Shown here: positions 1 through 64,000 of the stretch, one piece after another
Layout: every line of letters starts with the position of its first letter
Numbering within the stretch: the stretch's first letter is position 1
Assembly (NCBI GenBank): GCA_003116975.1
Contig: BGKB01000203.1
Coordinates: 30,865-94,864, forward strand
Direction: 5' to 3'
DNA length: 64,000 bases
Source: Aurantiochytrium sp. KH105
Taxonomy: Eukaryota > Sar > Bigyra > Thraustochytrida > Thraustochytriidae
Position numbers and translations under genes: made by a program
The notes under the pieces: model-generated
What the model was told of the DNA's origin: nothing
Seen by the model: the letters and a program-made list of their open reading frames with translations, nothing else
Database searches by the model: none

Positions 1-3000
1 AAGTAGCGACAATTTCAACGGACTCGCCGGGGGGGAGATACCCCTCCCATCGAGAAAGCCGAAACGGAAATGCGACGTCGCTAGACTCGTTCTGGCCCTC
101 TTCGTTCATGTCAAGGTCGTCTACAACGCGCTTGAGTCGAAACCCAAATCCCATGGTCCCGGCATTGGAGAAAGTGACCATGGCGGGTGCCGGCCTTGAC
201 ACCTGGAAGTGGCCAAAGTCAAAGACAGGTGGATTGACGACTAAATCTGCTGTGCCGGCGTGAAGGCGCAGAGGTATATCAAAGTTGGAGTAGATCGAAG
301 ACAGCGCAATGCGCACGTTTCCCAAATTCTCCTCAACTGCCTTGCTGGGCAAATATGTCACAGTGACAACCCGTTTCTCGAATGGAGCGATGGAGAGATG
401 CTGCGGTTCCGCCTTAAGGTCATCCAAGGGCGTCCACTTGGCTGCCTTCTTTTTGTCAGGTGCGGGCTCGTTGCTTTCGGTGTAAAGGAGCGAAATATCC
501 AAGGGATAGACAAGATCCCCTGCATTTGATATCTCAAAAGAACGCTGATACGCGTTGCCCACAATGCAATCCAGAAAGTCGATGCGATGTACAGACAGAC
601 TAAGTACAGCCTCTCTACCGCTTCCAAAGAGATGCAGCGAGTATGATCCAACGGTTGTTTGAATTGTGAAAACCTCTTCGAAGTGGCTTTCTGAATTGGG
701 ATGGAAGACAAGAGGCACATAGTAGCTCTCAGAGGGTGCAATTCGTAACACCTGACCAGACGTCAGCTCCTGTGGCCAGCCCTCGCCACGCTCAAAGACG
801 GCGTGCGTCCGGCGCCGATGCTTCTGAAAGTTGAGTGCTGTGATTGTCAGCACGGCGTTTCCAGAGTTGCCAATGCGCAGTCGCTTGGGGATTGTCTTCC
901 CGACCATGCAGCGACCAAAGTCAAAGCTTTCATAGTGGTCAAGATCAAGCTGCGGGTAGCCTCCGCCCGCATAAACATCGAGAACAATCGGTGCCGTGCA
1001 ATTCGTCTCAAAAAGCACAGGGTGCGCGCAGATGCCCTCGCTTGAAGGAGAGTATACAAAATCTACCGCAAGTACATCGCCAGGCTCCAAAACACCATCG
1101 CACGGGTCCGCTACGAGATCTGCATTGGTGTTTCGAATGCGAAATTCAGCTGCCATGCTTCCTTGATTCTCAAAGACACGTCGAATCACCTTGGTTTCTC
1201 CGAGCGCCTGACGACCAAAGTTGATTGTTCCCAGGTCGTCCACGATAATTCGCACTTCTTGAGACTCGGCACGAACAGGAATTTCGTAGGGCCCCACACC
1301 AGGCAACGTCGGCGCCACGACCAGCGTCGCTTCAAAGCTCCCTTCAACAGATGTATTGAGCGTTACCGTCACGTCCATGCTCATGCGTTCCGACAGAGTC
1401 CCTTGTCGCGGCGTCACTTGCACGTGCGGGAGAGAAAACCGGCTGTCCTCGAGCTCCTTTTCAAACTGCTGCTGTGGGTCGATATCGGCAGCGTTGTTGG
1501 CAGCATGTTCGCGCCGTGATGCGGACGCATGAAGGAACTCACGTAGCGCCCGTGAATCACGAGCGATGTCGTCTTTGGTGCGCACGACTTCGGAAAGATC
1601 CCTTGCTTCATCCTCTTGACGTGCGAGTTGAATCTCCTGGTACTTGTGAAAACGTTCGAGAATCTGTGCCACTCGCGCGCCGGCCGTCTCGCCAGCAGCC
1701 TGCAATCCTCGGAAGGCCTCATTCAGCCCAGAGAGTGTACCCGCCGCGGCACTTTGCGATTTCCGATGCGCAAACGAACCAGCACTAATTTTAGCAACCC
1801 TATTTCTCTTGGTCGTGTCACGAAGACCCAGACAGGCTTCCAGGTCAGCATCTGGATCCAACAGGGCCTCACGCTGGTCTGCTGTCAGCTCTTGGTTGCC
1901 CGTCAATGCGCGCGCCTCTCGCACAAGGGCGAGGACATTTTCCAGCGCCCAATGCCAGAATCTGCGTAAACCAAGGCGGGTTGTTGATCCCTTTAAGAGC
2001 ACTGTCCCGGAGCGTACGCCCGCTTTGGACAGCGCAAATGCCTCGCGCGAGCTGGGTTTCATCTTCCAGTAAATCTCAACGCTCGATGGAATCGAGCCAG
2101 AATTGGATAGCGTGATGGTGCGCGTATAGGTGTGATCACAAGCGATTTGCCCAAAGTCAAGGTCTCCCGTATGACGCAGTTTGACGCCCCCGCCCCGAGC
2201 CCGGAGGGGAATTGATTTGGCATCAAACTCGCTTCGGACTTTGAGCATGCCTGCATACGTGATTTCTCGCTCTGCAAAGAGTCGCACGCGCAAGATCGCA
2301 AAAAAGCCAGGGGGCAAAGTGCACTCCACGACGACATGTCCCTCGGTGTCGTCCCCTGATTTCCCGTAGTGATCGAGAGCAAGCTTGCTCTGCGCCCTAA
2401 GAAGACCATCGTCACCCGACGGCAAGAAGATCGATCCGCGGCTTGGCCCTGTGCGGCCGGATGTGACTTCTGATCCTCCAGGGTCTCTCTGAGGGGCAGA
2501 GTGATGTTGCTGATGCGATTTTTGCAGATGTTGCGATTGCTGTGATTTGCCTCGACGGCCTTTTCGAGGCACAATCATCATTGGCGACGCGTATTGAGGG
2601 GCGCCATGCGAAGATTGGGGACCAAGTCGTTCCGCTTCGCCGTTCGAGCATTTGAACTTTGAACCGTACCCAGGTGTGGCAGCTTGAACGTCAGTCATGC
2701 GAATGCTTCCAATGGTGTACGAAGGCGAAGTTGATTCGCAGACGAGCCGTAGGGGCACTTGGCCTATGTTGTGTAGCAAGACTTTCTTCTCCATCAGAAC
2801 GTGGGTGGACACCAATTGAAAGTCGAGTCCGTGCATGCTCTTGTCGCGCTCTGACACAAACTCGACGTCAACAACACCTTTGCCGCCGGTACCTGCGACA
2901 GGAATGCTCAAGCGCGATGCACTGTTGTAAATTGCGACGAAATTCCCCTCAACACGATCGCTGAGCGTAGGTGCAAAGCTGACCTGCAGGGGTAAAGACT

Positions 3001-6000
3001 CCCCGGGGCCCACCGTCCCGTCTCGCGGGAAAATTGCATATTCGCTGGACGCATTCGACTGAAGAGAAAACACCGCGGGGAGTTTTCCAGAATTGTGCAA
3101 GAGAACTGTGCGCAGGTGTGTCTGTCGCACCGCCGAGATACCAAAGTCCACCACGGTGTCCTGGAGCGGCATTTGATCCGTGTCATGCAGCTCGAGGCTT
3201 GCAAAGGCCTCTTTGGCCCGAAGCGTGAGCTGCTCATACCCCGTGGCGTGCCGCAGCTGAATTTTGACGGAGAAAATGCTGCTGCGAGTACTATGAGAAA
3301 AATTCACGGTTTCGGGAACTTTGAATGTAAAGCGCACAGGGGAGCGCCCATATGCATTGCATGTTCCACTCGTCTCGAGAGCGAAGCCAAACTTGGCGAG
3401 AGCGCGAGGAAGATGCTCTGTTAGTTCATTCGCTCCATGAACGAGGCTCTTGCGTGGCTTTTGAGACGCCCCGGCCGCGCCGCCGCTTCTCTCGGCATGA
3501 GCTGAGTCTTCTCCCGCAACATGCGCAAACTGCAAAAGCGTCGCTCGCAAGTCTGCATCGCTCGGATCGGGCTCAACGATGAAGTCATAGGGAACATTGC
3601 CGGGATTCATGACATGAATTGTTCGCTCGTAGACTTGCCCCGCTTCGCACAGTCCAAAGTCAATGACCCGCAGAGGAGTATCCAGTTCGAGAAGCGGATC
3701 TCCTCCGACGCCTCGAATTTCCGCTTTGATGGTGTCGAAGCGATTTTGGATCGCAAATATTGCATGTGACTCCTTTTCTCGCTCGAGTGGCGTGAAGCTG
3801 ACGGTGAAGTGGATCATCATCCCCGTGGAAAAAGTGCCTTCCATAGGCTCGACCGTCAGATATTCTGGGACAAAGTCCTCAAAATCATCGGGAAAAGAAT
3901 AAGTATCGAGCCACGACTCGCGACAGGACTTGTCTAGGGACTGCCGCTTAGGCCCATGCGCGAGTGAGTTTCGCCTTTGGCCGTTTGCTATGGCTGATGC
4001 TCGGCGCATATGACGTTCGATCGCTGCCCGTGTGGGACGAAGAAAGGCGCAAGCAAAGTCGAGACCCACGTCTCCAATGTTTGTCACCGTAAAGCTACGC
4101 ACATGTGTCTGCTTCACGAGAGCAACATCGAAATCGAGACCATGAAGCGCCCGTTCGGGTGTAATACTAAGGTCCGGAACACCCACAAAGGCAGAGACGT
4201 CTACTTCGTAGAATACCGAAGCATCCTGAATCATGTGCACGACCAGAGTGGTTTCCACACGCTCAAGCGTTGTGGGCGTAAAAATCACTGGAATTTGAAT
4301 ACTGTCTCGCGGGGGTACACAAATACCTTCTGCGTTGTGGCTCACATGGAGACTTTTAATTGGCATTTTGAACGCCACGAAACATTCGGCTGTACCGTAG
4401 TTGAAGACTTGCAAGTGCGCAAGATTGGCAACGCCTACAATTGCCTGCTCGTACTTGATCCTTGCCTGTCTCACATGAAGTTGGGGTAATCCTCCACTGC
4501 CGCTACAGTGAATTCTTATCAGGTTTGAGGCGGTGTCTGTCGGCACACTCTCAGGAACATTACTGTGGGTATTCCACGTAACGTGAAGCGTGACATCGTG
4601 CAGGCCTTGGTCATTGGCCAAATACCTTACCGTCACGCATCGCGTCTCTCCGGACTGAATGGTGCCCACAGCAGGCACAAAGGAGAAAAGGTTGCCAAAT
4701 CGGGATGCATCCACGTTGTTAGCATCGGGATCCCGCTCGACGACGAAATCCGCAGCCATGTTTCCTGAATTATATAGTCGAAATTCGCGTGATTTCCGCA
4801 TTCCAACTTGAATGCAGCCAAACGACAAGTGAGGGGCTGTGGGAGCCGCGGCGTTGTCCGATGCAGGTGTCATTTCATCACAAAGAGCTTCCACTGCTGC
4901 GGCGCCTGTTGCGCCATGGAGAGCAAATGGAAGGCTATCATAGACGCTTGAGCGGCCAAGAGGCACCTTTTCACTTCCGGGCAAGCTCGTCTCAAAGATG
5001 AGAGAGGCGTGAATCTCTTTTTGAAGAAATTCTTTGGTTGGCTTGAAGACAACTTTGACGCGTTGACTTCGGCCTGCGTCCAGCGTGCATGCTGCGGGTG
5101 TGATCGCAAATATATCATGGATCATTTCATTGTCAAGAGCAGTGGTGTCTTGTGATTTGGCGCCTGTCGTTTCGTCTTTGATGCGAATCTCTCCTGCATC
5201 TGCGTTGCAATTCAATTTTCCTAGAGAAACGCTGTGTCCTCTTTGCAGATTTGCTTTCCAGTGCACACTTACGACGCCTGGATTGCGAATCGTAAGAAAC
5301 CCAGTACCAAGTGACCCAGCAGCGACAACTCCAAAGGAGATCTCTGACGAGTCGAACACGAGCTCCGGCTGAAACTTCGAGGCAACGCGAAAAACATGAA
5401 TACTTGATGCCGCGGCACCAGGTTCGTCAGTGTGCACCTCAAGATCCCCGTCAATCGCTCCAGCGTCCCCTTGCTCAAAGTCCATCTGCAGCGAAATTCG
5501 GACGTGTTTCCCTGGATCGAGTCGAAGCGGGGTCTCAATTGGCTTTGCAAGACCAACTCCATAACGAGCCAGCGCACCGTTGAACTCTTCCAGAGGCTCG
5601 TGCGGAAGGTTTGCTCTCCAATGTAAGGTATTCTCGCTCTCATCTTCCTCGATGCCCGGGGTGTTCGTCTCTTCATCACGGCCACCACGACTACTCTCCT
5701 TGTTGACCCGAGACGGAGATGATGGGGATTTTTCCACGACACTTTTGCCCAGAGTGTTCGCCGCTGAACGAACTTGTGCACGATCCTGATCCATTTGACG
5801 AAGCGCCTTCGCTCGGAGATCCCGGCGGACATCATCCTGTACAGCTCCGAGGTAAAAATCAACTTCGTCCCAATCTACGGTGTAGGGCAAGCTCGCTGAG
5901 TGAGTGACGACATCTGGAGCTTCGAGCGCAATGGCGTTCACGCGTGCATCGGTGGCCTCGTCGTGAGTGAGTAGAGCTCCAAGTACGGCCAGACGTCGCA

Positions 6001-9000
6001 TCCTTTGAAGCTGGGAAGGTGTGATGCCTGGCGCGTGAAGTTGCTCCGCGGTGTGGCCTGGAAGGGTCTCAATACTCCAGCGAAGCCTCGGGAGCTTGCT
6101 GTGAACGCGCAATACATCGACCGACCTGGTGCCACAATTACGAAGAATCAAGTCGAGGCGCGCGGGGACTGTACGCCCCGTTGGAATAATGCCAAAGTCA
6201 ACACATGTGGTCGATTCGGATTTAAGAGTTGGCTCTGACGACGCCGCAGAAAACGTCCACACGCGCGAAGGGTTTCCAAAGTTTGTTGTGAGCTCGCAGA
6301 CCCCTGCCCTTACGCGAAGAATCAAATTTTTGGGTTCCTCCGGACCAGAGAGCGACATGATCCTACAAAAACGAACATAGTTGCGAGATATCCCTGGCCT
6401 CGCCACCACGTCGAGAGGCACGCGCCTTGCTGGGTCCTGGCCGGCGGATGGCAGGTTCATGAGCGCGCACGTTTGGCTATCGGCCAATGAAAAGGGACCA
6501 TCGTCGACAGCAAGTGCTACCGCAAGATCATGACGGAAAAAATTTGTGAGCAAAACACTTTGCCGAAGCGAACGTCCAACGCTGAGATCGCCAAAGTCTA
6601 CGACTGTTGGACTCGTAGCAACACACTCGTTGCTATGTGCGCCACCATCCAGCATGCCAGAGAACACCTTGATTGCTTGCTTTTTTGAGGCTTCCGAATC
6701 AGCATCAAGTGCGAACGGATCGTGCACCACACAAAGCAAGGGCGCAGCGTACACGCCACCATTGTCCACTTTGAAGCGAAGGGTCAGGTTGCAATGGTCC
6801 CACGGTTTCAAATGAAAGTCGGCCTTCATGACATAGTCTCTGTCAGCCAAGGCGGCGCCCTCTTGGTCCACAACGATCCGGAAAGGAGATGCATCGGCAT
6901 CCTGCACAATTGTACATGTCATTTGAGCCAGGCATGGAGTGTGGTTGCTCGCGCGTAGCAGTCTTGTTGCACTCTCATCGCGGTGGACGCCACGAAAGAT
7001 CAGACCATCGTGCGGGCAGCTCAAATGAATGGGCGCTGTGGCCGCACCTTGTAGAAGCGTGGAGCAGAGCGGGCGCAAATGCCCACCTTTTTCGACGAGA
7101 ATGCTGAGGAAGCCCCACGTAGGCCCAAGAGTCACGTTCTCAAGACTGGCATCAATTTCAACTTCGAGGCGAAGAATGTCGTGGGGATCGACAAAACCTT
7201 CCTGTAGACTTGGCTGTCGGAGGACAAAGGGGCTACTAACAAGAGCTTTGAAAGGTTGCGACACGCTCGAAATATTGCGCACCTCAACTGTCGCCCTAGG
7301 TCTTTCGTTTTGACACGGATTGCCAAAGACTGGAGTGACTCTCTGAGAAATGAGAAGATTGGTTTCGTGCGCGACGAAGCCGTCTGGCGAAGCCGAGGAT
7401 GAGATTTCGCCCGTGGGACTGCAATTATCATCTTCTTCGTCTTCCTCCTCATTAAGGGCTTCCTCATGCTCCGCGAGCTCCTGCGCAGGGTGTTCATGGG
7501 AGATAGAGACCGCTAAGAGACGGCGAAGATTGGCAAAGTCCAGACGCTTTGCTTTAAGACGTCGCTGATCACCACTAACGTCTTCCCCCGTGCAGGGAAT
7601 CGTTAGATACCACGGACCGAACGTAGCTCGATGGGGATGCATGAGTTCCAGACGTACAGGCAAACGGAAGAGTCCTGGTTTTGTCGATGAGAAGCGCAGC
7701 TCAAGCGAGACATCTTCGAATGGATGCATCACTACTGTAACTCCCTCACGAAGCTCGAGGGTTTCCTGCGTTGGTGACTGGAAAAAGGCAGTACATGGCG
7801 AGTCCTCGAATCCGGTCAGATACAACTCAACGGGGCTCGAGTAATAATTTTTGAGAGGGAGCTCAAAAGTGGCAGTTGCACCAGTCGGCTGGACGGGCAA
7901 TCCGATATTCGGCGAAAGTGGAATCGTTACGAGGTTCCCCACAAAGGCCTGCAACGTCACAGACACTGATTCGCATGTTGGCGACGCAATGACCAGCAGA
8001 GCCTGAAATACACCCGTGCATGATGTGCGAAGACGAACCGTGATCTCGCGTACTTCACGGGGTTTCAACGTTGTTTGCTCTGCAAACACCTCGGTCGGAC
8101 GATCTGAGGAAAACGAGATTGGGATGGACTGAGATGGATCGAGGTTCTCGACACGAAATGTCTTGGTTGCAGATGCATATTTCGCGTGGTCGAGCTGTAG
8201 GATTCCAAATTCAAGCTCCTCCTCGTGCACGCGTAGGGGACTACTTCCGTGTCCAGAGACCTGTATCCGATGAACCTCTCCTCCCGGGGCACTTACCAGT
8301 ATGGCGTCATTGTAGCCTTTGCGCTCGCGTGGGCGAAAGGTAACATCGACCCAGAGCTCCTCTCCGGGCATGATGAGAGCTTGCGACTGTCGTACGAGAA
8401 AGACTGCGTCATGGTCCTCAACGGCTTCAAAGGAGGCATTGCAAGGTACCTTGGCACGATTTCTTACAATGAGAGGCAGCGTTCTTTCGCGATTCGAGCC
8501 TCGAGCGCACGAAAGATGGCCAAAGCTCAACTCGGTGTCGAGGACCTCAAGAAGCGGACCATGGTACGCAGAGAGGGCCACTCGTTCCCCCGCAACACCA
8601 TGCCGCGATCTGACACGAAGAAAGCCTCGCACGCAGGCTCCTGCAAGAGATGGGTCGCTCAGATCTTGTACAAAGCGCACGCAAATGGACATGGAAGATT
8701 TGGCAGCGACCACACCAAACGCTGGAACTGCAGCAAAATTTGTGCTCGGAAAAGTTTGCAGCGCAAAAAGCTCAGCCTGATTCCCGGGATTTGTGAGGTG
8801 CAGAATGACCTCTCGCTTGGATCCGCTCAACTCGACCGATGGTACCGCCATTTGGAAGGTCAGGGTTGTGAGGAGTCCGGGCGGTAGCTCTGCCTCTTCA
8901 TCGTCCGTCTCATCGTCATCGCTGCTGTTCTCATCAGCGCCATGGTCATGATTTGCGAAGTTTACAACTCTGGAACTATCTGTTGCATTCGATTTGGTAC

Positions 9001-10219
9001 CATGCGTAGCGTCAGAAAGCGACATGGCGCTTCGTGCCTGCATCGACTTCGATTTGAAGCTCCCGCCTTTTGCTCGAGCTGTTGTTGGCTCGTTTACCAG
9101 AAGAGAGTATCGACGTGGTATGTAGCCACCTTGAGCAGAAAACTGCAAATGATGAAACGAGTCATGGCGCTTCTTCTGCGGCTGGCTGTGACCTTTGGCT
9201 TGTCTGGCCTTTCGGCGCCGCTCAAGCTGCCGCACATCGGAAAGGTAGGCATCGTCGTATTTCGATGACGAACTCTTCATCCGAGCCTTCAAGTGGGCAT
9301 GAAGGCCACCGCGTGCTGTACTTCGGACGTACGCTCTGATGACGGCTGGCCCAAGCTTAACTGTAAAATCATCGTCGGGGATCTGAAACCATTTGCAGAG
9401 GAACCAGCTTGCTTCGTTGCGCAGAAACTCGGGCGCTTCGCGGTTCACCCACTGCGCTGGTCCACGTTTTACGACAAAAATTTGATGTACGAATTCGCGA
9501 AAGGGCTCAACAAAGGTTCTTCGATTGAAATCTGTGTCACGAAGATGCTCGCGGAGAATGCGGAGCAGAGTCGCGAGGAGGAGGGGATGCTGTAGTTCCG
9601 AAGCACGCGAAGATGCCAAGGAAATAGGGCCTGCGACGGAAACAGCGCTCGAGAGGACCTTGAGCGACTCCCTAACGAAGGTTTGCACCAAGGGGCTATT
9701 TGGACCCTGGTGCTGCACGGCTCGCTCAAGGTAAGGAGCGACGGCCGTAGCGGCCGCGAGCGCGTGGTGCAGGCTCTGGCGCTCAAATGCGTCGCGAAAC
9801 AATTTAAATACTGCTGCAGTTGCATCTGCTTCGAGACGCTGGCGCCGAGAATCGTACTCGAAGGCGGGCAAAAGGCGGCCCAGGACTGTCCCTGCGAGAC
9901 ATCGGTTTTCCATGCGTTCATCATCGCTTGCAACACCTAGCAGGACATCTGCAGCCCCCGTGCGAGCTTCGCTTTCTCGAAAGAGCACGACGAGTTTGCG
10001 CGGCGCCAGCGCGAGCGCTCGCAGCGTGAGCTCTCTAAAAGTGGGCTCTGGATGTCTCAGCAGTGGGAGGACCTGGCGCAGGGTCTCGGCGTCGAGAGCC
10101 TCCTCGCACCGGTCGCCCAGCAGCAGCCGCAGGGCCTGCTCGGCGTCTGCGCCGGCGTCCTCGCCCGCCTCCGGCCCGCGGCTGCCGGCCCTCGCGGCGG
10201 GCCCGCCCCGAGCCAGCAT
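1..10219 (-). CDS. HYDIN/CFAP47-like giant ASH-domain axonemal protein (C-terminus off the left edge)
   Basis: One minus-strand frame stays open from the ATG at 10219 to the left edge, giving more than 3,400 residues without a stop. The stretch 9241-10440 was translated in full and the rest sampled for stops. An in-frame stop lies just upstream at about 10427. The first ~300 residues are helical and leucine-rich (ARM/HEAT-like). The rest carries repeated ASH/MSP beta-domains, seen as the x-FG signature at about 8515, 8200, 6590, 6190, 5330, 4805, 4125 (LDFD), 3650, 3150, 2155, 1215, 915 and 220, for example VVDFGDLSVG and SFDFGRC. Such arrays are typical of HYDIN, CFAP47 and CFAP65 in the ciliary central apparatus, so a role in flagellar motility is inferred. 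The N-terminal ARM-like part is not the usual HYDIN layout, so orthology within the family is uncertain. It diverges from the THP3-like gene with about 350 bp between starts. Confidence 0.82.
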   Translation of the reverse strand, partial: MLARGGPAARAGSRGPEAGEDAGADAEQALRLLLGDRCEEALDAETLRQVLPLLRHPEPTFRELTLRALALAPRKLVVLFRESEARTGAADVLLGVASDDERMENRCLAGTVLGRLLPAFEYDSRRQRLEADATAAVFKLFRDAFERQSLHHALAAATAVAPYLERAVQHQGPNSPLVQTFVRESLKVLSSAVSVAGPISLASSRASELQHPLLLATLLRILREHLRDTDFNRRTFVEPFREFVHQIFVVKRGPAQWVNREAPEFLRNEASWFLCKWFQIPDDDFTVKLGPAVIRAYVRSTARGGLHAHLKARMKSSSSKYDDAYLSDVRQLERRRKARQAKGHSQPQKKRHDSFHHLQFSAQGGYIPRRYSLLVNEPTTARAKGGSFKSKSMQARSAMSLSDATHGTKSNATDSSRVVNFANHDHGADENSSDDDETDDEEAELPPGLLTTLTFQMAVPSVELSGSKREVILHLTNPGNQAELFALQTFPSTNFAAVPAFGVVAAKSSMSICVRFVQDLSDPSLAGACVRGFLRVRSRHGVAGERVALSAYHGPLLEVLDTELSFGHLSCARGSNRERTLPLIVRNRAKVPCNASFEAVEDHDAVFLVRQSQALIMPGEELWVDVTFRPRERKGYNDAILVSAPGGEVHRIQVSGHGSSPLRVHEEELEFGILQLDHAKYASATKTFRVENLDPSQSIPISFSSDRPTEVFAEQTTLKPREVREITVRLRTSCTGVFQALLVIASPTCESVSVTLQAFVGNLVTIPLSPNIGLPVQPTGATATFELPLKNYYSSPVELYLTGFEDSPCTAFFQSPTQETLELREGVTVVMHPFEDVSLELRFSSTKPGLFRLPVRLELMHPHRATFGPWYLTIPCTGEDVSGDQRRLKAKRLDFANLRRLLAVSISHEHPAQELAEHEEALNEEEDEEDDNCSPTGEISSSASPDGFVAHETNLLISQRVTPVFGNPCQNERPRATVEVRNISSVSQPFKALVSSPFVLRQPSLQEGFVDPHDILRLEVEIDASLENVTLGPTWGFLSILVEKGGHLRPLCSTLLQGAATAPIHLSCPHDGLIFRGVHRDESATRLLRASNHTPCLAQMTCTIVQDADASPFRIVVDQEGAALADRDYVMKADFHLKPWDHCNLTLRFKVDNGGVYAAPLLCVVHDPFALDADSEASKKQAIKVFSGMLDGGAHSNECVATSPTVVDFGDLSVGRSLRQSVLLTNFFRHDLAVALAVDDGPFSLADSQTCALMNLPSAGQDPARRVPLDVVARPGISRNYVRFCRIMSLSGPEEPKNLILRVRAGVCELTTNFGNPSRVWTFSAASSEPTLKSESTTCVDFGIIPTGRTVPARLDLILRNCGTRSVDVLRVHSKLPRLRWSIETLPGHTAEQLHAPGITPSQLQRMRRLAVLGALLTHDEATDARVNAIALEAPDVVTHSASLPYTVDWDEVDFYLGAVQDDVRRDLRAKALRQMDQDRAQVRSAANTLGKSVVEKSPSSPSRVNKESSRGGRDEETNTPGIEEDESENTLHWRANLPHEPLEEFNGALARYGVGLAKPIETPLRLDPGKHVRISLQMDFEQGDAGAIDGDLEVHTDEPGAAASSIHVFRVASKFQPELVFDSSEISFGVVAAGSLGTGFLTIRNPGVVSVHWKANLQRGHSVSLGKLNCNADAGEIRIKDETTGAKSQDTTALDNEMIHDIFAITPAACTLDAGRSQRVKVVFKPTKEFLQKEIHASLIFETSLPGSEKVPLGRSSVYDSLPFALHGATGAAAVEALCDEMTPASDNAAAPTAPHLSFGCIQVGMRKSREFRLYNSGNMAADFVVERDPDANNVDASRFGNLFSFVPAVGTIQSGETRCVTVRYLANDQGLHDVTLHVTWNTHSNVPESVPTDTASNLIRIHCSGSGGLPQLHVRQARIKYEQAIVGVANLAHLQVFNYGTAECFVAFKMPIKSLHVSHNAEGICVPPRDSIQIPVIFTPTTLERVETTLVVHMIQDASVFYEVDVSAFVGVPDLSITPERALHGLDFDVALVKQTHVRSFTVTNIGDVGLDFACAFLRPTRAAIERHMRRASAIANGQRRNSLAHGPKRQSLDKSCRESWLDTYSFPDDFEDFVPEYLTVEPMEGTFSTGMMIHFTVSFTPLEREKESHAIFAIQNRFDTIKAEIRGVGGDPLLELDTPLRVIDFGLCEAGQVYERTIHVMNPGNVPYDFIVEPDPSDADLRATLLQFAHVAGEDSAHAERSGGAAGASQKPRKSLVHGANELTEHLPRALAKFGFALETSGTCNAYGRSPVRFTFKVPETVNFSHSTRSSIFSVKIQLRHATGYEQLTLRAKEAFASLELHDTDQMPLQDTVVDFGISAVRQTHLRTVLLHNSGKLPAVFSLQSNASSEYAIFPRDGTVGPGESLPLQVSFAPTLSDRVEGNFVAIYNSASRLSIPVAGTGGKGVVDVEFVSERDKSMHGLDFQLVSTHVLMEKKVLLHNIGQVPLRLVCESTSPSYTIGSIRMTDVQAATPGYGSKFKCSNGEAERLGPQSSHGAPQYASPMMIVPRKGRRGKSQQSQHLQKSHQQHHSAPQRDPGGSEVTSGRTGPSRGSIFLPSGDDGLLRAQSKLALDHYGKSGDDTEGHVVVECTLPPGFFAILRVRLFAEREITYAGMLKVRSEFDAKSIPLRARGGGVKLRHTGDLDFGQIACDHTYTRTITLSNSGSIPSSVEIYWKMKPSSREAFALSKAGVRSGTVLLKGSTTRLGLRRFWHWALENVLALVREARALTGNQELTADQREALLDPDADLEACLGLRDTTKRNRVAKISAGSFAHRKSQSAAAGTLSGLNEAFRGLQAAGETAGARVAQILERFHKYQEIQLARQEDEARDLSEVVRTKDDIARDSRALREFLHASASRREHAANNAADIDPQQQFEKELEDSRFSLPHVQVTPRQGTLSERMSMDVTVTLNTSVEGSFEATLVVAPTLPGVGPYEIPVRAESQEVRIIVDDLGTINFGRQALGETKVIRRVFENQGSMAAEFRIRNTNADLVADPCDGVLEPGDVLAVDFVYSPSSEGICAHPVLFETNCTAPIVLDVYAGGGYPQLDLDHYESFDFGRCMVGKTIPKRLRIGNSGNAVLTITALNFQKHRRRTHAVFERGEGWPQELTSGQVLRIAPSESYYVPLVFHPNSESHFEEVFTIQTTVGSYSLHLFGSGREAVLSLSVHRIDFLDCIVGNAYQRSFEISNAGDLVYPLDISLLYTESNEPAPDKKKAAKWTPLDDLKAEPQHLSIAPFEKRVVTVTYLPSKAVEENLGNVRIALSSIYSNFDIPLRLHAGTADLVVNPPVFDFGHFQVSRPAPAMVTFSNAGTMGFGFRLKRVVDDLDMNEEGQNESSDVAFPFRLSRWEGYLPPGESVEIVAT

Positions 10220-10569
10220 CCCTGCGACGGGGTCTGCCCTGGGACGTCTCCGGCTTGGGCTGCTTCCTGCAGAAGGAGGGAGGCCTTGCTCGCCCAGGCC
10301 GACATGAGCTCCGCGTCCTCGCCGATTCAACGGGTCTCTGTGCGTGGTGCGGGCGACAGACAGACAGACAGGGCCCGACGAGGAGGCCTTTCAGCCCGCC
10401 CTGGCAAGTCGAGTATAGGCCCAGGTCTACTTGGCGCCAGGCGCCTGTGGCCTTTGCTGCAGTTGGCAGGGCACCATGGGCAGCAGGGCAGGCCCACTTC
10501 CACTGGGCTCGCGCGGCGCAGCAGCGAGCGACCAATCGCGGAAAGACTCGGGAGAGAGAGGTCGCGAGC
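10220..10569. promoter_or_regulatory. Divergent intergenic region between the HYDIN-like and THP3-like genes
   Basis: These 350 bp separate two divergent start codons. The region is very GC-rich and has no TATA-like box that I can see. A short GACA/GACAGACAG run lies at about 10355-10370. An open plus-strand frame runs through it into the THP3-like gene but lacks a plausible ATG and looks like leader sequence. A shared bidirectional promoter is an inference from position only. Confidence 0.4.
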
Positions 10570-11589
10570 ATGCGCGCGAGCGCGAGAGAGCGCGCGGCGC
10601 GCGCAGCGCGCTTCGCGGCGCCGGCGCCGTGCGACGGAGGGCCCGCGGCCCTGAGCGCCTCGCCGAGCGCCGTCAAGGCAGCGAGGCGAGCCGCCTTGAA
10701 GCGCAAGCGTCGGGGTTCTTCGGATCTCGAGGACACCGCGACGCACTACGGTCACTGCGAGCACCTGGAGAAGACGTACCTGCGGCTGACAGGGGCGGTA
10801 GACTGGAGCAAGATCAGACCGCCGCGTGTATTGAAGGAGTCCTTGGAAATGGTCAAGCAAAGGTGGAAAAAGGAGAAGGACTACAACTTTGCGAGCTCCC
10901 AGCTCAAGAGCATTCGGCAGGACCTCACTGTGCAACGCTGCGCGGAGAACGAGCGATGGCTTCTATTGTGCATTCAGGTCTACGAAACAAACGCTCGCAT
11001 CTCTCTAGAGTCCGCAGATCTCGAGGAGATGCACCAATGCCTCAGCGTTCTTGACGATTTGCATGCTCACGGAGAAAAATGTACGCGAGACCGGGAAGTC
11101 TGCATTCAATTCCGCGACGAGTTCGCCGCGTATCGGGTGCTTCATGCAATCCATGCAGAGAACACCTTCTTTCTCAATACAGCGCGCGACTTGGCGGCGC
11201 GCAGCAGACAGTCGATAGCGCTAGCTCACGCGTTTGCTGTCCTTGCGGCTGTCCGCCGCAACGCCTACGTTCGATTCTTTGAGCTGCATGAGAGCGCGCC
11301 AAATATGAGTGGCTTTCTGATGGACCATATGCTACAGCGCGTGCGACGGAATGCTTTTCAGGCGCTACTCAAGTCGAGTTATCCGGAACTTGACTTGAAG
11401 ATCGTGCAGGAGCAGCTTCGCTTTCATGACGGGCGCCAGCGTGCAGAAGGTGACATGAGGAAATTCCTTGACCGCTACGAACTCGAGTACGTTTATATAA
11501 AGTCCCGCAAGGGAAAACGTTTTCCGCGCGCAATCAATGTACAAGCGCTTAAGAAGGGTAGCTCGTCTTCTTCCACCAAGACACGCTAG
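10570..11589 (+). CDS. THP3/LENG8-like SAC3/GANP-domain protein
   Basis: A 339-residue protein dominated by a SAC3/GANP domain (about residues 60-310). Family hallmarks are LEKTYLRLTG, SLEMVKQRWKK, LKSIRQDLTVQ, VYETNARISLE and APNMSGFLMDHM, matching the THP3/LENG8 branch rather than classical Sac3. Members of this branch are linked to mRNA processing and export, near the PCI module of TREX-2-like complexes. The ATG at 10570 is chosen because upstream in-frame sequence is low-complexity and shares space with the divergent gene's promoter. The short basic N-terminus (RRAALKRKRRG) could be a nuclear localisation signal. The C-terminus is basic and Ser-rich. An AATAAA follows the stop at 11631. 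Confidence 0.88.
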   Translation: MRASARERAARAARFAAPAPCDGGPAALSASPSAVKAARRAALKRKRRGSSDLEDTATHYGHCEHLEKTYLRLTGAVDWSKIRPPRVLKESLEMVKQRWKKEKDYNFASSQLKSIRQDLTVQRCAENERWLLLCIQVYETNARISLESADLEEMHQCLSVLDDLHAHGEKCTRDREVCIQFRDEFAAYRVLHAIHAENTFFLNTARDLAARSRQSIALAHAFAVLAAVRRNAYVRFFELHESAPNMSGFLMDHMLQRVRRNAFQALLKSSYPELDLKIVQEQLRFHDGRQRAEGDMRKFLDRYELEYVYIKSRKGKRFPRAINVQALKKGSSSSSTKTR

Positions 11590-11630
11590 CACGATGATGG
11601 AACTCGAAGAAAAATTCTGTAAAATCAGCG

Positions 11631-11636
11631 AATAAA
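11631..11636 (+). terminator. Candidate polyadenylation signal of the THP3-like gene
   Basis: A canonical AATAAA lies 42 nt after the THP3-like stop codon, preceded by CTGTAAAA at about 11618. The position suits an mRNA 3' end before the convergent NAD synthetase gene. This is inferred from the motif only. Confidence 0.45.
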
Positions 11637-11861
11637 ATCAGTTGGAGCCAGATAAGAGAAGGAGAAATTGACGACTATGTATGTGTGTCTTCTGTTTGAG
11701 TCTGCTTTCACGTTCGTGACCATGGTGCAAGGGAGAAACAAGGTCCTACAAGCTTCTGGCAGTCTGTACCTTTTTCCTTACCTCGTCTTCATCTTCTCAA
11801 ATTTTGTAAAATTTCTTGACACTACTGTTAGAACCATGTTATCACGCGTAGTGCAGGCGCG

Positions 11862-13970
11862 TCAGAGCTTGGGCGAGGACTGAGCTGCGCAGATGCGGTC
11901 GATCATGCGGAACTGAAAGGGGAAACGCGCGTCGATGAAGATGGGGCGCAAGTCGAAACGATTGTCGTCGCAGCCATAGCTCTCGCAATGTACAGAAGGC
12001 GTGATGGTGCTCATTTTGTGGCGGTTCATGGCATAGGAACGGAAAAAGTGCTTCACCTTGGATGCGACCTCTGCGGGCTCGAGGTGGTCCCACTGCGTGA
12101 GGAGGCGCTTGAACATGGAGACGGGGCCGCAGCGAGAAATTTTGCGGAGACGGCCAAATGTGCTGAGCTCCTGATAGGTCATTCCCATGTCAGCCTCATC
12201 TGTCTGCGTGTAGGCGTCAGTGATAGGCTCAAGTTCGGCAGTGGGGGGCGCCTCGGAAATGGCCTGCAGAATGCCGAAGCCAAGGCCGCCCTCGGTCTCT
12301 GGCTTGGCTGCCCACCAAAGGAAACGCTTGAGGTCCACCTTGGAGATTCCTCCAATGGGATTCAGATCAGCCGAGGAGCAGTCGTACTTTGTGAGATAGC
12401 CTCGCAGACCCTCATCGACATTGCCGCTGCCAAGGACAAGCAAGAAGCCCGAGTTGCCGCGGACCCAAGGCAGGAGCTGACCAAAGAGATAGCTCAAGAG
12501 CATGCGGGAGCGTGCCTGGATATTCTGCAAGGCCTGATTCTCAGAGAACGAGCCGCCGTGGACCTTGAACCGAGGCTCGCGGCCCCCGAAGACAGCTCGA
12601 AAGAGAGTGAGAATCGCAGACACGACACCGTCAATCTTGACCGTGAGATGGTAGTTCCCGATGGCCTCCGCGAGGCCCTTGGCAAAGTTCTCCGTGCCCT
12701 GGGAACTGTTCTCTGTGCCGAGATAGGCCGTGTGCATGATGCAATTGGCAAACTCGCGCGGATCCGTCGGCAAATAGTCAGGACCCTGACCAGCCATGCG
12801 GCGGGCATCGGCGATGACTCGTTCATCGCCATTGAGGGCGGCTTTGGCAACCATTTGACACATGGCGCCCACGATGGCAGCAGTGGATGAAGAATCGGCG
12901 CCGCCACTCAGGGGCAGGAAAAAGCCGCTGGCGCCGGTGCGGCGCGCATAGTCCCAGAGCCAGACAGCAGGGCCATAGGCGATCTGCTCCTCTGGCAAAT
13001 GGTAGCGGACGGAGAGCGGGGCCGAAACAGGGTCGCAGCTCTTGGCATCGACGAGGCGAAAGTTCGCATGAACTACAGGGATAGGGCGCGTCCTCGAGGC
13101 CTGGACGCCACGGCTTGCCTTTGCAATGCGGTAAGCGCGGATCTCCTCAAGGTCAATGACGGCCGTGATCACCTCGACATCAGCGAGACTGAACTGAGAT
13201 CCCTGTGCCACAATGTTTCCATTGACTGCAATAAGAGCGCAGCCGTCGTAGAGCATGCGGCCACCGTCGCAGCCGAGCTGGTTGGCGTAGAGGTATACAC
13301 CGCCGCTTTTCTCGGTGGCGCTGCGAATGAGATCAATGCGCTTGTCGAGTTTGCGGAGTTCAAAGTGGGATCCTGAGCCGTTTCCAAGGATTTCTACGCC
13401 CGATAGACCGAGGTGGATGTGCGGACTATTGGGTGTAAAGAGCTCTTCGCAGGTTTCCGAGGCCACACGGGTGTCCAGCGTTTGGATGCTGCAATCGCCA
13501 AAAAGACAGGATTGCTGGCCTGTGGCCGCCGCGAGAGCAGGGCTCAGGTAGTGGTCTTCAGCCTCTCCGAGACGTTCCCAGCGTGTGAACCAGCGAGGCT
13601 CGCGGTAGTTGCCATCGTCGGCAAGAAATAGCTTGGGGCGGATGCAAACGACCTTGCCATTCAGACACATGGCTCGACAATTGTAGGGCACAGAGTTGTG
13701 CAGCATGGGCAGACCGATGTCACAGAGAATGCCATCGGTGAGGCCGCTCTTGAGAATGTCCGCGAGCGCCTCGGCTGAGTGCTGAAAGGTATCAATCTCA
13801 TGAAAGTGATCTTCGCAGCCGTATCCGGAGAGCTCTAGCTCGGGGCCGACTCTGTATGTAGCACCTTTTTGCTTCGCCAATTCGATCGATCTCTTGGTCC
13901 TCTCGAGGTTTCCGTCAAAGTCAAGAGCCCATTGGTCCAGCGAGCACGTCGCCACGGTCACGTTTTGCAT
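11862..13970 (-). CDS. NADSYN1: Glutamine-dependent NAD+ synthetase
   Basis: A 702-residue enzyme, the usual length for eukaryotic NADSYN1/QNS1. It converts deamido-NAD+ to NAD+ using glutamine and ATP. The N-terminal nitrilase-type glutaminase domain (about residues 1-290) shows the Glu in GPELELSGYGCEDHF, the Lys in RPKLFLADDGNYRE and the nucleophile Cys in YANQLGCDGGR. The C-terminal ATP-pyrophosphatase domain has the PP-loop LPLSGGADSSST at about residue 355. Downstream family blocks include LGSGNVDEGLRGYLTKYDC and SMFKRLLTQW. The first ATG (13970) gives MQNVTVATCSLDQW, which fits the family start. It converges on the THP3-like gene and faces the transposase-derived gene. Confidence 0.97.
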   Translation of the reverse strand: MQNVTVATCSLDQWALDFDGNLERTKRSIELAKQKGATYRVGPELELSGYGCEDHFHEIDTFQHSAEALADILKSGLTDGILCDIGLPMLHNSVPYNCRAMCLNGKVVCIRPKLFLADDGNYREPRWFTRWERLGEAEDHYLSPALAAATGQQSCLFGDCSIQTLDTRVASETCEELFTPNSPHIHLGLSGVEILGNGSGSHFELRKLDKRIDLIRSATEKSGGVYLYANQLGCDGGRMLYDGCALIAVNGNIVAQGSQFSLADVEVITAVIDLEEIRAYRIAKASRGVQASRTRPIPVVHANFRLVDAKSCDPVSAPLSVRYHLPEEQIAYGPAVWLWDYARRTGASGFFLPLSGGADSSSTAAIVGAMCQMVAKAALNGDERVIADARRMAGQGPDYLPTDPREFANCIMHTAYLGTENSSQGTENFAKGLAEAIGNYHLTVKIDGVVSAILTLFRAVFGGREPRFKVHGGSFSENQALQNIQARSRMLLSYLFGQLLPWVRGNSGFLLVLGSGNVDEGLRGYLTKYDCSSADLNPIGGISKVDLKRFLWWAAKPETEGGLGFGILQAISEAPPTAELEPITDAYTQTDEADMGMTYQELSTFGRLRKISRCGPVSMFKRLLTQWDHLEPAEVASKVKHFFRSYAMNRHKMSTITPSVHCESYGCDDNRFDLRPIFIDARFPFQFRMIDRICAAQSSPKL

Positions 13971-15012
13971 CTTTGCCACGCGAGCGAACGAGCAGGCCCA
14001 ACAAGACTATCTATTTTCCAGCCTTTCCTTCTCTCCCGTCCCCACCCCTTTTCTTTCCCCTCTTCGCTTCTCACCGCTCGCGTGCGTCTCTTCTCCGCCA
14101 AAGCCCTCGCGCTTGCTCAGCAGATGGGCAGGCAGGCAGGCAGGCACGGTGGCTTCGAGCGTGCGTCGTCTCCAGCTTGCTTTGTAGCTCTGGCGCCGAG
14201 CCTGCTTTCCTTCTTTGTGGCTTTTCTTCTTTGGCAGCCCCTCCATCATAAAAGGAAAAGACCAAGTTCTCCTGCCTCGATTGCCCGGCGGCAAATTGCG
14301 TTGCGCAGGCTGCCCTGGCTTCGGGAGAATCCGGAAAGCAAAGAGACGCCCGCCCCAAAGAAAGGGGGAACCATGGTCAGCGAGAGCGCGACCGCAGTCG
14401 GCAAGCAATGGCAGCTGCTGGCCGGCAGCCGACGCCCTCAATTGGCTGCCGCTGAGCGCAGGCTAGCCATCACTGGTGACTGCTTCGCCCACAAGTGGCG
14501 TCAGGGCTTTGAGTCGGCCGCAGGCAGCACGAGAGTTACCGATCCGTAACCTCCACGATTAATGAGGAAACCGTGGGAAACGGCGCCAGGGACGCTTCTC
14601 TTTTCTTTCTTTATAGTTCTCAATGACCACTGGCACTTTGACAGTCAAAGCGAAAAGCAAAAGCGAAAGCGCAAGCTCCAGAAGACTCCGCGCGCGGCAG
14701 CTCCGACAGGCGCGGCAGCTCCGGCGCGCGCAGGCAGGCGCAGACGCAGGCGCAGACGCAGACCCAACCCCAGACGCAGACGCTCAGACCTCGCGCCGGC
14801 GCCTGTCTGTCCCGTGCGTGCCGCAAAGGCACACGCGCGACATTGGGCAACCGCGGACGCGAACCAGGGCAGGAAGGAGGCAAGTCGGTCTGCTCGTCGT
14901 CCCCGTCAGAGACGGCGCGAGAGAAGAAGGCGCAGCGCGGCGAGGCGACGCAGGCGAAGCGAACAAACGCAGAACAAGGCCGCCAAGGTTATCGCGGCAA
15001 AGCAACTTCGAA
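13971..15012. other. Intergenic region and leader of the transposase-derived gene
   Basis: About 1 kb between divergent genes. It contains a pyrimidine-rich stretch (about 14000-14090), a GGCA-type short repeat near 14126-14145 and an ATAAAAGG box at about 14249. The section 14623-15012 is open in frame with the downstream gene from an ATG at 14623, but would encode Arg/Ala-rich low-complexity sequence, so it is more likely 5' leader. No independent gene is supported. Confidence 0.5.
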
Positions 15013-15176
15013 ATGCCGGCCATGGACGAGGAAAATGTCACCATGGTTGGAGGACCTCCTCCGCCGGTACCCTTGATGATGATGGGGGCCGGCGCGCAGA
15101 CCCAGTTCGCAGCTCACAGTGACGGTAACTCATCTAGAATGGGCAAGAGCAGCAATAGCAGCAACAGCAGCAGCAA

Positions 15177-15208
<32 letters not shown>

Positions 15209-16932
15209 GCAGTAGCAGCAACAGCAGAACGCGTGTCAAAAACAATCTTGGAAGAAGGAACCGGAGCCGAAGCAACAGCGGCAGCAACGAAAGCAGCAGC
15301 GGCAGCTGCAGCATCAGCAGCCCTTCGCAAGAAAGCAGCCTGGGGCGCTTGGCTGGAAGCGGTTGTAGGAAATCTAGCGAAAATGAGCGGAGCGGCGTCG
15401 ATAAATGGGACCGTGAAAACGAGGATTTTGAGATGCACGGCAATTTTGGCCTTGGGCAGAACGAAGAAGCCCTGCCATCCGATGCAGACTTTTTTGACGA
15501 CTTTGCCGAAAAGGCCGCCGACCTTGTTGGCAGCTGGGACAGCGTCGACGACTCGCCGTCACCTGCCCCGACGTCTGGACGCGCCAAGAAACGCGTCACG
15601 CGGCGCACGTACTCGGAGTTTGAAAAGGAACTCATCGTGCGCGCCGACAACGAAGGCGGAAGACCCGCTCGTCTGGAAGTCGCGCAGCTCATGGGCATGC
15701 CAGCGCGAACAGCAGACCGCGTGGTCGCCCTTTTCAAGGAGCATGGCCGAGAGGCGTTCCGGGATCACCGTCACGATCGGTATCGGCACACAGGAAAGAA
15801 CTCCAAAAACTCGGCGGAGCTCATCAAGTTTCTCACCGAGTGGGTGCATCTCGACGCTATGCTTACGCACGCCCAGCTGCGCGAACTCATCAACCTTGAG
15901 GTCTTTCGCCGCTCATGCATCGATTTCGGCGTCAAGCTCGAGAACGAGGAGGACAAGATGAATCGTCCCATCAGCAAGGGCACCATTGAGAGGTACTTTG
16001 GACTGCCACAGATCAGGGAAACATACGAAGCACGCCACATTGAATCAGACGAAACCATTCGCCACTGGTTTGACGGGCTCGTGCTCTCGCGCAAGTACGT
16101 GCTGGACAGCGCAGAGGCCGTGAATGACAACGAGAATTGCGCAAACCGTCTGCATTTCGCTCGCGATTTGCTCACAGCGCTCGAGGATCCAAATTCGATT
16201 TTGATCTTCTTGGACGAAGTCCCTTTTCATTTGCGCATGAAACGCCCCCCTGGGCCCCAGAGCGGGTCCATCAATCAAGGTCTTCAGGTGTCCATGGCCT
16301 TCCAAGCCAACATGGGCCTGCTCGGCTGGCGCATTCACGCCCAGCAGTTCAGCGCCGAGGAGGGTACGACCGGGAACGCCGCGACGGACTCGAAGCGAGG
16401 GGTGGCACACAACGAGGAAGATTTCAAGCTCTTTGTGCAGCAAACGCTCAAGAATCTTTTGGTTCGCATCGACGAATTCCGCGGCAAGGATGTCTATCTC
16501 ATTGCGGACTGCCCTTTCGAGTACATTCGGCACGTGCACGATCACGAAAGCATCAAAGAGATTCCCGCCTTTGAGGAGCTCTCTGCTGCGCTTGCGTTAA
16601 GTAACAACCGCGTGCGTCTCATCCAAATGGCGCCCAACTCACCGACGCTCAATCTTTGCGAATTTTTTAATCGCGCTCTGCGGGATCGAGTCAACGAGAC
16701 GCTGCAAAATATCAGCGCAGATTCTGTCTTGAGCGGGGCCTTCTTTGCAGGTCAAGACCCAAATGCAACTCTTTTGGAGGCCCTCTTGGCGAGCACGCTT
16801 CGGGATTTGGAGAGCACACTGTTGCCCTATGCGCCTGCATACCTCGTTCGGATGGCGGACGTCATTAAAGACATTATTGCTCTTGAGGGAGTCCTCGACA
16901 TGGCCAAGACCTACGACGCCCTCGTCGCATGA
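15013..16932 (+). CDS. Tc1/mariner-IS630-type transposase-derived protein (possibly domesticated)
   Basis: A 639-residue protein from the ATG at 15013 (MPAMDEEN); an ATG at 14623 would add 130 basic low-complexity residues. After a Ser/Asn-rich tract (about residues 35-115) comes an acidic linker, then a helix-turn-helix region (nt 15600-15800, motif RTYSEFEKELIVRA). The C-terminal half resembles an RNase-H-fold DDE domain: SILIFLDEVPF (Asp near 16212), VYLIADCPFEY (Asp near 16507) and APNSPTLNLCEFF (Glu near 16660), the last like the SPxLNPxE block of Tc1/mariner and IS630. The D-D spacing is about 98 residues and the D-E spacing about 50, longer than the usual 34-37. I saw no terminal inverted repeats or TA duplication. 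The intact frame and low-complexity N-terminus suggest host use, but an active element is not excluded. Confidence 0.72.
15143..15330 (+). repeat. AGC/AAC trinucleotide tract encoding poly-Ser/Asn
   Basis: An imperfect run of AGC and AAC codons inside the transposase-derived gene, densest at 15143-15225 and thinning to about 15330. It stays in frame and encodes a Ser/Asn-rich linker. It is probably length-polymorphic. Confidence 0.85.
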
Positions 16933-17933
16933 CCCGTCCGTTCTGCGCTTCGTGTCTTTTTTCTTCCTTATAAATATGTTATATCACATGCCGCCAGCCA
17001 ATGCCACATGCCGCCAGCCACATGCCGCCAGCCACATGCCGTGAGCCCTTGTTATTTTGTCCATTGGCGTTGTACAAATCTTGCATCATTTGGTGCATTC
17101 TCTGTCACTACCGTGTGTTTTCTAGGAATCACTGATCCCATTTCAGAGACTTGCTTTTGCACGCTCCAACGGCGAACGCAACGTACCGCCACATTAGGTC
17201 ATCGATCGTTGGCGAGCCAGCGAGGGCCTCCAGCCATTCAGCTCAACCACTGGCAGCCAAGTGATTCCCCGTTTAGAACTGAGCCTTGCAGCTGCCGCTG
17301 ATCGCTCTGCGTCAAAAGAACTTCCTTTTTTCTGTCGTTTGCATCATCGTATCCGGGTTGTCGCCTTCTGGATGATTGCTCTTCTCAGCCAGCGAGGCTC
17401 ATCCTGCTCTGATTTGGCAGACGCAAGAACTACAAAATGCTGCATCGCTGTCTCGAGACGAGTTACACCCGCCCGACGCTTGCCCATACTGTTGGCGAGG
17501 CTTGGACTTTGAGTTGCCAGGGTCCTAGCAGCCATACCGTGACCATCAAGGTGTTTGTTGTTCTCTGGCAGCGGCTGCGGCAAAAGAGCAATGAATGAAT
17601 GCACAAAAGGAAAAATCCGAAAGAACGAACTTTCAGAGTGAGTCTGAGAATGAAGAATAAAGAATGAAATGAATGAAACGCGAAAGCGAAAGCGAAGGCG
17701 GGAGCGAGCGAAATAAAGGAGAATCAAAACCAATTCTTGCTGCCTACTCATCTCGCCTTGCGCACAGGGCAAGGTGGCGACCTGTAGGGAGTGATCTGGT
17801 CCGGAGCAAGACCGCTGGCCTCCGGTACCTCGCGGCGTCGCTTGGACTCGCTCTTGTCGCTCGCTCGCTCGACGTCGGACCCGCCAGGACTGATACAGAG
17901 GGCGAGAGAGTCCACAATCTCGCCCAAGTGAAG
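16933..17933. other. Intergenic region before the acyltransferase gene
   Basis: No gene is supported here. The region holds a 14-bp tandem repeat at 16987-17048 and AATAAA-like A-rich stretches near 17650-17665. The part from an ATG at 17673 is open in frame with the downstream gene; it could be an N-terminal extension but reads as Arg/Ser-rich leader. Confidence 0.5.
16987..17048 (+). repeat. 14-bp tandem repeat
   Basis: The unit CATGCCGCCAGCCA occurs at 16987, 17007 and 17021. A diverged fourth copy is at 17035, and a 6-nt spacer follows the first. It lies just after the stop codon of the transposase-derived gene. Confidence 0.85.
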
Positions 17934-19796
17934 ATGAGGCCCTACGAGGCGGAGGCGCGGACCTCGAGCGGCAGGCGGAGCAGCAGCGTGAGCAGCAGCA
18001 CGAGCTTGACGAGCCACGGGAGCAGTGGGACAGGGAGCCAGGGCAGCGCCGGCATGGGCAATCGCCACCTTATCTCCGCGAATCCGTTCGGGTACAACGC
18101 GCCCGTGACAGTCTACGAATTCGTCAAAATGGTCTTCTTCGTCTGCTCCGGTATCGCCATTGTGCGGGCTCTTCTGGTCTTTCTCCTGGTCCTGCTCGCG
18201 TATCTTTGTGCCCGCGTTGCCACATTGGGACTCGATCGCGACGTTGGAGTGTATACAGCGCCAATGCCGCGATGGCGGCGCCTCGCGCTTAAGCCCGTTT
18301 CTGGCCTGAGCCGTGCTGCTCTCTTCGTGTTTGGCTTTTACCACATCGAAGTCATCGGTTCGCCATCTCCCGGGGCCTGTCTCTTCACCCCGAATCATGT
18401 CGGGCTCGCCGACCTACTTCTCATGTACTGGCTCTTGCTCCCAAGCGCGCTGTCCAAGGCAGAGGCCTTCAAGGTTCCCATTGTCGGCACACTTTTCCGT
18501 GGCTTGCAAGTAATTCCTGTCCAGCGCGACTCAGCTGAGGACAAGAAGCGCGCTGTCGAGACCATCAAGCGCTTTGCCGATTCGCGCATGCACGAGACTG
18601 ACCCGAACAAGCGGTTTCCCCCGATTCTCGTCTTCCCCCAGGGGACCACGGCTAACCAGGATGTCATCACCATGTTCCAGCGGGGAGCCTTTACGCCAGG
18701 GTGTCCGGTACAGCCTGTGAGTCTGTACTATCGCTGGAAGCACTTTAACCCGGCTTATATCGTCTGCCGCAAGTACGATTACTACTTTCTACGTCACTTT
18801 TGTCAGTTCACTCTTCACGCTCGCGTTCGCTTCCTTCCGCTTCACATGCCGTCCAAGGAAGAGCGCGAGAACGCTACGCTTTTTGCTGACAATGTGCGGA
18901 ACGAGATCGCCGCTGATATTCACGCTGACACCACGGAGCACTGTTTCGAGGATGCCATGCTGTACCGTAGCGCGCTCAACATTGAGGAGAAGCGACACAA
19001 ACCGCGTCTTTTCCACGTTGCCAAGCCGGAAGATAAGATTGACCTCGGAGGTCTCGAGCTCAAACAAATCAAAGATCTCTTTGACCCAGCGCAGCGAGCG
19101 CAGGCCCTCGCGCTGAAAGATGCCAAGGTTATCCTCGAGCGATTTGTCGAGGCCGATACCGATGGAGACGGCTTTGTTGACCTTCCCGAATTTGCCCGTG
19201 CCGTTGGCTTTGACCCGGAAAGCGATCAAGCTCGCCGTCTTTTTCAGTTTTTTGACCGCGACATGTCTGGAATGATTGACTTTCGGGAGCTGCTCACGGG
19301 CATGGCCACTGTGCATCCCTTTTCTTCTTCCAAGGATAAGATTCGCTTTGCGTTTGAGCTTTACGACCAGGATGGGGACGGCCTGGTGTCCGAGTCTGAA
19401 CTATGGAGACTGTGGAGCCTCGCGACGGAGAGCTCGAATTCGCAGCGCTTTACCAAGGATTCTCGTCAAGAGCTTCGTGATCTTATTTCTGCTGTCCGCA
19501 GACGCCGCAGTCTAAGCGCGGCCGGGGAAGAGGCGTCCGAGACTGCCACCGACGGCGAGTTGCGCATTACACTCGAAGAGTTTCAATCTCTTGTTGCCAG
19601 AGACTCGGAAGTGGTCGCTACGGCGTTGTCCTCGATGGAGTCCAGGGCCTCTTCACGCGATAAGAAGAAGTCCTTCTTCCCATTCCTCATGCGCCGGAGC
19701 TCATCTTCTCGATTTGCTGACGCTCATCTGGATGGTCGCGAGCTCAACTCGGTCCCGGCGGACGCAAAGCAGCAGTCTTTAAAGAAAGACGAGTAG
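17934..19796 (+). CDS. EF-hand lysophospholipid acyltransferase (LPCAT/LPEAT-like)
   Basis: A 620-residue PlsC-family acyltransferase that should re-acylate lysophospholipids with acyl-CoA at the ER (Lands cycle). A hydrophobic segment lies at about residues 63-93. Motif I is NHVGLAD (HX4D, about residue 153), motif II is GLQVIPVQR and motif III is FPQGTT (about residue 234). FPQGTT resembles plant LPEAT, whereas animal LPCATs usually have FPEGT. Three EF-hand loops follow: DTDGDGFVDLPEF, DRDMSGMIDFREL and DQDGDGLVSESEL (nt about 19155, 19254, 19365), implying Ca2+ control. The protein ends KKDE, a fit to the KKXX dilysine ER-retrieval signal. The start at 17934 is preferred; an in-frame ATG at 17673 is an alternative. 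Head-group preference cannot be read from the sequence. Confidence 0.9.
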   Translation: MRPYEAEARTSSGRRSSSVSSSTSLTSHGSSGTGSQGSAGMGNRHLISANPFGYNAPVTVYEFVKMVFFVCSGIAIVRALLVFLLVLLAYLCARVATLGLDRDVGVYTAPMPRWRRLALKPVSGLSRAALFVFGFYHIEVIGSPSPGACLFTPNHVGLADLLLMYWLLLPSALSKAEAFKVPIVGTLFRGLQVIPVQRDSAEDKKRAVETIKRFADSRMHETDPNKRFPPILVFPQGTTANQDVITMFQRGAFTPGCPVQPVSLYYRWKHFNPAYIVCRKYDYYFLRHFCQFTLHARVRFLPLHMPSKEERENATLFADNVRNEIAADIHADTTEHCFEDAMLYRSALNIEEKRHKPRLFHVAKPEDKIDLGGLELKQIKDLFDPAQRAQALALKDAKVILERFVEADTDGDGFVDLPEFARAVGFDPESDQARRLFQFFDRDMSGMIDFRELLTGMATVHPFSSSKDKIRFAFELYDQDGDGLVSESELWRLWSLATESSNSQRFTKDSRQELRDLISAVRRRRSLSAAGEEASETATDGELRITLEEFQSLVARDSEVVATALSSMESRASSRDKKKSFFPFLMRRSSSSRFADAHLDGRELNSVPADAKQQSLKKDE

Positions 19797-19940
19797 GAGG
19801 AGACTGTAAACCTTACGCGTTCTCGTACCTCGTTGTACCGGGGCCAAGTATTATTATTTTATACACTGACAAAAAGAGATTGTGGTGGGTAGGGTGATTG
19901 TGAATTTCGCGCAGTCAGCGAACAAAAGAAAGGAAGGAAG

Positions 19941-19962
19941 AAAATAAAAACGTTTTTATTTT
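19941..19962. repeat. Perfect AT-rich palindrome between the acyltransferase and PIG-A genes
   Basis: Arms AAAATAAAAA and its complement flank a central CG, giving a 22-bp perfect palindrome with AATAAA on both strands. It lies about 145 nt after the acyltransferase stop, so it could serve as a poly(A)-signal region. A TTTTCCAG run that looks like a 3' splice site follows at 19971-19978, before the PIG-A start. Confidence 0.6.
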
Positions 19963-20081
19963 TTATTTATTTTTCCAGCTCGGCTCGCCCTTCTTCTTCG
20001 CCTCCATGCATGCATGCACCAAGTTGTCAATCGTTCAAGAGTCTGCCCGCCTCTCGCCAAGAAAGTGCTGCGACCAGAACG

Positions 20082-21488
20082 ATGCAGGCAAACGGTGCAG
20101 CTAGTGCGCGTAGCCAAGAGGATCGCCGCGGCGAGGATGGACAAAACTGGACGGCTCGAAAGCGACACTGCGTGCTCATGGTCTGCGACTTTTTCTGGCC
20201 CAACCTTGGTGGCGTCGAGATGCATATCTGGAGCCTCTCGCAGTGCCTTTTACGGAAGGGCCACAAGGTCGTCGTGCTCACGCACGGCTGGGGAGACCGC
20301 AAAGGCGTGCGTTACATGACAAACGGCCTCAAGGTGTACTATATTCCATGGCTTCCTATGTTTCAAAACTGCACTTTACCAACGTTTTTCCCGCTGCTCC
20401 CTCTCTTTCGGGAAATTGTGTTGCGCGAAGGCATCGAAATTGTTCACGGGCACCAGGACTCCTCGGCGCTCATGCACGAAGCGCTCTTTCACGCGCAAAC
20501 ACTTGGACTACGGACCTGCTTCACATCGCATTCACTCTTTAACATTTTCGACACGGCCAGTCTGCATCTGAACAAAGTCATCTCTTTCACCCTCAGCAGT
20601 ATTGATCATTGCATTGGCGTCTCGCACACATGCAGGGAAAATATGGTCGTGCGGGCAAAGGTTCTCGCGGATGCGGTCTCGACGATTCCTAATGCCGTCG
20701 ATGCAGCCAGTTTTCGACCAGATCCTTCGCTACGGGATCCGGCCCCGCGAATAAACATTGTCGTGGTGAACCGTCTCGCGTATCGCAAAGGGACCGATCT
20801 GGTGGCTCAGGTGATTCCTTTGGTTTGTGCTCGCTTTCCGCAAGTTCATTTTATCGTTGGCGGCGACGGGGAAAAACGACTTCTTCTCGACGAAATGCGG
20901 GAGCGCAATCAGCTTCACGATCGAGTTGAGCTCCTCGGCAGCGTCCCGCACGCCCAAGTCCGGGATGTGCTGTGCCGTGGATCAATTTTCCTCAATTGCT
21001 CTCTCACCGAGTCCTTTTGCATGGCCATATTAGAGGCAGCGTGCTGCGGCCTGCTTGTCATCAGCACGCGTGTGGGAGGAATACCCGAGGTGCTACCACC
21101 TGATATGATCACCTTTGCATCTGAGCCGTCGGCTCAGGCACTCGTCGCCTGTATCGAAGACGCCATCCTCCAGGACAAGCTCTCGCGCCTGAACCCTCAG
21201 CGTTTTCATGAGCGTGTCAAGGACATGTACACGTGGCCAGACGTGGCTGAACGTGTCTCACGCGTGTACGATAGAATCAAGGAGCGTGAGCCTCCGACGC
21301 TGGAGGCTCGACTTGTCAACTCACTCAAGGTTGGACCCTGCGCTGGTATCATGGCCATGTTTATTATACTGATCGACTATGCTGTCCTATTGTGCACATG
21401 TATCTTGCGTCCTGCGGCCGATATTGACGCAGCACCAAGTCTCTGCCCCGATGCGTTCGCGCAATCGGACGCGGCATCTGCCATGTAG
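20082..21488 (+). CDS. PIGA: GPI GlcNAc-transferase catalytic subunit PIG-A/GPI3
   Basis: A 468-residue GT4-family glycosyltransferase, close to the usual ~480. It transfers GlcNAc from UDP-GlcNAc to phosphatidylinositol, the first step of GPI-anchor synthesis, at the cytosolic face of the ER. Diagnostic blocks are VCDFFWPNLGGVEMHIW, VVLTHGWGDRKGVRY, VHGHQDSSALMHEA, TSHSLFNIFD, VVVNRLAYRKGTDL and the donor-binding block NCSLTESFCMAILEAACCG. A C-terminal hydrophobic segment (IMAMFIILIDYAVLLCTCIL) fits the family's single membrane anchor. The ATG at 20082 is preferred to the one at 20010. A possible 3' splice site at 19978 means a leader intron cannot be ruled out. It converges on the TPR gene, with 142 bp between stops. 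Confidence 0.97.
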   Translation: MQANGAASARSQEDRRGEDGQNWTARKRHCVLMVCDFFWPNLGGVEMHIWSLSQCLLRKGHKVVVLTHGWGDRKGVRYMTNGLKVYYIPWLPMFQNCTLPTFFPLLPLFREIVLREGIEIVHGHQDSSALMHEALFHAQTLGLRTCFTSHSLFNIFDTASLHLNKVISFTLSSIDHCIGVSHTCRENMVVRAKVLADAVSTIPNAVDAASFRPDPSLRDPAPRINIVVVNRLAYRKGTDLVAQVIPLVCARFPQVHFIVGGDGEKRLLLDEMRERNQLHDRVELLGSVPHAQVRDVLCRGSIFLNCSLTESFCMAILEAACCGLLVISTRVGGIPEVLPPDMITFASEPSAQALVACIEDAILQDKLSRLNPQRFHERVKDMYTWPDVAERVSRVYDRIKEREPPTLEARLVNSLKVGPCAGIMAMFIILIDYAVLLCTCILRPAADIDAAPSLCPDAFAQSDAASAM

Positions 21489-21630
21489 ATGGAGAGTCCC
21501 CTAGCGCGTGCGTTCACAGGCGACCGCACCTTTTCTCCCCAGGGCGGGCGCAACTTCCCTGACTCGGACAATTTCTTTTTGCACGTGCAGTCGCGACGTC
21601 AAAATACAGTCGCAAGCTCAAGCCTACTAT

Positions 21631-24228
21631 CTATCGAGGAGTAAGTCTCCAGCGTAGAGCCGAGACTCCTCGCGGCGGGGCAGCGGCGCTCTGGTTTCGA
21701 GCTGTTAGACCCTCGCACATGAGATTCGTGAGGCGATTCACGAGAAAATATGACTTTTGTGTGGCTTCGTGCTCCGGTCCGAGACAATCCCGACGGATGC
21801 AAAGGCCCTCCTCTGCCAAATTAAGCGCCTGCGTAACCTCGCCCAAGTCCTCGTGCACCAGTGCACAAATCTCGAGAGAATCGGCGACTTGTGGGTTTTT
21901 GTTGCCAAAGTTCGCCCGGCGAGAAGTGAGAGAGAGATTTGCATGATGCTGGGCCTGACTCAACTTGCCCAGATCCAAAAAAGTGTGGGCCAGCTCGTTG
22001 TGTGTACCGGCTGTTTCAGGATGAGAATCGCCAAGGCTTCTCTGCTGTATGCAAAGCGCATTCTCCAGACGGCAGCAAGCCTCCTCCGTACGGCCACATC
22101 GTCGCAGCAACGGCGCCATGCGGACGAGAATCCATGCAAAGCGCGTGCTCGTGTCCCCATGCGTCTCTTGAATTATACGCAGAGAAGTTTCGAAATGTTC
22201 GAGTGCTCGTTCATATTCGCCGCAGCTGGCATAGACCCGGGCGATGAGATTTTGCGTTGAGGCCACGTGCTCGCTCATGTCGCCAAAGGTTTTTTCTTTG
22301 ATGCGCAGGGCCTCTTCGCATGCTTGGAGTGCCTCCTCGTAGTTTTGACACTCGACGTGGGTCACGGCTGTCATTTCCAAAAGTGAGGCGACTTGTGCGC
22401 CCGTCTGTCCGAGTTTCTTCACACGGATCTCGTAAACCTTACGGTACAAACTTGCAGCCTCTTCATGGCAATCTTTGCGCCCTTTGACTCTGGCGAGATT
22501 GTGAAGCGTCTTGGCCTCTTCAAGAGGGCGATGCTCTCCACGCTGCGCCAGTGCTTGGTGGAGATCCAGCGCCTTATGGAGACGCTCGATTGCTTCGTCG
22601 TTCCTGCCCTGTGTGCTCATGACGATGGCGATCTTGTTGTGCATAGCTGCGCACTGGCCATGGTCGGGCGTAGAAAGGGAAGCGTAGATCATGAGCGCCT
22701 CCTCGTAATACTCGAGCGCAACGCGTGGCACGTGGTCATGAAGAAAGCATGCGGATTGGCTGAGCAAGGTTGCGAGGTTAACGAGGCAGTCGTCTCGAAC
22801 GTTTTGGTCCGTTGAAGTGGAGAACTCGAAGACGATCCAGGGCTCAAAGTGCTCGTGCCGCTTCTCGGGAGCATGATGGTGGGGCTCATGGCCAGCAGTT
22901 TGCTCGCTGGAAGTGTGAATTGGATAGGGAAGGAGACCGCGGGCTTCGCGCCGCTTTGCGTCTACGGCACGTTGCGTCCACGCCAAGAGAAGTTTCTGCA
23001 GATATTGCGTGAGCTCCGCGTTGACGCGCTCGATCCCGCCCTTAAGCGCGGCCATGGCGCTTTGAATGCGGACAAGATCGTGCTTATTTCGACAGCGGGC
23101 ATTGCGCACATCAACCTGGTAAAGCGGTATCTCCTCCAGATTGTTCATGAGCGTGGCGAGAAAATTCTCTTGCTCTCCAGGTGCAAAGAGGACGTGCATT
23201 TTGGCACCACTGCTGATGATACCATACATTTCCCACACACACCAAGCACGAGTCAGAGCAGCGGGACTGCGCCAGGAGTTGAGATAGATGAGGCGGTCGT
23301 CGAAGCGACGAATGGCCTTGTGCAGGGCGTCGTTGCAGTGAAGGTCACGTTCGATGCCGAATCGCTCGCACATACTGCTGCTGCTGCTGCTGCTGCCATC
23401 ACTGTCTTGGTTCTTCAGGCGCGTTTGATTGACGCAAAAGATGTCGAGCCAAACGAACTGTTCCGTGAGAATGCGGCCGTGGCCCCGGCAGTATGACACA
23501 AGAGACTCGACGATGTCTACGAACGAGGATGAGCGCGTCTGACAAACGTAAGCGCCTTGGAATGGCTCGCCAAGCTCTGAGTTGTTGAGAAGGTCCAGAA
23601 AGGGTCGCCCGCTTTCTCTGCAGTAACTCAGCACGACTTGCTGACGAATGTCGTCGAGCGTCCAGTCGCGTCGTGGCTTATCTCGAACCTTGTTCATGGA
23701 GAAATAAACGCGCTCGTGATTGTGTGTTGCCTCCCCGAGAAAAGTGTCGTCCTGATAATGGCGAATGTATTTGATTGTGTCACCCTTGCAAACTGTTGGC
23801 GTGAGGTTCTCTTGGCAAACGAGGAGCCTAACGCCACTTGCCTCGTCGCCCTCTTCGATACGTCGTTGAAGGTCAGCGAGAAACCAGACGGAGACGCCAC
23901 AGAAGCTAATGTAGTCTGAGTTTGCCTCGAGGCAAGCGCAAGCATCCGTATGGTCAGCAACATTAGCAGAAAACTTCTTTTCAGAGAGACCATCGGGCTC
24001 GGCATCGCGGGCCTCTACGTAGCACCAGTCTTGACTTTCGGTGGAGTCTGCGTCGTGTGGTTCGTTGCGCGCAGGCATTGCGCACGTTGGGCGTTCTTTA
24101 AGAGTGGGAGGGTAAAAGTCCTCGGCAAGATTCCGGAGTCGTCTGTATATTCCAATCTTAGTCTCACCGCCCCCGGAGCCCGTGGTGTCGGGATCGTCAG
24201 TAGCTTGCAGGTTCGCTGCGGCCCGCAT
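21631..24228 (-). CDS. TPR protein with N-terminal WLDIFCVNQ/RAWCVWE domain
   Basis: An 865-residue protein from the ATG at 24228 (MRAAANLQATDD); the upstream in-frame sequence has no ATG. Residues about 100-400 hold a domain marked by EQFVWLDIFCVNQ and TRAWCVWEMYGI, a pairing I associate with TPR proteins of algae and stramenopiles often mislabelled kinesin light chain. The C-terminal half (about 450-840) has at least seven kinesin-light-chain-like TPRs of about 42 residues, e.g. NKIAIVMSTQGRNDEAIERL and NLIARVYASCGEYERALEHF. A short poly-Ser run comes from a GCT/AGC tract at 23373-23398. It is probably a scaffold or sensor; the partner is unknown. I make no claim of TIR homology. Confidence 0.85.
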   Translation of the reverse strand: MRAAANLQATDDPDTTGSGGGETKIGIYRRLRNLAEDFYPPTLKERPTCAMPARNEPHDADSTESQDWCYVEARDAEPDGLSEKKFSANVADHTDACACLEANSDYISFCGVSVWFLADLQRRIEEGDEASGVRLLVCQENLTPTVCKGDTIKYIRHYQDDTFLGEATHNHERVYFSMNKVRDKPRRDWTLDDIRQQVVLSYCRESGRPFLDLLNNSELGEPFQGAYVCQTRSSSFVDIVESLVSYCRGHGRILTEQFVWLDIFCVNQTRLKNQDSDGSSSSSSSMCERFGIERDLHCNDALHKAIRRFDDRLIYLNSWRSPAALTRAWCVWEMYGIISSGAKMHVLFAPGEQENFLATLMNNLEEIPLYQVDVRNARCRNKHDLVRIQSAMAALKGGIERVNAELTQYLQKLLLAWTQRAVDAKRREARGLLPYPIHTSSEQTAGHEPHHHAPEKRHEHFEPWIVFEFSTSTDQNVRDDCLVNLATLLSQSACFLHDHVPRVALEYYEEALMIYASLSTPDHGQCAAMHNKIAIVMSTQGRNDEAIERLHKALDLHQALAQRGEHRPLEEAKTLHNLARVKGRKDCHEEAASLYRKVYEIRVKKLGQTGAQVASLLEMTAVTHVECQNYEEALQACEEALRIKEKTFGDMSEHVASTQNLIARVYASCGEYERALEHFETSLRIIQETHGDTSTRFAWILVRMAPLLRRCGRTEEACCRLENALCIQQRSLGDSHPETAGTHNELAHTFLDLGKLSQAQHHANLSLTSRRANFGNKNPQVADSLEICALVHEDLGEVTQALNLAEEGLCIRRDCLGPEHEATQKSYFLVNRLTNLMCEGLTARNQSAAAPPRGVSALRWRLTPR

Positions 24229-24440
24229 GGCGACCTCCTCTTCTCCTGGGTCTGCGTCTGCGTCCACGTCTTCGTCGTCCACGACTCCCTTCTTCGTCTT
24301 CGTCTTCGTCCTTGCTCTCGCGTCCGTGTCTGTCCGTGTCTGAGCTCGTACTCGCTCTGTCGTCCGTGGCGTAGCTTTTGCTTTTCGAGTTTTGCTTCTG
24401 CGCTGCGACGCGCTCAGCCTGGCAGCTGCAGCTGCTCGGA

Positions 24441-24513
24441 GATCGCAATATTCTCCAGAGATCGCAATGTTCTCCAGAGATCGCAAGGTTCTCCAGAGAT
24501 CGCATTCTCCAGA
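24441..24513. repeat. 19-bp tandem repeat upstream of the TPR gene
   Basis: Three near-identical 19-nt units (GATCGCAA-N-NTTCTCCAGA) begin at 24441, 24460 and 24479, followed by a shortened copy at 24498. They lie 213-285 nt upstream of the chosen start. The frame is open through them but lacks an ATG. Confidence 0.9.
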
Positions 24514-25326
24514 CCAAATATTTGTGTTGCTTATCAGCTAACTCGCATTACACTCCGTGCTCTCTTCCCCATCATGACCAGCGGCAGCGGCGGCGGCCAT
24601 TCGTTGATCGCCTGCTTTTAGTGCAGCGCCTGCACTGCCGCTGTGCATGAAATTTCCTCGGTCGCCTTGCCCGAGGTTCCCGGTTTGACTCCTAAGCCTG
24701 ACCTAGCGCATGTCTAGCAGCGGGCGCGCTGGGGATGCCTGCGAACCGCAGAAGAGCCGCAAGGACGCGCCGCTGCCGCGATCGAGCCGAGTGTCAAACG
24801 ACAGCGCGTGCAACGGCAGCGCGTGCAGCGCGCCATGGCCGGCAGCCGCCTCTGCGCGTACTACAGAACGAACACTCACCGTGGTCACTGGCTGCAGTGT
24901 CCGATTCTGCCTGGATGGCTGGCTAGCTGTGCAGGGGGGGAAGGACACGCTAGAGGCAGAATAAGAAGCGAAGAAGAAGAAGAAGAAGAAGAAGAAGAAG
25001 AAGAAGAAGAAGAAGAATACGCTTCTGTTCACTTTCTGCAACATTGAAGGAAAGGAGACCTCGACGACCCGGATGCCAGCACGTCCGACGGAGAACTTCG
25101 GCGTAGGAGAACTTCGAATCAGGCAAAGTGATACATCTGTTAGTCCAGGACGAAAGTATAAAAGGAATGATTGAAGGAAAGGAGATCGCAACGACCCGGA
25201 CGCCAGCACGTCCGACGGAGAACTTCGGCTTAGGAGAACTTCGAATCAGGCAAAGTGATACATAATATAGGCTATTTGTAAGTCCAGGACCAAAGTATAA
25301 AAGGAATGATTGAAGGAAAGGAAACC
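24514..25326. other. Intergenic region between the TPR and MCU genes
   Basis: It holds no supported gene. The left part (24514-24960) has mixed composition. A GAA tract lies at 24971-25016, then long tandem repeats from 25043. On the minus strand the tract is a long CTT pyrimidine run ending in ATTCTGCCTCTAG at about 24951, which looks like a 3' splice site. No downstream frame resembles a uniporter C-terminus. Confidence 0.55.
24971..25016. repeat. GAA microsatellite
   Basis: About 15 uninterrupted GAA/AAG triplets precede the long tandem repeats downstream of the MCU gene. On the transcribed (minus) strand this is a polypyrimidine CTT run. Confidence 0.9.
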
Positions 25327-25381
25327 TCAACGACCCGGATGCCAGCACGTACGACGGAGAACTTCGGCGTAGGAGAACTTT
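25043..25381. repeat. 127/139-bp tandem repeat overlapping the MCU 3' end
   Basis: Units start with ATTGAAGGAAAGGA at 25043, 25170 and 25309. The first is 127 bp and the second 139 bp. The third is a partial copy of about 73 bp that encodes the last residues of the MCU reading frame. The two full units each contain GTATAAAAGG, and all three contain a doubled GGAGAACTT core. No terminal inverted repeats or coding capacity were seen. Confidence 0.9.
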
Positions 25382-26154
25382 GAAAAGGTACGTATGTACC
25401 ACAAGAGTGCAAGCAGCGATACGGTGGAGCCAACAAAGTAGGTGATGGGCTCGACAATATCCCACGAGAGGAAGAAAAAGGTCAGGTAAAAGAGAAAGCC
25501 TTGCACGGCGAAAACCCCTGCAACCATGGACCAGCGCACCATGACCTCGCGCAATGGTCGCGCAGGATGCCTTTCAAGGTCCGAGGTCGGGTCAGCCGTT
25601 GGCAGCGGCGCCGTGAAGCGCGAACGGACTAAATCCGGGTGCAACACAACGCTATCCGCGGTCTTCTTGCTTAAATAGACGAGTCCGTTCGCCTCGAGAC
25701 GCGCTAAGGCCTCGGTGCCGCCGACACGAGCCTCTGCATCCTCGCGTGGAAGGGCCCAGGCAGGGATCGCGGCGGGACCGAGCGCAAGGGCCTGGGCCTC
25801 TTGGCAATTTTCGGTCTCTTCAATCCAAACGTCGCGGCCTGCGATTTTCACCGCAAAGCCCTTGCGCAGCGCGTCCTCGATGCGCGCCTCTGGCGATGTC
25901 CCTTCGATCAGGAGCGTCTGGCTCTGCGAGTTGACCGCCAGCTCGCCCAGGAGGTCTGCCACCGTTGCGCTCGCGCGCACAGGCACAGCCAGCTTGCCTC
26001 GCGTGCCAAGGTCTGCGCGCACCCAAACGTTTGCGCTCAGAGCCCGCGCTGCAAAGACTTGGCACGCGGGCCCTGCTAGTCGTCCTGGCGCTAGTCGTCC
26101 TGGCGCTAGCGCTGGCGCCGCACGCACGACAGCGCCAAGGCCCCGGGCTCGCAT
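25327..26154 (-). CDS. MCU: Mitochondrial calcium uniporter, C-terminally short
   Basis: A 275-residue protein. The ATG at 26154 begins an Arg/Ala-rich presequence (MRARGLGAVVRAAPALAPG), as expected for mitochondrial import. A beta-rich matrix domain follows. The pore region is two hydrophobic segments around SWDIVEPITYFVG, the WDxxEP selectivity motif that marks MCU as the inner-membrane Ca2+ channel. After the second segment the protein ends within about 20 residues (FSKFSYAEVLRRTCWHPGR), encoded by the tandem repeat at 25309-25381. Animal MCU has about 60-80 further residues with a coiled coil. The tail therefore looks lost, replaced, or carried on an unseen exon past an intron. Confidence 0.85.
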   Translation of the reverse strand: MRARGLGAVVRAAPALAPGRLAPGRLAGPACQVFAARALSANVWVRADLGTRGKLAVPVRASATVADLLGELAVNSQSQTLLIEGTSPEARIEDALRKGFAVKIAGRDVWIEETENCQEAQALALGPAAIPAWALPREDAEARVGGTEALARLEANGLVYLSKKTADSVVLHPDLVRSRFTAPLPTADPTSDLERHPARPLREVMVRWSMVAGVFAVQGFLFYLTFFFLSWDIVEPITYFVGSTVSLLALLWYIRTFSKFSYAEVLRRTCWHPGR

Positions 26155-27377
26155 TCTTGTGTTCTTGCCCGCTGCCTTCACCGACGAGCGATCTCCACAG
26201 CGAATTGACAGTGAAGTCCAGTCTACGCTGCGCTGCTCCGTGCGTTTGGTCTGCGCCCTCGCGCGGCCGCTGGCGCGTCTGCGCCGCGACTCCGTCCTCG
26301 CGTTCTGCCTCGGCCTCACCGCGGCTGGGTGGGCTCGTGGTATACACCCCCCCCCCAAAGCTCTTATTTATTTGCATGTCACGTACTATACCACTCACGC
26401 GCCACCCCGCCACCCTGCACTGACATGTGAGCAGCTTGCTTGCTTGTCTTCGCGGCAGCATCCGGGCCCCGCCAGCGCCGGCTGCGGCTGCGGCTGGCCT
26501 CGCCTCGACTTCCCGCGCCGGGCTCTCTCCCTCCGTCTGTGCATCGCGCCTCCGCGCTCTGCCCTCCTCGTCCCAGTTCTGCGTCCTCGCCCGCCCGCCT
26601 TCTCCCCTGCTCCTCCGAGTCCCTCCTCGTCCTCCGCGCCTCGCGCAGCGTGTTTGCGGCGGCGCGCGCAAGGGCGGGCCGCGGGGGCTGGCCTTCCTTT
26701 TCTTTTTCTTTTTCTTTCTTTCTTTCTTTGTACGCGCTCAGGAGGTAACTCTACAAGGAGGAGGAGGCAGACCCGGACGCGCAGCGCAGCCGGGCGCGAG
26801 GGAGCGCGCAGAGGCGAGGGAGGTTCGCGGCGACCGGTGCGGCGGAGACAGACAGCAGGCCGGGGAGAAGAAGTAGTAGTAGTAGAAGAAGAAGAAGAAG
26901 AAGAAGGAGGACGAGGACAAGGACAAGGAGAAAAGCGAACGAGCAGGGACAGACGGACTCGGCCGTGGCTGTCTGTGTGTCACTCTCTCCTTTTGCCTCC
27001 GTCTGTCGCTGTCATCGAGTATCTGTCTGTCTGACTGTCTGTCTGTCTGTCTGTCTGTCTGGGTGTCACTGTCGGTTCGACAGGCGCGGCGTACTGGGAC
27101 CAGGCAGCGAGAAGGGGCGAGGCGAGGCGAGGCGAGGCAAGGTGAGGCAAGCACGCAAAGCAAGCGAGCGAGCGGGCAGCCAGGACGCACGCACCCGCGC
27201 ACGGACGCACGGCCGCTCGCGAGCGAGCAAGTACGCGGGCAAGTACGCGAGCACGCGAGCACGCAAGCACGCAGGCAGGCAAGGAGCGCTCGCGTCCCGG
27301 CGGGAAGAGCGCAGGACAGACAGGAGGACAGTCCGGGGAGGTGACGCGCTGCACCTGCGAGCGCAAGAGAAGCCAAG
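26155..27377. other. Divergent intergenic region between MCU and the conserved-unknown gene
   Basis: About 1.2 kb with no supported gene. It contains a C-rich run near 26345-26355, TTTTCTTTC pyrimidine tracts (26698-26728), GTA/GAA trinucleotide runs (26873-26907), a CTGT run (about 27020-27060), GAGGC repeats (27118-27140) and GCAC/GCAA runs (27240-27280). These are probably leader and promoter sequence of the downstream gene. Confidence 0.5.
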
Positions 27378-28793
27378 ATGAGGCGAGGCCTTCAGAGCAA
27401 GTCGCTCAACGACTTGCAAGAACTCGACGGGGAGGAGACGGCCAAGCCGTTGCAGAGCAAACGACCACTCTCGAGACGATGGTCTTTTTCGAACCTCATC
27501 TCAGGTTCGGAGTTTGACAGCAATGAATCGAGCGTGCCGTTGATGGCCTCTCTGTCATTATCGTCATCGACATCCTCCTCGTCATCATCTTCTTCCTCTT
27601 CGTCTTCTTCATCGTCACCGTCATCGGTAGCGATCTCGCAACCCAAGACAGCACCAGGGACTGGATTGAGGGTCGCAGAAGCCAAACCTACTTTGGAAGC
27701 AGGACTCGCAGCCGCGCGACACGGACTCACGGCGCCGCAAGCCGGGGCCAAAAAGCCTGTGCGCCCAACGTCAATGCTAGAGAAATTCCAGTACAAGCTC
27801 GCAGAACAAGTACTCCAAGCACTGCAGGAGAGCATCAATGACTCGCGCGTCATGGAGGACCTCTTCTACAACATTAGCGGCACAGTCCCCACTCGATTCG
27901 CGGAAAAACTCAATTTAGACATGGAGCGAAGATGGTTCTACTACGAGCTGCTCGCGACGCACTACTACATGTTGGAGCGCAAGCACCAGCCCGGGATGGT
28001 CAAGGACTTGCTCTTGCCGCTGTGCGCCAAGCTGTGGTCGCTCGAGCATTTTCCTGCAGTCTTTACGCTCCTCTTTCACCGCTGGATGGTCGAAACGGAG
28101 TCTGGATTCACAACCAAGGGATGGGTGATGCGTTTTAACGTGCTTTTGAAAGGCGCGTACCAATTGTTCTGGTTTGACATCGAGCACGATACGAGAAAGT
28201 TGTGGCCTTTGTTTGTGCGGCTGCGCGAAAAGATGTTCGAGCCCACCTCGCTTCTCTTTCTGGACAATCCCAATGCCAGCGACCAAACCGAGCTGGCCTC
28301 TTACTACGTATCTGCGCACGCTGCGAAGGATTCGATTCGCAAGGACTTTTCCTATGTGCTCGCGCGCTTCTACTACTACTATTCGACCCGTCCAGAGCGC
28401 GTGCAGGCCTTTTGCGTCAATCAGCTTCAGCTCGACGATGGTCTCGATTCCTTTGTGCCCCAGCTTGTCCATCAGCTGCGGAGCATTGCTTCGCGCAATG
28501 AAAAGGTACTCATTGACTACCTCAAGGCAACGGCCTTGCTCCCTGTGGACGAGCTCGAGCTCTCGTCGCGCAACAAGCTGTACTCGACGCTGAACGAGCT
28601 GCAAATGCTTGGCCCGCCGCTGCATCTCTCAAGACCTGTCGTCGCCGAGGCTGCTCGTACCATGAATAAGCTCTTTCCGCAGGGCCAATATATTCGTCTG
28701 CTGATCAATCTCCTCTTCACGCTACTGCGTCCTTTTCACATTTTCGCATTTCTCTTTTCTAGCACAAGTAGCTCGAACAAGAGGCGAAGCTAG
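27378..28793 (+). CDS. Conserved protein of unknown function with hydrophobic C-terminal tail
   Basis: A 471-residue protein starting at an ATG in good context (AAGATGAGG). The N-terminus is Ser-rich, with a poly-Ser run at about residues 65-85. From residue 130 there is a globular, helical, aromatic-rich domain (KFQYKLAEQVLQALQES, WSLEHFPAVFTLLFHRWM, GAYQLFWFDIEHDTRKLW). I recall similar uncharacterised plant and algal proteins but cannot name the family. Near the C-terminus, YIRLLINLLFTLLRPFHIF is long and hydrophobic enough for a tail anchor. The quality of the globular part supports a real gene; the function is unknown. Confidence 0.85.
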   Translation: MRRGLQSKSLNDLQELDGEETAKPLQSKRPLSRRWSFSNLISGSEFDSNESSVPLMASLSLSSSTSSSSSSSSSSSSSSSPSSVAISQPKTAPGTGLRVAEAKPTLEAGLAAARHGLTAPQAGAKKPVRPTSMLEKFQYKLAEQVLQALQESINDSRVMEDLFYNISGTVPTRFAEKLNLDMERRWFYYELLATHYYMLERKHQPGMVKDLLLPLCAKLWSLEHFPAVFTLLFHRWMVETESGFTTKGWVMRFNVLLKGAYQLFWFDIEHDTRKLWPLFVRLREKMFEPTSLLFLDNPNASDQTELASYYVSAHAAKDSIRKDFSYVLARFYYYYSTRPERVQAFCVNQLQLDDGLDSFVPQLVHQLRSIASRNEKVLIDYLKATALLPVDELELSSRNKLYSTLNELQMLGPPLHLSRPVVAEAARTMNKLFPQGQYIRLLINLLFTLLRPFHIFAFLFSSTSSSNKRRS

Positions 28794-29933
28794 CTAGCTA
28801 ACCATCCCACCGCGGGTTGGGGCCTAGGCCTAGGCCTAGGCCCACTATACTATACTTTTGTCCATGATCACAATAATCAAAATCAGAACCTAGTTCCACC
28901 AGCTTTTGAGGCGCACAGATGTTCCCCTCCCTCCCTCCCTCCTTTCCCGACTATCAGTAAGCTATCGCTCAAGAGGCAAGCGACGTCGTTCAAAAGGCAA
29001 GCCACGTTGGAGAGCATCTTTCTTTACGCATGCCGAAGCAGCGCCTTTTGCGCGCATACACGCGGACGCATGCATAATAAGTAGGCTAAGCCCCAAGGAC
29101 AAATTTTCGGGCGAGATGGTATAAAAGCAAGCAAGCACAAGCAAGTCGAGCTGTGGTGGGCTCGGCGCGTGCGTCAGCGTGTGCAGGTCTCATCCCAGAG
29201 GCTCATTTCACCTCGTTTCTCATGGCATCTTGTCCTCATCGAAACCAAGTTCGGGCCTGCTCCATTGCTCTCGGTCGTCCGATCGGTCCGCCGCGGCCCT
29301 CTCTCTCCCGCGCGCGCTCGGCACGGCCGCCTTCGGCCTGGCCGGGGTCAGCAGCAAGCAAGCAAGCAAGCGAGCAAGCAAGCACAGCGCCTGCAACTGA
29401 GCAGCGGCTCAGCGACCATTTCATTGCGCCATCATTCCCTCCCGCGTCATTCACACCGCCACCTCACTCTCTGCCTTCCTGGCCTCTCTCTGGTCCCTCA
29501 CCTCCCTCCTCTTCAGCGTCGCAGGCGCAGCAGCGTAGCATACTCTAGGCAGCGAGCGCGGCCGTCGCAGGCTGGCGCGCGGCAGAGCACCAACAAGGCG
29601 GCGGCGGCTGCGCGCGGCGGACCTCACGCGCTTGTTGGCGACGAACGAAGCAGGCGGCGCGCGCGAGAGGCCGGGGCGAGCGACCTCGTCGCGCTGGCAG
29701 GAGCAGCAGTAGCAGCGGCAGAGGCAGCAGCATTGTGTCGCAGCGTCGTCATCGACACGGCACGAGCTCTGCAAAGGCATCTGACGCCGTGAACCGAGGA
29801 CGAAGCGACCGACAGCGAGCGAACGGACGCGCGCGCGGAGCGGAGACACAAGCAAGCACGCACGCACGCACGCAAGCAAGCAAGCAAGCAAGCAAGCAGG
29901 CAAGCGGAGGACAAGACTGAGACTGGTTTGACA
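28794..29933. other. Intergenic region upstream of the P450 reductase gene
   Basis: No gene is supported. A GGCCTA repeat (three copies) is at about 28820-28842. A TATAAAAG box at 29120-29127 is a candidate promoter element for the reductase, implying a leader of about 780 nt or a leader intron. AAGC repeats occur at about 29345-29380, and at 29871-29899 close to the start codon. Confidence 0.5.
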
Positions 29934-31979
29934 ATGTCGATGCTCGACTATGGCGTCCCGCTTCTGGCGCTGGTGGTCTTTGGCGTGTTGGCCTTGAGCG
30001 CGGTCAAGACTCTCAGGTCGACCGCCAAGGCTGGCGCCGCAGGAGCGAGCGGAGATGCGCAAAAGGCTGCCAAGGCTGCGCAGGAGGAAAAAGAGGATGA
30101 TCGCGTCCCCGTTGCCGTGTACTTTGGAAGCCAGACTGGAACTGCCGAAGGCTTCGCCAAGGATGTGGCCAAAATCATCAATGCCACGGGACGCTTCAAG
30201 ACGCGTGTGCTCGACCTCGAGGTCGCCGAGCGGACGCCGGAAAAGATGCAAGCCCCGAAGCTCGTCCTCTTCCTCATGGCCACATACGGCGAGGGCGATC
30301 CCTGTGACAACTCCATCGACTTCATGGAGTTTTTGACCAAGAATGCCGAAGACGGCGGCCCTCAAGACGGCTGGGCCGACGGCATCGGATTCGCCGTCTT
30401 TGGCCTAGGAAACACCCAGTACGAGCAGTACAATGAGATGGGCAAACGCGTGCACGCGCGCATGACCGCACTTGGAGGCACCGAGGTGCACCCGCTCGGG
30501 CTTGGCGACGACGACGACGACCTCGAGTCTGACTTTGAAAAGTGGCGCGAGGGCCTCGTTGAGTCGCTGGCCAAGTTCGCCTTTTCTGACGAAGACGCAT
30601 CCGCGCTGGCGTCCGCCGGGGCGAACGCCGCGAGCCAGCAGGCTGGCGCGCTGCCCATCGCGACCTGGCATGCCACCTATGTCCCAAGCCCTGAGGACGA
30701 AGCATTGCGCCAGCGCGCCGGCTTGCTCGAAAAGCCGGGGTCCAACAACTCTCACGTCGACATTTCCTCGCGTCAGTACTACTCGTGCACGCGGGCCACC
30801 GTGCTGGAGACGCGTGAGCTCCGCCAGGACACCGGAGCCGGCAACACTATTCACATCGAGTTCGATCTCGAAAACACAAGTCTCAAGTACGAAACGGCCG
30901 ACAATCTCACGGTCTGCGCCGCCAACGCGACCGCACTTGTAGAAAGCACGGCCAAGCTTCTGAGCCTTGACCTCGACCAGTGGTTCACGCTGCAGCCCGT
31001 TATTGCGGACGACGACTCTGGCGCCCCCAAGCCGCTCTTCCCCTCGCCCTGTACGATTCGCACGGCTCTCACTTATTTCACTGACCTCAACGGCGCACCC
31101 ACGCGCAGCTTGATGCAGCACCTCGCCGGCTTTGTCTCTTTGGCGGAGCACCGCGAACGCATGCTCCACTTGGCTTCGCGCGACGGGGCAGCTGATTTCC
31201 ACGCAAACATTGCTGCGCGGAAACTGAGCGTGGCTGAGATCTTTGAGACCTTCCCTAGCTTCAAGGTCGAAGAGGATAATCTCGGTGTCTTTTTTGAGCT
31301 CATGCCGCGCCTCAAGGGCCGCGAGTTCACCATTGCCTCCTCATCTTCGAGCCAGCCCTCGCGCGTCGCCCTCACGGTAGGCGTTGTGCGGGAAATGCGC
31401 AGCGAGAACAGGCCTTTCGAAGGCGTTGCGTCGACCTTCCTGCACCGCCTCTCGGTGGGCAGCTCGGCGCTCATCTTCATCAAAGAGTCGACCTTTAAGA
31501 TGCCCGAGGACCCGAAGAAGCCCATCATTCTCGTCGGCCCGGGCACCGGTATTGCGCCGATGCGCGCTTTCGTGCAGGAGCGCATTCATCAGCGCCAGAC
31601 GCGCGGGCTCGAGACTGGAGAGACGGTCTTGTTCTTTGGCTGCAGGCGCGAGGATGAAGACTTTCTCTACAAGGACGAGCTCAAGGACGCGCTGGCTTCG
31701 GGTGCGCTCACTACTCTTCACACTGCATTCTCTCGTCAGCAGGCCGAGAAGGTCTATGTCCAGCACGTCATGGAGCGCGAGCACGAAGAAATCTGGCGAT
31801 TGCTAGAGGATGGTGCTCACGTCTATGTTTGCGGTGCAACATCCATGGGAAAGGACGTGACCACTGCATTGGTAAAGATTGCTGCCCAACATCTCGGCAA
31901 TGATACCGCCGCTGGAACCAAGTTTGTCGCCGATCTGCAATCTTCGCACAAGCTCATCCAGGAGCTCTGGTCTTCATAA
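29934..31979 (+). CDS. NADPH-cytochrome P450 reductase
   Basis: A 681-residue diflavin reductase, the standard length for the family, passing electrons from NADPH through FAD and FMN to microsomal P450s and other ER acceptors. The N-terminus (MSMLDYGVPLLALVVFGVLA) is a signal-anchor. The FMN domain has VYFGSQTGTAEGFAKD, FLMATYGEGDPCDNS and FAVFGLGNTQYEQYN. The FAD domain has FTIASSSSS and GVASTFLHRLS. The NADPH domain has ILVGPGTGIAPMRAFVQER, FFGCRREDEDFLYKDEL and YVCGATSMGKDV. It ends ELWSS, with the penultimate aromatic region conserved. The ATG at 29934 is chosen. An AAGC repeat tract lies 35-63 nt upstream. Confidence 0.96.
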   Translation: MSMLDYGVPLLALVVFGVLALSAVKTLRSTAKAGAAGASGDAQKAAKAAQEEKEDDRVPVAVYFGSQTGTAEGFAKDVAKIINATGRFKTRVLDLEVAERTPEKMQAPKLVLFLMATYGEGDPCDNSIDFMEFLTKNAEDGGPQDGWADGIGFAVFGLGNTQYEQYNEMGKRVHARMTALGGTEVHPLGLGDDDDDLESDFEKWREGLVESLAKFAFSDEDASALASAGANAASQQAGALPIATWHATYVPSPEDEALRQRAGLLEKPGSNNSHVDISSRQYYSCTRATVLETRELRQDTGAGNTIHIEFDLENTSLKYETADNLTVCAANATALVESTAKLLSLDLDQWFTLQPVIADDDSGAPKPLFPSPCTIRTALTYFTDLNGAPTRSLMQHLAGFVSLAEHRERMLHLASRDGAADFHANIAARKLSVAEIFETFPSFKVEEDNLGVFFELMPRLKGREFTIASSSSSQPSRVALTVGVVREMRSENRPFEGVASTFLHRLSVGSSALIFIKESTFKMPEDPKKPIILVGPGTGIAPMRAFVQERIHQRQTRGLETGETVLFFGCRREDEDFLYKDELKDALASGALTTLHTAFSRQQAEKVYVQHVMEREHEEIWRLLEDGAHVYVCGATSMGKDVTTALVKIAAQHLGNDTAAGTKFVADLQSSHKLIQELWSS

Positions 31980-32710
31980 GTGGTTCTATGTGCGTGCGTG
32001 TGAGGGAACACTGTAAACCTTTTGCAAGCCGCAAGCCTCGTGTCGAGGTGAATGTTTTTCATCCTTTCTTCGGAGCCGGAAACGCGGTCGCCACTTAGCG
32101 CAAATCATGCGAATGACTTACCCATTTTTCGATCCATTTGTTCCGAGATGCTTTTGCTTGGCGCTTGCTTTGTTTCTAGTCTACTTTTTTCTTGTTTTGA
32201 ATTATCGTGCTTTTGCTCGCTTTGGCTTGCTTTTGCGTTGGCCGTTCTGTCCACTCCTCTTTCTCCAGTGGCCAAAATCGGAAACACGTTGTGTAATATA
32301 ACGCACGCTCTTCTTGTCGTTGCAATGATTGTTGGTGTTGCTGTCGTTGTGTAGAAAAAGCAAGCTCTTCTTGCTGCTGATGTTGTTGCTATGGCACACG
32401 CGAGAAACTTGGGTTCGAACAAATTCAAAAGCCTCCACCTTGGAGTCACTCACTACATAGCGAGCGACAAGAGAGCAAACGCCAACCCATCGCTGCAAAA
32501 ATCAGCTGCGCGACAGACGCGCAAAGGGCTCGCCGGTGTGAAGCGCGTCGCGCGGCGGTTGAGCGTACCCACCCGCCCTCCCCGCGCCCGCCTGCACGAG
32601 CAACGGCAGCAGTCAGCTCGCGTGGGTCGTGACGTTTGAACGGCCCGACCAGCCAGCCACAGCAGCAGCGGCAGGTGGTAGCAACCAGCGAGCGAGCGAG
32701 CGAGCAAAAG
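31980..32710. other. Intergenic region between CPR and the methyltransferase
   Basis: No gene is supported. CTGTAAACCTT, 30 nt after the CPR stop, also occurs after the acyltransferase stop and may mark mRNA 3' ends. A GCGA repeat tract (32688-32704) abuts the next start codon. The section 32636-32710 is open in frame with the methyltransferase but lacks an ATG. Confidence 0.5.
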
Positions 32711-33940
32711 ATGATGTTTTCAGGCCTGACGGGCGGGAGCAGCCCCGCCGAGGAGGACACCCGGAAAAAGACGTCGGACGAGAAAGATGGCGCAGCCGAC
32801 GAGAGCGCAACAGTCGCAGGCGAAGAGCAGCACGACAACGGGAAAACAGCCCCCAAGGAAGAGGCGACCACCGCGGCCGGCGCCACGTCCGAGGAGGAGC
32901 ACCCGTTCTTTCACTATTATGGCCAGCTCGCGCACCAGCAAAACATGCTGCAGGACCACACTCGCACAGGCACGTACCAGCGCGCCATCCACGAGAATCC
33001 AAGCGATTTCGCAGACAAGGTGGTTCTCGATGTCGGCACTGGCACGGGCATCCTTGCCATTTTTGCTGCTCGCGCTGGGGCCCGCAAGGTGTACGCCGTG
33101 GAAGCCAGTGACATGGCCGATTGCGCAGAGCGTCTCGTGCGCGCCAACAACCTTGAAGGAGTTGTCGAGGTGGTCAAGGGAAAGCTCGAGGACATTGAGC
33201 TCCCGGAAAAGGTGGATGTGATCATCTCCGAGCCCATGGGCTTCCTCCTGGTCCACGAACGCATGCTGGAGAGCTACGTGCTGGGTCGCAAGCGCTTTCT
33301 TCGTCCGGGCGTGGAGCCCAAGATGTTTCCGTCCCGTGGAACCATGTACTTTTTACCGTTCTCAGACTATGGCCTTTACGCAGAGCAGTATGCCAAGGCA
33401 CAGTTCTGGTCAGCGACTGACTTTTATGGTGTCGATCTCTCGTCATTGGCGGATGAGGCACTCAAGCAGCACTTCTTGCAGCCCGTCGTGGGTGCTTTTG
33501 ACCCTTCGATTCTCATTTCCGATCAAGAAAAACCTGCAACATCGTGCATTGACTTTGAAACCTCAGAGGTCAGTGAAATGCTCGATATCACCGTTCCGTT
33601 CGAATTTGTGGTGAACACGACTACGCTTCTTCACGGTATTGCAGGCTGGTTCGACGTCGATTTTATTGGCAGTCACAAGACGATCACGCTCAGCACGGGG
33701 CCTTACACGCCCTTTACGCACTGGCACCAATGCCGCATGCTTCTCCCGGAGCCCATTGCCGTCAACAAGGGTCAGACAGTGGAGGGAACGATCCACATGG
33801 TTGCCAACGAGAAGTTTTCCTACACGATCAATCTCGAGGTTGCACTCAAGGGCACCGACGTGAAGTCCTCCAACGTCATCCTTTTGCAGGAGCAATTCTA
33901 CCACTATCTTCAGGGCTCGCCGTCTTTCTCTGCCGAGTGA
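32711..33940 (+). CDS. Type I protein arginine methyltransferase, CARM1/PRMT4-like
   Basis: A 409-residue PRMT using S-adenosylmethionine to methylate arginines, probably on nuclear and RNA-binding proteins. A charged low-complexity N-terminus (about 65 residues) precedes HYYGQLAHQQNMLQDHTRTG, typical of the CARM1 class. The SAM site is VVLDVGTGTGILAIFAARAG and YAVEAS. The double-E loop is SEPMGFLLVHERM. The THW-type loop is FTHWHQCRMLLPEP. The beta-barrel region includes AQFWSATDFYGVDLSSL and QPVVGAFDP. The C-terminal transactivation domain of animal CARM1 is absent, as in many protists. Orthology to PRMT4 is likely but not certain. The ATG at 32711 lies directly after a GCGA repeat tract. 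Confidence 0.93.
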   Translation: MMFSGLTGGSSPAEEDTRKKTSDEKDGAADESATVAGEEQHDNGKTAPKEEATTAAGATSEEEHPFFHYYGQLAHQQNMLQDHTRTGTYQRAIHENPSDFADKVVLDVGTGTGILAIFAARAGARKVYAVEASDMADCAERLVRANNLEGVVEVVKGKLEDIELPEKVDVIISEPMGFLLVHERMLESYVLGRKRFLRPGVEPKMFPSRGTMYFLPFSDYGLYAEQYAKAQFWSATDFYGVDLSSLADEALKQHFLQPVVGAFDPSILISDQEKPATSCIDFETSEVSEMLDITVPFEFVVNTTTLLHGIAGWFDVDFIGSHKTITLSTGPYTPFTHWHQCRMLLPEPIAVNKGQTVEGTIHMVANEKFSYTINLEVALKGTDVKSSNVILLQEQFYHYLQGSPSFSAE

Positions 33941-34097
33941 ATGCAGCTGTAGCTACGCTCGTCGTCCGGAAAGCCGATTCGCAATCGTACCCTTTCACAA
34001 TGTTAACGCCGTATACTCGCATCAACCTTTTCGATCCCTTCTTTTCCTCTTTCCTCCATCGCGCTATACCAGCTCTCTCTCACAGCTTATACCTTGC

Positions 34098-34105
34098 TAT
34101 ATAAG
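34098..34105 (+). promoter_or_regulatory. TATA box of the U6 snRNA gene
   Basis: TATATAAG ends about 19 nt before the proposed U6 5' end, centred near -24. This placement suits an RNA polymerase III snRNA promoter. Confidence 0.75.
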
Positions 34106-34123
34106 TAAGAGTGATCCACTCTC

Positions 34124-34238
34124 GTTCGCCCCTGGCAATGCCAGGGGCACCAATGATTGGTAAAAACACAGAGAACATCAGCATGGCCCCTGAGGAAGGA
34201 CGACCATCTTAGACCTGAAAGTTCAACGCTTTTTTTTT
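34124..34238 (+). ncRNA. U6 spliceosomal snRNA
   Basis: The 5' end GTTCG is followed by a perfect stem-loop (GCCCCTGG, loop CAATG, CCAGGGGC at 34128-34148). The ACAGAGA box is at 34168-34174, then ACATC and the catalytic AGC triad at 34180-34182. ATGGCCCCTG plus AAGGACGACC gives the U6 core that pairs with U4 and forms the internal stem-loop. Nine T residues at 34230-34238 form a pol III terminator, so the RNA is about 107-112 nt. The TATA box upstream supports transcription. It is the catalytic RNA of the major spliceosome, in agreement with the GT-AG intron found in UBE2S. The 3' region after the core is less conserved. Confidence 0.92.
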
Positions 34239-34267
34239 GCTCCAAGCGTTCAACCCCTTGCTCCGTG

Positions 34268-34293
34268 TTTTTTTTTTTTTTTTTTTTTTTTTT
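34268..34293 (+). repeat. Poly-T tract, 26 nt
   Basis: An uninterrupted T26 run lies 30 nt after the U6 terminator. It could be a backup pol III terminator or a poly(A)-derived remnant on the minus strand. The length in the assembly may be inexact. Confidence 0.85.
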
Positions 34294-34660
34294 CCTACCT
34301 TTCCATTCAAAGTTTGTGGTGGTTTCCGAGGATGAGTCGGACTCTGAGATGGAGAAAGAAGCTTTTCTGAAAAGGTGCTCTGCCAAGATTAACCAAGCGA
34401 TTCGTGTACAACATAGTCCTGGCTAGCGCACGAAGTGGCAAGGAGATAATCCTGTCCTGACTGGCGCACAAAGTGGCGAGAAGAGAATACTATCGGGGCA
34501 CACGAACTGACAAGGAAACAAAAAAGTTAACGCATTCGACTGGAATTTGAAAAGAAAAGAAAAGAAAGATACGTATAAATGGAATGCACAGATGCGTATT
34601 GAGAATTCGTATGCATCGAAGTAGGATTCGTAATGTGTTTGAATGTGGGGGCCTATCATA
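34294..34660. other. Gap between U6 and the CCT-domain gene
   Basis: A coding-looking stretch sits at about 34300-34426 (plus strand, ending SAKINQAIRVQHSPG) without its own start. A degenerate ~38-nt repeat with GGC-GCAC-AAGTGGC cores lies at about 34420-34490. Neither is supported as a gene. Confidence 0.35.
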
Positions 34661-36403
34661 TCAGAGAGTCATGGCAACGAGCTCGCGAAGCATTTGTTCG
34701 TCTTCTTTACGAACGAAGCGTCCCTTGACACGCAGTCGCGAGTCGGCAAAGTTCTTGCGCACATCGTACTTGACCTTTTTCATCCAGACGCGGTTTTGAC
34801 GCTTCTGCAGGAATTTCTCGATGCGACGACGACGGGAATCAGGAGAGTAACCTCCGACGAAGCCAGTCTGATTAATGTTCGCCGGATCCGGCTTGTAGAC
34901 AAAGGCTGGCGGCTGTTCGATAGGCACTGGCGCAGAGGCCTTTGCCTGGGCCTCGCCGGGGCGGCCCTGTGATGCACCTGCTCCAGAGCGTGGATGCAAA
35001 GGCGGCTGAGCGCCACGTCCAGCAGAGGAACGCTGCGCGTTGCCTTGCGACTGAGAATGTTGTGGAGGCAGGTCGTGCTGCTGGGAAGCGTTCGTATATT
35101 GGTACTGCTGCTGAGCACTTTGTCGATCTCCTCCCTCTATCTTGGACTTTGGTTTCGTTGCCTGCGATTTTGCTTTCGGTTTCGCGCGGCCCTTGGGCAC
35201 TTGCTGCTGTTGATGTTGCTGCTGATGTGACAGCTGCCCAAGACTTTGATTACCTTGGTAAGGGTGCGAGGAAACGGAGCCTTCTGAGGACTGACGCACA
35301 GGTACGCGCCCGCGGTTGCGAGTATCGTACTGGCTCTGGTGCGGTTGCGGTGGCAAGGTGGCAATGCCACCTGACCGCGTGCGAGCCGTGCGGCCGCCCG
35401 AACGCAACGCGCTAAAGGAGGAGAGCGAGGAGAGCGAGGAAAGGCGCTCGTTGCCACCCTCGCCGATCATGTCGCTTGCGTCGAGCGAGTCAAAGCCCGG
35501 GAAGCCCGAGCTTCCGTACGAGTTTGGTCCCCGGCCGGCGCTATTATTAGCGAGAATGTCCTCAACACAGCCGATGGAGTCGCGATGGAGCGGGCGATTG
35601 AGCATGTTGGACCCGGACAGGTTTGATCCAGGACGCATAAGGTAGTTGGGCCCGCTGCCCGACTGCAAAGCGCCGCTTCCCACGGATCCCATGCTTCGGG
35701 AGGGGCTGTGCGACATGGGCGAGTAAGGCACGTGCGGGGCGTTCGGATCATCGAACATGTCCATGCCAAAGACCTCCATGAGCGGGGCGCCAAAGGACAT
35801 GCCACGGTCACGCTGGCCGGCTGCGCTGTTGACAGGGATAGGCTTGACGTCGGGCGCCACGAGCGATGAGGGGCGCGGGACGGGGCGCCGGGAGCGCGGC
35901 TCTTGTTTGTACGGCATGGGCACCGTGCCCGAGAGGTTCCCGGGCGAAAAGTCGTCGTTCTCGTCGTTAAAGGAGAACTCAAACTGGCCACCGCCATCCT
36001 CCTCGTCGTCGCCGAGTAAGAGATCGTCTCTCTGGTCGGAAGCGACGGACCCGACATCGACGTCGCCGACGTTGAGAAAGTCGAGGTTGAGGTCGCCGTC
36101 CTCGCCAAGGAGGTCGTCACTGTGCTGACCCCCAAGACGGAGCGTGCCCGCGTCGATCATTTCGCGGAGGACGGTCGAGTCGCCGGCCTCGATGCGGGCC
36201 ATGAGCGGCCTGAGATCGGGGTCATCGCGGATAATGAGGTCCTTGAGCGCGCCCTTGGCGTCTTTGTCGAGGTTGTTTTGCTCGCACAGCACCGAAGCGC
36301 TGCGCAGTCTGTTGCTGATGCTGCCGCTGCGCGGCCGCTTCATCTTCGGGGGCTCCATGCTCCCCACGCCGTACGCCGGCGGCGTATGCGAGAGTAAGTT
36401 CAT
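34661..36403 (-). CDS. CCT-domain (CONSTANS/TOC1-type) nuclear protein
   Basis: A 580-residue protein. The N-terminus has a basic cluster (MEPPKMKRPRSGS), then acidic segments rich in Asp, and a long Ser/Gln/Pro-rich disordered middle with a QQQHQQQQ run. The C-terminal ~45 residues form a CCT motif: SRRRRIEKFLQKRQNRVW, then MKKVKYDVRKNFADSR and RVKGRFVRKEDE. In plants this domain mediates nuclear import and DNA or NF-Y binding in CONSTANS, CO-like and TOC1 proteins. No B-box or receiver domain is visible, so it matches CCT-only regulators. A transcriptional role is inferred. Four GAGTC repeats lie 48-67 nt upstream of the ATG. Confidence 0.9.
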   Translation of the reverse strand: MNLLSHTPPAYGVGSMEPPKMKRPRSGSISNRLRSASVLCEQNNLDKDAKGALKDLIIRDDPDLRPLMARIEAGDSTVLREMIDAGTLRLGGQHSDDLLGEDGDLNLDFLNVGDVDVGSVASDQRDDLLLGDDEEDGGGQFEFSFNDENDDFSPGNLSGTVPMPYKQEPRSRRPVPRPSSLVAPDVKPIPVNSAAGQRDRGMSFGAPLMEVFGMDMFDDPNAPHVPYSPMSHSPSRSMGSVGSGALQSGSGPNYLMRPGSNLSGSNMLNRPLHRDSIGCVEDILANNSAGRGPNSYGSSGFPGFDSLDASDMIGEGGNERLSSLSSLSSFSALRSGGRTARTRSGGIATLPPQPHQSQYDTRNRGRVPVRQSSEGSVSSHPYQGNQSLGQLSHQQQHQQQQVPKGRAKPKAKSQATKPKSKIEGGDRQSAQQQYQYTNASQQHDLPPQHSQSQGNAQRSSAGRGAQPPLHPRSGAGASQGRPGEAQAKASAPVPIEQPPAFVYKPDPANINQTGFVGGYSPDSRRRRIEKFLQKRQNRVWMKKVKYDVRKNFADSRLRVKGRFVRKEDEQMLRELVAMTL

Positions 36404-38291
36404 CCTGCTCGAGAGAGAGAGGTGAGCGAGACGCGCGGGCTTCCGAAGCCGAGTCGAGTCGAGTCGAGTCGGGTCAAGCTAAGCACGCCAGACCAGAGCA
36501 AAGCAACCACGTCCTCTGCGCGGCGCGCTGCCACGCCCCGCACCAGCGTGCTCCCGAGCAACGAACGAACGCGCGGAGCGCTCCTGCGCCAGCTTTTCGC
36601 CTCGCTTGCCGCGAACGATGCCCAATGCAGCGCCGCGGCGAGCGAGAGTGCTCTGCTTCTCTCCGCGCGCTCCGCTCCGCTCTGCTCTGCGCCGCTCTGC
36701 TCTGCTCCGCGCCGCGCCGCGCCGCGCCGCTCCGGCGTCCGTCGCCGCGCTCCTCCGGCGCGCTCCCGGCGCTCTCTCGCTCGCTCGCTCGCACGGGACT
36801 GCCGCGCGTCGAACGCGGCGAGACGGAGGCGGAGGCGAGCGCAGGCGGGCGGCAGGGCAGGGCGAGGCCAGGCGGCGGCGGCGCTGCGCGCGGGCGCGGC
36901 TGCAGGGGCGGGCGGGCTGCGCGACTGCCGCGGCGGCGCGCGCGGCGCGGGGCGGCGGCGGAGGGGCGGGGAGATGGACGCTGGGCGCGGAGGGCCGAGG
37001 GAATGGACAGGCGAGGCGGCGAGGTCGCTGACGCGCGATCTGATCTAAGCTGAGCTGGGCTGAGCTGATCTGATCTGATCTGAGCTGCCCGCGCAGGGAA
37101 GGGGCTCCCTCGGCTCCGGCGCGCGCGCGAGAGGGGGCGGGGCAGGCGGGCGGGGAGGCAGGCGCCAAGGAAGGCAGGCACGGAGGCGCGGGAGACGAGC
37201 GGGCGTGCGCGACGGGCGTGCGCGCAGGGGCCGAGGGCGACGCGCAGGAGAAGACTGGTCGCGGAATTTTGCCAAGGCGGGAATTCTTGATCAAGACGCA
37301 GAGGGGCGCAGACGAAGGTGCGGGGAGACACGATGCGCTGCACTGCAATCGCGGCGATCACAAGTGCCGTATTCGCCTCGATACACGAGACACTTTGCTC
37401 CTACACCGTCGGCGGTCTCCCCCTTGGGGGTGACGGATAATAGCGAGTGTGGGAAAAGGCAGGGGTGGGGCCTCCACTAAGCCTGCACTGGTCTCGATTG
37501 TCCCACACTGCTGCTCCGTGGGGGCTGGAAGAGGACGATTTCTCTCGACGTCCGTGCAAGAAGCGGCGTAGAGTCCATCGTTTGTTGCTTCCACTTTGCA
37601 TTTTTATTTGTTTGTGAGTTGTCAACGTGCGAAGAAAAAGAGAAAATTGGACAAACAAACAAACAAACAAAACAAACAAACAAACAAACAAACAAACAAA
37701 CATTGTCCATTGTCAACTTGGAAGTTGAACTTCCCGTAGCTATTGCTAGCTAGTGCTAGCTACTAGGCCTAGTACTAGCCAGCTCGACTTCGAGGCAAGT
37801 ATAGACGAGAGACAAGCGAGCGTGGGCCAAGCCGGCTTGCTCGGGCCGTGAGGAGGCCAAGCGGACGCTCGCACGAGAGAGCAGAGCGCCAGCCCCGACG
37901 TCTCCGTCTGCCCAGAGCTGCGAAGCGCGGCACGGCAGGAGCTCAACCACGCAGGCAGGCAGGCAAGCAAGCAGGCAGGCAGACAGGCAGGCAGAGGGAG
38001 GCTGCAGGCGGACGAAGCGAAATCCAAGCACCAGTACAGCGCGCGCACACGCGCACACATTAGCGCAGAAGCGCTTTGCAGCGCGCCGCGCCACAGGAGG
38101 GAGCGTGCTAGGGGAGCGCGCAGCGTGACCGCGTCGGAGCGCTCGTAGTCTGCAGGGCAGTCCTTACTTGCCTTAATCGAGAAAGCCGCAAGCGCGCGCG
38201 GGGCGTTGCAAAGTGGGCTAGGCTAGGCTAGGCTAGGCTAGGCTAGACTACCTTCCCGCTAGACTTGTTCCTCTCTTATAAGGAAGGCACC
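36404..38291. other. Divergent intergenic region between the CCT and profilin genes
   Basis: About 1.9 kb with no supported gene despite long open frames in its GC-rich half; these come from base composition. It contains GAGTC x4 (36451-36470), GCGCC runs (about 36710-36730), CTGAGCTGATCTGAT-type repeats (37047-37086), an ACAA tract (about 37652-37701), a CTAGCTAG/CTAGGCCTAG palindromic cluster (37743-37782), GCAG runs (37951-37995) and GGCTA x6 (38216-38245). Confidence 0.55.
38216..38245 (+). repeat. GGCTA pentanucleotide repeat upstream of profilin
   Basis: Six GGCTA copies end 46 nt before the profilin ATG, followed by a diverged GACTA. Placement in the leader or core promoter suggests a length-variable regulatory element. 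Confidence 0.9.
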
Positions 38292-38765
38292 ATGGGGACC
38301 ACCGCGACGTGGCAGCAGTACTTGGAGACGCAGCTTACAGACACAGGCAATGTGAACGAAGCACTCATGATCGGCAAGCAAGACGCTGCGGTTTGGGCTG
38401 GAACCCCAGAATTTTTACCAAGACAGTATCAAGGTGTGGTTACCCAGGACGATGGCACCGAGGCCAAACAGACCATCAACGAGGCCGTCATCCTTGTCAC
38501 TATTGCACAGACGCTGCGTAAACCTGCAGAAGGTTTGCGCTGCAACGGCGTCAAGTACATGCCTGTGCGCACGTACCCAAATGGATCTGCAGACGATGGT
38601 TTGGCCACAATGTACTTTAAGAAGCCCAAGGGCGGCGGTTGCCTCGTTGTCACGAACCAGTCACTCATTCTTGGTACCTTTGACGAGGCAAAGGGCCAGA
38701 CTGGTGCGGCCTGCAACTACGCCGTCGAGGCACTCGGTCGCTACCTCTACCAAGCTGGCTACTAG
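38292..38765 (+). CDS. Profilin
   Basis: A 157-residue protein, slightly longer than the usual 125-140. Profilin binds G-actin, poly-proline ligands and phosphoinositides to control actin assembly in the cytosol. The N-terminal helix TWQQYLETQLTDTG supplies the Trp-Tyr poly-proline-binding aromatics. The C-terminal block ACNYAVEALGRYLYQAGY matches the conserved profilin end. The middle has AVWAGTPEFLPRQYQG and GGGCLVVTNQSLILGTFD. The ATG at 38292 is in a strong context (CACCATGGGG). Confidence 0.93.
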   Translation: MGTTATWQQYLETQLTDTGNVNEALMIGKQDAAVWAGTPEFLPRQYQGVVTQDDGTEAKQTINEAVILVTIAQTLRKPAEGLRCNGVKYMPVRTYPNGSADDGLATMYFKKPKGGGCLVVTNQSLILGTFDEAKGQTGAACNYAVEALGRYLYQAGY

Positions 38766-39076
38766 TGGTTGAGTTTGGATGATCGCGTCACGAAAAGGGG
38801 TTGGGTACCACCAGATATCTTTTTTGTTCGAAGAAGTGACCCGACACATTTGACGATATTTCCTCGCCAGCCGTGCCTTCTAGAAGTGTCTTCTATGCTT
38901 CGAGACGTCTCGTGCGCATGCCCTTATTCGACCAAACTTTACATATTTGTTATTTTGTTTTCTGTCCTGATGGCAAGTAAGTGCTCATGCAGTGGCTCGC
39001 TCGGTAGTGCAACGAGCTTGAAGATTTTTACCCATGGCCATCCATGGCGGGTTGAGAGAGAGAGAAAAAAGACAAG
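38766..39076. other. 3' region between the convergent profilin and carrier genes
   Basis: About 310 bp shared by the 3' ends of two converging genes. I see AT-rich stretches near 38938-38965 and no gene. Confidence 0.5.
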
Positions 39077-39979
39077 CTAGGCGAGCAACTCGGGCGACAC
39101 GGGCTTGGGCTTGTACAGACCCAGCGCGACAAACATGGACACGAGGATGCGAGTCGTCGCTGCCTGAATTCGCTCCTTGACCATGAGCATGATCGAGGCC
39201 GAGAGGACAGCCTGAAAGAGCTGAGCAGAGAGCCCTTTGAAGAGACCCTGAAAGCCTTCTGTCTTGAGAATGTGCCGCATGGCCTGGAAAATGTTCTTCT
39301 TCTCCTTGCCGTCCTCAGTCTCGGTCTGCGCGATGCAGCGGCACATGTCCATCGGATAGGCTGCCGTGACCGCAAAGCAGCCCGCCAATGTGGCCAGCGA
39401 GAACGACTCGAGCGCGCTCAGGTCGCCTGTTCGGTTGCGCAGCATGATCCGCCTTACTTGGTCGTAGATGGACATTTGGATCGCCGGCTGCGTGGCACCG
39501 AGAATGTACGCATCCAACGACACATAAAAGCATGCAAGGCCGCCCTTGGCGTACATTTGCCGTGCAATGTCCAGGGCGCTCGTGCGCGAGTCCTTGGCAG
39601 CCTGCACGCGGGACACCACGGCCTCGAGAGGCATCACAATGGGCAGCTCGAGAATCTCGGAAAAGTACCCAATGACAAGGTTCGAGGCCGTGTCCAGACC
39701 CTTGGACGGGTCCTCCATCATGGCCAGTCGCAGTTTGCTCAAGGTCGTGTACAGATAAAAGTAGAAGAACTTGCCCGTCACCGACTTGACCATCTTTGGC
39801 CCAATGCCCTTGTACAGGCCGCCCACACCGCCGCCCTCTGTTTTGAGATCATCCACGGTATCCTGAATGTTTTTCCCGGTCGTTGCCATGCGGGTCTTGA
39901 TCAGATCGAACGGGTACACGATCAGCTTTGAGCAGGCGCTGCCCACGCCGGCGTTGGTCGCGTCGATAAAGGCGTCCAT
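39077..39979 (-). CDS. Peroxisomal PMP34/PNC-like SLC25 carrier
   Basis: A 300-residue solute carrier with the three tandem SLC25 repeats. Signature motifs are YPFDLIKTR, MPLEAVVSRVQ and YPMDMCRCI. Repeat ends such as KFFYFYLYTTLSKL, ATQPAIQMSIYDQVRR and FKGLSAQLFQAVLSASIML resemble human SLC25A17 (PMP34) and plant PNC more than inner-mitochondrial carriers. The expected role is import of ATP, CoA or related nucleotides into peroxisomes for fatty-acid activation and beta-oxidation. The substrate cannot be set from sequence alone. The ATG at 39979 is the clear start. Sixteen copies of a pentanucleotide lie 62-141 nt upstream. Confidence 0.88.
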   Translation of the reverse strand: MDAFIDATNAGVGSACSKLIVYPFDLIKTRMATTGKNIQDTVDDLKTEGGGVGGLYKGIGPKMVKSVTGKFFYFYLYTTLSKLRLAMMEDPSKGLDTASNLVIGYFSEILELPIVMPLEAVVSRVQAAKDSRTSALDIARQMYAKGGLACFYVSLDAYILGATQPAIQMSIYDQVRRIMLRNRTGDLSALESFSLATLAGCFAVTAAYPMDMCRCIAQTETEDGKEKKNIFQAMRHILKTEGFQGLFKGLSAQLFQAVLSASIMLMVKERIQAATTRILVSMFVALGLYKPKPVSPELLA

Positions 39980-41497
39980 CCTGGCCGTCTGGTAATCTAT
40001 TATTGAGTCGATCGATCAAGCAAGGCTGCCTTGTCTTTCTCTTGTCTTGTCTTGTCTTGTCTTGTCTTGTCTTGTCTTGTCTTGTCTTGTCTTGTCTTGT
40101 CTTGTCTTGTCTTGTCTTGTCCGACTCTGGCCTCCGGAGATTCCTTCGCCCTTGCCCAGACGCCTGCTTGCTTCTCTTTGGCGATTTGCAATCTGGGCCC
40201 ACTTTGGCTATGGCTTCGGCTTTGCTCTTTCTGCGACTGTGACTGACTGACCCTGCGTGACCGGTATGATAATGCTTGCTGAGAACTAACGCCTGTAAGG
40301 TAAGCTGCCGGAATCCAGGCCGCCGTGAGTCCGCTCGGGCGGGAGCCCTCTTGCGTTGCTCGCTTGCTTGCTTGCTTGCTCGCTCGCTCGATCCTTGTCT
40401 GCTTGCGGTGAAGGCAGTCCAAGAGGAGGACTGACCGTGGACCTCGCTCGCGGTCGCTGATCCAGGTCTCGGCCCTGGGACTCGCCTCGCCCACTCGATG
40501 CGCGCAGCTGCAGAGACTAAGAGCGCCTGTATACACGCCCTGCGCGAGCGGCGTGGCGCAGACAGCAGTGCAAGGTAGCTGGGCAAGGCGGGCGAGCGAC
40601 TAGGCCGCAGCACGAACCGGGTCTGCGGCTGCTGCGCGCTGCGTCGAGACGCCGTCTCGCTCACCCGGTCGGCAACGCCGAGCCGAGTCTCTCTCCTCGA
40701 GGCCGGACCGAAGAGGCTTCCAGTGAGCAAAAAAAAGAAACACAGCGGAGCAAAGCGGAGGAAGTGGAGCAAAGCCAAACAAAGCCAAACAAAGCAAAGC
40801 AAGGACGATGTAGGACTGCACTGCAGTGCACTAGGTTGCCCCACGTTTAAAGCGAGGGGGCTCCGAAGAAACGGGATGCGCCGGGTTCGTTCATTCGCTC
40901 GTCATCGGAAACAACCCTGATTAATGTCCGTGGATTAATCGCGCATTGCAGCTGTCGTATGATCAGCATGAGTCAAGCCTCCAATCGAAAGATCTGATCT
41001 TGCGCGTGGGCTGCTGCTGCTGCCCAACGCGTGGCGGCATGCTGCCTGCCTCTTCATTCATGCATGGTAGAGACTGCCAAAACGCAATAAATGTGGTCCT
41101 AGGGGCCTAACTGACAACCCTTGCGATCTGCGGCCGGCTGCAGGACGTTGCGCGTCGTCTGCCAAGCATCATTCTGTCAGATAGGTATGGCGATCAGCTT
41201 CGTTCGCCTGCCCATGGCTACGATAAATGCTCGATGACGGCCATGACAAAAACAAAGGCGGTGAAAAGCGACGGTGGAATGGCATCCTATACCAGAATGC
41301 GCCAGAATGGCAAAGGCAATCAATCACCGTAGTCGCTCGCTGACCTTCTCTCTGTATACCCTTCTTGCGCGCTGCCGTGCAGACGCCAGGGCCGTGGCCA
41401 CGAGGTGAAGAGGCAGGCAAGTGGATAGCGGAGAGCTAGGTAGGCCCCAGACGACGTGGGGCTCCTCCCTCCTGCGCGATACACGGAGCCGCGAACC
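39980..41497. other. Divergent intergenic region between the carrier and J-domain genes
   Basis: About 1.5 kb with no supported gene. It starts with the (CTTGT)16 tract. GCTTGCTTGCTTGCTC and GCTCGCTCG runs lie near 40360-40390, with CAAAG-type repeats near 40770-40800. The remainder (40840-41497) is unremarkable. Confidence 0.5.
40041..40120 (-). repeat. (CTTGT)16 pentanucleotide repeat
   Basis: Sixteen perfect copies occupy exactly 80 bp, 62-141 nt upstream of the carrier ATG, reading ACAAG on the gene strand. It is the longest perfect pentanucleotide run in the window. Confidence 0.95.
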
Positions 41498-42139
41498 ATG
41501 AATCAGGATGGCGAAGACTTGTATCTGGTGCTGGGCGTGCAGCGTGGCGCCACCAGCAAGGAGATCCGCGCAGCGTACCTGAGGCTAGCCAAGGTGCACC
41601 ACCCCGATCGTGGTGGAACAGAGCAAAAGTTCCAGCAGATCCAAGAGGCTTATCGCGTGCTCTCTGATGCAAGCGAAAGATCAAGCTACGACCAAGCTGG
41701 TAGCCGCTCGAATTGGACGACGCAACAGTCGACGGACGACGCCGACTTTGCAGAGCACCTGCGCAAGCAGCGCGAATTTGCAGCCCAATTCACGCAAGGG
41801 GCCACCAAGTTCTCAAACTACAATGTTGACGAGTGGGAACGCGCCCACGGTCTCGGCAAGTACGCGAACAATAGCATTCCAGAGGATCTTCGCGAATACT
41901 TTATTTCCATCAAAAAGGCGGAAGAAAAGGAACGCCTCGAGCAAGAAGCCAAGAAGATGTCCAAGCACCAGGCTTTTCACCGTCGCCAGCAAGCCCGCGG
42001 GGGTGATCGGATGTCCAAGCTTCGGGATCTGATGAGAGAAACCGACGAGGTCAGCAACCGCAGGTCTTTTCACACATTTTTGCCAAATAGAAACTTCATT
42101 ATGCGCAGCGCGAGCTTTTGGATCCGAAAGTGTCGCTAA
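41498..42139 (+). CDS. J-domain (DnaJ/HSP40) protein
   Basis: A 213-residue protein with an N-terminal J-domain (residues 5-70): LYLVLGVQRGATSKEIRAAY, the HPD tripeptide in KVHHPDRGGTEQKF, and QEAYRVLSDASERSSYDQAG. It should stimulate an Hsp70 partner. The remainder is a charged, helical region (RKQREFAAQF, AEEKERLEQEAKKMSKHQAF) with no Gly/Phe or zinc-finger region, so it is a class C DNAJ. Partner and location are unknown. The ATG at 41498 sits in a CCATGA context. Confidence 0.9.
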   Translation: MNQDGEDLYLVLGVQRGATSKEIRAAYLRLAKVHHPDRGGTEQKFQQIQEAYRVLSDASERSSYDQAGSRSNWTTQQSTDDADFAEHLRKQREFAAQFTQGATKFSNYNVDEWERAHGLGKYANNSIPEDLREYFISIKKAEEKERLEQEAKKMSKHQAFHRRQQARGGDRMSKLRDLMRETDEVSNRRSFHTFLPNRNFIMRSASFWIRKCR

Positions 42140-42241
42140 CTGTTAAAGGTTCGTGCCAGGCGCAATCTTCATACAGCTTTTGCGCGAGACTTTGCGTTCG
42201 ATTGCTAGTTTGTATGAGACGGCGCGGCGTGCATCTCCTCG

Positions 42242-43484
42242 TCAAGACAGCTTTCGCCGCGTGATTCGAGGCTCTTGCTGATTCTCAGAGGCCTTCTCTG
42301 CTGGGAAGGCGGTCCCAGTCACGTTCTTCTCCGATCGTTCTGAAGTCAGTCCCGCGGTCGTTGTATCAGCGGCATCAGCCCCAGCCTCTATCCCCATAGC
42401 ACCAGCAGCACTTGCACTTGCACTAGCACCAGCATCATGTGTTATGTTGCTTGCCCCACTCGATTCTGATTCGTCAGCGTTTCCAGATGCAGATGATGTG
42501 GTATCTGCGCTGTCCACGCGCTGCTGGGGGGCCGGCCGCTTCCTCTCCGCACCACTGCTTCGGGCGTGTCCAATAGATTGAGCGGCCTTGACGTCCGCAG
42601 TGCCCGCGCTACCGGCACCGCTGCCGCCAAGGGCACGCAGGTCAATGGCCATGCAAGTAAGATTGTCGTCCGAGCCGCGATCGAGCGCCAAACGCACGAG
42701 CCGAGCAGCTCCGTCCTTGGCTCCTCTTGCCAGAAGAACCTCTGCAGCCTCATCATTGCTAACTTCATCCCAGACGCCATCCGAAGCGATACAGAGAAAG
42801 GTAGGGCCTTCGTTCATGGGAACCTTTCGCGAAACAACCTCTGGAGTCCCTGTCACGTAGGGTTTCAAGCTTGCGTCTCCCAGCGCGCGGCTCACAGCGA
42901 GACAGCCTTGCACGCGCGCCAGACCACCGCACATGATTATCATGCCGCCCTGGTCCCGAATCCGCTCGGCTTCGTCGTCCAAGCTCGGAAGATGGTCTCG
43001 GGTCAGCACGTCGACTTCTTTGCCCGCGCGAACGAGCACGCATCGCGAGTCACCGACATTTCCAACCGTGAGACTCGCCTGCTGCTTTTCGTCTTGACAA
43101 ACAATTGCCACCGTTGCCGTCGACCCATCTTGCAAAAGATGCTCATGCGAGAGCTCGCAAAAGACGCTGTCCAGGAATTCAAAGGCCGCCTGCATGGCCC
43201 GTTTTGGATTTGTTTCCAACTGCGCATGCTGCGCGAGCGTGTGGAGAAGTTCGTCTGCGCAGAACTCGGCGCATAGACTGCCGCCGTGCCCATCGTAAAC
43301 TCCAAAGAGATGAATATTGTCCTTTCCGGCGCTCAGATGCGTTGAAAAGCAGTCTTCCATGTAGTCACGTTTGCCTTGCTTGGCAATGCAGGCAAATTCT
43401 CCATTTGCTCCAAAGTCCTCGCGCTCGCGCGCTTCTGGGCTCGGCCGTCCTGCTTCATCCTCGTCCTTTCCAGGACAACTTGGA

Positions 43485-43524
<40 letters not shown>

Positions 43525-44431
43525 AGGACGCTCCTGATAATGCCGCTGCTGTTGTTGTCGATGCTGACGACGACGATGACGGCGAAGCCGAAGAGGATGA
43601 AGCAGACGATGATGGGTGATTGAGTTCTCTTGCTGCCTTGCGGACACCCTCGGGCGGCTCGTCCGAAGATGCTCTCCTCTGTAGCCGTGCGCGCAAGGTG
43701 GCTCTAATGCGCTCTCTCTCGGGGCCGTCATGGACCGCAGGTTTTCCAGTTTGGCCGAAAAAGTTGCGCCGCGCGATGGATGCTTGCATTAGGCCTTGCA
43801 GCTGCTCCCACAAATCAAAGTCTTCTCCACTTCCGTCATCCCCCTCCTCCGCCTCCTCTTTCTTGTCCTCTTCTTCCTCTTGATCGCCGTCTTGCCCGGC
43901 CTTGCCGAGCTCTGCGCTCTTGTGCATGCTCATCCGCAGCAAGTCTGCCAGCCCTGCTGGGCCCGGTCCAGAAGCCGCTCTCGCCTCCGCATCTTCTGGG
44001 CTCGGTCCCGCCATCTGCGGCGCCGCGTTCGGGCTCCGCGGCTCCGCGTCCGCGCCGCCGCTCCTCGCGCCGGCCCCGCTGTCGCCGCTGGCCCCGCCGC
44101 CGCGCTCCGCGCCCGCGCTCGGGCTGCGCCGCCGCGCGCGCTGCGGCGCGACCTGCTTGCGCCGTCCCATCGGGCGCCCGCGCTCGCGCGCGCGCGCGCT
44201 CAGGCCGTCGCTGCCGCAGCGCCGGCGCCGGCCACGGCCACGGCGGCCGCGCCGCGCGCCGCTCCCCGCTCTCCGCCCGCCCGCCCGCCCGCTCGGCCGG
44301 CCGGCTGCCGCGCGGGCGCCGGCCTCGCAGCCCCGACGGCGACGCGAGGGCGCTATCTTTCGGGCTTTGGCTTCTTTCTGCCTCTTCCTGAGCAGGACGA
44401 GCAGCCAGCAAGAACAAGACCAAGACGACAT
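42242..44431 (-). CDS. PP2C-family Ser/Thr phosphatase with low-complexity extensions
   Basis: A 729-residue Mg/Mn-dependent phosphatase. The N-terminal ~330 residues are Arg/Ala/Ser-rich and include a poly-Ala run from a GCT repeat (about 43483-43521). The PPM/PP2C core follows, with GKRDYMEDCFSTHL, FGVYDGHGG, VGNVGDSRCVLV, VSRALGD, CIASDGVWDEVSNDEA and GSDDNLTCMAIDL, so the metal-binding Asp residues are present. The C-terminal ~130 residues are Ser/Ala/Thr-rich. The substrate is unknown. The ATG at 44431 is directly preceded by four CTCGT copies. An internal ATG near 44170 (MGRRKQVAPQ) is an alternative start. Confidence 0.92.
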
Positions 44432-45182
44432 GACGAGACGAGACGAGACGAGACTCGGGAGGAGAGCAGCGGCGAGGAGGGAGGGAGGACCTGCGGTGGG
44501 CGGTCTGGCATCGGCGAGGTCGACGCGGAGACGCGGGCCAGCGAGCGAGGCGGCCGTAGCGCCGTCAGCAGAAAGTGGGCCCGCCGCTGTTCGGGTTGTA
44601 GTTTCGCGGGCGGCGGCAGCTGCAGGTGTCGTTCGCAGGTGTCGCGGATTGGTCCAGCGCAGGATCTGTTGTCACCACCATCCTGGACGTAGAGGTCTCT
44701 CGGGGAGGTGTCAGTCTCGGAATGGAAGGGATACGAGCAAGCAGCATTGACAGCCCACTGACTGACTCTTCGTAAAAGAATAAAGCCTCAACTCACTCTT
44801 TGCTATGTTGGCTATGCCAGCTTTCTTCGGCCATCTTCCTTCAATGTGTTAGTAACCCGAACCACCCATGCCCCGAGCGAATGATGGGTCACCGTGGCAT
44901 TGGAAAGCTTACTTGCTTCGTATTATGACAATCAACTCGAGTGAGAAATGACTCGATTCAACGATTTGCTCCTCGTCAACGGATCTCCCCTAACTACTAC
45001 GAACCATGATGTATCATTGTGGAATTGACGCACGTACACATTGAAAGACGGCCTCATTCTGCGCCAGGGCCTGGAGAAAAGAAGAAGAGCGGCCCTTGCG
45101 CGCGCGCGCCGCGTGCAGGCGAGCCAGAGCGGCAAGAGCAAGACCTGCGAACGTGGCGTCGAGCAAAGTCAGAGAGCGCACG
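44432..45182. other. Divergent intergenic region between PP2C and the FAM228-like gene
   Basis: A GACGA x4 tract abuts the PP2C start. The rest has no recognisable RNA or protein gene. Frames near 45019-45182 run into the FAM228-like gene but lack an ATG. Confidence 0.5.
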
Positions 45183-46154
45183 ATGCCTTCCCAACCCAAA
45201 GTCTCTGGCTGCAAGGTGTACTCGGAGGCGCTTCTGGACGACCTCGTCCGCGGAGGCAGCGGGAGCAAAAGCGGCAGCGCCGATCATCATGGAAACGCGC
45301 TCACCACCGCGCAGACAGGCAAACGACGCAATAGCCTCGCACAAAGAAAGAAGAAAATGGCTGCTGCTGTTGAAGAAAAGAGAATCCTGCGCAACCGCGC
45401 CTATTGGGCCAAAATGGAGCAGCTGCAAGAGCAGTCCGAGCGTGCGGTGCGCGATCGCCTTGAAAATCTTCGTGTCAAGAAAGCGGCACAATTTCAGAAA
45501 ATGTATCACGAGGTTCTTGACACAAAGGCGTACACGAAACAGGTCGACGAGATGCTTGACTTCCACGATCAGATGGAATTGCGGAAAAAACAGCAAAGAT
45601 ACCAAGAATGGCGCGACAAGGTGTTTGGTACGATCCAGAGCAAGGTTGCCCAGCAGCTGGCATCCCGAGACCCCGAGGGGTACCGTCGTCTCTTGCGCGC
45701 AGAGTACGAAAAGTATTTGCAAGCCACCAACGAAAAAGACACCATCTTTCTGGACATTGTTATCGAAAGCGCGTACAATCCGTTCACAGTAAATGAGGGC
45801 GCCTTGCGCGTGAATCTTGGCGAGATTGACGATCCAACACAGAGTGTAATTGCCAAACATAAGAGGGAGCAAACGATGATTCCAGGTGGAGACGGTCCCG
45901 TCGGCCAGGCTGGTTCGGTGCGTGCGCCATCGCGTGGGTCCCTCGAGGTCGGCATGTGGGCCAGCGGCAAGATTGAATCGACCCCGCATGGGTACTTTTC
46001 GAAGCTGATGGGCAACTCTGACGACGGTCCGCGTCTGGGCGCCTCGAATTATGAGTCAAAGGTCCACATGGATCACTTTGGATTTCCCAAGGATCGCGCC
46101 GCTGTGGATGCCGAGTTCCCCAAAGGCAAGCGCACGTATCCGGAAAAGCATTAG
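45183..46154 (+). CDS. FAM228-like coiled-coil protein (candidate ciliary)
   Basis: A 323-residue protein. A basic helical stretch (AQRKKKMAAAVEEKRILRN) leads into a coiled-coil core: LDTKAYTKQVDEMLDFHDQ, LRKKQQRYQEWRDKVFGTIQ, EKYLQATNEKDTIF and IESAYNPF. The order W-x2-xVx2-Ix-x2-I, then Y-x2-YL-x3-N, then YxPF resembles vertebrate FAM228 proteins, which I associate with ciliated tissue. The C-terminal part (HMDHFGFPKDR, FPKGKRTYPEKH) recalls short microtubule-inner-protein motifs. Assignment is from remembered family pattern. It fits the presence of a HYDIN-like gene in the same genome. Confidence 0.6.
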   Translation: MPSQPKVSGCKVYSEALLDDLVRGGSGSKSGSADHHGNALTTAQTGKRRNSLAQRKKKMAAAVEEKRILRNRAYWAKMEQLQEQSERAVRDRLENLRVKKAAQFQKMYHEVLDTKAYTKQVDEMLDFHDQMELRKKQQRYQEWRDKVFGTIQSKVAQQLASRDPEGYRRLLRAEYEKYLQATNEKDTIFLDIVIESAYNPFTVNEGALRVNLGEIDDPTQSVIAKHKREQTMIPGGDGPVGQAGSVRAPSRGSLEVGMWASGKIESTPHGYFSKLMGNSDDGPRLGASNYESKVHMDHFGFPKDRAAVDAEFPKGKRTYPEKH

Positions 46155-46568
46155 CCGAATTGTTCTCTGTCCACCTGATTGGAAATATAAGAAGCTGCTG
46201 TTGTCAAACGGGTGTTGGGGTATCTACTTTACCAGATACGCAATGTAAGCTTGATGATTCATGTTTGTCTGTCTTTGCACGACTTGAAGAATGAAGAAAG
46301 CACACGGACTTCGAAGTGCAAACGAGTATGTTTTTCCATGAGCTGTCCTCCTTGTGCTCGGCCAGAAACGAAGGACATTTATAAACAACAAAAACCAGTT
46401 TAGAATTCGTACTTTGCCATCTGTTTTCCATTCAAAAAAAAAGTGCGTGCATACATGCACGAAATGCACGTGCGCGCGGTTTTGGAACAAGTTCGCTTTC
46501 ATCCTGCACATTCTTTCTCTCCCTCTCCCTCTCCCTCTCTCTCTCTCTGTGCCCTCTCCGGCTACTGA
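46155..46568. other. 3' region between the convergent FAM228-like and QTMAN-like genes
   Basis: About 410 bp containing an A-run near 46434-46442 and a CT-rich tract (46512-46547). No gene is supported. Confidence 0.5.
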
Positions 46569-48591
46569 TCACGGATGAACGAGTCGGAAGCGGTTTCGTG
46601 TGCGCTTTTTTCGTGCAGGCCCTTCGTCGAGAGGCGCTTGGTTTTCACCTTCGAGATCGTCAAGAGGGACGTCCGAGGTCATCGATGATGTGGGCACCCC
46701 AAGGCCCAAGGACACCGAGGACGAGGTCGGAACATCTGGGACTTCTGCATCCGACCCATGAACCGAAGGCCCCTGAGGATCTGCAAGCTCGGCTGGGACA
46801 TCCTGCATCACAGCCACGACTCTTGGGCCTCCTTGACAGTGGGGCCGCACCAGCTCAGGTAATCGGTGGAAATCTGCAAAGCAAGACTTGCACAGATTGA
46901 CATTGCAAACACTGCACTTCCACGTAGTCTGCCGGCCTTCGCGGTATCGATGCGTCTCCCCCTTGAGACATCGTCTGCAGCAGAGAATGCAATGGCGTTT
47001 TGGCCGCTTTTGGCGCCCGGGCTGAAGAGGCATCTGCACCATGTCATGCTGTAACGATTGGTCAAGTCGCTGTTCTTTGATTGCCGGGTCCGAATTGGCC
47101 ACTTGAGCAAGCTTGTATGTTTTCTTCGTGGCGCCAGTGCTTCTCATGGAGTATCGATTCCCGGCCTCTCGTCTCCGTTCTCCAGCGCCAACAAGCTGAC
47201 TGCCGAGGTCCTGGTCCTGGTCCTGCTGATGCTGCGGAAATCGCTCGTGGGCACGCCCCGCATGATGCTGATGATGATCTTGCAACGCATGCTCATCAGC
47301 TTCAATATCTTGCGGGCGCCTCTGTATGGAAATTTGATCTCGATCATGGTGCAAATAGTCCGCAAAAGCAGGAACGTCGGCACTGCTCACATTTGTGGGC
47401 GTGTGAACGAGAGCCCGCCAGCGCTCTGCCAGGGCGCCCTTCCCATTGTCCCATTGAAAGGCAGCAAGGCGCTCGTGCCACTCGGGTCCTGACATAAAGG
47501 TCGCGGGCAGATCCGGCCGGTTCGCATAATCTCGAAGACGCTTAGCAAGCTGCCGCGTTGTACGGTAGAGACACGCATCTGGAAAGAGTTCGGGGTAGCT
47601 GAGACGGTCGGGGCACAAAGGATAGCAGCCACAGGACGCGGCTTCAAGCATGGCGACCCCGTAAAATTCGTGGCGCGCCGTGGAGACTGCCACGTCCATG
47701 GTTCGCAAAAGATCGAGATACTCGCTTCTCTCCTTTACTCGACCGCACCTCATGAGGGACACGTTGGGGAGCGACTCCAATTTAGCTCTTGCTTGGTCTG
47801 CGGACTGCTGTGCTGATGAAGTTATGTCACCCAAGATGTAGACATGAATTGGACGTGCCTCGCTGAGCTGAGAGAAATCCTCAAGGACCATTATCCACTC
47901 GTCGCTGCCTTTGTCGTGCTCGAAGCGGTGCGGCCAGACAACGCGAAGCGGTTCTTGACGCTCTTCCACAGCATTCGGCATGCTTCGCACCGGAGATTCT
48001 AATTTGGCTGTAATGGGGACCCCAAGGACTTGACTTTTCGCACGCAGCGCGTCAATGTCAAGCGCCGGCGGGCGGCTCCCCGTTGGCGCCTTATTGATAA
48101 AGGACGGCGCAAGTTTGTAAAAGGAGTCCATGTTGTATTGCGAGTTGAACGCGATTACATCGGCGCAAAGACAGCTGGCGATTTGGTTCCAGCCCAGATT
48201 AAAGGCCGACTGGCCTTGGCTCTGGGCTGCAGCTTCGGACTGACGTGGGTACTCCAGCTGGTTTTCGTGAAAGTAGACCACCTTTTTACATTTATGGAGG
48301 TCCGGACGCAGGCCCAGGAGCTCTGCAACGTTCATCATGGCTGAAAAGACAATGCTCCCCGGCACGCGGTCGCGCGGGATGGCCTCTGCAAAGTGAGCTG
48401 CGCTGACGAGCATCCTCCAGTGCCATTTTGCGGCGCCCTTCCAGCCCACGATTTGCACCTCGGGCCATTCGCTCGACGAAGCGTTCTCGCTCTTGCGCAG
48501 GTCGCCCTCTGGCGCCGCGACGTCTCCACCTGTTGCCTCTTGCCGCTCTCGCTGCTGGCCCTCCTGCTGCTGGCCCTCGTGCTGCTGCTCT

Positions 48592-48631
<40 letters not shown>

Positions 48632-48773
48632 GGCCGTCATTCGCCACGGCCGCGCGCGCGCCCGGCGAGGCGCTGGCGAGGGTGTCGCACAGCTGCGCGT
48701 GCGACCCGCTCAGGTACGGCTCCACCACCACGCACAGGCCCGCGCCGCGCCGCGCCTCGCCCTCCGCCGCCAT
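46569..48773 (-). CDS. tRNA-queuosine mannosyltransferase-like (QTMAN/GTDC1) with C-terminal zinc-ribbon
   Basis: A 734-residue protein. Residues about 10-430 match the GTDC1/QTMAN family: VVVEPYLSGSHAQLCD, KWHWRMLVSAAHF, KKVVYFHENQLEYP, NQIASCLCADVIAFNSQYN, VVWPHRFEHDKGSDE and HEFYGVAMLEAASCGCYPLC. QTMAN adds mannose from GDP-mannose to queuosine of tRNA-Asp. A poly-Gln run (CTG tract at about 48587-48633) interrupts the N-terminal part. The C-terminal ~250 residues are an extension not in animal QTMAN (typically ~460 aa): Gln/His-rich linker, then at nt about 46860-47000 a Cys-His cluster HCILCCRRC, WKCSVCNVNLCKSCFADFH. It resembles the zinc ribbon at the end of piggyBac transposases. The start is the first ATG, 48773. 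Confidence 0.88.
48587..48633. repeat. CTG/CAG tract encoding poly-Gln in the QTMAN-like gene
   Basis: About 11 uninterrupted CTG triplets, plus flanking imperfect copies, read as CAG on the gene strand and encode poly-Gln. Interruption within an otherwise conserved enzyme suggests a surface loop. Confidence 0.85.
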
Positions 48774-50073
48774 CGCCGCCGCGCCGCACGTCCTCGCTCT
48801 GCCGCCGCCGATCCTGCGCCGCCTGGGCCTCCTGCTTTCCACTCTAGGTATTCTATTTCTATTTCCTTTCTTGCCCTGGGCCCCTCCCTGCCCAACTAAC
48901 GGCGGCTGGCCGCTCTGTGGCCCCGAGCGCGCAAGTCGGGAATGCGCAGCGCGCGAGTCGGCCGTCGCGGCGGCGCAAGTGCGCTATCGCGCGTCGCTCT
49001 CCTTTCCTCCCTTCCGCCTTTTTCTTCCCGCCCCGCCTCGGCGCGGCCGCCCCCGCGGAGACAAGGACCGCTACGGGCGGAAAAGCTGGCCCCGCGGCCG
49101 CCTCCGTGCGCCGTGCGCGCTCAACGGATTTATGGACCGATGGCGTGTGAGCCGAGGGGAAGAGGGGCCGTCGATGGTGGGTGGGTGGTCGCGCGCGGTT
49201 CGCCTGCTTGCCTTTTTGCCTTTTTGCCTGCCTACATGCATGCCTGCCTGCCTGTTCGTTCGCGGAGAGACTGCGGGCCGCGGCCGCGCGGAGCGTAAAC
49301 ATTTTTACTTTTCTTTGCAATACGTACTAGATGGACAAAGGAAGGACTAGGTATACAAACGATTCGTTGATTTATTGGCACACAGAGAGCAACCAATCTA
49401 GCGCCGAGGTGAGTCCGAGCGAACGGAGCCAGACGCCCGCTGTGTGACCTTGGGACTAGGAACACAAGCAACCAACTGCTTTCATCAAAGCAACGGTGCT
49501 CACCCACATCATATGCTGTTTTGCATTACGCCGTCAAAAGCACAGCTCTTTTATTCATCACTTGAAGAGGCGCGGCAAGGAAGGTTGGCTTGTTTGCCAA
49601 AGCTGCAGCCTCTGGCAGGACGAGGCCTGTAGTCCTTGCTGCCTTGAGTGGCGAACACCTTGTACAGCGGCAGCTGGAGCGCGCACGTGTCCAAGAGAGA
49701 GCGAGCGAGGCGAGGCGAGGCGAGGCGAGGCGAGGCGAGGCGGCCTGGACTGTGCGTTCACCGCCGCAAAGCGAAAGTCTCTCGAGCTGCTGCGTAGCAA
49801 AGACAGAAAGAAAGAGCTGAGCACCAAAACAAATAGGGTTGTCTGGCGACAACATTTTTGAGGTTGTTGCTCCGCGAGCTCGCTCCCGAGCCTCGCGGGG
49901 GCAGGCGTTAGAGCGGAGTGCGCTCGTCGCTTCGTCTCGTTTGCTCTCTATCTCCCGCGCGCACTAGGCGCGCAAGGGCACATTTGTGCAAGTGGGCAGG
50001 CGTACGTGCGTGTTTAACGCACTAGCGCGCTTCGCGAGGACAAAACAACGAATGCAAGCAGCCGAAAAAGAAA
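48774..50073. other. Divergent intergenic region between the QTMAN-like and FHA/cNMP genes
   Basis: About 1.3 kb with no supported gene. It contains GCCTGCCT-type repeats (about 49225-49255) and a GAGGC pentanucleotide tract (about 49704-49741, seven to eight copies). AC-rich sequence precedes the start at 50074. Confidence 0.5.
49704..49741 (+). repeat. GAGGC pentanucleotide repeat
   Basis: Seven to eight tandem GAGGC copies about 330-370 nt upstream of the FHA/cNMP gene start. A similar GAGGC run lies at 27118-27140 before another gene. Confidence 0.85.
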
Positions 50074-53000
50074 ATGTCGTACGAGGATCATTCTTTAGAA
50101 GATGAGGAGAGAGTGACGGCCGGGTGCGAGATTTGCACGCGCGACGACCTCATCGAGCGAAAGTTTCACTTCAAGCCGCCCCTCTTTTTGCAGAACACCA
50201 CAGACAAAATCAACGGCAAGAGCGCTCTCGGGGCCGGGGAACGATGGTCGCTCAAAGAAGGGGTGGTCGGATCGAATCCTGGCCAGAATTACGTTTTCAA
50301 GTGCGAGGATGTGGCGCCAACGCAAGCTAGCATCTACTGGCAAGGTACTAGCGATGACTTTCTCTTTGAAAGCAGCTCCTCGAGCACAGGAAATTACTTA
50401 TTGCTAAGCAGTGCGCGGGCCTGTCGGGAGGCCGTCAAGCTTGAAGACGGCGACACCTTTATGCTCGCTCTGCACGATTCGGCACACGAGAAAGGGTCGT
50501 TTGTTCGCACGCTTTCGCGCTCAAAGAGTCTTGCGAGATCCTTGAGTCTTCGAAACACTGGAAAGATGACATCAGTGAATCCGGAACGATACGTGACATT
50601 CAAAGTTAGAATACACCCTGCCGAGAAACCGCGCCTCACAATTGAACGAAAACTGTCCAAGCGAAGGGCATTCACCACGATTCGCTCTGGCGAGGCGCCC
50701 AGTCTTCCTTCGCTTTACAGACAGAAAGCAGAGGAGCTGGACTTGAAGGGGATTCTCGCGGGCTTTCTTGGCGCAGCTTCGACCTCCTCGGAAAAGCCGC
50801 ATTCCAAAGGCTCGCTCTTGACTCCAGAGGAGGTCCGAACGCTCCAACAGAAACATCGCGCGGGTCGAAATAACGTGGTTTTTGTGGGCAAAGTTGGCGG
50901 CGAGACGACGGAGGCAACGACCGAACTTGATCTCGATATGAACACGCTACAACGGAATATTTACGGCGGTTCCAGTGTGCTGGAAGAGGAAGCTATTCTA
51001 GACGCCGTGTGGTGCGACACCGAGGTCCCTGGGGAGCAGCTCGATTTCATGCGTGCGGCTACAAATCAGGTTGGCGTCAGCATCGAATCCGCGCACAACT
51101 CCGGACAGTCCGGCGAAGATAGCTTGCGCGCCACGGAATTCGAGATGCTCGTCTCAGACATTGCTTCGAAACGCCAGCACGAGCTCGACAGTCTTTTCCG
51201 CAGACGCGTCGAGCTTGAAATCGTGGATGGGCCACCGAGTCTAAAGGGCTCAAAACGCGGGTTTGGGGTCCACGACATCTCCATTGGGTCACACAGGATG
51301 AGCGATTTTCGGATCGAGGGCCTATCAGGCTTTCACGCTCGTATCGAGCGCGACAACGAGAACAACTTTTGGCTGCGAGATCTGGCCGTGGATCAAACGC
51401 TTTCGACATTACTCGTGCTAGGCGCTAAACGCCCCGTTTCCATTCTGCCAGGAGACATTTTTCGACTCGGCAAACACTGTGAAGTGACCGCGTACTCGTT
51501 GAGCGACCTGGCGCCGTCTGAAGTGAACGAGACGTGGGATTGTCTTGCTCTTCGCGTATGCAAAACGCGAAAGTCGCTCCGCTATCGTCAGCTCGGAAAC
51601 GATGAGCGTGCGGGGCCGGAGCCATCTTATTTTATCATGTCGCCTTCCGTGGAGGACATTGTTATTGGCCGCAAAGTACTCGAGTGCGACATTGCCGTCA
51701 AAGATTACGAGATGCCTCCGTACGCAGCGTCAATATCATGCTACGATCGCAAGTTCTTTGTGAGCGCCATGCCCGAGAGCCGGAAAAAGGGAGTCTTTAT
51801 TGAGCTCAGTCGACGCGTACGCGACCCCAATGGCTTCAATGGAAAGGGACGAAATCCGCTTGGGCGCTTGCATTTGTTGGAGCGGGGCGACACTATCAAA
51901 CTCGGACGATCGCAGCTCACCGTGGCGCTGAAAAAGGTTGAGGAAGCTGACGCTGTCGCGAAGCGTCGAAGTGAATCGCACGCAGTGCTGCGCAGAGTGC
52001 GATTGTTTGCGGGACTTCAAGAAAGTGAGCTCCATCTTCTCGCGAGCTCCGTGTGCACAATGGAGTTCGGCGTCGGAGACATTCTGATTCGCCAGGGCAG
52101 CAAGGTAACCGGAATGCTCGTCATTGGCAAAGGCGAGGCCCACGTCTTTCACGAGAGTGCACCATCCAAAATTCTCAACAAGGTCAAGGCGGATAATGTT
52201 TTGGGTGAAATGTCGCTATTCTCCGCGTCGCCAGCCTCGGCCAGTGTTCGCGCAGCGACTCCGATGGTATGTCTTTACGTTGACTTCTACCTTGCCAAGG
52301 CAATTATCCACCCATCGAACTTTGAGATCATCCGGACTCTTGTTGACCATCGCACGACGCAAGCAAACGTGCATGATTTGCAGCAAATCCCGTACTTGGA
52401 GAACGTGGACTCGTCCCGGCTCCTGTTGCTTTCGCGGCGGCTCTTCCGCGTCGAACTGTCGAGCCCAACTCAGCTTTTCCGAGTNCTACCTTGCCAAGGC
52501 AATTATCCACCCATCGAACTTTGAGATCATCCGGACTCTTGTTGACCATCGCACGACGCAAGCAAACGTGCATGATTTGCAGCAAATCCCGTACTTGGAG
52601 AACGTGGACTCGTCCCGGCTCCTGTTGCTTTCGCGGCGGCTCTTCCGCGTCGAACTGTCGAGCCCAACTCAGCTTTTCCGAGTCGGCGATGAGCACGAAT
52701 GCATGTACATTGTCAGCTCAGGAACGCTCTACGTGTCGCGCACGGGGGCCGAAGATCGACCGACTCGAAGGGGTTCGTACAAGCCTCTCTCGAGACGATC
52801 ATCGTTTACGCCCGTCAGAGGTGGGGGGAACATTTTTTCCGAAATGTTGGAATCCGCACTGATCCGACCCGAAGAGCCGTTCAAGGCACCGTATGCCGTA
52901 GCCACCAATGCAGAAGTAATTCTCTATGGCTTGCTTCGAGAGGACTTTATCAAGATTATGAGCATGAGTGATGAAAGTGTTCGCGAGGAAACTGAGCACT

Positions 53001-54013
53001 GCCGAATCAACATTAGAGATCTTCTTCCTGCGCACTTTGCATCGTCACGCCGGCAGTCTCTTGCGCCGCAAATGCTCGTACGAAGCGGCATGGAGGACGG
53101 TGCACCGAGTCAGCCTGGCGCCGAGACGCCGTCAAAACGAATCAGCAATGACAAAAACTTCTCTTTCAAGACGGTCTCCCGCGGAAGCATCGCCATCAAG
53201 GCGCCTGATTCGACCCGCATTCTCCCTGGAGAGTTTGCGATGACGTCTGCACAGTCAGAGAGATTGCGCCCAAGTCGACGACATACTTCTCTTTCAAGCA
53301 GTCAGAGCGTTGACGAGGGCGCCGAGGGCGACACGCTCGCGTATATCGAGCGCCTTGTTGCCGCGAATGCACCTGCTCGATCATCGGGGCAAGACTCGCA
53401 TGCTGAAGAACAAAGTGCTACGGATGGAAATGGCGAGAGACTTGATGACGACGCGGATACCATATCTCTCGCGTCCACGGAGACCGCGGATATGTCCGAT
53501 TTGGAGGACGCGGAAATTTTGACAGACAACGAGACCTTTGACGACGCGCTGTTCTCCAAGCGCTCGGACCTCGAAGCACGTTTGCATGGGCTCACGCTGG
53601 CAGAGATTGAACGCGAGCTTGCAAAGGAGCCCTTTTACCTTGTCCTCAAGTGCATTGCTGGCCCACAAAAGCGACAACTCTTCATTTTGACCAAGGCCCT
53701 GACCATCATTGGTCGGTGGACATCGACGAGCAGGGACGAGGAGGCCAAGGACCCGCTTCCCGGGCGCCGCGTTATCTCGCTCAACGATCGCACGGTCAGC
53801 CGCGTGAATTCGATCGTGCAGTATCGAAGCGGCGACTTTTTCCTCAATGATGTGGAGAGTAAGTATGGCACGCACCTGAAACTCAAGGCGCACGAGGACC
53901 TGAAGCTTGAGGTTGGAGACGTCGTCTCGTGCTCGCAGCACGAGTTTGAAGTCTTTGCTCGAGTCAAGCTGCAGTTCAGTGGCCAAACCTCGTCGTGCTG
54001 TTCGATTTTATGA
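50074..54013 (+). CDS. Multi-FHA, tandem cNMP-binding-domain protein with CaaX end; interrupted by an assembly scar
   Basis: The frame from the ATG at 50074 and the frame ending at 54013 are the same gene, offset by +1 at 52485. There one N joins two copies of a 198-bp block (52287-52484 and 52486-52683). Removing 199 bp leaves one frame of 1,246 residues. Domains: a divergent N-terminal FHA-like region (about 60-140); an FHA (about 380-475, FHARIERDNENNFWLRDL); a third FHA-like region (about 520-630); a cNMP-binding domain (about 640-750, LFAGLQESELHLLAS, phosphate-binding cassette LGEMSLFSASPASASVRAAT with Glu and Arg); a second, degenerate cNMP-binding domain; a disordered linker; and a C-terminal FHA (LNDRTVSRVNSIVQY, DVESKYGTHLKLKA). 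It ends CCSIL, a fit to a CaaX prenylation box with an adjacent Cys. A membrane-anchored, cyclic-nucleotide-responsive phospho-reader is inferred. No catalytic domain is seen. Confidence 0.88.
52287..52683 (+). repeat. 198-bp direct duplication around a single N
   Basis: Bases 52287-52484 and 52486-52683 appear identical and abut one N at 52485. The second copy restores coding continuity with the downstream half of the gene. This is the pattern left when two overlapping contigs are joined without merging, so it is most likely an assembly artefact rather than biology. Confidence 0.93.
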
Positions 54014-57000
54014 TGAAGCGCAAGCTTAAGCTTTAAACTTTCTCGGATGAACGTCGGTCGTGCAGTGTAGACTTTTCCCTTTGTGTGCGAGCTGCATGTG
54101 CAGCCGCAGCTGCAGCAGCTGCAGCTGCAGCAGCAGCTGATCTGGTGCTTGGATGTCTCATTTATATTTGCGTTTGCTTTTCCTTTCTTTCTATCTTTCT
54201 TTCCTCAAGGCTTGCATTTCGAGCCAGAACTGTCTCATCTGTTCAACCAATTCGGTTCTTCGGGCTGTTCAGTTTTTCAGGTCGTTGCGGGCTGACTAAT
54301 TGACTGGCCGAACGCATCAAACTCTGTCAGCCTCCACTCTACTCCGGTCCACCCCACCACGCCGCCCCACCCCGAGCAAGCCTCTATCAACGGGGTTGCT
54401 GTTCGTATGCCCTGGGTCTCTCTGCCAGGAGTTCTACGATCGACCGACGACCATTTCACAGCGGCCAGCTATTTCTGTCGACATGGCATGCCATACGAGC
54501 CGTGTGGGCTGTGCAGTGCATGGGCTTGCGCGCGGCCCCACCGCCCTCGACGATGTTGCCAGCCACACAGAGCCACACCACACCGCCAGCACGAGCAGAA
54601 GCAACGCAACAGCAGCAGCAGTTGCAGCTACAGCTGCAGCGAGCGGTCTGTGCGACACATTGGAGGTGGCGAGGCCAAGTTCGTCTCGTGGCCATGAGCT
54701 TCGCCGATGGAAATCATCATGCGCCGCGGGTTTCGGCAGCGGCCAAGGCTCGCAAGCAAGCTGCTCTACTGCAGCTGCGCTTATTCGAGACTCGATGCGG
54801 CTGCCTGAACCGGCGAGGCAACGCGCTGCGGACGCGGAATCTGGAACCAGCAGCCGCCGGCAGCGGCAGTGGCAGCGGCAGCGGCAGCGGAGTTATTGTT
54901 AGGTTATAACCCGCTGGCCGCTGACAGTGAGTGCAAGAGTATTCAGACTGCTCCTGCGCGCAAGAACAATCGCCATCGACGATGGCACATTCTAACTTTT
55001 TCATGCGATTCAGAGCGCGCTGGTAGTCCATTGTTTCGCCTATGCGCCGTCCGTCGATCGTGAGTCTGCGCTTTACTGTTACGTCGGCCGGCGAGGCCTG
55101 CTTGCTTGCCTGCCTGCCTGTTTGCTTGAAGGCAGCGATGACAACTGGCTGATTATTGATGATGGGTTAGGAAGTCCGAGTCCGGGCTGTGCCAGGGGGG
55201 GAAAGAGGAGATCTCTTTCGCCTTGCATGCATACAATGATTATTTTCGCGGTGATGCGAGCGAACTGGAGAATGAAGCGTCAATTAATTAGCAGAAGACG
55301 GTCGGCATGCGCCCAGCGAGGATGTCGCAAGAGCTTGAATGCAAGAGATCAATTTCCATTTCTTTTAAGCTACTTCTGGACGTAGGTATAAAGTCTATTC
55401 GGATAAACTTTGCGTTTCACCATGATCTTCTGTGTCTGTTTGTTTACTACCTGTCGCAATCGCTTAGACTCTCAGCAGCAGCAGCAGCAAAGGCTTTCGA
55501 TTCCCGGATTGGGCGACGCCTCCATGCAAAATGTGGATCACGAGATCAACAAGCGAGCGAGCGAGCGAGCAAGCGAGCACGCACCGTACCTTCGCGAAGG
55601 ACAGAAACAAGAAGTTGCCCGCACCGACTGATCGCGCTCGTCATCGACAGTCCATTTGAATCCCTTTCATGAGGAGTAGGCGTTACTCCATGGCAGCCGC
55701 TGCCGGCCGTGGCCCCCGTGACAGGACCGTCCAAAATAGAAATCCTCTTCGTTCGCGCCTCCTTGTGCACCGCAGCCGAGGTCAAGTTTCCCGACGCTCA
55801 CACCCTCGCTATTGCGCGCACGATTTATTCATCAACCAACATCGAGCGATCAATTCGGTCGTTCGATCGATGAATCCGCCGCAGTCGCCGTCGTTGGGGG
55901 ACGCGCGCAAGGCGGCCGTGCCGAGGCATGCCGCGTCCCAGAAAAGCTCGTCATTCTCCATCCTACTCGTGACCGACGCCAGCAGTCACCCCCTCACTTC
56001 CTCTTACTTTTTCTTCGCTTCACACACAAAAACACACGACAATGCGCGCACGTACGTACGCACACTCGAGCACGCCGTGCCGCTGCTCGCCAGAGACGCC
56101 AGCAGGCACAGCTGCAGCAGTCCGTAGAGTGTCGCGCGCGGGCTCGGCCTGCAGCTAGGGGCAGCAAGCGCGCTCCGTGCCGCCCCTCGGGCTGGCGCCA
56201 CGCGGAGTGGAGTGGAGAGGAGGCGTGGTGCGACGAATTCGCACACGGTCCAGTTCCGGGTTCGGCGGGGTCAGCTTGCGGCGGCGCCGGAGCGGAGGTG
56301 CAGAGGGGGGGGGGAGGGGACCGAGAGGAGGCGTCAGAGGAAGCGAGGACCGCGGGAGGACGGGGGGCGGAGGAGAGAGACAGTGCAGGTGCGGGGAGCT
56401 CAGGCAGGCAGGAGAGAGAGAGAGAGAGATTGTTGAAGACCGACCGGCAGCACGGACCTTCGGCAACGCAGCTGCAGCAGCAGCAGCATGGCAGCCACTG
56501 CCATTGGCAGCAGAAGGCAGCTCGGTGGTGCTGCTGCTGCGCCGCGCTGAGCTGCGCTCCACTCTCCGTCCACTCCACTCCGTGCCGCCCGTCCACTTCC
56601 CCTCCCTTCCCCTCCATTTCCTCGGAAGCGCGACCCCCTACCTAGCACCACCTAACTACCAATCTTCCGGGCTCGAGCCCGCGCTCTTCCTTCACCGCGC
56701 CGGAGCGCGCTGAGCCGGCCGGGCTGAGCCGCTGCAGCTGCGCGCACGCTCGCTCGCCGTGCTGCCAATGCGAGGGGCGCTGCTTGTGCCGCCGGCGCGG
56801 CTGCCGAGGCGCGGAGCGTGGGGACGGGGCTGGATGGACACGAGCGAGGCCCGGCGGAGCTGACTGACCTTCACTCGCTCGCTGGTTCTCGCGTTCGATC
56901 CGATCCATCGACGGACCGATCGATCGATCGATCACTCGTCGTCACTCTCAGTCAGTCAATCATCGCGTCATTTTTCATTCATTCATTTTCCGCGCCTTCA

Positions 57001-57147
57001 TCATTTCTCGTTCGCTCGGGGGCAGGCAGCAGAACCGAAGCCCGACGCAGCGACGACGCAGCGACGACGACCGGGCGCGCGAGACGAGGCGAGGCGCGAG
57101 GCAGACGCACGCGGGCCAGCCTTGCGCGGCAGGCTGGCGGCAGATCG
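54014..57147. other. Long gene-poor stretch before the RGS-like gene
   Basis: More than 3 kb where I support no gene. It contains CAGCTG/GCAGCT palindromic runs (54105-54140), a GGCAGC tract (about 54860-54892), GCGAGCGA runs (55553-55578), a GA microsatellite (56410-56428), GATC repeats (56917-56932) and scattered GC-rich open frames without recognisable domains. A spliced leader of the RGS-like gene or a non-coding RNA could lie here. Confidence 0.45.
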
Positions 57148-58203
57148 ATGAGCAGCGGCGGCAGCAGCAGCAGCGCGAAGGAGGGCAAGAGGAGGATGGC
57201 GGCGATGACGCAGGACGACGTGCAGAACCCCGCGGACAGCGGCAAGAAGGCCGCCGAGGAGGTCGAGGAGGAGCACGCGGAGAGGCGACTGCAGCAGGTG
57301 GGGCAGAGGAGCGACGAGGACGAGGAGGAGAGCAAACTGGGCTCGCCGGCGTCGCCAACGTCGTCTCTGGCGTCGGCACTGTCGCTGTCTCTGGCGCTGG
57401 CGCCGCAGCAGCAGCTGTCGGTCTCGTCCGTGTCGTCTGCGTCCTCGTCTTCGTCACCCTCGTCGGTGAGCTCCACGTCGGCGTTGCCGTCGGCGTCGGC
57501 GTCGGCGGCAGCGGCCTCCTCGTACAGAAGCAGAACGGCGAGCCTGGGCAAGGACATCCTGAACCTGCTCTCGTTTCGGCGCGATACATCCACCGGGAGC
57601 GAGGGCCAAAAGCGACGAAGGTACCGGAGTTGGTCGGCCGCGGCGCAGCGCAAGCGAGCCGGGAGCGACCCCTCTCGAGCATCGGGGGATTCCAAGGAGG
57701 GCGAAGACCAGCAGACTGCGCATCGCGAGAATTGCCGACGCGCCGCCGCATCTGCGCGCTTCTCGCTACAAGAACTTTTGAGTGATGACCTCGTGGCCAA
57801 AGCGCTGGCAGAGTACTGTGAGACGCATCTTTGTGGCGAGAATTTGCGTTGCTTGCGCGCAGTGGAGAAACTTGAGGCAAAGTCGGATGGCTCCAGCGAG
57901 TGGCTCGCTTCCGCGAGCGCTATCAATAGTCGATACGTGAAAAGTGATGCCCCAGACTGGGTTTGTTTGTGCCCCACGCTTGCCAAAAATCTGCAGCGCG
58001 CTCTCGAGACCCACGACAAAGAGCAGGTCGCCAATGTCCTTCGAGCTGCAAAGGCGGAGGCAAGTCACACGCTCGAAACAGATACGCTACCGCGCTTTGT
58101 TAACGCCGCGCTGACTGTCGCGGCGGATACCGAGGACTCGCAGCTACAAACTCGTCTCCTGGAGATTCATTCAAACAAGTCTCCAAAGTCCGCACAAGAC
58201 TGA
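57148..58203 (+). CDS. RGS-like domain protein
   Basis: A 351-residue protein from the ATG at 57148 (MSSGGSSSSAKEG). The first ~200 residues are Ser/Ala/Glu-rich and disordered, ending in a basic stretch (QKRRRYRSWSAAAQRKRAG). The C-terminal ~130 residues resemble an RGS fold: FSLQELLSDDLVAKALAEYC, GENLRCLRAVEKLEA, AINSRYVKSD, then VANVLRAAKAEASHTL and TDTLPRFVNAAL. RGS domains accelerate GTP hydrolysis by G-alpha subunits. The match is by pattern of the ENLxxxxxV and LPRFV blocks and is not strong. An alternative is an unrelated helical bundle. Confidence 0.65.
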   Translation: MSSGGSSSSAKEGKRRMAAMTQDDVQNPADSGKKAAEEVEEEHAERRLQQVGQRSDEDEEESKLGSPASPTSSLASALSLSLALAPQQQLSVSSVSSASSSSSPSSVSSTSALPSASASAAAASSYRSRTASLGKDILNLLSFRRDTSTGSEGQKRRRYRSWSAAAQRKRAGSDPSRASGDSKEGEDQQTAHRENCRRAAASARFSLQELLSDDLVAKALAEYCETHLCGENLRCLRAVEKLEAKSDGSSEWLASASAINSRYVKSDAPDWVCLCPTLAKNLQRALETHDKEQVANVLRAAKAEASHTLETDTLPRFVNAALTVAADTEDSQLQTRLLEIHSNKSPKSAQD

Positions 58204-58650
58204 GTGAGGAGACGCGTCGAGCCCTTTTCGATCTTTTATTCTGATACACACGAGGCTCGCCTCTGATGTCCCATACTTTGCCCCCCCCCTTCAGTTTTAT
58301 AAACGATGATAATGACCATTAGCACCACCTTTTCAACGATTCAAAGTATAAAATGTAAGAGCAAAGAGGCCAGGAGGGAAAGGAATGAACGCACGGCGTG
58401 AGCGCGCACGCAAGGACACAAAACTTAGACAACCCAGAAAAAAAGAATCAGAAAACAGGTAGATTGATCATTAGCAGAGGAGGTATAGAAGAAGATCGAT
58501 CACGAAGGCCAGTCACAATCACGGTCGGCCATATTCGCAGAGTGGAGAGAGCGACAGAGGTAAGAGAATAAGAGAGAGACTGACCGCGACCAAGATAGGC
58601 CCAGAAAACCGCAGCGAGCTGCACGCTTTCGCGCGCGCAAGCGAGTTTAA
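58204..58650. other. 3' region between the convergent RGS-like and UBE2S genes
   Basis: About 450 bp with a C-run near 58280-58290 and A/T-rich patches (TATAAAATGTAAG near 58348). No gene is seen. Confidence 0.5.
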
Positions 58651-59911
58651 TCAAAGGCGCTTGAGGTTCTTCTTGCGCTCAGACTTTTTCTTGGTAAGCT
58701 TGGGCTTGACTGCAGGCCGAGACGTCATGGAAGCGTCAGCTCCGCCAGAGGCATTCTCCTTCTCCTTGGTCTCGATGGCAATTTCCCGCGACGAAGACGA
58801 GGAGCCAGACCCGGCAGCGCACTTGCGCATCGCGTGGATGCTCGTCATGAGGCGCGCACGCTTGAAATAGTCGTCGTAGCTTTCGAGAAAGAGCTTGCTT
58901 GCGTCCTCGTTGAGCGCCGACTCCGGAAAGGGAATAATCAGCAGGCACCGGATGACCTGCAGAATGTGTGACATGCCCAAGGAGGCGTCCCAATCTCGCT
59001 TCAGCGTGTTGACGCAGATATCGCCGTTTGCAGACACATTGGGGTGGAAGATTTTAGTCAAAAAGAAACCACGTGGCGGCGTGTTGGGAAAGTCGTTGCT
59101 CAGTACGAGCTTGCACCGAAAGACGCCGCCCTCGTAGGGAGTCTGGGCCGGGCCAGCGATCTCGGCCTGGATATCGGTGAGATCCTCTTCATTCACGATC
59201 ACGTTGATACCGTCAAGCGGCGAAGTTGCAAGCTTGCGGAGTTCGCGAGCGATACGCTGCAGCACCTGCGGTGCAAGGTTTTCGTGCGACGTTGAAAACT
59301 ACACACAATACGAAAATAAAATGCAGGCCCATCCACCATGAGACAGAGACGCACGCGATCCGAACGTTTGGTATTTTTTTCATATTCATTGATGCAGAGC
59401 ACGAGGCCGCGGGAGTGCACGTGCGGCAGCGGGAGCTACACAAGGTGTGGCTGGCAGGACTGCGACGGATTTGCTGCTGGCAGGCTGACTGACAGGCTGA
59501 CAGGTTGGCTGGCTGGCTGGCTGGCTGGCTAGCTGGCTGGCTCACGGCTGTAGTCAATATCTCCCAACAATCTGTTCATCGGTAACGCGGACAACCAACA
59601 AAGACGGTGCCAATGACAAACCAAACCAAACCAATCGAGATGAAATGGGAAATGAAGTTGATTCGATGAGTCGTTGTCCGCGTCAATGCCCATCGTCACC
59701 TCTTGGCCTCAATCCGCGTCCCTGTCAGCCGACACGTTCGCTTGGCTCCCGGCTGCCGCCGGCACGCACGCCGGCGCACGCGAGTCAACGCCCGTCAGTT
59801 ACACCTTTCCTTCTCTCTTTCCTTTGCTTTTTTTTTGGCCTGTCTCGGGCAGGGCAAGCAAGCTCTCCTCGCGGAGCCATTAAAACTTACGCTCATCTTG
59901 CGCTTCGGCAT
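58651..59911 (-). CDS. UBE2S: Ubiquitin-conjugating enzyme E2 S, two exons
   Basis: Exon 1 is 59911-59891 (MPKRKMS). A 592-nt intron follows, and exon 2 is 59298-58651, together 222 residues. The junction is phase 0 and restores the UBE2S-type N-terminus ([20 protein letters not shown]). The E2 core shows [35 protein letters not shown] with the HPN motif and catalytic Cys, and the family-specific [20 protein letters not shown]. The basic tail ends KKNLKRL, comparable to the Leu-Arg-rich C-terminus by which UBE2S docks on APC/C to build K11-linked chains. Function in mitotic ubiquitination is inferred from the family. Confidence 0.95.
59299..59890 (-). other. Spliceosomal intron of UBE2S (592 nt)
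   Basis: On the minus strand the donor is AGC|GTAAGT at 59890 and the acceptor TGTGTAG| at 59299. Splicing is phase 0 and supplies the start codon and an N-terminus of the UBE2S type; exon 2 alone has no ATG. The intron contains a GGCT/AGCC repeat tract (about 59501-59541). Confidence 0.88.
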
Positions 59912-60960
59912 CGACCGGCGGCCCGAGCCGCTCCGCCGCGCCCACCTCTGCCCGCGCCTCCCTGCCGGACGGACCTCGCGCGGCTTGCGTGCGCGAACGA
60001 ACGAACTATCGATCGATCGATCGAACGAATACCCGTTTTGCTTCGAGGATGCGCGATGAAGGCGCCACGAATCGCCGATCCCCGGCCTTTCCGCGCCCAA
60101 GCGGCCAGCCAGTTCGCTCGCTCGCTCGCCGAGAGACGCGCGGGCACGCTCGCGCGCGCGCGCGCACGCGACGCAGGTCGAGCGCTCGGGTCCCTCGCGT
60201 CCGCGTCCTCGCCGCGCGAGATCTGCGCGAGGCTCCTGCTCGGTCTGCCTGCCTGCACTGGCGAAGCGGGTCTGCCGCGCCCTCGCCGCCGCCTCCTCGC
60301 CAGGCAGGCGGCCGCGACTACGAGTTTGCGCAGAGACCCGCGGGTTGCTTGCTCATCAACGGATAGTTGGCTTGACTTGCCTTCAGAGCTAGTTAGTTCG
60401 TTGACGGAGCGCACGACGCATGCACGCGGAGGAGGAGAAACACGGAGCCCGAGCAGGCCCCGCGAGCTCCAACGAACGTTTGGCCGGACGTGAGCGTGTC
60501 GATAACGTCGTGGCTGCGAGCGTCCGCCATCGGGAGTGAGGGAGAGGGCGATGATGGATGGATTCACGGACGGATGGAGGCCTGGGGGGTGCGTGCTCGG
60601 CCAGCAGCGCGTGCCTGTGTGAGAGAGAAGTATAAATGTGAGTACCGACGACCGGAAGTCTTGCTGAGAGCGGCGACGGTTACGCGCTGCTCACCGGTCA
60701 CGCGCCGTGTCGTGAGAAAAGGTGCGTCGTCCCGCTGAAGCGACAAGAGAATTGTCGTGGGAGAGGAAGGGGAAGAGGTCGATGTCGAGCGTCAGTCAAG
60801 ATCCATGGTTACAAACAAGAAAAATCAAGCTGCATGTTGAAGGGCTATGCGTTGCACCTTGACTTGTCCAAGGTACATATTTACTTATCTAAACAAAAAA
60901 AAATTGGTGGCGACACCAGAGTATTTCTATAAAAGGAAAAGTCAACGGTCTCGCATCAGA
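59912..60960. other. Region between the UBE2S start and the DHRS12-like stop
   Basis: About 1 kb, both neighbours on the minus strand. GATC repeats lie at 60008-60024, GC-rich low-complexity sequence at 60110-60320, and a plus-strand AGTATAAATG box at about 60628 with no gene after it. The UBE2S promoter should be in the left part. Confidence 0.45.
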
Positions 60961-61950
60961 TCAGTTCGAGACCACGGCATCGTCCTTTTGTTCCTCCGTC
61001 TTAGAAGGGGGATTGTAGGCTTCAAGAGCTTTCATGAAGCGCTCCGTGACCTCCGGAGGCGTTTCGGTTGATTTATGCAAATGTTTGGGCTGTGTGAGCG
61101 TGTCCAAATAAAGCTGACCAGTCTCAATGTTTGAACCAGAGGTCGTGGCCAAGAAGCAAATGCCTTCAGCGCCCTCCCAGGGTGTGCGCATGGGCGAGAG
61201 CAGCCACTTGGAGAATGAGCCGTACGCCTTGTCCACTCCGGGGGTCGCGGTCCAGCCGGGATGCACCGTGGCAATCTTCACCTTGCCGAGAGACTTGGCC
61301 CACTCCTCTGCCACGGCCACCTGGGCGCGTTTGGCCTTGGCATAGGTGATTTGACCATCAAATCCCTTCTCAGGACCCTTGAGAAGCTCGTCAAACTCGT
61401 AGAGCTTGGCGTTGTACATGCCTCCGCTCGTCGTGACAACGATGCGCGGGTCGTCAGATTTCTCCAGCAGCGGAAGCATAAGTTTGCCCATGTGGTACAT
61501 GCCATAGAGAAAATGGCACGCAAAGGTCAGCTCGACACCTTCGTCTGTCAAGACCTTTTTGTCGAGCAGAGCGCCTGCATTGCAGACAAGTCCATCGACC
61601 TTGGACTCCTTTTCGGCTACCTCTGACGCAGCCTGGTGCACGCCACTGTACAAAGACATGTCTGCAATAACGAGGCGGACATCCTCCGCCTGGCGTTCTT
61701 TGTGCGCTTCGCAGATTTCCTTGCGCGCATCCTCGGCACGATCCTTGCTGCGGCAGACCATGTAGACGCGTGCGCCTCTCTTAAACAAGTGACCGGCCAC
61801 CTCTTTGCCGATACCACTGTTGCTGCCCGTCACCACATAAACGCGACCCGTCAGGTCGGCGCTCAAGTCTGGTCTTGGTGCCTTGGCGTAGCCCTTCTCG
61901 GTGAAGTTCTTGCGCCCGTAGTTGTAGAACGCCATGACGCGCGACAGCAT
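60961..61950 (-). CDS. Short-chain dehydrogenase/reductase, DHRS12-like
   Basis: A 329-residue SDR. The nucleotide-binding motif is VYVVTGSNSGIGKEV, the structural NAG motif is LVCNAGALL, the catalytic Ser is in VVTTSGGMY and the YxxxK pair in YAKAK. Additional blocks (EDARKEICEA, DGQITYAKAKRAQ, VHPGWTATPGVDKA) resemble DHRS12 (SDR40C). The N-terminus MLSRVMAFYNYGRKNFTEKG, before the dehydrogenase domain, is also DHRS12-like. The substrate is unknown. The ATG at 61950 is used because the frame upstream has no ATG. An AAGC/GAGC repeat tract is about 435-480 nt upstream. Confidence 0.92.
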   Translation of the reverse strand: MLSRVMAFYNYGRKNFTEKGYAKAPRPDLSADLTGRVYVVTGSNSGIGKEVAGHLFKRGARVYMVCRSKDRAEDARKEICEAHKERQAEDVRLVIADMSLYSGVHQAASEVAEKESKVDGLVCNAGALLDKKVLTDEGVELTFACHFLYGMYHMGKLMLPLLEKSDDPRIVVTTSGGMYNAKLYEFDELLKGPEKGFDGQITYAKAKRAQVAVAEEWAKSLGKVKIATVHPGWTATPGVDKAYGSFSKWLLSPMRTPWEGAEGICFLATTSGSNIETGQLYLDTLTQPKHLHKSTETPPEVTERFMKALEAYNPPSKTEEQKDDAVVSN

Positions 61951-62741
61951 CTTGCCCGAAATCGTCCCTTGCCTTGCCGTGCCTTTCCGTCCCGTCCTCG
62001 TCCCACTCCCCTTGCTGCGTTCTACGCTCCGAGCCTTTCTGCTTCTTCTGTGCCCTCGATCGCGTTCTGCTCTCTCGCTCGGCCGCCCGAGTGCGTGCTT
62101 TCCGCGCGCTTGGTCTGGTCTGCGAGGCGGTGAGCCCTTTGGCGAACGAGCTTGGACCCAGCCGCGAGATTCTTGCCGGCCTCCTCCTCCTCCTCCTCCT
62201 CGACCCAGTGCCACGAGCTCTCTCTGCTCCGCTTCGTAGGTGGCTTTCTGCACAGCTTCGCCGCCGCGTCTCGCTCGAACTCCGCCGGCTTCGGTCCGCG
62301 TCACTCGACGCTCCGCCCGCGCCACGCTCGCCTCCGCGTCGACTGCTCGCAACAGGCTAAGAGCGCAGAGCTTCGCCGTTTAGCAAGCAAGCAAGCAAGC
62401 AAGCGAGCGAGCGAGCGAGCGAGCGAGCGAACTACTCGTAGGGTCGGTTCTTTGCTTCGTCGTCACCTGGCTAGGCAAGCCAGGCGAATACAGAAGTCTT
62501 CGGGGCTACCAGGTCGTTCAAGACTGGACGGCTGACGACAACGCCGACGCCGAACTGGAGAGCGAGCATGGAAATGGCATAATGATCAAATTGATGGAAA
62601 GATTTGCACAGTGCGCCCAAAAGGCTGCTATTCTCTGCGCTCGTGGTGATTGACATACGCCGATAGCTGATTGGCTAATGGCATTGGAAACATACACGTT
62701 TCTTACTCTGAACAAGCGATCGGTGATGGTAATGATCACGA
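61951..62741. other. Upstream region of the DHRS12-like gene
   Basis: About 790 bp. It holds the AAGC/GAGC tract (62384-62430) and a CTCCTCCTCC run (about 62181-62202), and no supported gene. Confidence 0.5.
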
Positions 62742-63898
62742 TCAATTGGGGGGAGGGGGGGCCACTTTTGTAGAGACAGTGCTCTTGTGCGGATCATCGA
62801 CGACGCGGACAGAGCGTCTGTAAAGCGAAAACAAGATTCCGGCAATAAGCCCGCCAATGATGCCGACAGGAATCCAGATCTTGCAGTCAGGACACGACGC
62901 AGAGTCTTTAGAACCAGGCGTTGTTGGATCGTCCGTAATGCTATCGATATCTGAAGCGTCTGAATTAATATCAGTATCTGGGTCTTCGACTGGGTCTTCG
63001 ACTGGGTCTTCGACAATAATCTCGATTCTTGACATGAGATCATCGATTTCCTCGTCCTCAAAGGTGCCGTTTTTACATCGACTGCAATCCTTGTTTCCAC
63101 AGCGTGTTGTGGGGCAATTGGGCTTCTTGATTTCCTTTTCGCCGGTTGAGGCATCGTCTTCAACGCACCAAAAGTGGCAAGTGTGGACCTTGACGTCGTC
63201 GTCACGACTCCCGACCACGTACTGATAGATTGCAATCGCCAATGTGGTCTTGTCAGACGCAGGCGAGCACATTTGCTCGCATCCGTACTCGGTGTATTCC
63301 GTGATATATGAAGCTGTAGTAGACGCGACACTTTTTGAAACGCTGCTTGTCAACGTCGTCGAAGTCTCGTATCCGCCACTAACGTGACCAAGATCCAAAG
63401 AGAAAGACCCGCCCTTTGAGACGGCCTCGCTCACAGCATCCTCAACCTCAGTGGTATACTCGTGACCGGTCGTTAGTTCCACACCTTTAACGTAGGATGC
63501 TGTTCCTCCCGGAGGCCCATAGTGAACGAGGACCCACGTGCCGCAAAAGTCGCCAGAAGTTGAGAAGGGCTTCGGTGTTGGCTTCGGTGTTGGAAATGGC
63601 GTGGGCGCAGGCGTAGGACGCTTGCAACAGCAATACTTTTCTTGCCATGCCTTGCCACAGTAATTCCAATTCCATACAAGACCAGAGTATGTGCATCGTC
63701 CGCAACTAAACTTATCACTTGCTCAGCATGCTCTGCTGATGTATGACAGCCTGTCCACCAGCAATCAGAGGGGCAGGCGCTCTTCGAGTGACTGCAGGCG
63801 GCTGAAGTGCTCGTAATGAATGAAATGACAAGCAACGCGGCGACAAAGGTTGCCGCTGCACCTCTGATGCCGCGCCTTGGTGCATTCGCGCCCATCAT
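62742..63898 (-). CDS. Cys-rich secreted/type I membrane protein, frame broken near 63720
   Basis: The ATG at 63898 (or 63895) opens a signal peptide (TFVAALLVISFITSTSA) and a Cys-rich start (CPSDCWWTGCHTS). About 60 residues in, the frame must shift to continue: the next frame begins SDKFSCGRC and YCGKAWQEKYCCCKR, then a Pro/Thr linker (PTPAPTPFPTPKPTPKP), and stays open to 62742. The ectodomain has a Ser/Thr-rich part, more Cys pairs (CPTTRCGNKDCSRC) and a (VEDP) repeat from a tandem TCTTCGACTGGG duplication. One membrane segment (IWIPVGIIGGLIAGILFSLY) precedes a short basic tail. One missing base at about 63720, or a small intron, would explain the break. The family is not recognised. Confidence 0.6.
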
Positions 63899-64000
63899 TA
63901 CTTCCAAAGCCCCCGAGTCTCGAAGATGGTGTTGCCCTTCGTCACAACGTTCGAGGTTTGCTGAAATCGAAGCATGGCTATGCGGGTGTCGAGGCTTTTT
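63898..64000 (-). CDS. C-terminal end of an unidentified protein (partial, right edge)
   Basis: From the right edge a frame encodes about 33 residues ending TSNVVTKGNTIFETRGLWK and a TAA at 63900-63898. The composition looks coding. The TAA overlaps the ATG of the next protein (TAATG). It could be the end of an upstream gene or an exon of the same locus. No family is recognised. Confidence 0.3.
   Translation of the reverse strand, partial: KSLDTRIAMLRFQQTSNVVTKGNTIFETRGLWK

Follow-up and report, generated by a model that had tools for sequence, protein, structure and literature searches.

The window analysed here, a stretch of 64,000 nucleotides from contig BGKB01000203.1 of Aurantiochytrium sp. 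KH105 (assembly GCA_003116975.1; 76 Mb in 367 contigs), carries a gene whose product combines forkhead-associated (FHA) modules with a pair of cyclic nucleotide-binding domains (cNBDs). From the N terminus the order is an FHA-like module, a linker, an FHA domain, a second FHA-like module, a cNBD, a degenerate cNBD, an acidic linker, a further FHA domain and the C-terminal residues CCSIL (Table 1). The original prediction, made from the letters alone, had treated the span as one joined gene, and its limits are exact, running from the ATG to the stop codon at 54011-54013. Two of the open reading frames of the window, 50026-52524 and 52109-54013, are parts of this same gene. In the window copy the frame is interrupted by what looks like an assembly fault, in which two identical 198-base stretches flank the only N of the window; they apparently represent two assembly pieces joined with their overlap unmerged, and dropping one copy restores a single open frame of 1246 aa. 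The second haplotype (contig C144, locus L061) has an unbroken copy of 1247 aa that starts from the same Met and is 98% identical, within an open frame of 1263 codons from stop to stop. Because the unmerged overlap accounts for the break and the other haplotype is open, a frameshift, a pseudogene and a programmed frameshift were each rejected. The gene is real.

Table 1. Features of the gene in the window (positions in the window; residues of the 1246-aa protein).
Feature	Position	Strand	Remarks
Whole gene	50074..54013	+	Intronless single open frame; 1246 aa with the duplicated overlap read once
FHA1-like, residues 64-131	50263..50466	+	Below Pfam cut-off; lacks the signature residues R, S and H
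FHA2, residues 403-466	51280..51471	+	Passes cut-off; retains S418 and H421, but has S406 in place of the Arg
FHA3-like, residues 486-622	51529..51939	+	Sub-threshold match to Yop-YscD_cpl alone; retains R533 but not S or H
cNBD1, residues 635-765	51976..52368	+	Cassette retains Gly and Glu; Ala721 (52234-52236) in place of the phosphate Arg
Apparent assembly fault	52287..52683	.	52287-52484 identical to 52486-52683 (198 bases), flanking N 52485; absent from the other haplotype
cNBD2, residues 766-905	52568..52987	+	Degenerate; 31 residues long in the Pfam match; lacks a cassette; an inserted segment contains RRGS and RRSS
Acidic linker, residues 906-1110	52988..53602	+	Net charge -14; few order-promoting residues
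FHA4, residues 1111-1235	53603..53977	+	Passes cut-off; retains R1148 and S1176; His and Asn positions occupied by N1179 and Y1198
C-terminal CCSIL	53996..54010	+	CaaX-type box with Leu as last residue; the same in the two haplotypes

The genome looks like a diploid assembly, because its FHA matches are mostly paired. A whole-genome search with the protein, in which 37 of 62 candidates were scored, returned 23 matches; three of these are the two haplotype copies of the gene, and the other 20 all fall inside residues 611-831, the cNBD region. By this search the gene is a single locus with two haplotype copies. No FHA match within 20 kb of a cNBD match was seen by eye when 43 FHA entries were set against the cNBD matches listed, all but a few of a total of 154; the FHA list misses weak domains, since the gene's own FHA modules are absent from it.

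Domain content was determined with Pfam on the 1246-aa protein, with the modules scored singly against cut-offs of 20.7 bits (FHA), 27.5 bits (cNBD) and 33.2 bits (Yop-YscD_cpl). The families found were FHA, cNMP-binding and, below its cut-off, Yop-YscD_cpl; Pfam detected no kinase, channel, cyclase or phosphatase domain in the protein, as had been predicted for the first three. Nor did it detect a dimerisation-docking domain, of which a strongly diverged example could escape this search. The HMM check on the joined frame that had been proposed with the original prediction places FHA2, FHA4 and cNBD1 above their cut-offs, and FHA1, FHA3 and cNBD2 below. Eight NCBIfam families were matched at E values up to 1, all far under their own cut-offs, the best being, for cNBD1, acetyltransferase Pat, matched through its cNBD at E 5e-12, and, for FHA2, TagH, an FHA protein of type VI secretion (E 3e-5); we take these matches only to confirm the domain types. 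Structure prediction for residues 1-803 was of low confidence (mean pLDDT 31.8).

About four FHA or FHA-like modules had been predicted. FHA2 (23.9 bits) and FHA4 (23.0 bits) pass the Pfam cut-off, FHA1 scores 17.3 bits, and the FHA3 region matches Yop-YscD_cpl alone, at 18.4 bits. The modules were also compared with a profile of 13 FHA domains from the same genome, one per haplotype pair, from 13 of the 15 pairs among 30 fetched loci; the pair L027/L030, which has Gln at the Ser position, and the pair L028/L029, in which the match begins in the middle of the profile, were left out. Shuffling favoured all four modules: the score of FHA1 was reached by 10 of 2000 shuffled sequences and those of FHA2, FHA3 and FHA4 by 0 of 2000 each. 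In the controls on the same profile, 614 and 255 of 2000 shuffles reached the scores of the two linkers, and 1418 and 345 reached those of the two cNBDs. By contrast, alignment to the 13 domains with hhalign gave 86.7% for FHA2 and 84.0% for FHA4, in support of both, but 1.0% for FHA1 and 2.3% for FHA3, which tells against these two. Scored with a profile built from the whole set of 30 fetched loci, FHA1, FHA2, FHA3 and FHA4 gave -2.2, 7.5, 2.4 and 12.3 bits, respectively. Modelled alone, FHA3 yielded a low-confidence all-beta model (mean pLDDT 43.2). From these scores two modules can be considered sure and two plausible, FHA1 being the weaker of the plausible pair.

The FHA signature comprises G-R, S-x-x-H and S-x-N-G; its Gly, Arg, Ser and His do not vary among the 13 aligned in-genome domains, a set picked by score that leans to canonical members, and none of the four modules has all of them. 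Signature residues have been lost elsewhere in the genome too, since L027/L030 carry Gln at the Ser position. In FHA domains the Arg and Ser contact phosphothreonine directly and the His is chiefly structural. The original prediction had ascribed phosphothreonine reading to the protein; the loss of signature parts from FHA1, FHA2 and FHA3 weakens this claim, and FHA4, because it keeps R1148 and S1176, is the likeliest reader and most probably the only one. The sole PDB sequences listed for the FHA4 piece were the single-FHA regulators GarA and OdhI, both bacterial, at E values that are not significant (0.96 and 1.6); in the alignment these show S-x-x-H and S-x-N-G where FHA4 has SRVN and SKYG.

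The first cNBD scores 49.0 bits and the second 19.3 bits in Pfam, and when both were scored with a profile made from 20 cNBD sequences of the genome, 0 of 2000 shuffles reached the score in either case. The closest PDB sequences to cNBD1 are those of eukaryotic PKG and of regulatory subunits of PKA (PKA-R). The trypanosomatid PKA-R structures 6h4g, 6flo and 6ftf are also among the PDB matches; we know of no FHA domain or CaaX box in trypanosomatid PKA-R. The phosphate-binding cassette of PKA-type domains has the consensus F-G-E-[LIV]-A-L-[LIMV]-x(3)-[PV]-R-[ANQV]-A (PMC10354285, cited here and below from excerpts), and its Arg neutralises the cyclic phosphate (PMC10959531, likewise from excerpts). 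The cassette of cNBD1 reads L-G-E-M-S-L-F-S-A-S-P-A-S-A, with Ala721 at the Arg position in both haplotypes. Across 20 distinct in-genome cNBD sequences this position is Arg in 19 and His in one; the sequences come from the 30 best-scoring loci, a choice that leans to canonical members, with differing haplotype partners counted apart and some loci sharing one gene. The PDB alignment of cNBD1 with PKG and PKA-R agrees that the phosphate Arg has been lost. Although cNBD1 had been described as canonical, it is not, because this Arg is absent. The second domain is degenerate, as had been stated, and no phosphate-binding cassette is recognisable in it. With Ala721 in cNBD1 and no cassette in cNBD2, the proposed cyclic-nucleotide sensing is unsupported.

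Divergence between the two haplotypes, a comparison of two sequences, amounts to a dS of 0.084 and a dN of 0.011 (ratio 0.13). FHA2, FHA3, cNBD1, cNBD2 and FHA4 together have 5 nonsynonymous against 42 synonymous changes (dN/dS from 0 to 0.10 in the individual modules), whereas the two linkers pooled have 19 against 18, and it follows that these five modules have been kept although degenerate. No amino-acid change was found in FHA3, or in cNBD1, which has 8 synonymous changes. FHA1 is less conserved, with 6 nonsynonymous and 7 synonymous changes. Five of the six modules are thus well kept, a conservation that rests on two haplotypes only.

The predicted CCSIL end is present in both haplotypes, and the genome encodes prenyltransferase beta subunits. 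Six beta-subunit matches were found, in three pairs, and the member of each pair that was compared with PDB had as its best match GGTase-I (8rdx, E 1.1e-76), FTase (1n94, E 2.4e-97) or GGTase-II (3pz1, E 1.9e-78). Leu at the X position of a CaaX box favours GGTase-I, and a cysteine adjoining the box resembles the ends of some Rho proteins. Prenylation of the CCSIL end, as predicted from the motif, is plausible. Between cNBD2 and FHA4 the acidic linker is probably disordered, to judge by its composition; its CK2-like sites number 9 against 7.3 expected, a count matched in 28% of shuffles and hence no sign of enrichment.

The architecture is real and is a new arrangement of known modules. Among the titles and abstract openings listed in searches of the open-licence literature, none described a protein with FHA and tandem cNBDs, in keeping with the earlier remark that no described family has this layout, and the layout is not described in the excerpts of PMC11032199, PMC3019232, PMC7159879 and PMC12221091. 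Searches with residues 395-803 gave no match in phage sequences, 40 pattern matches in genome_contigs with 0 confirmed, and 10 pattern matches in viral_contigs with 0 confirmed; cNBD1 had no match in plasmid sequences. Like PKG and the PKA regulatory subunits (5ezr, 4rz7, 5j3u), the protein has cNBDs in a row, the first of them alignable over most of its length. Unlike these, it has by Pfam neither a kinase nor a dimerisation-docking domain, it has lost the phosphate Arg, its second cNBD is degenerate, and FHA modules stand on either side. CARP1 of T. brucei is likewise a protist protein, with three predicted cNBDs of which two lack the cassette Arg; its first cNBD, however, keeps the Arg, and CARP1 is reported as a cAMP-binding protein (PMC10354285). 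The term 'fha' is absent from that text.

The reading that fits best, and to which we give an even chance, is that the gene encodes a geranylgeranylated, non-enzymatic scaffold made of degenerate yet conserved sensor folds. The CSIL box, with its Leu end, would be geranylgeranylated by GGTase-I and so anchor the protein to a membrane; the cysteine that precedes it may in addition carry palmitate. The cNBD pair and FHA1, FHA2 and FHA3 would act as protein-protein docking folds, not as readers of cAMP/cGMP or phosphothreonine, and FHA4, which adjoins the lipid anchor, is the likeliest to remain a phosphothreonine reader, if perhaps a weak one, acting on a partner protein or on the acidic linker of its own chain. 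Of the membrane-tethered adaptor first envisaged, the layout stands and the tether stands as a prediction, given CCSIL in both haplotypes and the encoded beta subunits; the dual reading of phosphothreonine and cyclic nucleotides is weakened. We consider a membrane scaffold more likely than a cyclic-nucleotide sensor. If so, the gene would be a naturally occurring example in which selection has maintained sensor folds beyond the loss of their usual ligand contacts, and a clean system for cNBD and FHA folds as docking modules. It also corrects annotation, in that a 'cyclic nucleotide-binding' domain match here should not be taken to imply cAMP/cGMP sensing.

In the adaptor as originally conceived, cNBD1 would bind cAMP or cGMP, the FHA modules would bind phosphothreonine, and the lipid anchor would make the whole a coincidence detector at the membrane. 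The Pfam score of cNBD1, its kept cassette Gly and Glu and its nearness to eukaryotic PKG and PKA-R argue for this, as do the R and S kept in FHA4 and the S and H kept in FHA2; moreover, 154 cNBD matches occur in the genome, both haplotypes counted, so that cyclic-nucleotide signalling is likely. The phosphate Arg, however, is Ala in both haplotypes, cNBD2 has no cassette and key residues are missing from FHA1, FHA2 and FHA3, and we regard such a detector as unlikely.

The cNBD pair might instead dock the catalytic subunit of an AGC kinase, as a PKA-R-like pseudo-regulator whose basic RRx[ST] sites would be substrates of that kinase. Resemblance of cNBD1 to the domains of PKG and PKA-R is consistent with this and extends to a KRRS just upstream of cNBD1, which aligns with the KRRS before the second cNBD of 5j3u, a PKA chain, although an inhibitor role does not follow from this alignment. 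RRx[ST] sites in the protein number four, whereas shuffled versions average 1.3 and reach four in 4.75% of 2000 cases. This excess is, however, marginal and not fully conserved: the wider pattern [RK][RK]x[ST] occurs 7 times against 3.4 (in 6% of shuffles), and the RRx[ST] site at 1002 has no counterpart in the other haplotype, where a site occurs at 956. As Pfam also finds no dimerisation-docking domain, docking of this kind seems doubtful.

Loss of the Arg is in itself no proof that a ligand has been lost, since trypanosomatid PKA-R, a protein with a kinase partner whose protist cNBDs have lost the same Arg, binds and responds to purine nucleosides (PMC10959531). By analogy, cNBD1 might bind a nucleoside or another nucleotide and so switch the scaffold, and the retained cassette Glu and the lack of amino-acid changes against 8 synonymous ones between haplotypes would agree with this. 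Kinetoplastid PKA-R, however, has also swapped the cassette Ala for a Glu that holds the ribose hydroxyls (PMC10959531), whereas cNBD1 has Ser at this position, as do 3 of the 20 in-genome cNBDs; a ligand switch of this type is improbable in our view. A broader version, to which we give still less credence, is a membrane hub in which the Arg-less tandem cNBDs would respond not to cyclic nucleotides but to some different ligand, a nucleoside for instance, while FHA4 would read phosphothreonine; the state of the nucleotide pool and kinase activity would then be combined in a single non-enzymatic protein.

Compared with these, the scaffold of conserved but degenerate folds remains our preferred reading. 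Decay of the gene, with its domains degenerating through relaxed selection, would explain the signature residues lost from most modules, but it is very improbable in view of the 1247 open codons on the second haplotype and a dN/dS that is low overall and lower still in the five modules.

In the window copy of the FHA/cNBD gene, two identical copies of a 198-base sequence lie at 52287-52683 with one N between them, which seems to be an assembly fault: two overlapping contigs were joined without merging, and the reading frame of this copy is interrupted there. Between the window-side contig (C203) and the contig that carries the other-haplotype copy (C144), aligned DNA differs by 5-8% and the gene itself by about 8% at synonymous sites. 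This divergence seems high for alleles, and a hybrid origin is possible.

The genome has a large repertoire of cyclic-nucleotide-binding domains, with 154 matches to PF00027 when both haplotypes are included, and some open frames hold several such matches each. When in-genome loci were compared at residues of the phosphate-binding cassette, the Arg was found to be replaced by His in L033/L034, and the Glu by His in L051 and L059.

On its downstream side the gene is adjoined by a further signalling protein, an RGS-domain frame, which is listed below with two minus-strand features of the window.

Other features of the window (window positions)
Feature	Position	Strand	Pfam E
PP2C protein phosphatase	42242-44671	-	2e-48
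Open frame neighbouring the FHA/cNBD gene, with tRNA-queuosine alpha-mannosyltransferase N-terminal domain and glycosyl transferase group 1 matches	46569-48983	-	
RGS-domain open frame	56728-58203	+	6e-11
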